A DNA stretch of 43,350 nucleotides from Desulfobulbaceae bacterium. GTDB lineage: Bacteria > Desulfobacterota > Desulfobulbia > Desulfobulbales > Desulfobulbaceae. The stretch is taken from positions 1 through 43,350 of the forward strand of contig JAFLKR010000017.1 of the NCBI GenBank assembly GCA_019163135.1, in the 5' to 3' direction. Below, piece by piece: positions 1-43,350 of this stretch. The first letter of the stretch is position 1. Every line of letters begins with the position of its first letter. The translations under genes and the position numbers were made by a program. The notes beneath the pieces were generated by a model that saw only the letters and a program-made list of their open reading frames with translations, was not told where the DNA came from and ran no database searches.

Positions 1-1
1 G

Positions 2-121
2 TCCACGGAGTTGGTAGAACTTGCCGAGGTTGTCGGCAAGCGCAAGGCCGTGCCCCTGGATCATCCCTGGATCCGGGCTGCTCTGGAGACTGGGACCTGC
101 CTAGGAAATCATATCTCTTAG
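2..121 (+). CDS. C-terminal end of an unidentified protein, cut by the window edge
   Basis: An open frame runs from the first bases to a TAG at 119-121 and encodes about 39 residues ending in HPWIRAALETGTCLGNHIS. Charged and hydrophobic residues alternate as in a real protein, and no stop interrupts it, but the fragment is too short to name. Its start lies outside the window. The next 127 bases up to the alanine dehydrogenase stop show no further gene. It could be the end of a transposase or of a house-keeping protein; I do not recognise it. Confidence 0.4.
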   Translation, partial: STELVELAEVVGKRKAVPLDHPWIRAALETGTCLGNHIS

Positions 122-248
122 TAGTTCTGGCGAGTTCGACGACAGGCTCTTAGAGAAAAAAAGCAGGCGGGGTACATACAGGATGTAGCGGGAGGAACGG
201 ATGGGCAAGCCGTTTATTGCTTACCCACCGGATATCCCGTATGAGCGC

Positions 249-1379
249 TCAGTGGGCGGTGCCGCCCGCCAGCACCGTGGCCAAAGGGGTGTAGGGAAGC
301 CCAAAGGCCTCGGCCACGGCTTGACAGGTGATCTGACCTTCGACGACATTGACCCCCAGGCCAATGCCGGGGTTGTCCTGCGCCGCCCGCCGCCAACCCT
401 TGTCGGCCAGGAGGACGGCGTAAGGCAAGGTGGCGTTGGTCAAGGCCAGGGTAGAAGTCAGGGGAACAGCGCCAGGCATGTTGGCTACGCAGTAATGGAG
501 AATGCCATCGACCTCGAACACCGGATGATCGTGGGTGGTCGGCCGGGAGGTTTCGAAACAGCCGCCCTGATCAATGGCGACATCGACCAGCACCGCCCCC
601 GGCTTCATGGTTTTGAGCATTTGGCGGCTGATCAGCTTGGGGGCCTTGGCGCCGGGCAGCAGCACCGCCCCGATGATGGCATCCGCCTTGGACGCCAGTT
701 CACGAATGGCGGCGGGGGAAGACATCAGGGAGATGCAGTTTTTCGGCATGGTTTCGGCCAGATGGCGCAATCGGGGCAGGCTGGTGTCGAGCAGGTAGAC
801 GATCGCCCCTAAACCGCTGGCGATTCGCGCCGCCTCGGTGCCGACCACCCCGCCTCCGAGCACCAGGACTATCGCCGGCGCAACTCCCGGCACCCCGCCC
901 AGCAGAATCCCCCGGCCGCCCTGGCTGCGCTCAAGATATTTGGCTGCTTCCTGAGCCGCCATCCGGCCGGCGACCTCGCTCATCGGGGTCAACAGCGGTA
1001 GGGCGCCTCGCTGGTCGGTAATGGTTTCATAGGCGATACAGACCGCCTTGCGCGCCATCATCTCCCGAGTCAGCGCTTCAGAAGCCGCAAAGTGAAAATA
1101 GGTGAACAGAATCTGCCCTTCCCGGATCAGTTCGTATTCCCTGAGCAGCGGTTCTTTGACGTGCATGATCATCTCCGCCCGCCCGTAGATCTCCGCGGGG
1201 GTTGCAACCAGTTCCGCCCCGGCCTCTGCATAAAGTGGGTCAGCAAACCCACTGCCGATGCCGGCGCTGTGTTCCACTAGGAGGCGGTGCCCGCCCCTGA
1301 CCAGCACTTCCACGCCGGCCGGAGTCATGCATACCCGATTTTCCTCTGCTTTAATCTCCTTAAGAATACCGATGATCAT
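249..1379 (-). CDS. ald: alanine dehydrogenase
   Basis: Catalyses the reversible NAD-dependent deamination of L-alanine to pyruvate and ammonium in the cytoplasm. The 376-residue product has the usual length and the family opening MIIGILKEIKAEENRVCMTP. The nucleotide-binding glycine cluster (LVLGGGVVGTEAA) comes in the middle, and the end has the family pattern GLPYTPLA. An upstream in-frame start would add 31 residues. I chose the ATG at 1379 because AGGAG lies eight bases before it and because homologues begin there. The gene diverges from the L,D-transpeptidase and appears monocistronic. Its ammonium product or substrate links it in theme to the nitrogen genes at 22.7-31.2 kb. Confidence 0.95.
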   Translation of the reverse strand: MIIGILKEIKAEENRVCMTPAGVEVLVRGGHRLLVEHSAGIGSGFADPLYAEAGAELVATPAEIYGRAEMIMHVKEPLLREYELIREGQILFTYFHFAASEALTREMMARKAVCIAYETITDQRGALPLLTPMSEVAGRMAAQEAAKYLERSQGGRGILLGGVPGVAPAIVLVLGGGVVGTEAARIASGLGAIVYLLDTSLPRLRHLAETMPKNCISLMSSPAAIRELASKADAIIGAVLLPGAKAPKLISRQMLKTMKPGAVLVDVAIDQGGCFETSRPTTHDHPVFEVDGILHYCVANMPGAVPLTSTLALTNATLPYAVLLADKGWRRAAQDNPGIGLGVNVVEGQITCQAVAEAFGLPYTPLATVLAGGTAH

Positions 1380-1733
1380 CGCTGGCGCTCCTGGTGCATG
1401 AGAAATTCCCTGGTTCTGCTTCCTGTCAATAAAAATAACATACCTTTTCCACCAGGGTCGAACAAGCAGCAAAAACAGCCCGTCAAAAGGCCGGAGCCCC
1501 TGCAGCTCAAAGGCTGATATCGGAGGTGAATGGACCAGGTAGAAAAAAACGCGCCGCAGGCAAGCACGAATGCAGCATTTTTCCGCAAATTATGGTTAAT
1601 GAACTTGTCATAATCGCTGTTTTTCCGTAAAGAGCATAGATTATTTCAGACGAAATTAATGAGGCCGCATTGCCCTGCCCCATACCAGAGATTAACCGCA
1701 CCAGCAACCCACCCGAATCCAACAAGAGAAACC
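1380..1733. other. divergent intergenic region between ald and the L,D-transpeptidase gene
   Basis: These 354 bases hold the ribosome-binding site of ald at their left end and the weak AGAGA-type site of the transpeptidase at their right end. The middle (1570-1660) is AT-rich and is where both promoters would be expected. A TTGTCA at 1605-1610 could be a plus-strand -35 element, but the matching -10 (TAAAGA at 1628) is poor. No RNA gene, repeat or convincing ORF was seen. Confidence 0.4.
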
Positions 1734-3515
1734 ATGCCCGCACGCCGCACCCCCTCCCCTTTCCTCCTGCAAATTTTAGGAAAAATGCTCTTAATCGCAT
1801 CGTTGCTGCTCATGCCGCTGACGGTGACCGCCGAAGAGAGTATCCCTCTTGTTATTCAGCAGCGACTCGAAGAACTTTGTTTTGAAGAACAGCCTGAGAA
1901 AAGCAATCAGGAACCGATTTATGCCGCTGGTTTTCTCCTGGACCTGTACCGAAAAAATCAGTTTCAGCTGCTCTGGACCAATCTCGACAACATCAACCAA
2001 CTGCTCAGCGCCATTATCAACAGCGCTGAAGAAGGACTGATCCCCGACGATTATCATCTCAAGGCCATCACCCACCTTGGCAACGCCTTGAATGGTGGCA
2101 CCACCGTTGCCCAGTTGGTGGAATACGACCTGCTGCTCTCCGACGCCATGGTCCTGCTCGACCAGCATAAACGCTACGGCAAGGTTGATCCCCGCAAAGT
2201 CGAAGAAAAAAAGAATCTGGAACCCGCCACTCCCCGCAACCTGCCGAGCGACACCTATCTCACCGCCATCAAAACCGGCACGGTTCGAGCGACCCTGGAT
2301 AAAAGCGCCCCCGAGCATCAGGCCTACACCAATCTGAAGAAGGCCTTGACCCAGTACCGGAAAATCGCCAGCAACGGCGGTTGGCAACACGTTCCCACGG
2401 GGCCAAGCCTCAAACCGGGCATGCGGGACCAGCGGGTTGCATCCATGCGCAAACGCCTGGCAGTGACCGGCGATTTACATCAGAAGGGTTCCGGTGATCC
2501 CGCTGTTTTCGACGACACCCTGATCGCGGCAGTTAAAACCTTTCAGGCCCGGCACCACCTGGAACCCGATGGTGTCGGGGGACCAACCACCCTCAGCACC
2601 ATGAATGTGCCGGTGGCCGACCGAATCAATCAGATTCGGGTTAATCTGGAGCGAACCCGCTGGGTTATCCGTGACATGCCCAGTTCCAGCCTTATTGTCG
2701 ACATCGCCGGATTCGCGTTGCAGTACTACCATCAGGACAAACTGGTCTGGTCCAGCAAGGTCATGGTCGGCAAACCCTTTCACCAGACCCCGGTTTTCCG
2801 GTCCGCAGTTACCTATCTGGTGCTCAACCCGACCTGGACGATCCCCCCGGAGATAGCCAAGAACGAAACGGTTCCCAGCATCAGCAAGGATCAGAATTTT
2901 CTCCACAAACAACGCCTCCGCGTCTTCGCTGGCGGCGGGACGGAAGTCGATGCGGCCTCGATCCCCTGGAACCAGTACGTCGGCAAACACTTTCCCTATA
3001 CCCTTCGACAGGATTCAGGGGCGGATAACTCGCTGGGCCTGATCAAGTTTCTCTTCCCCAACCCCTACCATGTTTATCTCCACGATACTCCAAGCAAATC
3101 TCTGTTCGGCAGGACACAGCGCGCCTTCAGTCACGGCTGCATCCGGGTCCAGAACCCCCTGGAACTGGGAAAATTGCTGCTGGCCAATGACAACGGCAAC
3201 CCGACCAGCGGAGAAAAATTCGAGCAGATCCTGGCTTCCGGCAAAACCACCACGGTGATTCTCAAGCAGCCCCTGCCCATTTATCTCATCTACCTGACCA
3301 CCAATGTCCGGGACGGGGTGGTGTTCTTCAAGCCCGACCTTTATGACCGCGACCCTGGCATCTTCGAAGCGCTCAACAGCCCGCCTTCCGTACTGGAGCA
3401 ATCAACCCAGATCGCAGAAGCCAAGGCGCAGGCCGCGGCCCTGCTCGGCAGGACCAGCACGGAGAACAAGACCCAGAGCACAACCCTGGCCGGTGAGAAC
3501 GGCAAAACCATTTAA
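1734..3515 (+). CDS. L,D-transpeptidase (YcbB/LdtD type) with peptidoglycan-binding domain
   Basis: A periplasmic enzyme expected to form 3-3 cross-links in peptidoglycan or to attach proteins to it. The 593-residue protein starts with a signal peptide: a basic MPARR segment, then a hydrophobic stretch ending near TVTAEES. A helical scaffold follows, then a PG_binding_1 domain at about residues 225-292, and a YkuD catalytic domain at about 316-510. The active-site motif SHGCIRV places His467 and Cys469 in the expected spacing. The order scaffold, PG-binding, YkuD matches the large YcbB class rather than small LdtA-like enzymes. An ATG at 1659 is in frame but would put 25 non-signal-like residues ahead of the signal peptide, so I prefer 1734. 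The last 60 residues are low in complexity and unassigned. Confidence 0.9.
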   Translation: MPARRTPSPFLLQILGKMLLIASLLLMPLTVTAEESIPLVIQQRLEELCFEEQPEKSNQEPIYAAGFLLDLYRKNQFQLLWTNLDNINQLLSAIINSAEEGLIPDDYHLKAITHLGNALNGGTTVAQLVEYDLLLSDAMVLLDQHKRYGKVDPRKVEEKKNLEPATPRNLPSDTYLTAIKTGTVRATLDKSAPEHQAYTNLKKALTQYRKIASNGGWQHVPTGPSLKPGMRDQRVASMRKRLAVTGDLHQKGSGDPAVFDDTLIAAVKTFQARHHLEPDGVGGPTTLSTMNVPVADRINQIRVNLERTRWVIRDMPSSSLIVDIAGFALQYYHQDKLVWSSKVMVGKPFHQTPVFRSAVTYLVLNPTWTIPPEIAKNETVPSISKDQNFLHKQRLRVFAGGGTEVDAASIPWNQYVGKHFPYTLRQDSGADNSLGLIKFLFPNPYHVYLHDTPSKSLFGRTQRAFSHGCIRVQNPLELGKLLLANDNGNPTSGEKFEQILASGKTTTVILKQPLPIYLIYLTTNVRDGVVFFKPDLYDRDPGIFEALNSPPSVLEQSTQIAEAKAQAAALLGRTSTENKTQSTTLAGENGKTI

Positions 3516-3551
3516 CCTCCACGGACAACTCTCCGACAAGATCAGGTCAAA

Positions 3552-3761
3552 ATGCGCAAGGTCCCCTGTGAACTTACCCTCGGCAACGGCGGCGATGTCA
3601 TTGCCATGGTGCCGCTGGATGACGACGGCACCCTCCACATCCCCCGGTTCGCCACCTATGGTACCTTTCAGGAGGGTGTCCTCAAATGCAGGGTCATGAT
3701 CCCTGAGGACCGGGAGGGTGTTCTCCGGGAGATCTGGCAGAATGGGGACCAGGCAAGATAG
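3552..3761 (+). CDS. small protein of unknown function (69 residues)
   Basis: Lies 36 bases after the L,D-transpeptidase stop on the same strand, so it is probably co-transcribed. An AGGT sits just before its ATG. The product begins MRKVPCELTLGNGGDVIAMV and is acidic, with alternating hydrophobic positions that suggest a small beta-rich fold. It has no signal peptide or membrane segment. I do not recognise the family. The protein-like composition and the absence of a better frame on either strand make it plausible as a real gene. Confidence 0.55.
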   Translation: MRKVPCELTLGNGGDVIAMVPLDDDGTLHIPRFATYGTFQEGVLKCRVMIPEDREGVLREIWQNGDQAR

Positions 3762-3868
3762 CCACTCGCCGGCTGGATCATGCTGAATTGCCATTCTCCA
3801 TCGCCTTGACCGATAAATAATTTTTGATTCTCCACCCCTCGATTTTCAAAGGTCCCCACCTCTTGCGC

Positions 3869-6421
3869 TCACCCAAGCAGGGCCACCGGTTTGCGCCGGA
3901 TCACCGAATCGGCGGCCAGGGCGGCGATCACAGCACAGAGCAGCGGAGCCGCAACCAGCAAAACCAGGCCCGACTGCCACTGGAAGCCCCAGATCCGATC
4001 AAACAGCCACCAGGCCACGGCGTAGGAACAGCCATAGCTCAGGAGGGTGGCTGCCAACGCCGCCATTCCCCCCCAAAAACCGAACTCCAGCATGACGAGC
4101 ATCCGTATCCGGTTGATCCCGGCCCCCAGCACCCTGAGCAGGTTTATTTCCCGCTCACGCCGCAGGGCTTCTTGCCGTGCGATCGAAATCACCGCCACCA
4201 GCCCGGTTGCCATGGCCAGCCAGGCCATAAAGCGCAGTGAGTTGGTCAACTTGCCTCCGATATCGCCCAATTGCTCGACCATCCTGGTCACATCAATCAC
4301 CGAAATATTGGGAAACGCACTGACCAGTCGGTGCATCACCTCCTGCTTCTCTGCCGAAGCCACCCGGCTCACCGAGGCCAGGAAAGTCTTAGGAGCCGCA
4401 TCCAGCACCCCTTTTTGGACCAGCATAAAAAAATTGGGCTGAAAACTGTTCCAGCGGACCTTACGCAGGTTGACAATCCGCCCTTCCAGTTCGATCCCCA
4501 GGATATCAACAACCAGCCGGTCGCCGATGCTTACCCCCAACCGCTCGCTGAACTGCTGCTCCATCGAAATTTCAAAGGGCTCATCCGCCGTTCCCGACCA
4601 AGGCAGTGTGCGCATTGGCACGCCCTTGATCACGGTTTCGGAAGGGTCCAACTGATCCCGGCTGGAAAAATTGAACTCCGTTCTTTGGAAAACGCCCCGC
4701 TCCGCCCCTTGCAGCCGGCTCAGCCACTTGAGAAATTCCATCCCATTTACCCTGACGATCCGGCCTTGTACCATGGGGGCCTGGGGGGAGAGCAGAGGGC
4801 CGCTGCCCTGAAAAAATGCTTGCAACGGCTCACGCTGCTGTTCCTGGATATCCACCAAAAATAAGAAGGGACGTTCGATATCTTCCGGCTGTCCGATCTC
4901 CTCGCGCAACCCGTTTTCAAGCTGGGGAACCAGGTGCATCAGCAACAGGGCGGTGGCCAGGGCCGCAAACACCGCCGTGGCCGACAACCGGTTGCGGGCA
5001 AGATTACGCCAAACGATCCTGGCGCTCACACCGCTGGTTTGCGACCATTGCTGACAGCCGTTGAGGAGCAGACTAGCAATCAACGAAAAAAAGAGGACCA
5101 CCGCAAGGATTCCCACCGTAAAAAAGGCCCCGTGGCGCAGCGATCCGCTGAGGACCGTGGCCAGCAGCACCAGCATGGCCAGAGCCGGCAGCAGACTGAG
5201 GAATGCCAGCGCCCCTTTCCACCCGGTAGAGCCGGTGCGGAGATCCTCCTGGAGCAGCGCGAGCGGCCTGACCCTGAAAATTCGCAGGTAGACCGGCAGG
5301 CAGAACAGCAGGCTGCCGACGGCCCCAACCAGCACCGTGATGAATCCGCTGGCGGGATTAATGCGCAGGTGGAGATGAGGAGGGATGATACCGGTGAACA
5401 GTTGGCCAAAGAGCGGCAGCAGCAACCAGGCCAAGGCTATGGCCATGCAGGCGGCAATCAAGCCGAGCAGGGACAGCTGACCGGCGAAAAGGACCAGGCA
5501 TTGCCGACGGCTTGCACCCAGACTGCGGAGGATGGCGGTTTCTTTCAATCGGGCCTGAAGGTACTCTCGAAAGAGATAGGCAGCAGTTATTCCCGAAAGC
5601 ATGAGCGCCACCATGCCGGCAAGGCCGAGGAATCCGCTGAAATAATCTACCATCCGGCCTAGACGACGGTTGACGTTGACGGTATTGGCAATCCGAACCT
5701 CGGGGATTTTTCCGGAATCGCCAGAAAAAGCGGTGGTCAGCCGGGCGAGGACTTGGGCGGCATCGACGGTATCCGGCAAGCGGATGAAATGTTTATAGGA
5801 AATTCTGCTACCGAAACGGATCAGGCCGGAAGCGCGCAGTTGGGGCAGGCCGAGATAAATTCTCGGCGCCAGCACCAGAGAGGTGAACTCGCTCCCCGGA
5901 TCCTGTTCAAAAAAATAGGCGGCCTTATAATCCGCCTGCCCGATTTTCAGGGTGTCCCCGGCCTGCAATTCAAAAGATCGGGCCGTCTCCCGGCTCATTA
6001 ACAGTTTGGGCTCCCGCTGGAGGCTGCCGATCACCTGGGCATGGGCTAACTCCTCGGGATAACGAAAGGACCCGTACAGAGGATAGGCAGCATCAATAGC
6101 CACAATCTGGGCCAACTTGGCGACCTGTTCGCCCTTGATCATGGAATAAAAAGAAATCTGTTCGGACACGGCGCTGGCGGGTCCAATGATCGCCCGATAG
6201 GTCTCCACTTCCGATTCGGTCAGGGGGCGGGAGGACTGAAGCACCAAATCGGCGGTGAGGATTTCGCGAAGATTGGTATCCAGGTGGCGGCTCAACGAGG
6301 CCCCAAAACTACTGATGAGCAGAAAACCGGTGAGCCCAAGGGTCAAATTAATGATGAACAGCAGGGTAAAACGAAGGTTCCGGGAGAGATCCCGCAGGCC
6401 TAGTCGCAGCAGCACCCTCAC
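3869..6421 (-). CDS. ybbP: ABC transporter permease, FtsX/MacB type (YbbP-like)
   Basis: An 850-residue inner-membrane protein with the duplicated layout of the YbbP/LolC-E/FtsX superfamily. A first transmembrane helix near residues 19-40 is followed by a large periplasmic domain. Three further helices cluster around 260-380, with more membrane segments near 400-460. A second periplasmic domain follows, then three C-terminal helices from about 715 to the end. The protein ends in the cytoplasmic tail RRKPVALLG. Its start codon overlaps the stop of the ATPase gene by four bases (ATGA), a sign of translational coupling. With the ATPase it should form a type VII (mechanotransmission) ABC system, which works on envelope substrates rather than importing solutes. 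The true substrate of YbbAP is not settled. Confidence 0.88.
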   Translation of the reverse strand: MRVLLRLGLRDLSRNLRFTLLFIINLTLGLTGFLLISSFGASLSRHLDTNLREILTADLVLQSSRPLTESEVETYRAIIGPASAVSEQISFYSMIKGEQVAKLAQIVAIDAAYPLYGSFRYPEELAHAQVIGSLQREPKLLMSRETARSFELQAGDTLKIGQADYKAAYFFEQDPGSEFTSLVLAPRIYLGLPQLRASGLIRFGSRISYKHFIRLPDTVDAAQVLARLTTAFSGDSGKIPEVRIANTVNVNRRLGRMVDYFSGFLGLAGMVALMLSGITAAYLFREYLQARLKETAILRSLGASRRQCLVLFAGQLSLLGLIAACMAIALAWLLLPLFGQLFTGIIPPHLHLRINPASGFITVLVGAVGSLLFCLPVYLRIFRVRPLALLQEDLRTGSTGWKGALAFLSLLPALAMLVLLATVLSGSLRHGAFFTVGILAVVLFFSLIASLLLNGCQQWSQTSGVSARIVWRNLARNRLSATAVFAALATALLLMHLVPQLENGLREEIGQPEDIERPFLFLVDIQEQQREPLQAFFQGSGPLLSPQAPMVQGRIVRVNGMEFLKWLSRLQGAERGVFQRTEFNFSSRDQLDPSETVIKGVPMRTLPWSGTADEPFEISMEQQFSERLGVSIGDRLVVDILGIELEGRIVNLRKVRWNSFQPNFFMLVQKGVLDAAPKTFLASVSRVASAEKQEVMHRLVSAFPNISVIDVTRMVEQLGDIGGKLTNSLRFMAWLAMATGLVAVISIARQEALRREREINLLRVLGAGINRIRMLVMLEFGFWGGMAALAATLLSYGCSYAVAWWLFDRIWGFQWQSGLVLLVAAPLLCAVIAALAADSVIRRKPVALLG

Positions 6422-7137
6422 CGCAGCACCCCCTGTTCGAGCCGTAACCGGTGGGTGCAGCGTTCGGCTAATTCCTGGTTGTGGGTGACCACGATCATGG
6501 TCATCTTAACTTTCGCCACCAGCGCAAACAGCAGGTTCGAGACCTCCCGGCCGGTGGCCACGTCGAGATTGCCGGTGGGTTCATCGGCCAGCAGGATGAC
6601 CGGCTCGACCACCAAGGCTCGGGCAATCGCCACCCGCTGGCATTCCCCTCCGCTGAGATGGCCGGGCAGATGGGTTCGCCGCGCCGAAAGCCCCACCTGC
6701 GCAAGCATCTTATCGATGGTTTCCTGGCGGCAGGGGCGGCCTAACAACTCCAGCGGCAGTCGAATATTTTCTTCGGCCGATAAATGCGGCATCAGATGAA
6801 ACTGCTGAAACACGATGCCGATGTTCTTCGCCCGAAAACGGGTCAGCTGGGCCTCGTCCATGGCGACCAGATCAGCACCGTTGACTACCAGCCGCCCCCG
6901 GTCCGGCCGGTCCAGACCAGCCAGCAGGGCGATCAGGGTCGACTTGCCGCTGCCGGACTGCCCAGTGACCGCCAGGGTGTCGCCGACCGCCAGCGAACAG
7001 TTGATGCCGGCCAGAACCTGGAGGGGTTCTGCCCCCGGCTGGGGATAGGCTTTATGGAGATTTTCGATCTCGACGATCTGGCGGTCCACCGCCACCTCTC
7101 CACCCCTGGCAGGAGGCTCACTTTTTTCTGGTCGCAT
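6418..7137 (-). CDS. ybbA: ABC transporter ATP-binding protein (YbbA/LolD family)
   Basis: The 239-residue ATPase partner of the FtsX-like permease. It has the Walker A motif GQSGSGKS, the Q-loop in FQQFHLMP, the signature LSGGECQRVAIARAL and the Walker B LLADEPTGNLD, all intact and in order. The first 20 residues precede the usual family beginning (IVEIENLHKAY), so translation may start a little later, for example at an in-frame GTG. As annotated, the 5' end overlaps the tesA stop by 20 bases and the 3' end overlaps the permease start by four. This marks a tight three-gene operon. Confidence 0.92.
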   Translation of the reverse strand: MRPEKSEPPARGGEVAVDRQIVEIENLHKAYPQPGAEPLQVLAGINCSLAVGDTLAVTGQSGSGKSTLIALLAGLDRPDRGRLVVNGADLVAMDEAQLTRFRAKNIGIVFQQFHLMPHLSAEENIRLPLELLGRPCRQETIDKMLAQVGLSARRTHLPGHLSGGECQRVAIARALVVEPVILLADEPTGNLDVATGREVSNLLFALVAKVKMTMIVVTHNQELAERCTHRLRLEQGVLR

Positions 7138-7762
7138 GGGGTTCCATTAGGTGTTGCTTGAGGAAGGGATAGACGTGGAGGGCGATCCGGCGATGGCCTT
7201 CGGCGTTAGGGTGGATGCCGTCGGCTTGATTAAAGGCCGCAACCCCGCCCACCCCTTCGAGTAGAAAGGGGATGAGCTCGAGGGCATAGCGGGCGGCGAG
7301 ATCGCGGTAGACCTTGCGGAAGGCATCGGTGAAATCATCGCCGTAATTGGGTGGCAGTTCCATCCCGCCCAAGATCACGGTCATACCTTGCGCCTGGGCA
7401 GCGGCTATCACCTCCGCCAGATTCTTCTCCATCTCATCGATGGTCAGGCCGCGCAAACCGTCGTTGGCCCCCAGGGCCAGAAACAGCACCGAAGGGTGAA
7501 GTTTGCCCCGGTACCATTGCAACCGAGCCAGAGCGCTGGCCGAGGTCGAACCGCTGATGGAACCGTTGACAATCCGGACATCGGTTATCCCGTCCTGGGA
7601 CAGCATGGCGCCAAGCAGTTGCGGGTAGGTCTCCTCCGCTTGTACTCCCAAGCCGGCAGTCAGCGAATCACCCAGAAAGAGGACGCTCCGCTCCGCCCCG
7701 GCGAACAAGGGGAGGCCACCCAGCAATATAAAAATCCAGAGGATGATTGACAATCGACCCAT
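7118..7762 (-). CDS. tesA: periplasmic SGNH esterase / thioesterase I (TesA-like)
   Basis: A 214-residue secreted lipid hydrolase. An N-terminal signal peptide (hydrophobic IILWIFILLGGLPLFAGA) is followed by the SGNH block I motif FLGDSLTAG carrying the nucleophilic serine. Next come the glycine and asparagine blocks (GANDGL) and the C-terminal DGIHPNAEGH with the catalytic Asp and His. It is the first gene of the minus-strand operon with ybbA and ybbP. In Escherichia coli the same three genes are neighbours but tesA is divergent, so here the functional link is expressed as an operon. Likely substrates are acyl esters, lysophospholipids or aryl esters; which one cannot be told from sequence. 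Confidence 0.9.
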   Translation of the reverse strand: MGRLSIILWIFILLGGLPLFAGAERSVLFLGDSLTAGLGVQAEETYPQLLGAMLSQDGITDVRIVNGSISGSTSASALARLQWYRGKLHPSVLFLALGANDGLRGLTIDEMEKNLAEVIAAAQAQGMTVILGGMELPPNYGDDFTDAFRKVYRDLAARYALELIPFLLEGVGGVAAFNQADGIHPNAEGHRRIALHVYPFLKQHLMEPHATRKK

Positions 7763-7902
7763 AATTCGTTCTTAAAATCCACGCTAGAGAGGAACCGCAA
7801 CCCGTTGTTTACTATGGGCATGATATTGCTTTTCACAAGCAGCGACGAGTTTTTTCAAGGGACGTCCCGAAAGGGGCAATGGAAGCGAAGCAAGGAGAGG
7901 AA

Positions 7903-8283
7903 CTACCCCATGTTGGCGGCGCAGGACGGGCAGACCCCGAACAGAAAAATTTCATGCGCTTCGACGATAAACCCTTCGGGGGCAGCAGCCTGCTGGTTGA
8001 GGGTGCAGCCGGGAAGTTCGAAAACCCGGTTGCAGTCGTGACAGTGAAAATGATGGTGATGGCCCTTGCCGGTGCGCTCGTACAAGGTCCCCATGGCCGG
8101 GTGGTTGATCTGTTGGAGCCAGCCTTGGTCGACCAGCAGTTTGAGGTTGCGGTAGACCGTGGCCTGATTGAGCGATTCGACCATGGCGCGGCCATGCTGG
8201 AGGATTTCCTCAATCCCCAGGGGCCGTTCCTCAACCTGGAAGACCTGCTCGATGGCTGCGCGCTGTGATGTTTTTCTTTTCAT
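7903..8283 (-). CDS. zur: Fur-family repressor, probably the zinc regulator Zur
   Basis: A 126-residue Fur-family protein. A winged-helix DNA-binding half carries the recognition pattern [12 protein letters not shown] (residues 39-50). The metal-binding half has a histidine cluster [10 protein letters not shown] (75-84) and two cysteine pairs, C81/C84 and C118/C121, forming the structural zinc site. Fur, PerR and Zur are hard to separate by sequence. I call Zur because the gene is divergent from znuABC and a palindromic operator pair lies between them, one member of which covers this gene's own promoter. The start ATG at 8283 gives the family's standard beginning. Confidence 0.85.
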
Positions 8284-8304
8284 ATTTCCGGCTCCATTGG
8301 TCCC

Positions 8305-8333
8305 ACTATAGCCTTCGCCCTTTCTTATTGCAA
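8305..8333 (-). promoter_or_regulatory. predicted zur promoter
   Basis: Reading the minus strand, TTGCAA (8328-8333) and TATAGT (8305-8310) are separated by 17 bases. The -35 element lies inside the left 22-bp palindrome, so binding there would block zur transcription. Confidence 0.55.
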
Positions 8334-8347
8334 AAGGTTTTGCAATA
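8326..8347. promoter_or_regulatory. predicted Zur operator 1 (perfect palindrome)
   Basis: A perfect 22-bp palindrome: ten-base arms TATTGCAAAA and TTTTGCAATA around a central GG. It overlaps the -35 region of the minus-strand zur promoter and lies just upstream of the znuA -35. Its size and symmetry fit a Fur-family dimer site. That it binds Zur is inferred from position. Confidence 0.72.
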
Positions 8348-8351
8348 TCGA

Positions 8352-8379
8352 TTGACGAACGGCCTGACTCCGGTATAAT
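8352..8379 (+). promoter_or_regulatory. znuABC promoter
   Basis: TTGACG (8352-8357) and a consensus TATAAT (8374-8379) are separated by 16 bases. The -10 element is partly inside the second palindrome, the classic arrangement for repression. Transcription would start near 8386 and leave a leader of about 48 bases before znuA. Confidence 0.75.
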
Positions 8380-8397
8380 GCAAATCCATTCGCATTA
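8376..8397. promoter_or_regulatory. predicted Zur operator 2
   Basis: A 22-bp imperfect palindrome with outer arms TAATGC and GCATTA. It has the same length and key positions as operator 1 (shared pattern TA.TGCAAA then TT.GCA.TA). It overlaps the znuA -10 hexamer and the expected transcription start. Two sites of equal length with matched bases in one 150-bp region are unlikely by chance. Confidence 0.68.
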
Positions 8398-8433
8398 ACA
8401 GGCAGGATCGAATCACTCAAGGGGGAGATCTCT

Positions 8434-9384
8434 ATGAAAAATTGGCCCAGGTTACTGATCGCACTTATCATTTGCTGCACCACCCTGCTCGTTGGACATC
8501 GACCAAGTGTTGCCGCTGAAAAAACATTGCACCTCTTGGCCAGCACTTTCCCGATCTACCAGATCACCCGCAACCTCACGGCAGGCAGCAACACGGTTAA
8601 GGTGGAGCTCATGATCCCGGCTGAATTGGGTTGCCCCCATGATTACGCCCTGACCCCGCAGGATATGCGAAAATTGACCAAGGCCGAGGTCCTGATCATC
8701 AACGGGCTGGGCCTGGAGGAATTCATGGGTGCACCGGTGAAAAAAGCCAATCCGAAACTGCAGGTCATCGACAGCTCCCAGGGGATCAAGCCAATCCTCT
8801 ACTACACGAAAGAAGAGGAGGAACACGGACACCATTCCAAACACCAACAGCATGATGCCAAGGCGCCCAATCCCCATCTCTTTGCCAGCCCCCGGATGGC
8901 GGCCTTGCTCGCCGCTAATATCGCCGACCAACTGGCCCGGATCGACCCGGCCGGTGCGGCGCTTTATGCAGCCAATGCCCGAACCTATGCGCAACGGATG
9001 GACAGTCTGGCCGATACCCTGGCAACGTTAGGCAAACGCTTGGCCAACAATCGGATTGTCACCCAGCACGGGGTCTTTGATTACCTGGCCAGAGATATGG
9101 GCCTGGAGGTGGTCGCTGTGGTCCAGGCGCACGCCGGCCAGGAACCTTCGGCCTCGGAAATTCTGACCTTGGTCGCGACCATCAAAGAGAAAAAAGCTGG
9201 TGCTATTTTCACCGAACCACAGTATCCAAAAGCGGTTGGAAAAACCATTGCCCAGGAAGCCGGGATCGTCGACGCCACCCTGGATCCTGCGGCCAACGGC
9301 CCGATACAAGCCCCGCTTGACCATTACGAACAGGTCATGCGCACCAACTTAAATACCTTAGAGAGAACGCTTGGCAGCAACTGA
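8434..9384 (+). CDS. znuA: zinc ABC transporter substrate-binding protein
   Basis: A 316-residue periplasmic metal-binding protein of the cluster A-I family. The signal peptide covers roughly residues 1-28, ending near PSVAA. PHDYALTPQD (His69) and NPHLFASP (His148) are the first two metal ligands. A third His lies in VTQHGVFDYLA. The acidic/histidine-rich loop EEEEHGHHSKHQQHD at 127-141 is typical of ZnuA rather than of manganese or iron binders. It is the first gene of znuABC and its 3' end overlaps znuC by 14 bases. The operator pair upstream supports zinc-dependent repression. Confidence 0.93.
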   Translation: MKNWPRLLIALIICCTTLLVGHRPSVAAEKTLHLLASTFPIYQITRNLTAGSNTVKVELMIPAELGCPHDYALTPQDMRKLTKAEVLIINGLGLEEFMGAPVKKANPKLQVIDSSQGIKPILYYTKEEEEHGHHSKHQQHDAKAPNPHLFASPRMAALLAANIADQLARIDPAGAALYAANARTYAQRMDSLADTLATLGKRLANNRIVTQHGVFDYLARDMGLEVVAVVQAHAGQEPSASEILTLVATIKEKKAGAIFTEPQYPKAVGKTIAQEAGIVDATLDPAANGPIQAPLDHYEQVMRTNLNTLERTLGSN

Positions 9385-10189
9385 CCCCCACCCCCTTTCT
9401 CAACCCGGTGAAGCCGCGATCCGCTTTGAGGCGGTGACGGTTGAGCGTGGCGGCATTTCCATTCTCGACGCGGTCACCGCCACGGTGCCCAAGGGGAGCA
9501 GCACCGCGATTATCGGTCCTAACGGGGCAGGAAAAACCACCTTGCTCCTCGCTCTGCTTGATGAAATCTCCTACCAGGGCAGCATCCACATCATCGGCAA
9601 CGGCACCGGTTTTCCGGTTATCGGGTATGTGCCGCAACGACTCACCTTTGATCGGGGCATGCCCCTGACGGTCAACGAATTCCTGGCCATGGGCTTCCAG
9701 AAGAAACCGCTGTGGTTCGGCATCCGCCGCGATCTGCAGCGGCAATCCCTGGAATACCTGGCCATGGTGAAAGCCGAACATCTGGCAGGCCGCCGAATCG
9801 GCGCCCTCTCCGGCGGAGAAATACAGCGGGTGCTGCTGGCCCTGGCTCTCCGGCAGGAACCCGATCTCCTGGTACTCGATGAACCCTCGGCAGGCGTGGA
9901 CTTCCAGGGAGAGCACCTCTTTTGCGAACTGCTCGATGACCTCCGCCGACTCAAAGGGTTTACCCAGTTGATGGTCTGTCACGACTTGCCCACCGTGACC
10001 CACCACGCCACCCATGTCATCTGCCTCAACCGCAAGGTGGCGGCTGAAGGACCGCCGCGCCAGACCCTGACTAACGAGACGCTCACCTCCATTTTCGGTA
10101 TGCACATGGGCCTGGTCAACTCCCGTTCCATGCCCAACGATAGTGCCGTCTGCACGGCCCCCTGCTGCCAACGCCCTCCCCATGCCTGA
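9371..10189 (+). CDS. znuC: zinc ABC transporter ATP-binding protein
   Basis: The 272-residue ATPase of the Znu importer. Walker A is GPNGAGKTT, the Q-loop YVPQRL, the signature LSGGEIQRVLLALAL and Walker B LLVLDEPSAGVD. The only start that keeps the full N-terminal beta strand is a TTG at 9371, inside the znuA tail, preceded by GAGAG at a good distance. Start by TTG and the 14-base overlap suggest translational coupling to znuA. The last 40 residues contain cysteines and histidines (TAPCCQRPPH at the end), as seen in some ZnuC proteins. Confidence 0.92.
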   Translation: MAATDPHPLSQPGEAAIRFEAVTVERGGISILDAVTATVPKGSSTAIIGPNGAGKTTLLLALLDEISYQGSIHIIGNGTGFPVIGYVPQRLTFDRGMPLTVNEFLAMGFQKKPLWFGIRRDLQRQSLEYLAMVKAEHLAGRRIGALSGGEIQRVLLALALRQEPDLLVLDEPSAGVDFQGEHLFCELLDDLRRLKGFTQLMVCHDLPTVTHHATHVICLNRKVAAEGPPRQTLTNETLTSIFGMHMGLVNSRSMPNDSAVCTAPCCQRPPHA

Positions 10190-11048
10190 TTTATCGCCGC
10201 TGTACGCGCTGATTGCCCACCTCCTGCCCTTTGAATGCATGCAGGCTCGCTTCATGCAACAGGCCATGGCGGGAATGCTCCTGCTCGCCCCGATGAGCGC
10301 CGCCATGGGGATCATGGTGGTCAATTTCCGCATGTCGTTTTTTGCCGATGCGATCAGCCATTCGGCCTTTGCCGGGGTAGCGCTGGGCCTGATCTTTTCG
10401 ATCGATCCCAACTGGACCATGCCGGTCTTCGGCTTGGTGGTGGGCCTGGGCATCATGCTCATGCAACGCCACTCCAGCCTGTCGAGCGATACCGTGATCG
10501 GCGTGTTCTTCTCGGCCATGGTCGCCTTCGGCCTGGCCATGGTCAGCCGCGAACGCAGCCTGGCGCGGGATCTGCAAAAGTTTCTCTACGGTGACATCCT
10601 CACCATCAGCGATGGCCAAATTCTCTGCCTGGTGGCCCTCTTTCTAGTGCTGATGAGCTTCCTGGCGGCAAGCTACAACCACCTGCTCTACATTGGGCTC
10701 AATTCATCCCTGGCCAAGGCGCACCGAATCCGGGTTGCCGCTCACCAGTATATCTTTGCCGGATTGCTCTCTCTTATCGTCATGTTATCGGTGCAGGCGG
10801 TCGGGGTGCTGCTGGTCACCGCCCTGCTGGTCGTACCGGCGGCGGCGGCCCGCAATTTTGCCCGCTGTGCCGGCAGCATGTTCTGGTGGGCTCTGCTGGT
10901 CGGGATCAGCTCGGCCATCACCGGTCTGCTGGTGAGCGCTCAGGACTGGGCCCGAACCGCCACCGGCGCCACCATCATCCTGGTCGCCTGCGGCTGGTTC
11001 CTGGTCAGCCTGGCGGTTTCCACCTTCCGCAAAGAACGGACGGCGTAA
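10182..11048 (+). CDS. znuB: zinc ABC transporter permease
   Basis: A 288-residue inner-membrane permease of the ABC-3 family with about eight hydrophobic helices. The conserved cytoplasmic coupling region (DAISHSAFAGVALG) comes early, near residue 55. A GTG at 10143 is in frame but would overlap znuC by 47 bases. The ATG at 10182, overlapping by eight, is the better start and gives the standard N-terminus MPDLSPLYALIAHLLP. It is the last gene of znuABC. The following 98 bases show no clear terminator. Confidence 0.92.
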   Translation: MPDLSPLYALIAHLLPFECMQARFMQQAMAGMLLLAPMSAAMGIMVVNFRMSFFADAISHSAFAGVALGLIFSIDPNWTMPVFGLVVGLGIMLMQRHSSLSSDTVIGVFFSAMVAFGLAMVSRERSLARDLQKFLYGDILTISDGQILCLVALFLVLMSFLAASYNHLLYIGLNSSLAKAHRIRVAAHQYIFAGLLSLIVMLSVQAVGVLLVTALLVVPAAAARNFARCAGSMFWWALLVGISSAITGLLVSAQDWARTATGATIILVACGWFLVSLAVSTFRKERTA

Positions 11049-11146
11049 GCACATTCGAATAAACCTTTAAGGTAACCCACCGGAACAAGGGTGCGCGAAC
11101 CGAATTACCTCCAAGAGAACCTCCACCTGAACCATTACCAATTACC

Positions 11147-13270
11147 ATGGAAACATTCTTCTCCCCCGCCAGCCTGGCTATTTACGGGCTGTCCGGCAAA
11201 CCTCGCAACACCCCCCGGATCATTCTTGAGAACTGCCTGCGCTGGGGGTTTCGCGGCCGCATCTTCGGCATCAATCCGGCCACCGAGGAAACCGAGGTCG
11301 ATGGCATCAGGGTCTACCGGAGTGCCGCCGACCTGCCGATAATCCCGGATCTGGCGGTGCTGCTGATTCCGGCCCGCTATGTCCCGGAAGCGGTGGAGGA
11401 CTGCGGCCAGGCCGGGATCAAACGACTGGCGGTGCAGGCAGGCGGCTTCAACGAATCGAGCGTCGAAGGAAAATCCCTGGCAGCCCAACTGCTGACCACT
11501 GCCAGCAAACACAACATCCGCTTCGTCGGCCCCAACGGACTGGCCCTGGCCAACACTGCCCATGGCCTCTGCCTGCCGTTTGTTCCCTCCTTCCCGGTCA
11601 AAAAAGGGGGACTCTCCCTGATCACCCAGAGCGGCGGACTCGGACTTTTCCTCTGGAACCTGATGGAGGCCGAACAGGTCGGGATGGCCAAATTTGCCAG
11701 CATCGGCAATAAACTCGACCTCGACGAGAACAATTTCCTCGAATATCTGGGCACCGATCCCGAGACCAAGGTGATCGGGCTGTATCTGGAGAACATCGCC
11801 GACGGCAAACGTCTGATCGACATCGCTGAGCAGATCGACAAACCGGTGATCGTCTATAAAGCTAACACCACCCTGGCCGGCAGCCGAGCAGCGATGAGCC
11901 ATACCGCCGCCCTGCGCAACGACGACGACATCATCAATACCGCCTTTGCCCGGGCCGGGATCATCCGCATCGACCATTTCCGCGATTTCATCACCACCGC
12001 CAAGGCCTTTGACCTGCCGCCGATGCGCGGCAAACGGATCATGGCCATGAGCCCGGCGGGCGGCCTGGCCGTGGCCATGGCCGACATCTGCGAACGACAG
12101 GGGTTCGCCTTTGCCGACCCTGGCGAGGATTTCTATCGGGAGCTGGCAACCGTCGCCAACGCCGGAATTATCAAATTCGCCAACCCGTTGGATATGGGCG
12201 ATATCTACCAGATCGACAAGTACCCGAACATTTTCGGCCGAGTGCTGGCAAACGACCAGGTGGACGGCGCCATCTACGCCAGCCAGTGGCCGCAGATGCC
12301 GGCGGGAGGCGAGGATGTGTTTACCGCCCTATTCAACACCGATATCTCGCTGGCGACCACCGGGGTCATCCGCAGCTCGGGAAAACCGCTGGCAGTGGTG
12401 CTGTATGGTCATGGTCCGGCTATGGCCGCCATCAAAGGTCGATTGTCGATCCCGATTTTCGATGGTCCGGAAGAAGCCCTGCTCGCCCTGCAGCGCCAGA
12501 GGGACTTTCACGCTCGCAAGGCGGCCGGGGGGTTTCAACCGGACCCCGCCGAAGGAATCCAGCGAAAAGCGGCCCAAGCCTGGCTGCAAGACCGCAACGG
12601 CGTGATCGGTGAAGAATCCTCCGGGTTGCTGGCTCTGTACGGTCTCCCCAGTCCGCCGTCGGAGGTGGCCGGATCGGCGGAAGAGGCGGGCCTCATTGCG
12701 AAGCAAATCGGTTATCCGGTGGTGCTCAAAGTGATTTCTGCAGATGCCATCCATAAAACCGAGGCAGGCGGGGTCCTCACCGGCATCAATTCGCAGGCCG
12801 AAGCAGTCCGGGGCTTTGCCCTGATCAAGGATAATCTGGAACGTTATCAACCAGACGCCCGGCTGGAAGGGGTCCGGGTGAGCGCCATGGCGACCGACGG
12901 CTACGATCTGTTCATCGGCGGCCTCCAGGATCCCTCCTTTGGGCCAGTGGTCTTTTTTGGTTACGGCGGCATCTATGTTGAGGTCTTTGAAGATGTCGAG
13001 CGGGTGCTCTGCCCCTCTTCGATTGGGGAAATCCTGGAAAAACTGCATCGGCTCCGATCCTGGAGGATGCTGACAGGACTGCGGGGGCGTGCCCCCATCG
13101 ATCCGACTCCCTTTGCTCGGTGCATCGTGAACATTGCTCAACTGCTGGCCGACTTCCCGCAGATTGTCGAAATCGATATCAATCCGGTACGGATTTTTGA
13201 GCAAGGGACGCTCCTGGCCCTGGATGCGAGAATACGGATCGAGAGCAGAAGCGGCTGCGGAGTGAAATGA
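11147..13270 (+). CDS. acyl/acetyl-CoA synthetase, ADP-forming (single-chain)
   Basis: A 707-residue NDP-forming CoA ligase that interconverts an acyl-CoA plus ADP and phosphate with the acid plus ATP. The N-terminal CoA-binding Rossmann domain occupies about residues 1-135 (opening with FFSPASLAIYGLSG). The succinyl-CoA-ligase-like domain follows, including the phosphohistidine segment SHTAAL near residue 250. The C-terminal ATP-grasp domain starts near 480 and shows KVISADAIHKTEAGGV and EIDINPVR. In anaerobes such enzymes recover ATP from acetyl-CoA or branched acyl-CoAs; the substrate cannot be told here. It appears monocistronic, and the ribosome-binding site before 11147 is weak. Confidence 0.88.
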   Translation: METFFSPASLAIYGLSGKPRNTPRIILENCLRWGFRGRIFGINPATEETEVDGIRVYRSAADLPIIPDLAVLLIPARYVPEAVEDCGQAGIKRLAVQAGGFNESSVEGKSLAAQLLTTASKHNIRFVGPNGLALANTAHGLCLPFVPSFPVKKGGLSLITQSGGLGLFLWNLMEAEQVGMAKFASIGNKLDLDENNFLEYLGTDPETKVIGLYLENIADGKRLIDIAEQIDKPVIVYKANTTLAGSRAAMSHTAALRNDDDIINTAFARAGIIRIDHFRDFITTAKAFDLPPMRGKRIMAMSPAGGLAVAMADICERQGFAFADPGEDFYRELATVANAGIIKFANPLDMGDIYQIDKYPNIFGRVLANDQVDGAIYASQWPQMPAGGEDVFTALFNTDISLATTGVIRSSGKPLAVVLYGHGPAMAAIKGRLSIPIFDGPEEALLALQRQRDFHARKAAGGFQPDPAEGIQRKAAQAWLQDRNGVIGEESSGLLALYGLPSPPSEVAGSAEEAGLIAKQIGYPVVLKVISADAIHKTEAGGVLTGINSQAEAVRGFALIKDNLERYQPDARLEGVRVSAMATDGYDLFIGGLQDPSFGPVVFFGYGGIYVEVFEDVERVLCPSSIGEILEKLHRLRSWRMLTGLRGRAPIDPTPFARCIVNIAQLLADFPQIVEIDINPVRIFEQGTLLALDARIRIESRSGCGVK

Positions 13271-13281
13271 CCCTGTAGCCA

Positions 13282-13347
13282 GTCAATCTGCTGGCGGTAC
13301 TTCTGCTGCTGGCCCCGACCATGGTGGTAGCCGACGACGGTGGCTAG
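13282..13347 (+). pseudogene. possible relic of a secreted protein's signal peptide
   Basis: Directly after the synthetase stop, a frame without start codon reads NLLAVLLLLAPTMVVADDGG and then TAG. That is the shape of a signal peptide with an Ala-X-Ala-like cleavage site, and little else remains. It overlaps the 3' end of the histidine kinase gene on the other strand. It may be chance; I note it as a possible decayed gene start. Confidence 0.2.
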
Positions 13348-16300
13348 CTCTCCAGCACCTCCCGAACCTTGGCGGCCAAGCTGTTCGGGGCAAAAGGTTT
13401 CTGAATGAAATTGACGCCCTCATCGAGCACCCCCCGGGACGCGATTACATTTTCGGTATAGCCGGACATATAAAGCACCTTGAGCCCGGGGAGATTTTTG
13501 ACGACCTGCTTGTAGAGCATTTTGCCGTTCATCTCCGGCATCACCACATCGGTGACCAGCAGGTCCAGCGGGCCCGAGTGCGTGCTGAGCATTTCCAGAC
13601 ATTCCGCGCCCCCGCAGGCCTCCAGCACCAGATACCCACGGCGGCTCAAAATATCCACGGTCAGTTGCCGGACCATATCGTTGTCCTCCACCACCATCAA
13701 CGTTGCCGTGCCCAGCCTGCTATCCGGCAAAACGGCACATTCCTTCACCTTGGATTCCTGGGCCGAGGTCACCGCCGGCAGATAGATCTTAAAGGTAGTC
13801 CCCTGTCCCGGCTCACTGTACACCCAGATATTTCCCCCGTGCTGCTTGACGATCCCGTAGGCCATGGCCAACCCCAATCCCGTCCCCTTGCCTTTCTCTT
13901 TGGTGGTGAAAAAGGGTGCGAAAATCTGCTCGCGAACGGTAGCGTCCATGCCGAATCCGGTATCTGTGACCGCCATGACCACAAATCGGCCGGCGACCAC
14001 GCCAACATGGGAGGCGGCATATTCCTCATCCAGGTCCATCACGCCAGTTTCGATGATAATTTTGCCGCCATCGGGCATGGCGTCCTGCGCATTGACCACC
14101 AGGTTCATGATGACCTGTTCAATCTGGCCGGCATCGACCCGCACCAACGGCAATGCAGGCGCAGGGGTCACCGCGATCGTGATATCCTCGCGGATGGTAC
14201 GCCGCAGCAGCTGAACAAAGCCGGCGGCGACCTCGTTGAGATCCACGGTTTCAACCACCAGGGTCTGTTTGCGGCCAAAGGCGAGGAGCTGCCGCACCAG
14301 ATCCCTGGCGCGCATTCCGGCCTGGATAATGTACTGCACATAGTCGCGACGGGTATCCTGGTCCTCCAGTTCCGACAGCAGCACCTCGCTGTAACCGAGG
14401 ATGGGACTGAGCATATTGTTGAGATCGTGGGCCACGCCTCCGGCCAGCCGTCCGACCGATTCGAGCTTTTGCGCCTGCATCAGTTGCTCCTGGAGGCGTT
14501 CTTGCTGCTCCTCCGCCTGCTTCCGTTCAGTGATGTCGTGGACGATCGAATAGAGCCGAGGCCGCCCTCCGACCTGGATAGGCCCGGCGAAGACCTCGAC
14601 ATCCCGGATCGAACCGTCGGCCCGCCGATGCTTGAACTCGAAGCAATGGCAATGGGCCGCCATAGCTTTTGCCATCGCAACTTGGATCTCTTCGGGCGAG
14701 AGGGTGTTGATGTCATTGAGGTGCATGCCGAGCAGTTGTTCCCGGCTCCACCCGTAATACTCGACCGCCGCTGGATTGGCATCGACGATTGAGCCGTCTT
14801 CAGCGTCGACCAGCCACATGACCGCGTGGTTGTTCTGAAACAGACTGCGGTACCGGGATTCGCTTTCCAAGAGCGAGGCTTCGGCAATTTTCCTGGCGGT
14901 GATGTCGCGGATCACTCCGAAGACCTTTTCCTCCTCCGGGTTGTATTCCGCCTGCGAACGAATATCGAGCACCCTCCCATCGGTCGGCCGCAGGATGCGG
15001 AATTCAACATCATAGGATGCTTCGCCCTGCACCAAGGCCTTCAAGGCCCGGTTCAGCTCATGGCGATATTCGGGGAGCGGAATGAACTGGGCCTCCTCAA
15101 TCGTCCAGGTTTCACCACGCAGTCCGTAAATCTGGCGAGCCGCCGGTGAGGCCCATACCGTCCGGGTCTTAAAGTCGAATTCCCAGCACCCCATATTCGC
15201 CATTTCTTCGGCCCGCACCAGCAGATGATTGCTTCGCCACAGGTTGGCCGCCGCTTTACGTTCTTCGCTCTGATCCCGAAAGACCAGCACCACGCCGGTA
15301 ATCCGGCCTTGGTCGTCAAAGATTGGCGCACCGCTGTCGGCAATGGGAAATTCCGCGCCCTCCGGCGTAATGAGGATGGTGTGGTTGGCCAGACCGACCA
15401 CGATCCCTTCACGGAGCACCCGACCGACCGGGTTCTCCACCGGCTGCCGGGTTGACTCATTAACAATCACAAACACCTCTTCAATCGTCCGGCCGCGGGC
15501 GTCGGCCTCCAACCAGCCGGTAAGGACTTCGGCCACGGGATTGAGCATGGTCACCCGGCCTTCGCTATCGCAGGCAATCACCCCGTCGCCGATGCTCATC
15601 AGGGTGGTGCGGTACCGCGCGTCCGCCTGACGGCGTTCGGCTTCGGCCCGGAAGGCAACCTTATAATAACTTTTGGCTTGACGCTGCCAGGCCAGACCCA
15701 AAGCGGTGATCACGGCAGCGCCAAGACCGAGAAACAATCCCACAATCAACAGGGAGCGGGCTCTCCATTCGGCCAGGGCCTCGCTGGCGTTGATCTTGGT
15801 CACCATGAACCACGGTGTATCGGGGATGCCGCTGAGTACCGAAAGCACCTCAATGCCACGGTAATCGCGACCCTCCACCAAACCTTTCACACCGGTCACC
15901 GCCATGACCGCCGGCACCTCCTTTTTAGTCAACGGGATGCGCAGGCGCAACGCGGTCTGCTGCTGATGGCGCAGTTCGTTGAGAAAAAGGACCTCTTCGC
16001 CGTCACGACGCACCAGCAAGGTCTCCGCACTCTCGCTCAGTCCCGGCCAACTCTGGATCAGCGGGTACAAAAAATTATCAGGGTCGATCCGTAAGACCAC
16101 GCCGCCGACAACGCCCTGCCTGCCCTCTGCGAAAATCGGGGCTATCGTGTCCAGGTGCAAATCCGCATCTCCAAGGCGATGCAGATCGGAAAGCATCGGC
16201 TGCCGTTGCCGGACCGCGTCAACAAGGGTCGCCACCGCTCCCGCCTCAAGGGATCCGGTTTGGCCGGAAAGACTCAGCCTTATCATTCCTTCGGGATCGA

Positions 16301-16631
16301 CCAGGAGGATATCGGCATACTGATAGTATTTCTGCAGAGAGCGAAACCAAGCCAGTATCTGGGCTGTACCTGCAGGATTGGGGGCGGCCAGCCACTTGGC
16401 CACATTGATAGTTGCAAACGGATTTTCAGCGATCACATGGCCGTCGACCAACTGTTCCTGACGCCACTGGACAATCTGTTCAACCTTGAGACGGCTGATA
16501 TTCTCCAATTGCGTATCGACCTGGTGGCGCAGCAGTTGCTCCTGGGTACGGAAAAACCAAAGCCCCCCGGTCAACAGGAGGAGCAACAACACAGCGGAAG
16601 CAACAAGCAACCCACGGGGCACCGTTTTCAT
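13344..16631 (-). CDS. hybrid sensor histidine kinase with extracytoplasmic sensor, three PAS domains and receiver
   Basis: A 1095-residue membrane kinase. Transmembrane helix 1 is at about 8-27 and helix 2 at about 293-315. The loop between them (30-290) looks like a dCache-type periplasmic sensor with segments such as ADILLVDPEG. Three PAS domains follow at about 340-455, 470-580 and 592-702. The HisKA box GGVAHDLNN has the phospho-acceptor His735. The ATPase domain has the N-box NLVVNAQDAMPDGG, DTGFGMD and GKGTGLGLAMAYG. A C-terminal receiver covers 975-1095 with Asp1028 in VTDVVMPEMNG and Lys1078 in QKPF. No response regulator gene is adjacent, so it is an orphan hybrid. It is divergent from the GGDEF/EAL gene across a 520-bp region. 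Confidence 0.92.
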   Translation of the reverse strand: MKTVPRGLLVASAVLLLLLLTGGLWFFRTQEQLLRHQVDTQLENISRLKVEQIVQWRQEQLVDGHVIAENPFATINVAKWLAAPNPAGTAQILAWFRSLQKYYQYADILLVDPEGMIRLSLSGQTGSLEAGAVATLVDAVRQRQPMLSDLHRLGDADLHLDTIAPIFAEGRQGVVGGVVLRIDPDNFLYPLIQSWPGLSESAETLLVRRDGEEVLFLNELRHQQQTALRLRIPLTKKEVPAVMAVTGVKGLVEGRDYRGIEVLSVLSGIPDTPWFMVTKINASEALAEWRARSLLIVGLFLGLGAAVITALGLAWQRQAKSYYKVAFRAEAERRQADARYRTTLMSIGDGVIACDSEGRVTMLNPVAEVLTGWLEADARGRTIEEVFVIVNESTRQPVENPVGRVLREGIVVGLANHTILITPEGAEFPIADSGAPIFDDQGRITGVVLVFRDQSEERKAAANLWRSNHLLVRAEEMANMGCWEFDFKTRTVWASPAARQIYGLRGETWTIEEAQFIPLPEYRHELNRALKALVQGEASYDVEFRILRPTDGRVLDIRSQAEYNPEEEKVFGVIRDITARKIAEASLLESESRYRSLFQNNHAVMWLVDAEDGSIVDANPAAVEYYGWSREQLLGMHLNDINTLSPEEIQVAMAKAMAAHCHCFEFKHRRADGSIRDVEVFAGPIQVGGRPRLYSIVHDITERKQAEEQQERLQEQLMQAQKLESVGRLAGGVAHDLNNMLSPILGYSEVLLSELEDQDTRRDYVQYIIQAGMRARDLVRQLLAFGRKQTLVVETVDLNEVAAGFVQLLRRTIREDITIAVTPAPALPLVRVDAGQIEQVIMNLVVNAQDAMPDGGKIIIETGVMDLDEEYAASHVGVVAGRFVVMAVTDTGFGMDATVREQIFAPFFTTKEKGKGTGLGLAMAYGIVKQHGGNIWVYSEPGQGTTFKIYLPAVTSAQESKVKECAVLPDSRLGTATLMVVEDNDMVRQLTVDILSRRGYLVLEACGGAECLEMLSTHSGPLDLLVTDVVMPEMNGKMLYKQVVKNLPGLKVLYMSGYTENVIASRGVLDEGVNFIQKPFAPNSLAAKVREVLES

Positions 16632-16884
16632 CTGTCGAACACTCCCTTAACCTGGTTGATTATTGTTCCGTAATAAAAAAGGCAGGTCGCTCAGAGGCTT
16701 GAGGATCAGGCCTGCATGCGGCTCTGGTCAGGCCGGCCACTGTAATTGGTCGACACACCAACAACTTGCCAAAAAAAAATGAGTAAGCTACTGGAGCTCA
16801 GAATAACTGTCAAACTTTTTCTCAAGAGGCTTCAGGCTCCTCATCTTCACCCCTTGGCGAAGCGACCGAAGCCTTGCTCCCGGT

Positions 16885-16901
16885 CCGGTTGCGCCAACCG
16901 G
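16885..16901. promoter_or_regulatory. hairpin in GGDEF/EAL leader region
   Basis: CCGGTTG and CAACCGG form a perfect seven-base stem around a three-base CGC loop. There is no T-run, so it is not a simple terminator. It abuts the long inverted repeat that starts at 16900. Confidence 0.5.
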
Positions 16902-16962
16902 TTAAAAGCCTTGCGGGACAAGCACTGTACTGGTCAAAGAACCCGATTTTCGGCTTTTAACC
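16900..16962. repeat. perfect 11-bp inverted repeat around a 41-base loop
   Basis: GGTTAAAAGCC (16900-16910) and GGCTTTTAACC (16952-16962) are exact complements enclosing 41 bases. The arms could pair as the base stem of a folded RNA or mark the ends of a small repeat element. A partial copy of the arm (AAGGTTAAGGC) follows near 16992. Confidence 0.6.
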
Positions 16963-17025
16963 ATGGATTTTAACCAAATTACCACAGGAAAAGGTTAAGG
17001 CTCGAAGTGGAAAAAAGCTTTTGTG

Positions 17026-17053
17026 TTTGCACCGCAGTTCGATACAGTATTAT
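17026..17053 (+). promoter_or_regulatory. possible promoter for the GGDEF/EAL gene
   Basis: TTTGCA (17026-17031) and TATTAT (17048-17053) are separated by 16 bases. Transcription would begin near 17060, just upstream of the terminator-like hairpin. The match is moderate. Confidence 0.35.
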
Positions 17054-17080
17054 GAAAGCAATAGGATTTCATGTCCGCTT

Positions 17081-17109
17081 GGCGGCAAAGCGTTCCCCGC
17101 CGCCTTTTT
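17081..17109 (+). terminator. rho-independent-type terminator or attenuator before the GGDEF/EAL gene
   Basis: GGCGGC and GCCGCC pair around a 12-base loop and are followed at once by five T. The hairpin sits 44 bases upstream of the GGDEF/EAL ATG on the same strand, where no upstream plus-strand gene needs termination. That position suits an attenuator. Confidence 0.6.
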
Positions 17110-17152
17110 GCTCAGGCTTATTCTCCCATTCATTTAGAGGATCAAAGGTCCA

Positions 17153-19276
17153 ATGCAGGTTCCGAGGTGGTCAACCATCGTATCAACTTTTGAAAAATGG
17201 CCGATTGGGAAAAAATTTTTCTTCGGGAATACCCTTGTTCTTATCCTGCCACTCCTGATTATTTTCGCCTTCCTTCTCTATGCTGGCTTCACCCAGCCAA
17301 GCAAGATTGTCCCCCAAAGCCTGGAGGCAGGGCCCCTTGCCGGCCTCTTCTCCCCCCCATTGGCCTTGGTTCTGCTGTTTTCGATCGGTGCCCTGCTGGC
17401 GACCTGTGCCGCCTATTTCCTGAACCGACTGCTAACCACGCCCCTCAGGCAGTTTGCCGAACGGTACGAAACTCCGGGAAAAACCAAGGATCTCCACTAT
17501 ACCGGGGGCTGCGAAGCGACCTTTCTGATTGATGCCTTCAATCAGTATGCCCAGCAATTGCGCACCACCAATGAAAAACTCAACGTCGAGGTCCAATTTC
17601 GGAAAAGCGCCGAAAATTTTCTCCAGATTTACAAAAAGATCTTCGACAACGCCAATGAAGGGATCGTGATCACCGACGCCACGGCCAAAATCCTGGCGGT
17701 CAACAACGCTTTTTCCACCATCACAGGGTACGAACTCGCCGAGGTGATCGGGCAAAACCCCAGGATGCTCCAATCAAAACGCCATAATTCTTTTTTTTAT
17801 GAGCAGATGTGGCAGAGTCTGACCGAGAAGGGTGCCTGGGAAGGAGAAATCTGGAATAAAAAGAAAGACGGCAGCCTCTTCCCGGAATGGCTGACCATTA
17901 ACGCCATCCGTAACGAACGCAAAGAAATCGTCTACTTTTTCGCCACGTTTTACGAAATCGGCGAACTGAAAAAACGGGAGAAGCAGATAACTTTCATGGC
18001 CTATCATGATATGCTTACCCGACTGCCGAACCGGGCCCATCTGGAGAATAAACTGGCGAAAAGCCTCGCCGCCATGCCTGCTGATGACGGCAAAATCGCG
18101 GTTTTCTATATCGATCTGGATAATTTCAAAAACGTTAATGATGTCTTTGGCCATAATCAGGGGGACGACCTGCTCATCCAGGTAACCCAACGGTTTGCTG
18201 CGGTTTTAAGTGAGAATGACACCCTGTGCCGCCCCGGTGGAGACGAATTCATTCTCCTTATGGAGCATATCGAAAACGAGTCGATCATTTACCTGATGGC
18301 CAATCGGCTGCTGACGGTGCTGAAAAAACCGTTTTTAGTCGATCGCAAAAAAATTTATATCAATGCCAGTATCGGCATATCGATCTATCCGGATGACGGG
18401 AAATCCGGACTGGACCTGATCAGGAGTGCCGATATGGCCATGCATAAGGCCAAAGGTGAAGGGAAAAACCGCTATTACCTGTTCACCAAGGGCATGCATG
18501 AGCTTGTCTACGAAAAATTCCGAATCGAAACCGGCATTCGTTTGGGACTCCGCCACAAAGAATTTGTGGTCTTTTATCAGCCCAAGGTCAATATCATCAC
18601 CCGGAAGACCTCGTCGCTGGAAGCGCTCATCCGCTGGAAAAAAGGGGACACGCTCATCCCTCCCGATGCCTTTATCCCGGTCGCGGAGGAGTCGAGCTTA
18701 ATTGATGATCTATGCTTGTTTGTGATGGAAGAAACCTGTGCCTTCCAATCCGAGATGAAAAAACAGCGGGTGGCCGTGCCCATCAGTGTCAACATCTCGC
18801 CCCGTCAATTTCATAACGCCGATTTTGTCGACATTGTCGAAGACCTGCTGGGCCGATACCAGGTCGCCCCCGAATACATGGAGTTCGAAATCACCGAAAC
18901 CACGGCCATGAAAGACGTTGAGCATACCCTGAAAATTATGCATCGTCTCCGCCAGATGGGCATCCTCTTTTCCATCGACGATTTCGGCACCGGATATTCC
19001 TCCTTGGGCTATCTCAACAAGATGCCGGTCAGCACCCTGAAGATCGACAAACAATTTATTGATGATCTTCAAGAAAATGGCGGTATTGTGGCCACCATTA
19101 TTGCCATCAGCCAACAGATGCATCTTAATGTTGTCGCCGAAGGCGTGGAAACGGAAGAACAACTGCTCAGCCTCGCCGCCATGGGCTGCCAGGAGGCGCA
19201 GGGGTATTATTTCTCCCGTCCGCTCCCCGGAGACCGTCTGCTTGAATATCTCCTCGCAGAAGGCACGGTGCTCTGA
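17153..19276 (+). CDS. membrane-anchored PAS-GGDEF-EAL cyclic-di-GMP protein
   Basis: A 707-residue protein that makes and/or breaks c-di-GMP. Two hydrophobic segments (about 24-46 and 68-90) frame a very short external loop. A linker and a PAS domain (about 160-275) follow. The GGDEF domain (about 276-440) has the intact motif RPGGDEF at 360-366. The EAL domain (about 455-700) has the intact motif SLEALIRW with E490, plus SIDDFGTGYSSLGYL, LKIDKQFI and VAEGVETEEQ. The allosteric RxxD site before GGDEF reads SEND, so its arginine is missing and product inhibition is probably lost. Both active sites look complete, so net activity cannot be predicted. The ATG at 17153 follows AAAGG. The 1064-residue gene begins 92 bases downstream. 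Confidence 0.93.
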   Translation: MQVPRWSTIVSTFEKWPIGKKFFFGNTLVLILPLLIIFAFLLYAGFTQPSKIVPQSLEAGPLAGLFSPPLALVLLFSIGALLATCAAYFLNRLLTTPLRQFAERYETPGKTKDLHYTGGCEATFLIDAFNQYAQQLRTTNEKLNVEVQFRKSAENFLQIYKKIFDNANEGIVITDATAKILAVNNAFSTITGYELAEVIGQNPRMLQSKRHNSFFYEQMWQSLTEKGAWEGEIWNKKKDGSLFPEWLTINAIRNERKEIVYFFATFYEIGELKKREKQITFMAYHDMLTRLPNRAHLENKLAKSLAAMPADDGKIAVFYIDLDNFKNVNDVFGHNQGDDLLIQVTQRFAAVLSENDTLCRPGGDEFILLMEHIENESIIYLMANRLLTVLKKPFLVDRKKIYINASIGISIYPDDGKSGLDLIRSADMAMHKAKGEGKNRYYLFTKGMHELVYEKFRIETGIRLGLRHKEFVVFYQPKVNIITRKTSSLEALIRWKKGDTLIPPDAFIPVAEESSLIDDLCLFVMEETCAFQSEMKKQRVAVPISVNISPRQFHNADFVDIVEDLLGRYQVAPEYMEFEITETTAMKDVEHTLKIMHRLRQMGILFSIDDFGTGYSSLGYLNKMPVSTLKIDKQFIDDLQENGGIVATIIAISQQMHLNVVAEGVETEEQLLSLAAMGCQEAQGYYFSRPLPGDRLLEYLLAEGTVL

Positions 19277-19368
19277 AGTTGGAGTTGAAGCAACCGAGCC
19301 GGCTTTTCCGCGCACTCGGCAACAACCCGCAGCCAAAATGATTAAACCCCGCAAAGGAGTTTTCCTTC

Positions 19369-22300
19369 ATGAAGAAAAAGCCGTCACGGCTGTTCTTTGA
19401 TCCCAACGATCACAAATTACTCAGCATTGTCAATGACGTTCTCAAAAGGGGCACCCGGCCGCAGACCCTGAGTTCGTTGCTGGCCCCCTATATGCACCCC
19501 CATGGCATTAAGGAGATGGCCGCCCCCAGCGGTCTGCGGATCGCCTACGCCATTGTCAGCCTGCTGGGATCCCTGGAAGCCGGCAAGGCCCAGGATCGGA
19601 TTGTGGCCCTGCGCTCTCTCTGCGAGGAAGTGTTCAGTTCGTCCACCACCTTTTATCATAAGAATACCGCCCGGGTCCTGATGCAGATCATGAAGGAACT
19701 GGTCCGCAGCAAAGGTAGTGAACTCAAACAGTTACAATTGGCCCATGATTTTCGCATGGCCTACACCGGCAAACCCCGCATGGTCAGGGCACAGCTCGCC
19801 AAATACCATCTCCTCGAAATGCCGGAGGAATGGAATCAGTTCGCCTTTGACGACCATGTCCACGACGCCAATACCAAAGGCCGGAAATCCCCCACCCACC
19901 TGCTGATGGATGCCTGGATTAAAGGCATCCGTAAGTTGACCGTGGTCTATTACAACCATGTCGAGCAGGAGGTGGTTGAAGAACTGCTCGAGGCCAGCGC
20001 CATTCTCAATATCCATGTCCGCATCGGCATCGAGCTCTCCTCCCGGTTCCGCAACAAGTTCGTCCGCTTTATCTGGGAGTTGGAAGGCTTTTTCGACAAT
20101 CACAATCTGCTCCAATTTCTCCAGGAACAAACCGTTAAGGACATGATGGCCCAGGGACGAGAGGTTTCCCTGTATCAACAGCGCTACGTCCTCGACGTCC
20201 TCGGGGAGTTCAACGCCACTCACCGCCTGCTCCTCGACCGGGAAATTGCCGTGGAAAGTCAGGCTCTCGGCGAAGACGAGTTCCGCCATTTTGTCGGTGC
20301 CGGCCAACCATCGCTCCTCCATCTGGCCAAATATATCCAGAACAATTACCATAGCCTGCTGAACGAGCAAGTCCGGCGGATTCGCGAGGAACAACCAGAA
20401 GACCGCGCCAAGCTGGAAGAACAACTCCAGGCCTGCTCGAAAAAGATGCAAAACCTTGATCTCGAAACCCTCATCAACCGTTTTCTGCAGCCATGCCGTA
20501 ATCGCATCCTTCACGATCCAACGGTCCCGCACGATGAGGGCGTGCCGCCGCTGATGAACCTCTCCCCCCCCGAGTTGGTCAGCCGACTGGCATCCATGCA
20601 CTCCAGCTCTCGTTTCACCCTCAATCTGAGCAATCTATCGATCCAGGACACCCTGGAATTACTCTATCAGTGTGAAGGTCGCATCACCCATATTGAATCC
20701 TTCAACCTCAAGGATTCGGCCTATGGCATGACTTCGGTCGCCGCAGTCAAAGGGAGCGGTTTTGCCGGAGAAGCGGTGGATATCACCAGTCCGGCCCGGA
20801 ATTACCTGCTGATCAACAGTCTGCAAAAAGCCTTGAACGAAGATAATGTCATCACCCTGAAGCGAGCGATTCGCGCCATCATCTGGGATTTCGAGCGCTC
20901 CCGCCTGATCGTTGAAAAGAACGTTGAAGACAGCCGGAAAAAAACCGCCGAACCCGAAGCTCTGGCCAGGGTGACGGTCGAGTTGACGGAGATGAACGAA
21001 CGAAAAGCAGCGCTGCTCGAAATCCTGCTCAATATCGAATCGTTTCATAGCCATTACAATAAACGCTACCTCGGTTCCCGGATCGGTTCCGGTTCCACCG
21101 GGCAATCGCAACTCCAGTACGGCATGGGACTGGTGGTGCTGGATACTCTGCCCCCGCGGGCCTACCGGAAGGTTATGCGGGAACACCAAGAGTGCCATCG
21201 CAAGCTCATCCCGGTTACGGCACGGATGATCAAACACCAGCACACCAGCGGCCGCAATCCGGTTTCGACTTCCTGGACCAGACGGCTGGCTGATCGTATC
21301 CCCGGCTTGCGGCAGAACGGTGCGCATCTCTGGAACGACTGGAGCCTGGACCGATTCGAGATTCATCCCGGAACCGATGGCAATATCGCCACCCTGGGTG
21401 GTATCCGCCGAACCCCGCGGATCGATATTCATCCGGCGATAAACAAAGACCAGGAAAAAATCGAACAGCCCTTGCGCTATCTCAACTCCCATCTGCGCAA
21501 CACCCTCAAGGTAGCGGTCGGTTTTATTCCCGCCTTCCTGACCTTCAGCCTCACCAAGGACTGGTGGGTGCTGGCCTATCTCGGGGCGTTCATCTGGTTC
21601 GGGATTACCGGGGTCCGCAATATCATCCAATCCATCCTGGGCGGCGGCGGGCTCAAACGTTCGCCTCTATTGCCCTGGAATTCGCTGGTCAGCTGGAGCC
21701 GGATCGCCGATTCCCTCTTTTACACCGGTTTTTCCGTGCCGCTGCTCGACTATCTGGTGAAAACCCTGCTGCTGCAAGAGCAGTTCGGGATCACCACCTC
21801 AACCAATCCGGTGTTGCTCTACTCGGTAATGGCCCTGGCCAACGGAATTTACATCTCAACCCACAACATCCTGCGCGGTCTGCCCAAGAGTGCCGCAGTC
21901 GGCAATTTTTTCCGCTCGATCCTCTCCATCCCCCTGGCCCTGCTCTTCAACTCCGCCATCGGCAGCGTCCTGCATCTGGCCATGGTTCCCGGGGTCGAAG
22001 CAGGCATGCAGAAATGGGCGGCGGTCATCTCCAAGCTGGCTTCGGATTGCGTGGCCGGAGTGATCGAGGGCCTGGCAGACCGGCAAAACAATGTCCGCAT
22101 CCGTCTGATCGATTACCGGGAGAAGGTCTCCCAACTGTTTGCGGTCTTTGCCCGCTTCGACGTGCTGTTTCCGGAAGAGGATGTCCTGGAACTGCTGCAA
22201 AAACCCAAGACCTTGATCGCCGCCATCCATCAGGATGCGCGGGATCTGGAGAAGGTGTTCATCGTCAACGCCTTGGATCTCATGTATATCTGGATGTATC

Positions 22301-22563
22301 AGCCCAGGGCCAGGAAGGCCTTACAACAGACCGTGGCGGCGATGTCCACCGAGGAGTGGCTGATTTTTTACCGCTCGCAACTGGTGCTCAAGCGGCACCG
22401 GGAGATCAGCCAGGTCTTTGTCGATGGAATAGTCGGTAAAAACTTTTCCAAGGCCCTTTCTTTCTATCTCGACCGGGCCGATGCCTACCTCCAGGACATG
22501 GTGCAGATCGGTATGGTGCGGGAGAAAATCCTAAAAAAACAGCGTCGTCCCCTTACGGCCTGA
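19369..22563 (+). CDS. large membrane protein of unknown function with PHP-like N-terminal motif
   Basis: A 1064-residue protein I do not recognise. Residues 1-150 look helical. Residues 155-245 contain FDDHVHDANTKG, a spacer with KGIRKLTVVYYNH, and then NIHVRIGIELSS. This strand-helix succession and HxH placement recall the start of a PHP (polymerase/histidinol phosphatase) metal-dependent barrel, though later ligands are not obvious. Residues 330-365 and 505-555 are charged and probably coiled-coil. Four or five hydrophobic segments follow at about 712-729, 732-755, 774-800, 813-833 and 846-872. A soluble, helix-rich tail of about 190 residues ends basic. There is no signal peptide, so the PHP-like part should be cytoplasmic. 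It lies 92 bases after the GGDEF/EAL gene and may share its transcript. The start is set by AAAGGAG shortly before the ATG. Confidence 0.85.
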   Translation: MKKKPSRLFFDPNDHKLLSIVNDVLKRGTRPQTLSSLLAPYMHPHGIKEMAAPSGLRIAYAIVSLLGSLEAGKAQDRIVALRSLCEEVFSSSTTFYHKNTARVLMQIMKELVRSKGSELKQLQLAHDFRMAYTGKPRMVRAQLAKYHLLEMPEEWNQFAFDDHVHDANTKGRKSPTHLLMDAWIKGIRKLTVVYYNHVEQEVVEELLEASAILNIHVRIGIELSSRFRNKFVRFIWELEGFFDNHNLLQFLQEQTVKDMMAQGREVSLYQQRYVLDVLGEFNATHRLLLDREIAVESQALGEDEFRHFVGAGQPSLLHLAKYIQNNYHSLLNEQVRRIREEQPEDRAKLEEQLQACSKKMQNLDLETLINRFLQPCRNRILHDPTVPHDEGVPPLMNLSPPELVSRLASMHSSSRFTLNLSNLSIQDTLELLYQCEGRITHIESFNLKDSAYGMTSVAAVKGSGFAGEAVDITSPARNYLLINSLQKALNEDNVITLKRAIRAIIWDFERSRLIVEKNVEDSRKKTAEPEALARVTVELTEMNERKAALLEILLNIESFHSHYNKRYLGSRIGSGSTGQSQLQYGMGLVVLDTLPPRAYRKVMREHQECHRKLIPVTARMIKHQHTSGRNPVSTSWTRRLADRIPGLRQNGAHLWNDWSLDRFEIHPGTDGNIATLGGIRRTPRIDIHPAINKDQEKIEQPLRYLNSHLRNTLKVAVGFIPAFLTFSLTKDWWVLAYLGAFIWFGITGVRNIIQSILGGGGLKRSPLLPWNSLVSWSRIADSLFYTGFSVPLLDYLVKTLLLQEQFGITTSTNPVLLYSVMALANGIYISTHNILRGLPKSAAVGNFFRSILSIPLALLFNSAIGSVLHLAMVPGVEAGMQKWAAVISKLASDCVAGVIEGLADRQNNVRIRLIDYREKVSQLFAVFARFDVLFPEEDVLELLQKPKTLIAAIHQDARDLEKVFIVNALDLMYIWMYQPRARKALQQTVAAMSTEEWLIFYRSQLVLKRHREISQVFVDGIVGKNFSKALSFYLDRADAYLQDMVQIGMVREKILKKQRRPLTA

Positions 22564-22627
22564 CGACCCAAGGTGTCACCTTCCCCTGTTCTGAAAAACG
22601 TCTTCCCTACCCTTTGGGGCGCACTCC

Positions 22628-22658
22628 AAAAAAAAGGGCGACCCGCAATGGGTCGCCC
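22628..22658 (-). terminator. glnA terminator
   Basis: On the minus strand GGGCGACCC and GGGTCGCCC form a perfect nine-base stem around a five-base loop and are followed by eight T. It lies 30 bases after the glnA stop. Confidence 0.92.
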
Positions 22659-22687
22659 TTGGTGCTACTGATTCCTTTACGCGTTGA

Positions 22688-24016
22688 TCAATATTTGCTC
22701 AGATAATTATCGAGCTCCCAATCGGTGACCGCGGTCCGGAAGGAATCCCATTCCTTCTCCTTACCTTCGATATATTTGCCGACGATGTGGGGACCAAGGG
22801 CTTCCATGGCAATCGGATTGGCCTTGAATTCCTGGATGGCTTCCATGAGATTTGCCGGCAGACTGGCGATTCCGGCCTCCACTTTCTCGGCGGCGGTCAT
22901 TTCGAAAATATCGACATTGACCGATGCCGGCACTTCCAGGTTGTTCTTGACGCCGTCCAGACCTGAGTTCAGCATCATGGCAAAGGCCAGATACGGATTA
23001 CAGGTGGGATCCGGGCAGCGCACCTCGGTACGGGTTCCCATGCCGCGGGACGCCGGGATACGAATGAGGGCGGAGCGGTTGGAAGCAGACCAGGCAATAT
23101 AAACCGGGGCCTCATAACCGGCCACCAGCCGTTTATAGGAATTGACCAACGGATTGGTGACGGCGCAGAATCCCCGAGCATTTTTCATAATGCCGGCAAT
23201 GTATTTATAGGCAATCTCGCTTAACTGCAGCGGACCCTTTTCATCAAAAAAGGCGTTCGTGCCATCGAGTTTGAACAGCGACTGATTGGTGTGCATGCCG
23301 GAACCGTTGATCCCGAAAACCGGTTTGGGCATGAAGGTGGCGTGCAAGCCGAATTCAGCCGCGATCGAACGGACAACCCACTTGAAGGTGACGGTGTTGT
23401 CGGCAGCGGTGAGGGCATCGGCATATTTGAAGTTGATCTCGTGCTGGCCTTCGGCAACTTCATGATGGGAGGCCTCAATCTCAAAGCCCATGGCCTCGAG
23501 AGTGTGGATGATTTCGCGACGGCAATCGATGCCGGCATCGTCGGGTTCCACATCGAAATAGCCGGTGACATCGTCGGTGATGGTGGTGGGCATGCCGTCT
23601 TCATCCCGTCTAAACAGGAAAAATTCAGCTTCAGTCCCGACATTCATGGTGTACCCGAGTTTTTTGGCATCCGCCAACACTCGTTTGAGGTTGTTCCGGG
23701 GGCAACCGACAAAAGCGGTGCCATCCGGTTTGTAGACATCGCAGATAATACGGGCCGCATTACAGCCATTTTTTTCACGCCAGGGCAAGACCACAAAAGT
23801 ATCGTAATCCGGCTTGAGGTACATGTCGGACTCATTGATCCGAACGAAGCCCTCGATGGAGGAACCGTCAAACATCATCTGCCCGTCCAGCGCCTTTTCG
23901 ATCTGGCTTTTGGGAATGGCAATATTTTTCATAAAACCGAAAATATCAACAAACTGCAGGCGGAAGAAATTCACATTCTTCTCTTTGATAATTTTCATTA
24001 TTTCGTCACGTGTCAT
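22688..24016 (-). CDS. glnA: glutamine synthetase, type I-alpha (non-adenylylated form)
   Basis: Makes glutamine from glutamate, ammonium and ATP as a cytoplasmic dodecamer. The 442-residue length and sequence follow the Bacillus/Firmicutes I-alpha form. Typical blocks are [38 protein letters not shown] and [13 protein letters not shown]. Arg59 within EGFVRI corresponds to the alpha-type feedback arginine. The extra segment and the NLYDLPPEE adenylylation motif of proteobacterial I-beta enzymes are missing; the matching region reads [12 protein letters not shown], with Phe where Tyr would be. So control by GlnE-type adenylylation is not expected. A strong AAGGAG precedes the ATG, and a good terminator follows the stop. 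It lies downstream of the type III gene with a decayed insertion sequence between them. Confidence 0.95.
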
Positions 24017-24060
24017 AACTCATCTCCTTAACTTTTGTGGATTCTGATTACCAACGAACT

Positions 24061-24240
24061 TCAGCCAGGGTCAGCAGGTGCTGGGGGATCGGCTGCGTTG
24101 TAGTGCTGCATAGTGGCCAGCCGGTCAACCATGGCATCCAACTGAAACCGGCAATTGAAACGATAACAAAATTCGCCAAGATATCGGGACAGACGCCTTG
24201 CGCTAACGGTATGACAGGTGGAACACACACCATTCTTCAC
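24061..24240 (-). pseudogene. remnant of an IS1595-family (ISXO2-like) transposase, C-terminal end
   Basis: The minus-strand frame ending at 24061 contains HTVSARRLSRYLGEFCYRFN and then a run matching the RFxLDxMxDRL pattern. This is how IS1595-family DDE transposases end (usually a HGVSKKHLQRYLDEFCYRFNRR-like block). Only about 55 residues survive. The catalytic residues and the start are gone, and degenerate residues sit at conserved places. I could not make out the terminal inverted repeats. Confidence 0.65.
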
Positions 24241-24445
24241 CTTGCCAATTCCCGTATTGCGCCAAGGGTTGTCGTCTTTCGCCTGGGAGAACAGATTCAT
24301 GCCCAGGAACTGAGCTTCAGCGGCAGTTTGGTGCTGGCGCAGATGGTTCATCTGGATCACCGAACCCCGAAAACGGCGAACACGACACTGGACCTGATTC
24401 GTGTATAATCCTGAACATGGAAAAGATCAATAAACGAACACTTAA

Positions 24446-24607
24446 TCAGCAGACACCATACGAGAGCTGCGCAAGCTGGCCGAGTACCAATATGGGTTTG
24501 GGGAGTGGCGCACGGGTTTCCCCCTGGCGCTCGAGCGAGACGGGATGAAGCCGGCAGATTCGGCGGCATTGGCATCCGTCGAGCTTTGGCTGACGAGGGA
24601 TGGATGA
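24446..24607 (+). pseudogene. start-less remnant of an unidentified protein
   Basis: Between a TAA and a TGA lies a 53-residue frame containing RELRKLAEYQYGFGEW and ending ASVELWLTRDG. It has protein-like composition but no usable start codon or ribosome-binding site. It may be the tail of a gene broken when the neighbouring insertion sequence arrived, or part of that element. The family is not recognised. Confidence 0.35.
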
Positions 24608-24628
24608 CTGCGGCTTACGTCCTGCGGG

Positions 24629-24660
24629 AAAAAAAGGCCGCTCCCCTGCCGGGAGCGACC
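24629..24660 (-). terminator. glnN terminator
   Basis: On the minus strand GGTCGCTCCC pairs with GGGAGCGGCC over ten positions (one G-U) around a short loop, followed by seven T. It begins 27 bases after the glnN stop. Confidence 0.88.
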
Positions 24661-24687
24661 TTGAACGCCTTGGCGATAAAACCGAAA

Positions 24688-26868
24688 TCAGCGGATAAAC
24701 AGCATCTCCTGGTAGGAGGGCAGCGGCCACAGATCGTCAGCCACCACGGACTCCAGGCCATCGGCGTAGCCGCGAACCGCCAGCATGGCAGGAAGCACCT
24801 TCTTGCACATGTACGTGGCGTGGGCCAGGGTGTCGCCGCCTTCGTGGGCCAGAAGTTTCTCCAGCTTATCCACCTCGCCTTGCATATCGCGTAGCTTGGC
24901 GGTGACGTCCTCAAGGGTGTCCATCTTGATGTCGTGGCCGATGGTCTTGAGGCTGGCGCAGGTTGCGGCGAGCTGACCCTGGTAGCGCATGGCGGCCGGG
25001 AAGATCACGGTGCGGGCCATGCGGATCACCAGGTTGGCCTCGGTGGTGACGGTCTTGACGTACTGCTCCAGGTAGATCTCCTGGCGGCTCTTCAATTCGG
25101 CCTCGGAGAGGACGCCGTACTTGGTGAAGAGGGCCACCACCTCCTTGCTGGTGAGCACCGGCAGGGCCTCGGGGGTGGTCTTCAGGTTAGGCAGCCCGCG
25201 TTTGGCCGCTTCCTTGTGCCAGGCGTCGGAATAGCCGTCGCCGTTGAAGATTACGGCGTCGTGCTCCTTCATGATCTTCTGGAGCAGCTTCTGCACGCCC
25301 TCGTTGAACTGGGTTTTGTTCACTTTGCCCAACTTCTCCAGTTCGGTTGCCACGTAATCGAGGGATTCCGCCATCATCGTGTTCAGGGCCACTTGGGCGC
25401 CGGCGATGGAATGGGAAGAACCCACGGCGCGGAACTCGAAGCGGTTGCCGGTGAAGGCAAACGGGCTGGTGCGGTTGCGGTCGCCCGGATCCATGGGCAG
25501 CGGCGGCAGGGTGTCGACGCCGATGTTCATGATGCCCTTGGTCTTGGATCCCTTGACCTCGCCCTTTTTGATCTGCTCGAACACGTCGGTGAGCTGCTCG
25601 CCCAAGTAGGCGCTCATGATGGCCGGCGGGGCCTCATTGGCGCCCAGGCGATGATCGTTGGAGGCGGAAGCCACGGTGGCGCGCAGCAGGGCGCCGTGCT
25701 TGTGCAGGGCGCGGAGGGCGGCGGCACAAAACACCAGAAACTGGGCGTTGGAGTGGGGGGTGTCACCCGGATCGAAAAGGCAGCCCAGCTCCGCGTTGCC
25801 CAGGGAGTAGTTGAGGTGCTTGCCCGAGCCGTTGATGCCGGCAAACGGCTTCTCGTGCAGCAGGCAGATCATACCGTAGCGCTTGGCCACGGAGCGCAGG
25901 GTAGTCATGACCAACTGGTTGTGGTCGGTGGCCAAGTTGCCGGATTCGTAGATGGGAGCAATTTCGAACTGGGCGGGGGCCACTTCGTTGTGGCGGGTCT
26001 TGACCGGCACGCCCAGCTTGAAGAGCTCACGCTCGACTTCCATCATGAAAGAGAGCACGCGGCGGTTGATCACGCCAAAGTACTGATCCTCGAACTCCTG
26101 GCCCTTGGCAGAAGGGGCGCCAAAGAGGGTCCGGCCGGCGATGAGCAGGTCGGGACGGGAGAACACAAAGTTGCGATCGACCAGGAAGTATTCCTGCTCA
26201 GGGCCGGCGTAGGAGCCCACGGGCAGCTTGGTGGTGACGCCGAACTGACTCAGCACGCGCTTGGCCTGCTTGTTCAGGGCCTGGAGGGAGCGCAGCAGCG
26301 GCGTCTTCTTATCGAGAGCCTCTCCGGTCCAGGAGACAAAGGCAGTGGGGATGCAGAGGAAGGTACCGTTGGGGTTCTCGAGGAGATAGGCCGGGCTGGT
26401 GACGTCCCAAGCGGTATAGCCACGGGCTTCGAAGGTGACCCGCAGTCCGCCGGAGGGGAAACTGGAGGCATCGGGCTCGCCCTGGATGAGCATCTTGCCG
26501 GAGAACTCGGCCATGGCGCCCCCGTCGCCGTCGGGAACCAGGAAGGCGTCGTGCTTTTCGGCGGTGAGGCCGGTCAGGGGGTAGAAAACATGGGTGAAGT
26601 GGGTCGCGCCCTTCTCGATCGCCCAGTCCTTCATGGCGTTGGCGACCACGTCGGCAACGGAGGCGTCAAGTTTCTCGCCAAAGTCGATGGTTTTCTTCAA
26701 CGACTTGTAAACATGCTTGGGCAGCCGTTCCTTCATGACCTTGTCACTGAAGACGTTGGATCCAAAGATGTCGGTGGGTTTTGTTTCGCTGAAATTCAGG
26801 GGGGCATGGGAGGGTTGGTAGTTGATGATTGCTGAAATGGCGTTCAGACGGGCCTGGATTCCACTCAT
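24688..26868 (-). CDS. glnN: glutamine synthetase, type III
   Basis: A 726-residue glutamine synthetase of the GlnN class, unrelated in size and oligomer form to the type I enzyme next to it. Class features are the N-terminal [40 protein letters not shown], the substrate region [13 protein letters not shown], the [14 protein letters not shown] block and the downstream [20 protein letters not shown]. The family's normal length is 700-730, so the gene is complete. GGAG lies before the ATG. A terminator separates it from glnD upstream and another follows it, so it is probably a single-gene unit. Such enzymes are often induced under nitrogen limitation. Confidence 0.95.
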
Positions 26869-26936
26869 AGTGCACGCTCCATAAAGGGTTGAAAATGATG
26901 AGTACTACAGCTCAGAAATTAGTTTGTGGATTGATG

Positions 26937-26956
26937 AAAAAAACCGGCCTTGCCGG
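26937..26956 (-). terminator. terminator of the amtB-glnB-glnD operon
   Basis: On the minus strand CCGGC and GCCGG pair around a three-base loop and are followed by seven T. It begins about a dozen bases after the glnD stop. The stem is short but the T-run is good. Confidence 0.7.
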
Positions 26957-26968
26957 ATACTTTTGGAC

Positions 26969-29568
26969 CTACGGAAGGCGAGGCAAAGCGGCGGATTCGA
27001 GTTCCACCTCCTCCGCACTGATGATCCGCATCAGGGTCATGTGCACCTTCTCCACCGCAGATGGCTCGGTCAGCTTGTCGCCGGATTGGGTCCGGACATA
27101 AAAAATGTCAATCAGTTGTTCCACCTCTGTGGCGATGCGGGCCCGATGAATGGTCAAGCCGAAATCGGCCAAGGTTTGCGTCAACTGGTACAACGTCCCC
27201 CGGCTGTCACCGCCATACACCTCGACCAGGGTGTAGTGCTGCGAGGTCTGATTGTCGATGATGACCTTGCGCTCCAACTGCTGCACCTGCCGGGTCGGGC
27301 CGTGGGTCTGCGGCTGCAGCTTCTGATAAAGTTGGTAGCCGACATCGAGGCGATAATTGATCGCCAGATTCAAATCCCGCTCCATGGCATGCCAATCCAT
27401 TTCTGCAAAGGTCCGCGCCGTTGCCGGGACGACCTCAAGGACATCGACCACGGTACCGTCGGGCCAGGTGAAAATCTGCGCCGAACGCACCTTCAGGTTA
27501 TACAGGGCCAGAACCCCGCAGAATTTAGCCAGCAAGCCCACCTTGTCGGGACCCATGATCAACAGCGACCAGCTGTGCTCCCCCGATTCCGGAAAAAGCA
27601 GGACCTGCTGCCGGAGGCGGGCGGCCTGCTCCCGATGGATCTGGAGATGCCGCATGACGACCTCCAGGCTGAAACTCATCAGATAATCGGCCGGCAGCGT
27701 GGCAATATCAATCCGGGCCGGCTGTCCGTCGAGCTTCGTCAGAATCTGCTCTCGCAGCCAGCTCACCCCCTGCTCTTCATCCTCCAGCCCGCCGGTGTCG
27801 AGATGACAATCGGCCCCAAGGCAGGCTTTTATGCTCAGATACAGCTCGGAGAGCAGGCTCGATTTCCAGTCCGACCAAGCCGAAGGCCCGGTTGCTTTGG
27901 AATCGGCAATAGTCAGCAGGTAGAGCATGGTCAGGCGTTGGCTATTCCCGATCAGTTCCGCTGCCTGACGGATAAACTCGCGATCGCTGAAATCGCGGCG
28001 CATCGCATTTTCCGGCAGAAACAGGTGATAGCGAATGAGAAACGCCAACGTCTCGCAGGCGCTCTCCGACAACCGCAACCGGCGCCCGATGTCGACCACC
28101 ATTTCCGCCCCCAGAGCCGAGTGGTCGGCCTGCTTGCCTTTCCCGATATCGTGCAGCAGGGCCGCCAGATAGAGGATTTCGATCGCTTCGATCTCGGCGA
28201 ACAGATCCACCATGCTCTTTTTCAGCAGGTTCAGCTCGGTCACGGTCTGCAACTGGTGCCGATCGACGGTGTACAGATGGTAAAGATCATGCTGGGCCAA
28301 CGATTCCACCCCGGCAAATTCCGGAATGTAGCGCGTCAGCAGCCCGGTGGACAGCATGGTTTCCAGAACCGGAAAGATGTGGTCGGTCTGAGTCAACAGT
28401 TCAAGAAAAATCCGAGCCGCACGCTTAGAGGACCGCAAGTGGTCATCCACCAGATCCAGATTGCTGGTCACGATCTGGCGGGTGCGGTGATGCAGTTGCA
28501 GCCCCACCCGCCCGGACTGCAGGAAAAGCCGCAGGAGCAGATAGGGCCGCTCCGCCAGATCATCCACCGAGGTCAGCCGCACCGTGCCGCCGCGAATAAC
28601 GATGGAGCGTTCGAGTTGCTGCTCCACCGTCGAACCGGTGGTGATCCCCAGCACCTCCTGCACATGTTCAAAGAACAGATCTGTCACCACAGAAACGGTC
28701 TGCAGATGGCTGTACACATCCCGCATAAAGTGTTCGACCCCGAGCATCCCGCCCTCGTCCCGGTAATCAAAGGCCTCGGCCATTCCTTCCTGAAACTCAA
28801 AAATCAGATGATCATTTTTACGGCGGCAGAGCAGGTGCAGGCGATTTCTGATCTTGGCCAGCATGGACCAGGAATTCTCAAAGGCCTGGCGATTGGCCGC
28901 TTCCAGCATCCCGGAGGATTGGATGGCATCGAGGTCCTGCAGCCCGAAGACGCCTTTGGCCACCCAAAGCATGGCCTGAATGTCGCGCAGCCCGCCCTTG
29001 CCTTCCTTGATATGGGGTTCAAGCAGGTAGGTGTGACTGCCGAACTTCCGCCAGCGTTCCAGTTTGAAGGCTTCCATGGTCCGGGCAAATTCATGCCGGC
29101 GCCCTTCAAAGACCTTCTTGGTGTAGCGTTCCCGCAACTCGTCGAACAGGGCCTGGGATCCGGCAAGCAACCGGGCATCGAGCAAGGCCACCTGGAAATG
29201 AAAATCATCCAGGGCAAACTGCACGGCATCCTTGACCCCGCGCACACTGTGTCCGACCTCAAAGCCCTCGTCCCACAACGGGTAGAACAGACCTTCCGCT
29301 ACGGCCTGCATCGATTTTTTCGACCACCAGTCATGCAGAAGCAGCAGATCGATATCCGAATAAGGGTACATTTCGCGGCGGCCGTATCCGCCCAAGGCAA
29401 TAACTGCTATGGCTCCGCGGGCGTTCTGCACCGCCGGTGTCGTCTTAAACTGGTGAATAATAAAATCGTCCACCAGAGTGGCACTTCGATGCAGAATTTC
29501 CTGACCGCTGAGTCCTTGCCGCCCCGCCTCAGCCAAGGCTTCCTGCTGCAGACGCAGGGTTGAGGCCA

Positions 29569-29569
<1 letters not shown>
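26969..29569 (-). CDS. glnD: bifunctional PII uridylyltransferase / uridylyl-removing enzyme
   Basis: An 866-residue sensor enzyme that adds UMP to PII when glutamine is low and removes it when glutamine is high. The nucleotidyltransferase motif ALGGYGRREMYPYSDIDLLL (residues 58-77) holds the metal-binding aspartates. The central HD domain shows ALLHDIGKGKQADHSALGAE. Two C-terminal ACT domains (about 690-770 and 795-866) bind glutamine. The ATG overlaps the glnB stop by one base (TAATG), so the two genes are translationally coupled. The length agrees with GlnD of other proteobacteria. Confidence 0.95.
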
Positions 29570-29937
<368 letters not shown>

Positions 29938-30008
29938 TCAGGTCGATCACGCCCGCTGCGGCTGGCTTTGCAGGTAATCAAGACAGACGGATCGAAAACC
30001 TTTGGAAA

Positions 30009-31229
30009 TTAATTGTAGGCGGTTTCCGAATGCTCCGTATAATCGAGACCCTGATGCTCGGCCTCTTCGCTGATTCTCAGTCCCATAATCTTATCCGTGA
30101 CCTTGAGAATAATCCAGCTGACCACAAAGGCATAGAGGCAGACTACTCCGACCCCGAGCATCTGTGGCCACAACTGGGCGCTGCTCCCGGCCAGCAACCC
30201 GTCGACTCCGGCGGGGTTGACCGCTTTGGAGGCGAACACCGCCAGAAGAATGGTTCCGGTCACGCCACCCACACCGTGGATGCCGACCACATCGAGACTG
30301 TCATCGAACTTGAATCTGCTTTTCAAATTGACTGCGATATAACAGACAACACCTGCGATAAACCCTATAACAATCGCCCCATTCGGTCCAACAAAACCTG
30401 CCGCCGGGGTGATGGTCGCCAGTCCCGCGATAGCGCCGGAGGCAGCACCTAAGGTTGTGGGCTTGCCCAGTTTAATCCATTCCATCAAGGTCCACATCGC
30501 CATCCCGGACATCCCGGCCAGATGGGTGGCGACAAAGGCGGTCGCCGCCACTTCGTTGGCTGCCAGCGCACTGCCGCCGTTAAAACCGAACCATCCAAAC
30601 CAGAGGAGGCCCGTGCCCAGCATGGTCATCGGCAGATTATGCGGCATGAAATTAGTCTGCCCATGACCTTTGCGCGGTCCGATAACCAGCACCGCCGCCA
30701 GGGCCGCAGCCCCGCAGGTGGCATGCACCACCAAGCCACCGGCAAAATCAAGCACGCCGAGTTTTGCCAACCACCCGCCGCTCCCCCAGATCCAATGGCA
30801 GACCGGATTATAAACCAAAAGAGCCCAGAGCAGGCTGAACATCACAAAGGCGGGAAAACGCACCCGTTCAGCAAAGGCCCCGGCAATCAGGGCCGGAGTA
30901 ATCACCGCAAACATGCACTGGTAAATCATAAACACCGATTGCGGAATGGTGGTGGCATAGATAGCGCTGGGCGCATTGGTCACTCCTCGCAAACCCGCCC
31001 AGGAAAGGTCGCCGATAATACCCGAAATATCGGGACCAAAGGACATGGTATAGCCGACATAAACCCATTCAAGCGATACCAGCGAGATCAGGACGAAACT
31101 CTGCATGATAGTGCCCAACACATTCTTGCTCCGCACCATCCCGGCATAGAACAGGGCCAACCCGGGCGTCATCAGCAAGACCAGACCGGCTGCCGCTAAG
31201 ATAAACGCAGTGTCTGCGCCGTTGATCAT
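30009..31229 (-). CDS. amtB: ammonium transporter
   Basis: A 406-residue inner-membrane channel of the Amt/Rh family with about eleven helices. Typical segments are LAAAGLVLLMTPGLALFYAG at the start, GLLWFGWFGFNGGSALAANE in the middle, and DVVGIHGVGGVTGTIL with the conserved histidine. A longer frame begins at 31421, but MINGADTAFILAAAG at 31229 has a strong AAGGAG at the right distance and matches the usual mature N-terminus, so I use it. No cleavable signal peptide is evident. The gene leads the amtB-glnB-glnD operon. A near-consensus sigma-54 promoter lies about 270 bases upstream, consistent with nitrogen control. Confidence 0.95.
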   Translation of the reverse strand: MINGADTAFILAAAGLVLLMTPGLALFYAGMVRSKNVLGTIMQSFVLISLVSLEWVYVGYTMSFGPDISGIIGDLSWAGLRGVTNAPSAIYATTIPQSVFMIYQCMFAVITPALIAGAFAERVRFPAFVMFSLLWALLVYNPVCHWIWGSGGWLAKLGVLDFAGGLVVHATCGAAALAAVLVIGPRKGHGQTNFMPHNLPMTMLGTGLLWFGWFGFNGGSALAANEVAATAFVATHLAGMSGMAMWTLMEWIKLGKPTTLGAASGAIAGLATITPAAGFVGPNGAIVIGFIAGVVCYIAVNLKSRFKFDDSLDVVGIHGVGGVTGTILLAVFASKAVNPAGVDGLLAGSSAQLWPQMLGVGVVCLYAFVVSWIILKVTDKIMGLRISEEAEHQGLDYTEHSETAYN

Positions 31230-31245
31230 TGCCTGCTCCTTATTT

Positions 31246-31275
31246 ACATTATTGAAAGTTACATTATTGAAAGTT
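31246..31275. repeat. perfect tandem duplication of 15 bp upstream of amtB
   Basis: ACATTATTGAAAGTT occurs twice head to tail, followed by a T-run. The first copy ends 17 bases from the amtB start, so the repeat sits in the leader next to the ribosome-binding site. It looks like a recent slippage or replication duplication. Confidence 0.85.
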
Positions 31276-31501
31276 TTTTTTGATCCACACGCGACCCATT
31301 CCCGACGGCCCCGGATCCGGTCAACACTTTCTCCACGGTCAACCCGCTCGTCGGTACAGAACTCCGGATAGTTACAGGGGATGAGCGTAGCAAACCATCG
31401 CCATTGCGACAGACCGTCCATCGCCAGATAAATGCACCCCAGAAAAAACAGTCCGCAACAGGTACCGCGACAACCCCCCGCAGCCCAAGTCCTCTTATCA
31501 A

Positions 31502-31517
31502 TTCAAAATAAGTGCCA
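31502..31517 (-). promoter_or_regulatory. predicted sigma-54 promoter for amtB-glnB-glnD
   Basis: On the minus strand TGGCAC, five bases, then TTGAA. The -24 element is perfect and the GG-to-GC spacing (ten bases) is right; only the C of the -12 TTGC is A. The start would be near 31490, leaving about 260 bases of leader. Sigma-54 control of ammonium transport with NtrC is common. No clear NtrC site was identified. Confidence 0.5.
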
Positions 31518-31666
31518 GTAGACAAACAAACGACTAACTAATCAATATTATACATATAAAATCGTGAATTTCCGGCAAGTATCTTTAGAAAAAATTTACA
31601 CATTTGTCACATTTATTCACGGAATGAACAAAAATGTCTATCAGCCCTTTAGCCGTCTCGGGTGAT

Positions 31667-31695
31667 TTGACAAAAGGCCTGAGGAACTGTACACT
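31667..31695 (+). promoter_or_regulatory. sigma-70-type promoter of the PilZ gene
   Basis: A perfect TTGACA (31667-31672), 17 bases, then TACACT (31690-31695). Transcription would start near 31702, giving a leader of about 170 bases before the PilZ ATG. Confidence 0.65.
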
Positions 31696-31731
31696 TTTTT
31701 CTAATAAGAAATCAGCATGCGGAATGGCCCC

Positions 31732-31780
31732 CCGGGCTTCCGTAGGCATAGAAAAATCACGATACGGCACGGCAGCCCGG
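31732..31780 (+). promoter_or_regulatory. nested hairpin in the leader of the PilZ gene
   Basis: Outer arms CCGGGCT (31732-31738) and AGCCCGG (31774-31780) enclose inner arms CCGTA (31740-31744) and TACGG (31763-31767). Exact double complementarity inside a long leader suggests a folded regulatory RNA. It does not match the c-di-GMP aptamer consensus as I know it. Confidence 0.45.
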
Positions 31781-31871
31781 CAACCAACGAAACCACTAAG
31801 TATCAACAGTTGTAGAGCAGGACCGGAAACTCGCCGTAATAAACCCGTCAATTTCCCCGCACAGGCTCCCT

Positions 31872-32255
31872 ATGACCAGCGAACGCAGACACTACATCAG
31901 ACCTGAATCTTTGAATTTACTCGACTATCTGGTGGTTGACGAACAGGGACGACAAGGAAATTACTCCATGGCCAGGACCCTGAACGTCAGTAAGGGCGGG
32001 ATTCTAATGGAAACGCATATCCAACTGCCCCAAGGTCAGCAGGTGATGATTACCTTGGGGCTGGAAGATCAGTTGATTGATGTAATGGGGAGGATCGTCT
32101 ACACGACCAGTTCTTCCGGCCGTTACCAGAACGGGATTGAATTCTTCCATGTCTCCGACAGCGACAAACGCATCCTCGACAATTATGTGGCAGCTTTTCA
32201 TACCCATTATGCCGAAGAGACCGACCAGCACCCCATGCCGGCTATTGAGCACTGA
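31872..32255 (+). CDS. PilZ-domain protein (c-di-GMP receptor)
   Basis: A 127-residue single-domain protein. The c-di-GMP-binding features are present in order: an N-terminal arginine motif ERRHYIR and then NVSKGGI, the usual D/NxSxxG element, about 33 residues later. The C-terminal half (ITLGLEDQLIDVMGRIVYT, then NGIEFFHVSD) forms the PilZ beta barrel. There are no membrane segments or partner domains, so it acts as a cytoplasmic adaptor. It may answer the GGDEF/EAL protein encoded at 17.2 kb. It is convergent with the GDP-mannose genes, which could be a target pathway, but that is speculation. Confidence 0.88.
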   Translation: MTSERRHYIRPESLNLLDYLVVDEQGRQGNYSMARTLNVSKGGILMETHIQLPQGQQVMITLGLEDQLIDVMGRIVYTTSSSGRYQNGIEFFHVSDSDKRILDNYVAAFHTHYAEETDQHPMPAIEH

Positions 32256-32291
32256 CCATGTCTGGAAAGATCATCTTTTAATTCCGATAAT

Positions 32292-33701
32292 TTACTCTAT
32301 TAACCGTCCGTATTCGTCGTCGAATCGGACAATATCGTCCTCGCCCAGATAACTGCCGATCTGCACCTCAATGAGTTCCAGCGGAATCACGCCGGGATTC
32401 TCCAAACGATGCACTGTGCCGCACGGAATATAAGCGGCTTCATCTTCTTTAAGCAGGATGGACTGTTCGCCGTTCTGGACCCTGGCCGTACCCGAAACCA
32501 CCACCCAATGCTCGTGACGATGGTGGTGCATCTGCAAGGAAAGCCGGGCCCCCGGCTTGACCGTAATCCGTTTGATCTGAAAACGATCCTGCATTTCCAG
32601 GGTGGTATAACTGCCCCAAGGGCGATATACGGTCCGATGGACATGAAACTCGGGCCGCTTTTCTTGCTTGAGCCTGGCAACAATGGCTTTGACATCCTGC
32701 GCCCGATCCATCGGCGCCACCAGCACCGCATCGGCGGTTTCGACTACCAGGGTGTCCTGAAGACCGATGGCGGCGACCAGGGTATGCTCGGAGCGGATCA
32801 GCGAGTTGTGCACATCCTCAAGGATCACATCGCCGGAGACCGCGTTGCCGCTGCTATCCTTCTCAGCAACCTCCCAGAGCGCCCGCCATGAGCCGATATC
32901 GCTCCAGCCAATATCGGCTTCGACCACCGCAGCCTTGCCAGTTTTTTCCATCAAGGCATAATCGATCGAATCCGCTGGACAGGCGGCCATGGCCTCACGA
33001 TCAAACCGAAAAAACAGCCCGTCGGGTTTTCCTTTGCGGGCCGCTTCGGTCATGTGCGCGACCACTTCAGGGGCAAAGCGTTCCATTTCGGCCAGCAGGG
33101 TTTCGGCGGTAAAAGCGAACATGCCGCTGTTCCACAGATACTTGCCGCTGGCCAGATACTGCTCCGCAGTCGCCAGATCCGGTTTCTCCACAAAACTTTC
33201 CACCAGATTGCCCACGCCGCGGGCAATGTAGCCGTATCCGGTTTCCGGATGATCGGGCACGATCCCAAAAGTGACAATGCGTCCCTGCTGGGCCAGAACT
33301 ACCGCCTCACGAACCGCTTGCGCAAACGATTCAGGCTTAAGGACCAGATGATCGGCCGGGAGCACCAGCAGCACATCTCCGCCCCGGCCCTGATTGACCA
33401 CATAGGCCGCTGCCCCGCAAATAGCCGGGGCCGTATTTTTACCAAAGGGTTCAAGCAGGATGCGGAAATCGGCCAGAAGATGGAGATCCTCGATCTGATT
33501 TTTGGTCAGGAAGCGGTGCTCTTCGCCGACCACGACCATGGGGGCAACGGCCCCCTCAAGGGCAGTTACCCGCTGCACGGTGGTCTGGAGCAAGGAGCGT
33601 TCGCCGGTCAGGCGGATCACCTGCTTGGGGTAGAGCTCACGGGAAAGCGGCCAGAGCCGAGAGCCGGTACCGCCGGCCAGGATAACAGGTTGCAATGCCA
33701 C
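32292..33701 (-). CDS. manC: mannose-1-phosphate guanylyltransferase / mannose-6-phosphate isomerase
   Basis: A 469-residue bifunctional enzyme of GDP-mannose synthesis. The nucleotidyltransferase half begins QPVILAGGTGSRLWPLSREL and includes PKQ, FVEKPD and the metal-binding aspartate regions. The C-terminal cupin (from about residue 345) is the isomerase half, with RPWGSYTTLE and the metal-ligand block HHHRHEHW. It follows the phosphomannomutase gene after 54 bases on the same strand, so together they convert fructose-6-phosphate to GDP-mannose. The product feeds polysaccharide or O-antigen synthesis. A polymerase or transferase cluster is not in this window. Confidence 0.95.
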   Translation of the reverse strand: MALQPVILAGGTGSRLWPLSRELYPKQVIRLTGERSLLQTTVQRVTALEGAVAPMVVVGEEHRFLTKNQIEDLHLLADFRILLEPFGKNTAPAICGAAAYVVNQGRGGDVLLVLPADHLVLKPESFAQAVREAVVLAQQGRIVTFGIVPDHPETGYGYIARGVGNLVESFVEKPDLATAEQYLASGKYLWNSGMFAFTAETLLAEMERFAPEVVAHMTEAARKGKPDGLFFRFDREAMAACPADSIDYALMEKTGKAAVVEADIGWSDIGSWRALWEVAEKDSSGNAVSGDVILEDVHNSLIRSEHTLVAAIGLQDTLVVETADAVLVAPMDRAQDVKAIVARLKQEKRPEFHVHRTVYRPWGSYTTLEMQDRFQIKRITVKPGARLSLQMHHHRHEHWVVVSGTARVQNGEQSILLKEDEAAYIPCGTVHRLENPGVIPLELIEVQIGSYLGEDDIVRFDDEYGRLIE

Positions 33702-33755
33702 TCAATCACCTCATCTTTTATGGTTATTTCGAAAAAATACCGGTCGCTTCCAGAT

Positions 33756-35129
33756 TCACGATCGGATCAACTGCAGCAGTTCGTTGGTCTTGCGTTGCAG
33801 GAGTTCCGCATCTCCTCTGGTCTCGACATTGAGCCGCAGAACGGGCTCGGTATTGGAACTCCGCAGGTTGAAGCGCCAGTCCGGATATTCGATGGAAATG
33901 CCGTCGGTGGTATCTTTGACGCCGTCGGCATAGCGCTGCTCAATACGGGCGATGACCGCATCGGGATCGCCCACCTTGGAATTGATCTCGCCGCTCACCG
34001 GGTAGGCGGCCATCCGCTCGTCGCAAAGTTCGGAAAGCTTTTTGCCGGAACGATGCATCAGCGTGCACACCAGCAGCCAGGGCAGCATGCCCGAATCGCA
34101 ATAGCCGAACGCCCGGAAATAATGATGGGCCGACATCTCGCCGCCGTAGACTGCGTCCAGAGCCCGCATGCGTTCCTTGATAAAGGCATGCCCCGTGCGG
34201 GTCATGACCGGACGCCCCCCGGCAGCCTCCACCAACTCCCGGGTGCTCCAGGTCAGGCGGGGATCGTGGAGGATGGTTGCCCCCGGATGCAGCTGGAGCA
34301 TCGCCACCGCCAGCAGGCCGACGATGTAATACCCTTCGATAAACCGGCCGTTTTCGTCATAGAGAAAGCAACGGTCAAAATCTCCATCCCAGGCAATGCC
34401 GAGGTCGGCCTGATGCTCCCGAACAGCTCGGGCGGTAGCTTCACGCTTTTCCGGCAACAGGGGATTGGGCACTCCATTGGGGAACCGGCCGTCGGGTTCA
34501 TGATGCATGCGGATAAACTCAAACGGCAGATGGGGCGCCAGCAGATCGATGATCGGCCCGGCACAACCATTGCCGCTGTTGACCACCAGCCGCAAGGGCC
34601 GCATGCCTTTGCAATCAACGGTGGCGAGCAGATGGCCGATATAGGCGGTCTTATCTGTCCCCGAGGTGCATAGCCCCACCTTCACCGGTTTTTGAGCGCA
34701 CAAGCTTTGATACCAGCGGTCATCTGCGGCCATGGCTGCAATCTCGTGCAGACCGGAGTCGCCAGAAACCGGGCGGGCGTCACGCTGGACGATCTTCATC
34801 CCGTTATAGGCGGCGGGATTATGACTGGCGGTGATCATAATGCCGCCCTCGACCCCGGCGCTCACTCCGCTGAAAACGGCATAATAAACTTCCTCCGTGC
34901 CGCAAAGCCCGATATCAACCACATCGATCCCCTGGGCGAGCAGCCCGGTAATGATCGCCTCGGCAATCTCCGGGCTGGTCAGCCGCATGTCACGACCAAC
35001 CACCATTTTCCGCACCTGGCAGTGGTGGGCAAAGGCCAAGGCGATCCGCGTGGCGATCTCCGAGTCGAAATCATCCGGGACCTTGCCACGGACATCATAG
35101 GCAGTAAAACAACGCAACGAAGGTTTCAT
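33756..35129 (-). CDS. manB: phosphomannomutase / phosphoglucomutase
   Basis: A 457-residue alpha-D-phosphohexomutase (AlgC/CpsG type). The active-site phosphoserine loop reads TASHNPAAYNGMK, the magnesium loop DGDFDRCFLYD, the sugar-binding loop GGEMSAHHYF and the C-terminal phosphate-binding loop RSSNTEPVLRLN. The open frame extends to 35261, but MKPSLRCFTAYDVRGKVPD is the family's normal beginning, so I start at 35129. It is the first of two GDP-mannose genes; the cvpA-like gene lies upstream on the same strand after a 161-bp gap. Confidence 0.93.
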   Translation of the reverse strand: MKPSLRCFTAYDVRGKVPDDFDSEIATRIALAFAHHCQVRKMVVGRDMRLTSPEIAEAIITGLLAQGIDVVDIGLCGTEEVYYAVFSGVSAGVEGGIMITASHNPAAYNGMKIVQRDARPVSGDSGLHEIAAMAADDRWYQSLCAQKPVKVGLCTSGTDKTAYIGHLLATVDCKGMRPLRLVVNSGNGCAGPIIDLLAPHLPFEFIRMHHEPDGRFPNGVPNPLLPEKREATARAVREHQADLGIAWDGDFDRCFLYDENGRFIEGYYIVGLLAVAMLQLHPGATILHDPRLTWSTRELVEAAGGRPVMTRTGHAFIKERMRALDAVYGGEMSAHHYFRAFGYCDSGMLPWLLVCTLMHRSGKKLSELCDERMAAYPVSGEINSKVGDPDAVIARIEQRYADGVKDTTDGISIEYPDWRFNLRSSNTEPVLRLNVETRGDAELLQRKTNELLQLIRS

Positions 35130-35290
35130 AGGCAATGCACACCCAAACCGTATTTGAAAGAAAAGGGAAAATAAAGTATATACACGACGCAAGCTGTAGC
35201 CGGTCAGGCAAAAAAGGTCAAAATGAAAAAACCAAAACGGACCGCTGCCGGTAGCATTCAATCCATCACAGCCTCACAACACCTGAAGAG

Positions 35291-35875
35291 TCACACCGGC
35301 TTCCGCGGGTCGATTTTCTTCGGCTCAGGCTTTCCCGGCAGTTGGTTGGGGAGGATGGCGGGCTCCTTCTGCAGGAAATACTTGCGCAAGCGGGGATCGT
35401 CGATGAACGACTGCAGTAACGCCGCCCCCTGTTTCAAATACGGGCTGGTGTAGGATTTTCGCAATAAATCGTTGGTGGTCGACAAACTGGAAGCCACCAC
35501 CATGTAGAGCAGCGAGGCCACCACTGCAGCTTTGGCGGCGCCAAGAACCAGCCCGGAACTTCGGTCCAACCAGCCGAGCAGGGTAATCTGCATGATGCGA
35601 TACAGCACCTTGCCAATCAGTGTGAACACCAGCGCCGCCACCAGAAAGATGAGGGCAAAGCTGACCAGAAAGGTCAGCTTCGGGTTGTCAACAAACCGTT
35701 CGGTAACAGGCAGGATTCGGGCTGCATACTGGCCGGCCAGATAATAGCTCCCCACCAGCGCAAAAAAAGCGGCCAATTGGCGTATGAACCCTATCCATAC
35801 CCCCCTGACCAGGAAGAACAAAAAAATAAATGCAACCACCAGGTCAAAATAGGTCAAATCATTAAATGTCGGCAT
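35291..35875 (-). CDS. cvpA: CvpA-family membrane protein
   Basis: A 194-residue inner-membrane protein with four hydrophobic helices in the first 130 residues. The opening FNDLTYFDLVVAFIFLFFLVRGVWIGFIRQLA is the CvpA signature: a short polar start, Asp before helix 1, then G.I.G..R. The tail beyond residue 155 is soluble and ends proline- and lysine-rich. CvpA is linked to colicin V production and envelope integrity; its molecular role is still unclear. It is divergent from the phosphopantetheinyl transferase. Confidence 0.85.
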   Translation of the reverse strand: MPTFNDLTYFDLVVAFIFLFFLVRGVWIGFIRQLAAFFALVGSYYLAGQYAARILPVTERFVDNPKLTFLVSFALIFLVAALVFTLIGKVLYRIMQITLLGWLDRSSGLVLGAAKAAVVASLLYMVVASSLSTTNDLLRKSYTSPYLKQGAALLQSFIDDPRLRKYFLQKEPAILPNQLPGKPEPKKIDPRKPV

Positions 35876-36010
35876 ACATGCTCGTGGAAAATAGTGTCTC
35901 TGTCGAAATTGATTGTTGCAGGGTCAAACCGTTTCGGCGGCTCGGCACCCTTACCACCCCTTTTGTCGGTGCGCTCCGGCATTGAGCCGGCGCTCCTCCC
36001 CGCTGCGGTT

Positions 36011-36838
36011 ATGAACTCGACGATTATACCGGATCAATTGGATATGACAAGGATTTGCCCTGATCCGATCCCTAAAAGAGCCAGGGACCTTTTTGCCGAT
36101 ATGGAGGCGCTCACCGCCCGATTTTCCGCTCTGGCAGCTGGGATAGGCTGCCTCAGCATCATTGATCTGGCCCGGCTGAAGCCGCTCATGGACCAGGACG
36201 AGGAATTCCGTTTCCTGGTCTCCCTGCTCTCTTCCGCTGAGGAGCGGCTCTTGGCCGGGTTCACCTATCCCAAACGAAGACGGGAGTGGCTGGGCGGCAG
36301 ACTTGCGGCAAAGCGCGGCCTCAGCAGGACGCAGGCGACCGAACCGGCGGCCGCATGCTGGTACCGTGACTACTCGCTTCTGCCCGATGCAAGCGGCCGC
36401 CCGAGCCTCCACGACTACCCGGCCCAAGAACCAATTCCCGCGATTTCCATCAGCCACAGCCGGGAATATGCCACCGCGCTGGTGGTCGCAACCGGACCTT
36501 GCGGCATCGATATTCAACAAAAAAGCGCCCAACTGGTCACCGTGCAGGAACGTTTTGCCACAGAAGAGGAATTGACCTTACTGGACCGGGTAGACGACCT
36601 CCGCACCCGCCTTGGTATCCTCTGGACCGCGAAGGAAGCAGTCAAAAAGTGCCTGCTCGCTGACCAACCCACCTTTTTTGGCAGGATCAGCCTGACGGAG
36701 GTCGCCTACCAGTCGGAGGGAGCGATCTGGAAGGTCGGCTGCCGGGTGACGGGCCGGGACGGGTGCACCGCCACGGTCCGCATCGCCGAATTCGACGACT
36801 ACCTCATCGCCTGCACCGCAGGAGAGCCTTATGCCTGA
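36011..36838 (+). CDS. 4'-phosphopantetheinyl transferase superfamily protein
   Basis: Transfers phosphopantetheine from CoA to a carrier protein. With a start at 36011 it has 275 residues; an ATG at 36044 is an equally possible start. Much of the longer open frame overlaps cvpA on the other strand and is unlikely to be translated. The Sfp-type signatures are clear: GIDIQQ (the metal-binding aspartate, with Q in place of the usual E two residues on) and WTAKEAVKKCL (WxxKEA). An RRREWLGGRLAAKR block precedes them. The C-terminus overlaps the mutM start by eight bases. No polyketide or peptide synthetase is nearby, so the carrier target is unknown. Confidence 0.85.
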   Translation: MNSTIIPDQLDMTRICPDPIPKRARDLFADMEALTARFSALAAGIGCLSIIDLARLKPLMDQDEEFRFLVSLLSSAEERLLAGFTYPKRRREWLGGRLAAKRGLSRTQATEPAAACWYRDYSLLPDASGRPSLHDYPAQEPIPAISISHSREYATALVVATGPCGIDIQQKSAQLVTVQERFATEEELTLLDRVDDLRTRLGILWTAKEAVKKCLLADQPTFFGRISLTEVAYQSEGAIWKVGCRVTGRDGCTATVRIAEFDDYLIACTAGEPYA

Positions 36839-37673
36839 ACTACCGGAAGTGGAAGTAACCCGAAGAGGCCTGCTGGCACCGTTGACCGGCAGGACGATTC
36901 ACCAGATAACCTGGAGCGTCCACCGGTTGCGCACCGAGATCCCCCACCGGTTGCTGGAGGAACAAATTGCCCGACAGCAAATCCGAACCATTGACCGACG
37001 AGCCAAGTATTTGTTGCTGCGGATGGCGAGCGACGCGACTCTGGTGATCCATCTGGGCATGACCGGCAAACTCGGCCTGATGCCGCAGGAAACAGGCCGA
37101 CACAAACACGATCACCTCTTGCTGCTGTTGGATAATGGCCTGGAACTGCGTTTCAACGACAGCCGCAGGTTCGGCACCATCGCGGTCTGGCCGGCGGAAC
37201 ACGTCATCGCCTGCGAACAGGCGTTCTCCGAAAAGGAAGGATTGGAGCCGTTCGGCGACGAGTTCACCCCGGAAAACCTGCTACGGCTTGCCCGAAACCG
37301 GCAGGCGCCGGTGAAGTCCCTGCTCATGAACGCCCGTCTGATCGCCGGAATCGGCAATATCTATGCCAACGAATTGCTGTTCGCCGCCCGCATCCATCCC
37401 CTGACCCCCGCCGGCCAACTCTCGGCTCTCCAGTGGCAACGGATCATCGCCGAAGCCCGTCAGGTCTTACAGACGGCCATTGAGGCCGGCGGCTCCACCA
37501 TCTCCGATTTTCTCGGAGCCAGCGGCCACCCCGGTTATTTTCAACTGCAGTTCAAGGTCTATGGCCGCAAAGACCTGCCCTGCCTCATGTGCGGCCACCA
37601 TCTGGTCAAAACAACCCTCGCGGGTCGTGCCACCTATTATTGCCCGTCCTGCCAACCGGCCCCTCGCACGTAA
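36831..37673 (+). CDS. mutM: formamidopyrimidine-DNA glycosylase
   Basis: A 280-residue base-excision repair enzyme that removes 8-oxoguanine and formamidopyrimidines and cuts the abasic site. The N-terminus MPELPEVEVTRRGL provides the catalytic proline and glutamate. The lysine loop HLGMTGKLGL and the helix-two-turn-helix NARLIAGIGNIYANELLF are present. The C-terminal zinc finger is complete: CLMC, then CPSC. It overlaps the phosphopantetheinyl transferase gene and should be translated with it. The gene is convergent with the glrR-like regulator, with no clear terminator between them. Confidence 0.96.
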   Translation: MPELPEVEVTRRGLLAPLTGRTIHQITWSVHRLRTEIPHRLLEEQIARQQIRTIDRRAKYLLLRMASDATLVIHLGMTGKLGLMPQETGRHKHDHLLLLLDNGLELRFNDSRRFGTIAVWPAEHVIACEQAFSEKEGLEPFGDEFTPENLLRLARNRQAPVKSLLMNARLIAGIGNIYANELLFAARIHPLTPAGQLSALQWQRIIAEARQVLQTAIEAGGSTISDFLGASGHPGYFQLQFKVYGRKDLPCLMCGHHLVKTTLAGRATYYCPSCQPAPRT

Positions 37674-37805
37674 GCCTCAAATTCCCCTACAGACCACCGC
37701 TTACCCTTGTCGCAAAAGAGAAACAGCAAGAACCCCTGATTTGACGCTCAAACCAGAAGTCCTCAGTTTTCACTGTCCCCTAAAAGCGACAGCAAACCGG
37801 CACGA

Positions 37806-39155
37806 TCAATCCTTATACAACGCAGGCACAATATGGTGGCGATTGAGCAGCTTATAAAAATCGGTTCGATTGCGCTCGGCCAGACGGGCAGCCTGGGAGA
37901 CGTTGCCCTGGGTCGTCTGCAAGAGCTGAATGAGATACTGCTGTTCAAACTGGCGCTTTGCCTCGGCCAGCGGCAGAATTTTTTTCTGGTGTTGCTTTAT
38001 GGCGTCATACAGCAGGTCTTCGGAGATCAAGGACGAGGTGGTAAGCGCCACCGCGTTTTCCACCACGTTGTAGAGTTGCCTGATATTTCCCGGCCACGGG
38101 GCCTCCACCAGAACTTTCATGGCCTCCGGGGTGAATCGTTTGCCCTGCCCGTCCTTTTTTTCGGTGAGGATAGTGACAAAGTGCTCGGCCAACAGCGGGA
38201 TATCCTCTTTCCGTCGATGCAAAGGCGGCAATTCCAGGCTGACCACGTTCAACCGGTAAAAAAGATCCTCGCGAAAGCTGTTTTCGCGGATCGCCTCCTC
38301 CAGGTTTTTATGGGTTGCGGAAATAATCCGCACGTTCACCGTGACCGATTGGGAACTCCCCACCGGCCGAATCTGCCGATCCTGGAGGACTCGCAGCAGC
38401 TTGACCTGAATATGGAGCGGCATGTCGCCGATTTCATCGAGAAAAAGGGTGCCATTATGGGCGGATTGAAACAGGCCGGCATAGCTCTTGACCGCCCCGG
38501 TGAACGACCCCTTGACATGCCCGAACAGTTCCGACTCCAGCAGGGTTTCGGGAATGGCGGTGCAGTTGACCGGAATAAACGGCCCCTTCCTGAAATTGCT
38601 GGCTTTGTGTAAAGCGATGGCCAGCAGTTCCTTGCCGGTACCGCTCTCCCCACGGATCAGGATGGTGGAATCGGTTTCAGCGACCAGTTTGGCCCGGGAA
38701 AGCAGTTCCTCCATCACCGCACTTTGACAGATGATATCTTGCCGCCACTCTTCCCGATCCTGCCCGGCGTCGCTGCTGCCGCCGCCGGTCATCTCGATCG
38801 CTTTATCGACCTCCTCCAGGAGGGCCGCCCCTTCGATCGGTTTAGTCAAAAACGAAAATACCCCCTGCCGGGTGGCCTCGACCGCTTCGGGAATCGAACC
38901 ATGGGCGGTAATGATGATAACCGGAACCGACTTGTTGAGATTGCGAATCGCCTCAAACAGGGCCAAGCCGTCGATCCCGGGCATACGCAGGTCGGTCAGC
39001 ACAACATCGGGCTTAAAAGCTGAAAAGGTGGCCAGGGCCTCCTCGCCGCTGCCGGCGACCGCAACCTGATAATCTTTACTTTCCAGGCGTAGTTTCCACA
39101 GACGAAGCAGATCGGATTCATCGTCGACCAGCAGTACTTTATAATAACGCCCCAT
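37806..39155 (-). CDS. glrR: sigma-54-dependent response regulator (GlrR/QseF type)
   Basis: A 449-residue NtrC-class activator. The receiver (about 5-120) has Asp55 in VLTDLRMPG and Lys105 in LTKP. The AAA+ domain has Walker A GESGTGKE (169-176), the sigma-54 loop GSFTGA (216-221; Ser replaces the common Ala, as in some family members) and Walker B TLFLDEIGD. The C-terminal Fis-type helix-turn-helix spans about 395-440 (GNVSQAARLAERNRTDFYKLL). It ends the operon VanZ-like, kinase, lipoprotein, regulator, one base after the lipoprotein stop. Gene order and length match GlrR/QseF of enterobacteria. Its target promoters here are unknown. Confidence 0.92.
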   Translation of the reverse strand: MGRYYKVLLVDDESDLLRLWKLRLESKDYQVAVAGSGEEALATFSAFKPDVVLTDLRMPGIDGLALFEAIRNLNKSVPVIIITAHGSIPEAVEATRQGVFSFLTKPIEGAALLEEVDKAIEMTGGGSSDAGQDREEWRQDIICQSAVMEELLSRAKLVAETDSTILIRGESGTGKELLAIALHKASNFRKGPFIPVNCTAIPETLLESELFGHVKGSFTGAVKSYAGLFQSAHNGTLFLDEIGDMPLHIQVKLLRVLQDRQIRPVGSSQSVTVNVRIISATHKNLEEAIRENSFREDLFYRLNVVSLELPPLHRRKEDIPLLAEHFVTILTEKKDGQGKRFTPEAMKVLVEAPWPGNIRQLYNVVENAVALTTSSLISEDLLYDAIKQHQKKILPLAEAKRQFEQQYLIQLLQTTQGNVSQAARLAERNRTDFYKLLNRHHIVPALYKD

Positions 39156-39156
39156 C

Positions 39157-39747
39157 TCACCGCTCCCTGTTCTTGATAATAGTTTCTATATTTTTCAACT
39201 CTTCGATCTGCTTCTGCAACTCCTGAATCTTCCCCTGATCAAGGAGAGCCCCTTTTTCCAAGGCCTCATTCCGCTCCAGCAATTCTTTATTCTCAGCCCC
39301 CAACTCCTCTTTTTCATCGAGGATTTTGCTGCCCTGGATTTTTTTAATCATTTTTTCCCGATCAATCCGCTCCATCAGCGTATGAATCCCCTGAAGACTT
39401 GCTCCATCCTCAGGGTGCGATTTCAGGTACTTCGCCAGGATTTCCATCCCGGATTTAAACTGCCGGTAACTGGCATGGTCATGGAGACTCAGGCAGATCA
39501 GTTGCAAGGTGGCGGCAGCCTCGCCCCCAACAGCCCGGGCCGAGGCAAGCTTGTAGGCCTCCTTGAATTCCTTGCGCGACATCTTCTGGCGCTCGGTCAG
39601 GCAGGTCATGAGCTGATTGGTGGCCGACGGCGGGCACACCACTGCTTCCTTGACGGGTTCCGGGGACGATCCCTTCCAAAACCCATCCGCACAACCGCCC
39701 GCCAACAGGCCCGACAAGGTAACAACCAACCATACAATCGCTTTCAT
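39157..39747 (-). CDS. qseG: lipoprotein between kinase and regulator (QseG-like)
   Basis: A 196-residue lipoprotein. The signal peptide MKAIVWLVVTLSGLLAGGC ends in a lipobox with Cys19. The mature part starts with a short variable segment, then a helical domain (LMTCLTERQKMSRKEF...), and finishes with a long charged coiled coil (about 120-196). Sequence similarity is low. I assign it by its place: its ATG overlaps the kinase stop by four bases (ATGA), and the regulator starts one base after its stop. This is exactly the qseE-qseG-qseF arrangement of enterobacteria, where QseG stimulates the kinase. The frame could be extended upstream to 39831, but only by overlapping the kinase. Confidence 0.75.
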   Translation of the reverse strand: MKAIVWLVVTLSGLLAGGCADGFWKGSSPEPVKEAVVCPPSATNQLMTCLTERQKMSRKEFKEAYKLASARAVGGEAAATLQLICLSLHDHASYRQFKSGMEILAKYLKSHPEDGASLQGIHTLMERIDREKMIKKIQGSKILDEKEELGAENKELLERNEALEKGALLDQGKIQELQKQIEELKNIETIIKNRER

Positions 39748-41198
39748 TCCACACCATCCTTTGCCCGCGGCAAGGTCACCGAAAACCGGGCGCCTTGGCT
39801 GCTGGGTAGCAGTCGCAGCGTGCCGCCGCAATTCTGTACATACTCTTTACTGATTGCAAGTCCCAGACCAGAGCCCTTGACCACCGACCGATTTTCCTGG
39901 CTTCCTTGAAAAAAAGGCTGAAAAATCTGGGAGTGATCCTCTTCGCTGATTCCCGGACCGGTGTCTTCAATCAGCACATTGACCTTGTTGCTTTTTACTT
40001 TCATATAGATGCCGACATCGCCGTTATCCGGGGTGAACTTGATGGCATTGGCCAGCAGATTGTCGACCACGGTTTTCAGCTGTTTGCGGTTACCAGTGAC
40101 GGTCGCCGGTTCCAGTTGGGTGGTCAGCCGGATATTTCGGGCAAGCAGGGCATGACGATGATCCCCGGCAACCTCGTCGATCAGGGCATCGAACCGGAGC
40201 TCCTGGAGATCAAGGGGGATTTCCTTGGCCTGGGCCATATTAAAATCGAGAATATTTTGAATAAGTTTTTGTAACTTATTGCAATTTTTATCAAGGATAG
40301 CCACCACCTCAGCCTGATTGGGACTCAACGGCCCCACCAGGCCATCCTTGAGCAGACCGGCCCCTTCTTTGATGGAGGAAAGCGGTGTTTTCAACTCATG
40401 GGAAATATGGGCCAGCATCTTCACCTTTTCGCGATCCAGGGTGTTAAGCCTTTTTCGCAGCCAATCGAGCTTTTCGCCAATCACCTCCAGGTCACGGGGG
40501 CCCAAAACGATGATCGGGGTGGTAAAATCGCCCTCTCCCAACCGCTCGATTCCACGGTCCAGCTGACTGACCGGTTTATTGATCAGGGAAATAAAAAACA
40601 CTATAAGCAGCACACTAAAGCCGATCAGCCCGGACACTTGCCAGACCAGGGCTTTTTTATTGCTCTGCACCCGTTCTTTGAGGAGATCGACTTCTCGAAT
40701 CATCAGGGTGTTGCTCAGCCGTTCCAGTTGCGAGGCTAGTGACCCGATCTCGCCGTAGCCGGTGAGCGCGGCTTCCTGTCCCTGCTTGCCGATTTCAGGG
40801 TTGCCGGCGGCATCATTGAGAGCCGTCACCAGGTGGCGCTCCCTGACCTGCAACTGTTCGATCAACGGGGCCAGGTCGTTCTCGGTATTTAGGGCGGCAA
40901 ACTGGGCCAGCAACTCCTCCAGTTCCCGATAACCGGTATTGACCTCCTTCAACTGCTCCGCATCACCCAGCACCATGAATAATCGGGCCGTCCGCTCCTG
41001 TGCCCGGAGCAGTTCCGCCACCTTTCTGCTGCTATCGATCCGGCTGACCGAACGAAACACCGCCACCGCCCCCTGCTGCACCAGGCCGTCAAGGATCTGG
41101 ATAGAGCTGACCAGCGCAATAACCAGGGGCAGAGCCACAAAAATAAACCCGCTCAGCAACAGGGAAAAGAATGATCGCGGACGATAGAGGCGGCTCAC
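39744..41198 (-). CDS. glrK: sensor histidine kinase (GlrK/QseE type)
   Basis: A 484-residue inner-membrane kinase. Helix 1 spans about 13-35, followed by a helical periplasmic domain of about 150 residues, helix 2 (about 186-206) and a HAMP linker. The phospho-acceptor box is HISHELKTPLSSIKEGAGLL with His267. The remainder resembles GlrK block by block: DGLVGPLSPNQAEVVAILD, QKLIQNILDFN, FQPFFQGS and VKGSGLGLAISKEYV. The cytoplasmic helical sensor matches GlrK length (about 475). The gene starts six bases after the VanZ-like gene ends and is coupled to the lipoprotein gene by an ATGA overlap. Confidence 0.9.
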   Translation of the reverse strand: MSRLYRPRSFFSLLLSGFIFVALPLVIALVSSIQILDGLVQQGAVAVFRSVSRIDSSRKVAELLRAQERTARLFMVLGDAEQLKEVNTGYRELEELLAQFAALNTENDLAPLIEQLQVRERHLVTALNDAAGNPEIGKQGQEAALTGYGEIGSLASQLERLSNTLMIREVDLLKERVQSNKKALVWQVSGLIGFSVLLIVFFISLINKPVSQLDRGIERLGEGDFTTPIIVLGPRDLEVIGEKLDWLRKRLNTLDREKVKMLAHISHELKTPLSSIKEGAGLLKDGLVGPLSPNQAEVVAILDKNCNKLQKLIQNILDFNMAQAKEIPLDLQELRFDALIDEVAGDHRHALLARNIRLTTQLEPATVTGNRKQLKTVVDNLLANAIKFTPDNGDVGIYMKVKSNKVNVLIEDTGPGISEEDHSQIFQPFFQGSQENRSVVKGSGLGLAISKEYVQNCGGTLRLLPSSQGARFSVTLPRAKDGVE

Positions 41199-41204
41199 AA
41201 GGCT

Positions 41205-42152
41205 TCACTCGCTGAGGTAGACATAATCAAGATAGATCTCCATCGGGCGGGCCTGTTGCACCACAAACAAACCAAACCCTTCGATATGCTCCATATCCAT
41301 AGTTCGTCCCTTGAGGGCATTTTTTACCTTGTCGAGCGGAATGATCAAATCGTTCCACCCTTGCTGGAGGATGAACTGCTGATTGAAACGATCACTAAAC
41401 TCCTGCCCATGGGCTTTGTGATGGGTATCATTAATGCGACAATTGAGAACCAGCCCGCCGTCCTGGGGGTTATAGACGCTGTAGCGAAGGGTTCGAAAAC
41501 TCCGCCAGTCACCGGGAAAATGAAACAGCGAAATCCCGGAATATTTGGCGGTGGACAACTGCACCCGCACCGACTTTTGGCCATGCCGCACCCTTTGCGT
41601 TTCCTCACGCAACTGCGGCCGATTGACCCAGCGATCAAGCTCAAAGGGTGTTTCAAAATCGGCCAGCATCGGGAATTGCCGTGCAGCGAGGTGTTCATCG
41701 ATCAGCGATCTGGTCAGCGGCCAAAGCGCGATAGCCAGCAGGATCAGCACCATCGCTCGGAATGCCTGCTGTTGCCACGGCCTATTCAAGAGCGGAGGGC
41801 GGATAAAAAAAGCAAAGGCGATCAGGCACCCCTGCAGATTGCGCAACACATCGAACATATCGGGTGATCGGCCGCTGGTAAAATTTTGTAATATTTCGAC
41901 CAATAATCCGAAAAGAAACACGGCAGTTACGATGCAAACAAAAAGCCGAAGCGGCGACAGCTGGGCAAATCTGCCCCGCAGGGTGCGGCAGAGCCAACAG
42001 GACAGCAGGAAAAAATAGAAAATATGCCCGAGATCCCAGAAAGACTGAAAGGAACGTGGTGAATGATACCCCGGACCACCCAGGAAAAAAAAGGGGGCAA
42101 TGAGCAGCAGGAGCCCGATCAAAAGGGGATTGAGAAAGGTATGGTATTTCAT
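41205..42152 (-). CDS. VanZ-like membrane protein with C-terminal carbohydrate-binding-like domain
   Basis: A 315-residue protein in two parts. The first 150 residues carry four to five membrane helices with the VanZ pattern: WDLGHIFYFFLLSCWL, then LVEILQNFTSGRSPDMFDVLRN, where the glutamate and aspartates are the family's conserved charges. From about residue 160 a soluble beta-rich region begins (ADFETPFELDRW...). It contains SVRVQLSTAKYSGISLFHFPGDW-type strands and resembles CBM11-like or discoidin folds. This combination is not the short VanZ of the glycopeptide-resistance cluster. It is the first gene of the kinase/lipoprotein/regulator operon, so it may act in envelope sensing or stress. 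Confidence 0.78.
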   Translation of the reverse strand: MKYHTFLNPLLIGLLLLIAPFFFLGGPGYHSPRSFQSFWDLGHIFYFFLLSCWLCRTLRGRFAQLSPLRLFVCIVTAVFLFGLLVEILQNFTSGRSPDMFDVLRNLQGCLIAFAFFIRPPLLNRPWQQQAFRAMVLILLAIALWPLTRSLIDEHLAARQFPMLADFETPFELDRWVNRPQLREETQRVRHGQKSVRVQLSTAKYSGISLFHFPGDWRSFRTLRYSVYNPQDGGLVLNCRINDTHHKAHGQEFSDRFNQQFILQQGWNDLIIPLDKVKNALKGRTMDMEHIEGFGLFVVQQARPMEIYLDYVYLSE

Positions 42153-42296
42153 CGATGCGGCACGAAGACCCTACGCTTGCCCATTGGATCGGCGATAAGG
42201 ATAGGACCCAAAAAAAAATCTTCCCTGAATCCGTTGCAGGGCAACGAAACTCTGAAATTTTATATTACATATCGTGTACTTATAAAATTTTACTCG

Positions 42297-42326
42297 TTGA
42301 CACGAACTGCTTTTTCAGACATCATA
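42297..42326 (+). promoter_or_regulatory. possible promoter of the comEA-like gene
   Basis: TTGACA (42297-42302) is perfect, but the -10 candidate 18 bases on (ATCATA) is only fair. An AT-rich stretch with TATAAA lies just upstream. The comEA start is 50 bases downstream of the -10 and has a strong AAAGGAGG ribosome-binding site. Confidence 0.4.
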
Positions 42327-42375
42327 CCCCAATCCATCCGCTTCATCCCTATTAATTACCCAAAAGGAGGTACTT

Positions 42376-42630
42376 ATGAAAAAGCTGTACATTACGTTCT
42401 TGCTCGTTCTTTTTTTTGCGACGGCAGCCTTTGCCAAGGTGAACATCAACACCGCAACCGCCAATGAGCTGACAACCCTTAATGGTATCGGAAAAGTGAA
42501 AGCGGAAGCTATCGTGGCTTACCGTACCGCCAACGGTAATTTTAACACGGTTGAGGAACTCGCCAAAGTTAAAGGACTGGGCGGCAAAAATCTCGAAAAA
42601 ATCAAACCCGAGATATCCATCGGCGAATAA
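42376..42630 (+). CDS. small secreted helix-hairpin-helix protein (ComEA-like)
   Basis: An 84-residue protein. A signal peptide of about 20 residues (MKKLYITFLLVLFFATAAFA) precedes one HhH pair: KVNINTATANELTTLNGIGK, then FNTVEELAKVKGLGGKNLEK. This is the ComEA DNA-binding module alone, without the membrane anchor domain. It probably binds DNA in the periplasm and helps natural uptake, but such small proteins are common and often have no proven role. It is monocistronic with a strong ribosome-binding site. Confidence 0.9.
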   Translation: MKKLYITFLLVLFFATAAFAKVNINTATANELTTLNGIGKVKAEAIVAYRTANGNFNTVEELAKVKGLGGKNLEKIKPEISIGE

Positions 42631-42736
42631 ATCCCAAAGTCCATCAATATCCGGTCTCCCCGCACCTGGGGGGCCGGAATCCCTTCCTTCCCCATCGTTT
42701 TTTTTTACTATCTTTGCGAGTATCCAATCAATTTTC

Positions 42737-42922
42737 AAGACGCGCGACCCTTCATCTACCCAGACCGTGGTGGATGACCTGATTTGCCTGCTCGAAATTT
42801 TACCATTGCACCTCTTGAAACTTGATGGTTGCACCCTTAGGCTTAAAGCACCCCTGTTGACGCTGGATCGACGGCTGAAGGCCACTGCGCAAAATTTAAA
42901 CATCGAGACCATGGAGATCTAA
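42737..42922 (+). pseudogene. remnant of a PIN-domain (VapC-type) toxin, C-terminal end
   Basis: The frame ending at 42922 reads VVDDLICLLEILPLHLLKLD, then CTLRLKAPLLTLDRRLKATA, and stops after ETMEI. The LLTLDRRL block near the end is typical of the last strand and helix of PIN toxins. About six residues expected between the two parts are missing. No start codon with ribosome-binding site serves this frame (the only ATG lies inside comEA), and the catalytic N-terminal part is absent. The stop lies just before the antitoxin start. Confidence 0.55.
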
Positions 42923-42923
42923 C

Positions 42924-43142
42924 ATGCAAGTCTATACCTATTCAGAAGCCCGTCAGAAACTTGCACTACTCCTCGAACAAGCTGAAAATTCAGGAAAAGT
43001 TATAATACGCAGAAAGGACGGCAGGACCTTCTCCCTGACTCCGGAAAAAATGGCCTTCTCCCCTTTAGACGTCCCCACAATTAAGGCACAAATAACGACG
43101 GAAGAGATAGTCGCGCTCGTTCGAGAAGGACGAGAAAGATAA
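42924..43142 (+). CDS. Phd/YefM-family antitoxin, apparently orphan
   Basis: A 72-residue protein beginning MQVYTYSEARQKLALLLEQA, the conserved DNA-binding N-terminus of prevent-host-death antitoxins. The short tail (TEEIVALVREGRER) is the toxin-binding part. GGAGA precedes the ATG. No toxin gene follows; the next bases are a palindromic repeat. Only a PIN-toxin remnant lies upstream. It could be a retained regulator of an eroded toxin-antitoxin locus. Confidence 0.8.
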   Translation: MQVYTYSEARQKLALLLEQAENSGKVIIRRKDGRTFSLTPEKMAFSPLDVPTIKAQITTEEIVALVREGRER

Positions 43143-43181
43143 AAGCGGTGAGGCAAACTTTATTGGCGCATTATTCCAACT

Positions 43182-43318
43182 TTGATGGTCTCGCAAAAAG
43201 GTGATTTCTGTCATTTCAAGTAGCAAAACGACGAGAAATCTCTCAATTATTTCAGAGATTTCTCTCTGCGTTCGAAATGACAAAACGAAGGTTTCCCTCT
43301 ATTTTGCGAACCCATCAA
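43182..43318. repeat. 137-bp MITE-like palindromic element
   Basis: The ends are 17-bp terminal inverted repeats matching at 15 positions: the left end starts TTGATGG and continues to GCAAAA; the right end is TTTTGC through CCATCAA. Inside are a second pair GTCATTTC (43210-43217) and GAAATGAC (43274-43281) and a perfect 11-bp pair GAGAAATCTCT / AGAGATTTCTC around ten bases. There is no coding capacity. The GTCATTTC / GAAATGAC core resembles dispersed repeats known from many bacterial genomes. It may be a non-autonomous mobile element. Confidence 0.75.
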
Positions 43319-43350
43319 TTTTATTTCAAAATCCCAATCAATGCGGATAA

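Follow-up and report, generated by a model that had tools for sequence, protein, structure and literature searches.

PHP phosphoesterases of the RNase AM / RNM (YciV) type and the TrpH-type 3',5'-nucleoside bisphosphatase CV1693 are the described proteins closest to the one analysed here. RNase AM activity is disrupted by the substitutions D20A, E72A and D255/H257A, according to PMC9410882, from which we also took the list of its nine metal ligands. In the PHP domain of E. coli DNA polymerase III, as described in PMC3666897, five of nine ligands are replaced, the fold is kept and the domain matters for stability and activity. Within a window of 43,350 nt from a Desulfobulbaceae bacterium we examined a gene whose product shares with RNase AM/RNM and CV1693 the barrel fold, the HxH, the Glu of GxE and a GQ...H.A segment in an insertion. 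Unlike them, its family lacks the beta and gamma metal ligands, carries Lys in place of D20, and has very large insertions, an N-terminal helical domain and a fused membrane half. Like the polymerase III domain, it has kept the fold and lost metal ligands (its predicted model aligned with the polymerase variant, 4jom, at Z 11.9); unlike that domain, it comes with a membrane domain and no polymerase part, and with another set of replacements in which a Lys, an Arg and a Lys of motif I are nearly invariant.

The gene occupies 19369..22563 on the forward strand and encodes 1064 residues from an ATG start, with an RBS-like AAAGGAG (19353..19359, forward strand) 9 nt upstream. One scan found relatives encoded by 313 of 319 pattern-matched stretches; this conservation is far beyond chance and confirms the gene as real. 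It is distributed over Desulfobulbus and many other Desulfobacterota. For the phylum of the L091 genome, which is titled Alphaproteobacteria, 2 of 299 matched, one being the L091 genome itself and the other a 59-aa frame, and a plasmid comparison gave no match.

At about 1000 residues and with 313 relatives, the protein scores above cut-off in no Pfam or NCBIfam family, as the first-pass annotation had anticipated in knowing of no family that joins a PHP-like start to a membrane half. The gathering score of the Pfam PHP model (PF02811) was not reached, with no match at E <= 0.1 in 63 members, and the five PHP regions of the same genome that pass this cut-off do not include the gene. Against the RNase RNM / RNase AM model (NCBIfam NF047791, cut-off 375 bits) the whole protein scored 15.7 bits and the barrel region 17.5; weak matches to NCBIfam PHP families among the 63 members were to RNase RNM (15/63), nucleoside bisphosphatase (14/63) and CehA/McbA (2/63). 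Pfam searches with the membrane half and the barrel separately gave scattered weak matches at most, a direct PDB sequence search with the single protein or a 63-row profile gave nothing useful, and a PHROGs search gave nothing. A likeness to the Gcr-type 'recombinase' membrane family (SpecificRecomb, PF10136) was also considered; the profile of that family did not pick the gene in 36 genomes, where none of its three matches at E 0.1-0.5 was this gene. Literature searches on PHP domains in Desulfobulbus or on membrane PHP pseudoenzymes found no paper, the sole match for a transmembrane PHP domain in Deltaproteobacteria was a Nautilia genome paper, and none of the papers listed on the PHP superfamily and phosphate concerned this protein by title or start of abstract.

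The barrel that had been proposed by eye proved right as to fold: structure alignment, Foldseek and profile comparison agree. The AlphaFold model of the whole protein aligned with 3o0f at Z 18.0 (rmsd 2.8, 253 aligned), 3e0f at Z 17.7 (3.1, 258), 9etk at Z 16.7 (3.7, 258) and 2yb1 at Z 16.5 (3.4, 258), and with unrelated structures at Z under 7. Foldseek gave E 4.7e-5 to 8.9e-5 for the three best PHP structures, and the family profile matched that of 25 ordinary PHP proteins with probability 81.3 and E 1.2e-5, where three control profiles gave E 0.07-0.49. Judged from this predicted fold, membership of the PHP superfamily, of RNase AM/TrpH type, is well supported. The architecture is fixed. 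A conserved N-terminal domain of predicted helices (residues 1-150; 19369..19818) precedes the barrel (residues 157-665; 19837..21363; limits of 156/158 to 661/667 in the structure alignments, its first half also covered by profile alignment). The barrel carries large helical insertions, among them a domain at residues 239-412 (20083..20604) whose GQPSLLH318LA matches GQTGRPHIA of ordinary relatives. The six-helix membrane domain (residues 707-904; 21487..22080) and a C-terminal domain of predicted helices (residues 905-1057; 22081..22539) follow, all on the forward strand. The barrel core is strongly conserved, and the membrane helices about equally so.

The motifs from which the barrel had been guessed are present: HVH at 163-165 (H163 kept in 104 and H165 in 102 of 112 aligned members), the strand-helix stretch KGIRKLTVVYYNH at 185-197, and GIEL at 220-223 (20026..20037, forward strand, as are the motifs below), placed by profile alignment and conservation, with E222 kept in 107/112. 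Around them the motifs are altered. Motif I (residues 161-174, DDHVHDANTKGRKS; 19849..19890) keeps HxH, and the Asp for the third metal is replaced by Lys170 (K170 in 108/112), accompanied by R172 (110) and K173 (111). In motif II (residues 194-197, YYNH; 19948..19959) TDHD is replaced and its His ligand becomes Asn196 (N196 in 100/112). The last motif (residues 573-578, GSGSTG; 21085..21102), located by motif and a predicted strand at 569-573, has the family consensus GSDSTG against GSDFHG in ordinary PHP proteins. Together with H318 (111/112), E443 and N446, the three basic residues of motif I form a group of polar residues that hardly vary and that occupy the former active site.

We scored the nine RNase AM ligands in 111 relatives and in 25 ordinary PHP proteins encoded in the same genomes or in related ones: the relatives keep 2-5 of nine (three in the window's own protein) and the controls all nine. 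By this count, in which three of the positions were placed by motif only, the family lacks the nine-ligand trinuclear site. The His pair of the beta site is wholly lost in 107/111 members and the gamma triplet in 109/111, while the alpha site is complete in 66/111 and incomplete in 45/111; its Asp is kept in 70/112 and is Gly in 27/112, the window's protein among these. As the profile match of the second barrel half alone was not significant (columns 400-460 and 560-600, E 0.18; 22 unrelated 100-column stretches gave E 0.01-0.4), it is the motif and the predicted strands that place positions 420, 575 and 577. The ligand loss in the first half is well supported. Since no scored member keeps more than five of the nine ligands, the earlier proposal of a metal-dependent hydrolase is unsupported.

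That proposal had also counted four or five membrane segments; the membrane part stands, but six helices are predicted (707-729, 733-759, 776-805, 814-836, 840-870 and the start of 876-933). Averaged hydropathy peaks in each of them, weakly in the sixth, and the positive-inside pattern supports an N-in/C-in topology. The long helical tail noted at first sight is likewise predicted, to about residue 1057. Conserved residues of the membrane domain include R750, N751, Q754, H832, N833, R836, R849, K889, D893, E900 and D904, and 15 of 17 conserved polar membrane residues lie in the inner half. Against solved structures the membrane half reached no better than E 0.38 in Foldseek, short of the threshold of 0.001, and no better than Z 6.4, and a viral structure library gave nothing at E <= 0.001.

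Across 80 named loci the gene has no constant neighbour. A PiT transporter, PhoU_div (DUF47) or GDPD (glycerophosphodiester phosphodiesterase) gene lies within 3 kb in 7/80; in the 80 loci PhoU_div was matched four times and PiT three times, always within 3 kb and never farther out in the flanks. In L087 the order is PiT, PhoU_div and our gene, with gaps of 10 and 26 bp; PhoU_div is immediately upstream in L074; the order is PhoU_div, PiT and our gene in L088/L209 and, by BLAST, in L095; and GDPD adjoins in L060, L062, L072, G412, G140 and G141. These recurrent neighbours, from several genera, are an association only, and the protein itself has no Pfam match to their families. Over 77 genomes with 88 copies, counting genus-level events and with copy numbers recounted, we found 2 events for PhoU_div (0.16 expected, P 0.011), 3 for GDPD (0.18, P 0.0009) and 3 for PiT (0.19, P 0.0009), for a phosphate theme that was picked out after inspection of many neighbours. 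When the two weakest events were dropped, namely G157 (GDPD at 2.1 kb on the opposite strand) and G577 (a weak PiT match), P was 0.015 for GDPD and 0.015 for PiT. As a control, a ferritin gene follows ours at no more than about 1.4 kb in at least four loci of one genus, which count as one event against about 0.3 expected if about 160 copies are assumed, and one lies within 3 kb in 2/80 named loci; because of such clustering, neighbours common to close relatives need collapsing before they are counted.

The PAS-GGDEF-EAL gene of the window (17153..19276, forward strand) ends 92 bases before the ATG, as first described. A relative lies within 3 kb in 6/80 loci by a DNA-level count, a figure that 7/80 for the phosphate genes hardly exceeds. 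All six loci are titled Desulfobulbus, so the pairing is a trait of that genus and not of the family. An earlier count by longest-ORF gene calls had given 3/78 and left out L029 and L065; that simple caller can hide real genes behind longer spurious ORFs, as seen in L210, so the 9/78 of its neighbour-cluster figure is a rough upper level.

With most metal-holding residues lost, the role of the barrel is probably to sense a phosphate compound or hold it, not to cut it. The reading we favour, tentatively and at somewhat less than an even chance, is that the PHP barrel binds a phospho-ligand non-catalytically and controls a membrane domain involved in handling phosphate or phospholipid headgroups. 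On this view the ancestor would be an RNase AM/TrpH-type phosphoesterase that acquired a six-helix inner-membrane domain by fusion and whose catalytic metal centre disappeared. Its barrel, in the cytoplasm, would retain the residues of the first metal site (HxH and Glu mostly, Asp in 70/112), the other two sites being gone, with Lys170, Arg172 and Lys173 in the place of the third-metal Asp. It may bind a phosphate-containing ligand without cleavage and relay its bound or empty state to the membrane domain, where the conserved polar residues gather on the cytoplasmic side. That domain could act on a phosphate compound or phospholipid headgroup by gating, moving or modifying it; ligand, direction of signalling and membrane role are all parts of a function that we infer. 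Because the alpha site is complete in 66/111 members, one metal and some catalysis may be possible, and the strongly conserved core and GDPD neighbours would also fit an active membrane-bound hydrolase whose alpha site (HxH, Glu, Asp) holds a single metal, with Lys170 for the third metal and a membrane-associated phosphodiester or phosphomonoester substrate. We consider this unlikely, given Gly for Asp in the window's protein and in 27/112, an incomplete site in 45/111, and the RNase AM substitutions described in PMC9410882. A barrel that merely scaffolds the membrane domain would have its precedent in the polymerase III PHP (PMC3666897) and would suit membrane helices conserved about as well as the barrel core, but the nearly invariant K170, R172, K173, H318, E443 and N446 would then be needless, and on this analysis we rate it as improbable.

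Were the six-helix domain to move a phosphate compound, with the barrel as its gate on the cytoplasmic side, the protein would be a transporter or a lipid scramblase/flippase. This reading would account for the conserved polar residues from R750 to D904 and for the operon-like order with PiT/PhoU_div; for the domain, no transporter fold already known was a convincing match (Foldseek E 0.38 at best; top Z 6.4), an absence that is weak evidence, and we hold this quite unlikely. The first-pass proposal of a c-di-GMP-linked envelope signalling protein can draw on the gene 92 bp upstream and on relatives that immediately precede the gene, in the same orientation, in six Desulfobulbus loci. In L031, however, only a 28-residue remnant survives, and 74/80 loci, some with little flank (66/80 have 1 kb upstream), have none within 3 kb, so that GGDEF/EAL was rejected as a family-wide partner and the link looks very improbable. 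The non-catalytic, ligand-binding barrel would make the family a metal-enzyme fold turned to another use, its highly conserved pocket kept and now tied to a membrane domain, and if the phosphate link is true, a novel means by which sulfate reducers sense or transport phosphate or phospholipid. It is doubtful, and would be a larger step, that it forms a new receptor class for phosphate or phosphoesters, in which nearly invariant basic residues replace the second and third metals and the old substrate or product is bound uncut. In such a receptor the barrel would be coupled directly to a membrane domain, perhaps of new fold, through which sulfate-reducing bacteria gate or move phosphate compounds.

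Other genes of the window were rejected as partners: relatives of the hybrid kinase (29-39% identity) lie within 3 kb in 6/80 loci, of the CoA ligase in 5/80 and of glnA in 0/80, and GS III and GlnD gave no match. Between glnA and our gene a consensus scan, which found 11 hairpins in the region against 7.8 expected, placed a terminator-like hairpin on the glnA (reverse) strand at 22634..22660.

By descent and by predicted fold, the product of the gene (window 19369–22563, + strand; 1064 residues) is a PHP-fold protein. The whole chain was modelled with AlphaFold2 from 63 relatives (mean pLDDT 82.2, pTM 0.80). In Foldseek the model matched Vibrio cholerae RNase AM (9etk, E 4.7e-5) and, in two entries, a Bifidobacterium PHP protein (3o0f, E 5.6e-5; 3e0f, E 8.9e-5), CV1693 coming next (2yb1, E 2.6e-3). 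VIA-align superposed 253–258 residues of the same four structures, all within model residues 156–667: Z was 18.0 for 3o0f, 17.7 for 3e0f, 16.7 for 9etk and 16.5 for 2yb1, followed by RNase AM 7ug9 (13.2), DNA polymerase PHP domains (9.8 to 11.9) and two other PHP proteins (9.1 and 9.3). Aligned by hhalign with 25 ordinary PHP proteins (RNase AM/TrpH-type controls from the same and related genomes), the family gave a probability of 73.5 and E 3e-5, or 81.3 and 1.2e-5 with 112 family rows; control profiles gave E 0.07 (N-terminal), 0.1 (membrane) and 0.49 (reversed). An NCBIfam scan of 63 barrel regions returned RNase RNM 15 times, nucleoside bisphosphatase 14 times, CehA/McbA twice and ten other names, the commonest being alpha-glucosidase MalA (7), all far under the cut-offs.

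The first-pass annotation had proposed a PHP metal-dependent phosphoesterase barrel; Foldseek, VIA-align and hhalign bear out the fold, but most of the metal ligands are lost. As described for RNase AM in PMC9410882, three Mn ions are held by His13, Glu72 and Asp255 (alpha), Glu72, His83 and His198 (beta) and Asp20, His45 and His257 (gamma), and activity is disrupted by D20A, E72A and D255/H257A. We scored nine ligand positions, taking HxH as two, after the “nine conserved residues” of PMC3666897. All nine were present in each of the 25 ordinary PHP proteins; among 111 family members (the 112-row alignment less one gapped row), 17 kept two, 27 kept three, 61 kept four and 6 kept five. For the first six positions, which fall inside the significant profile alignment, H163 is His in 104/112, H165 is His in 102 and E222 is Glu in 107, while Lys stands at the Asp20 position in 108, Asn at the His45 position in 100 (His in 2), and His at the His83 position in 4. 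Placement of the other three relied on motif (GSDSTG in the family vs GSDFHG in ordinary PHP proteins; TLNLSN vs VLAHPG) and on predicted strands 415–418, 441–446 and 569–573, this second barrel part giving no significant match in a separate profile comparison: here the His198 position is Leu in 101/112 and His in 1, the Asp255 position Asp in 70 and Gly in 27, the window protein being among the latter, and the His257 position Thr in 95 and His in none. As read from the alignment, the active site is gone, and with it the metal site by which PHP enzymes are defined. The alignment takes in one distant member of 954 aa (L186, genome G412), the most distant of the family, with His at the His198 position in an NHP motif, Glu at the Lys170 position, Ala and Thr at the two DxH positions, and a GDPD (glycerophosphodiester phosphodiesterase) gene directly upstream; this may be a different stage in the loss of the active site.

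A membrane half had also been noted, with four or five segments and a long helical tail. Both parts are recovered in the models, but with six predicted helices (residues 707–904) ahead of a predicted helical domain (905–1057). Hydropathy averaged over 88 sequences exceeds 1.0 within all six, though at just three positions of the sixth. Mean Lys+Arg is 3.6, 2.0 and 5.2 in the predicted inside loops (758–778, 835–842 and 904–925) and 0.75, 0.63 and 0.01 in the outside loops, which fits a predicted N-in/C-in topology. Fifteen of 17 conserved polar residues in the helices lie on the inner half; overall conservation of the two helix halves is little apart (0.79 vs 0.72, P 0.047). A separate model of residues 690–1064 (pLDDT 82.9, pTM 0.76) found nothing at E <= 0.001 among viral structures or in the PDB (best E 0.38, best Z 6.4), an absence that is no proof of a new fold.

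In the window, the gene has an ATG start, a ribosome-binding-site-like stretch lying 9 nt 5' of it, and begins 92 bp after the end of a PAS-GGDEF-EAL gene, confirming the GGDEF/EAL gene reported just upstream. Downstream and convergent is a type I glutamine synthetase gene, within a nitrogen-assimilation block (22688–31421, − strand) of type I and type III glutamine synthetase, GlnD and an ammonium transporter, the last two flanking a 112-aa ORF. With one genome scanned per species, 313 of 319 pattern matches encode a relative, the closest in genomes titled Desulfobulbus, which would place the window in or near that genus. The best 80 of the 313 formed our locus set; by title they are mainly Desulfobacterota/Deltaproteobacteria; among the others are one “Alphaproteobacteria” and one “CSSED10-310” metagenome-assembled genome. 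Family-wide linkage to GGDEF/EAL did not hold in the neighbourhood survey: by DNA-level search a relative of the window GGDEF/EAL gene lies within 3 kb at 6/80 loci (L025, L026, L029, L030, L031 and L033), always directly upstream and always in genomes titled Desulfobulbus. At L031 the EAL protein is reduced to a 28-residue end 48 bp upstream, and a CoA-ligase gene lies at 446 bp on that side; here, it seems, the GGDEF/EAL gene was lost and the gene itself retained. Simple gene calls at 78 of the 80 loci gave no neighbour cluster, besides the family itself, in more than nine. A CotH-kinase-like cluster occurs at three (L035, L036 and L039), at the first directly downstream and convergent (L035:5374–7080, −).

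Among same-strand adjacent neighbours (47 upstream, 34 downstream; 20 examined plus five more), phosphate-related genes were conspicuous: a PiT transporter, PhoU_div (DUF47) and the gene in one array with gaps of 10 and 26 bp (L087), PhoU_div directly upstream (L074), and GDPD directly downstream (L060, L062 and L072). The rest were mixed: LacI and LysR regulators, ferritin, a cation efflux protein, MFS and TctA transporters, AsmA and HDOD proteins, a transposase, a methyltransferase, proteins without a Pfam match, and others. BLAST over all 80 loci placed PhoU_div within 3 kb at four (L074, L087, L088 and L095), PiT at three (L087, L088 and L095) and GDPD at three, seven loci having at least one; in flanks beyond 3 kb the counts were 0, 0 and 1. 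We then counted genus-level events within 3 kb in 77 whole genomes with 88 gene copies (copy numbers counted by hand). In the compared part of this set the five discovery loci have no relative closer than ~68% identity; L088 (genome G522) and L083 (G577) lie inside it, neither having been used for choosing families. PhoU_div occurred at four loci in two events (G522; genus g219) vs 0.16 expected (P 0.011), GDPD at four in three events (G412; G140 and G141 as one; G157) vs 0.18 (P 0.0009), and PiT at five in three events vs 0.19 (P 0.0009); without the weak events G157 and G577, P is 0.015 for both GDPD and PiT. Pfam confirmed the order PhoU_div-PiT-gene in G522, and in G632 (genus g219) a histidine-kinase gene separates the gene from PhoU_div-PiT. 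Ferritin, a control chosen like the phosphate families, gave four loci in one genus, thus one event, among the matches listed (G152, G154, G158 and G164 of genus g45; downstream, same strand, within ~1.4 kb). Since the majority of loci have no adjoining phosphate gene, the association is a lean and not a rule.

Round the old site lies a conserved polar set peculiar to the family: K170 (108/112), R172 (110), K173 (111), H318 (111), E443 (111), N446 (111) and S576 (110). A PHP domain persisting without metals has a precedent in E. coli DNA polymerase III, in which, by the account in PMC3666897, five of nine ligands are replaced. In the present family conservation extends to the replaced positions, and motif I is basic; these features suggest a pocket that binds anions, not one that has decayed. 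Less probable readings are a one-metal enzyme and, on the polymerase precedent, a barrel that is a pure scaffold. We favour a non-catalytic barrel that would bind a phospho-ligand and control the membrane domain, because the conserved polar face of that domain is predicted to be cytoplasmic and because of the phosphate-related neighbours.

As far as the data reach, the barrel and the membrane half occur joined: a phylum search with the membrane half matched 46/395 genomes at 53 places, of which 51 lie in open frames of at least 954 residues, one in a 557-residue frame, and one, in a 67-residue frame, is spurious. At class level 77/257 genomes match the gene at E <= 0.001, including one fragment (G168) and three weak matches to the barrel part only (G085, G153 and G156), which could be ordinary PHP proteins. 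Several genomes of genus g133 have two or three copies, and one Desulfobacteraceae genome has two adjoining convergent copies (L078:279–3386, +; L078:3416–6538, −). In G009 (C1:1636429–1636758; L023, L024) a 354-aa frame matches residues 822–867 and 989–1056 only, at 62–74% identity; by its sequence it is a shortened or decayed second copy, the full one lying elsewhere in the same genome.
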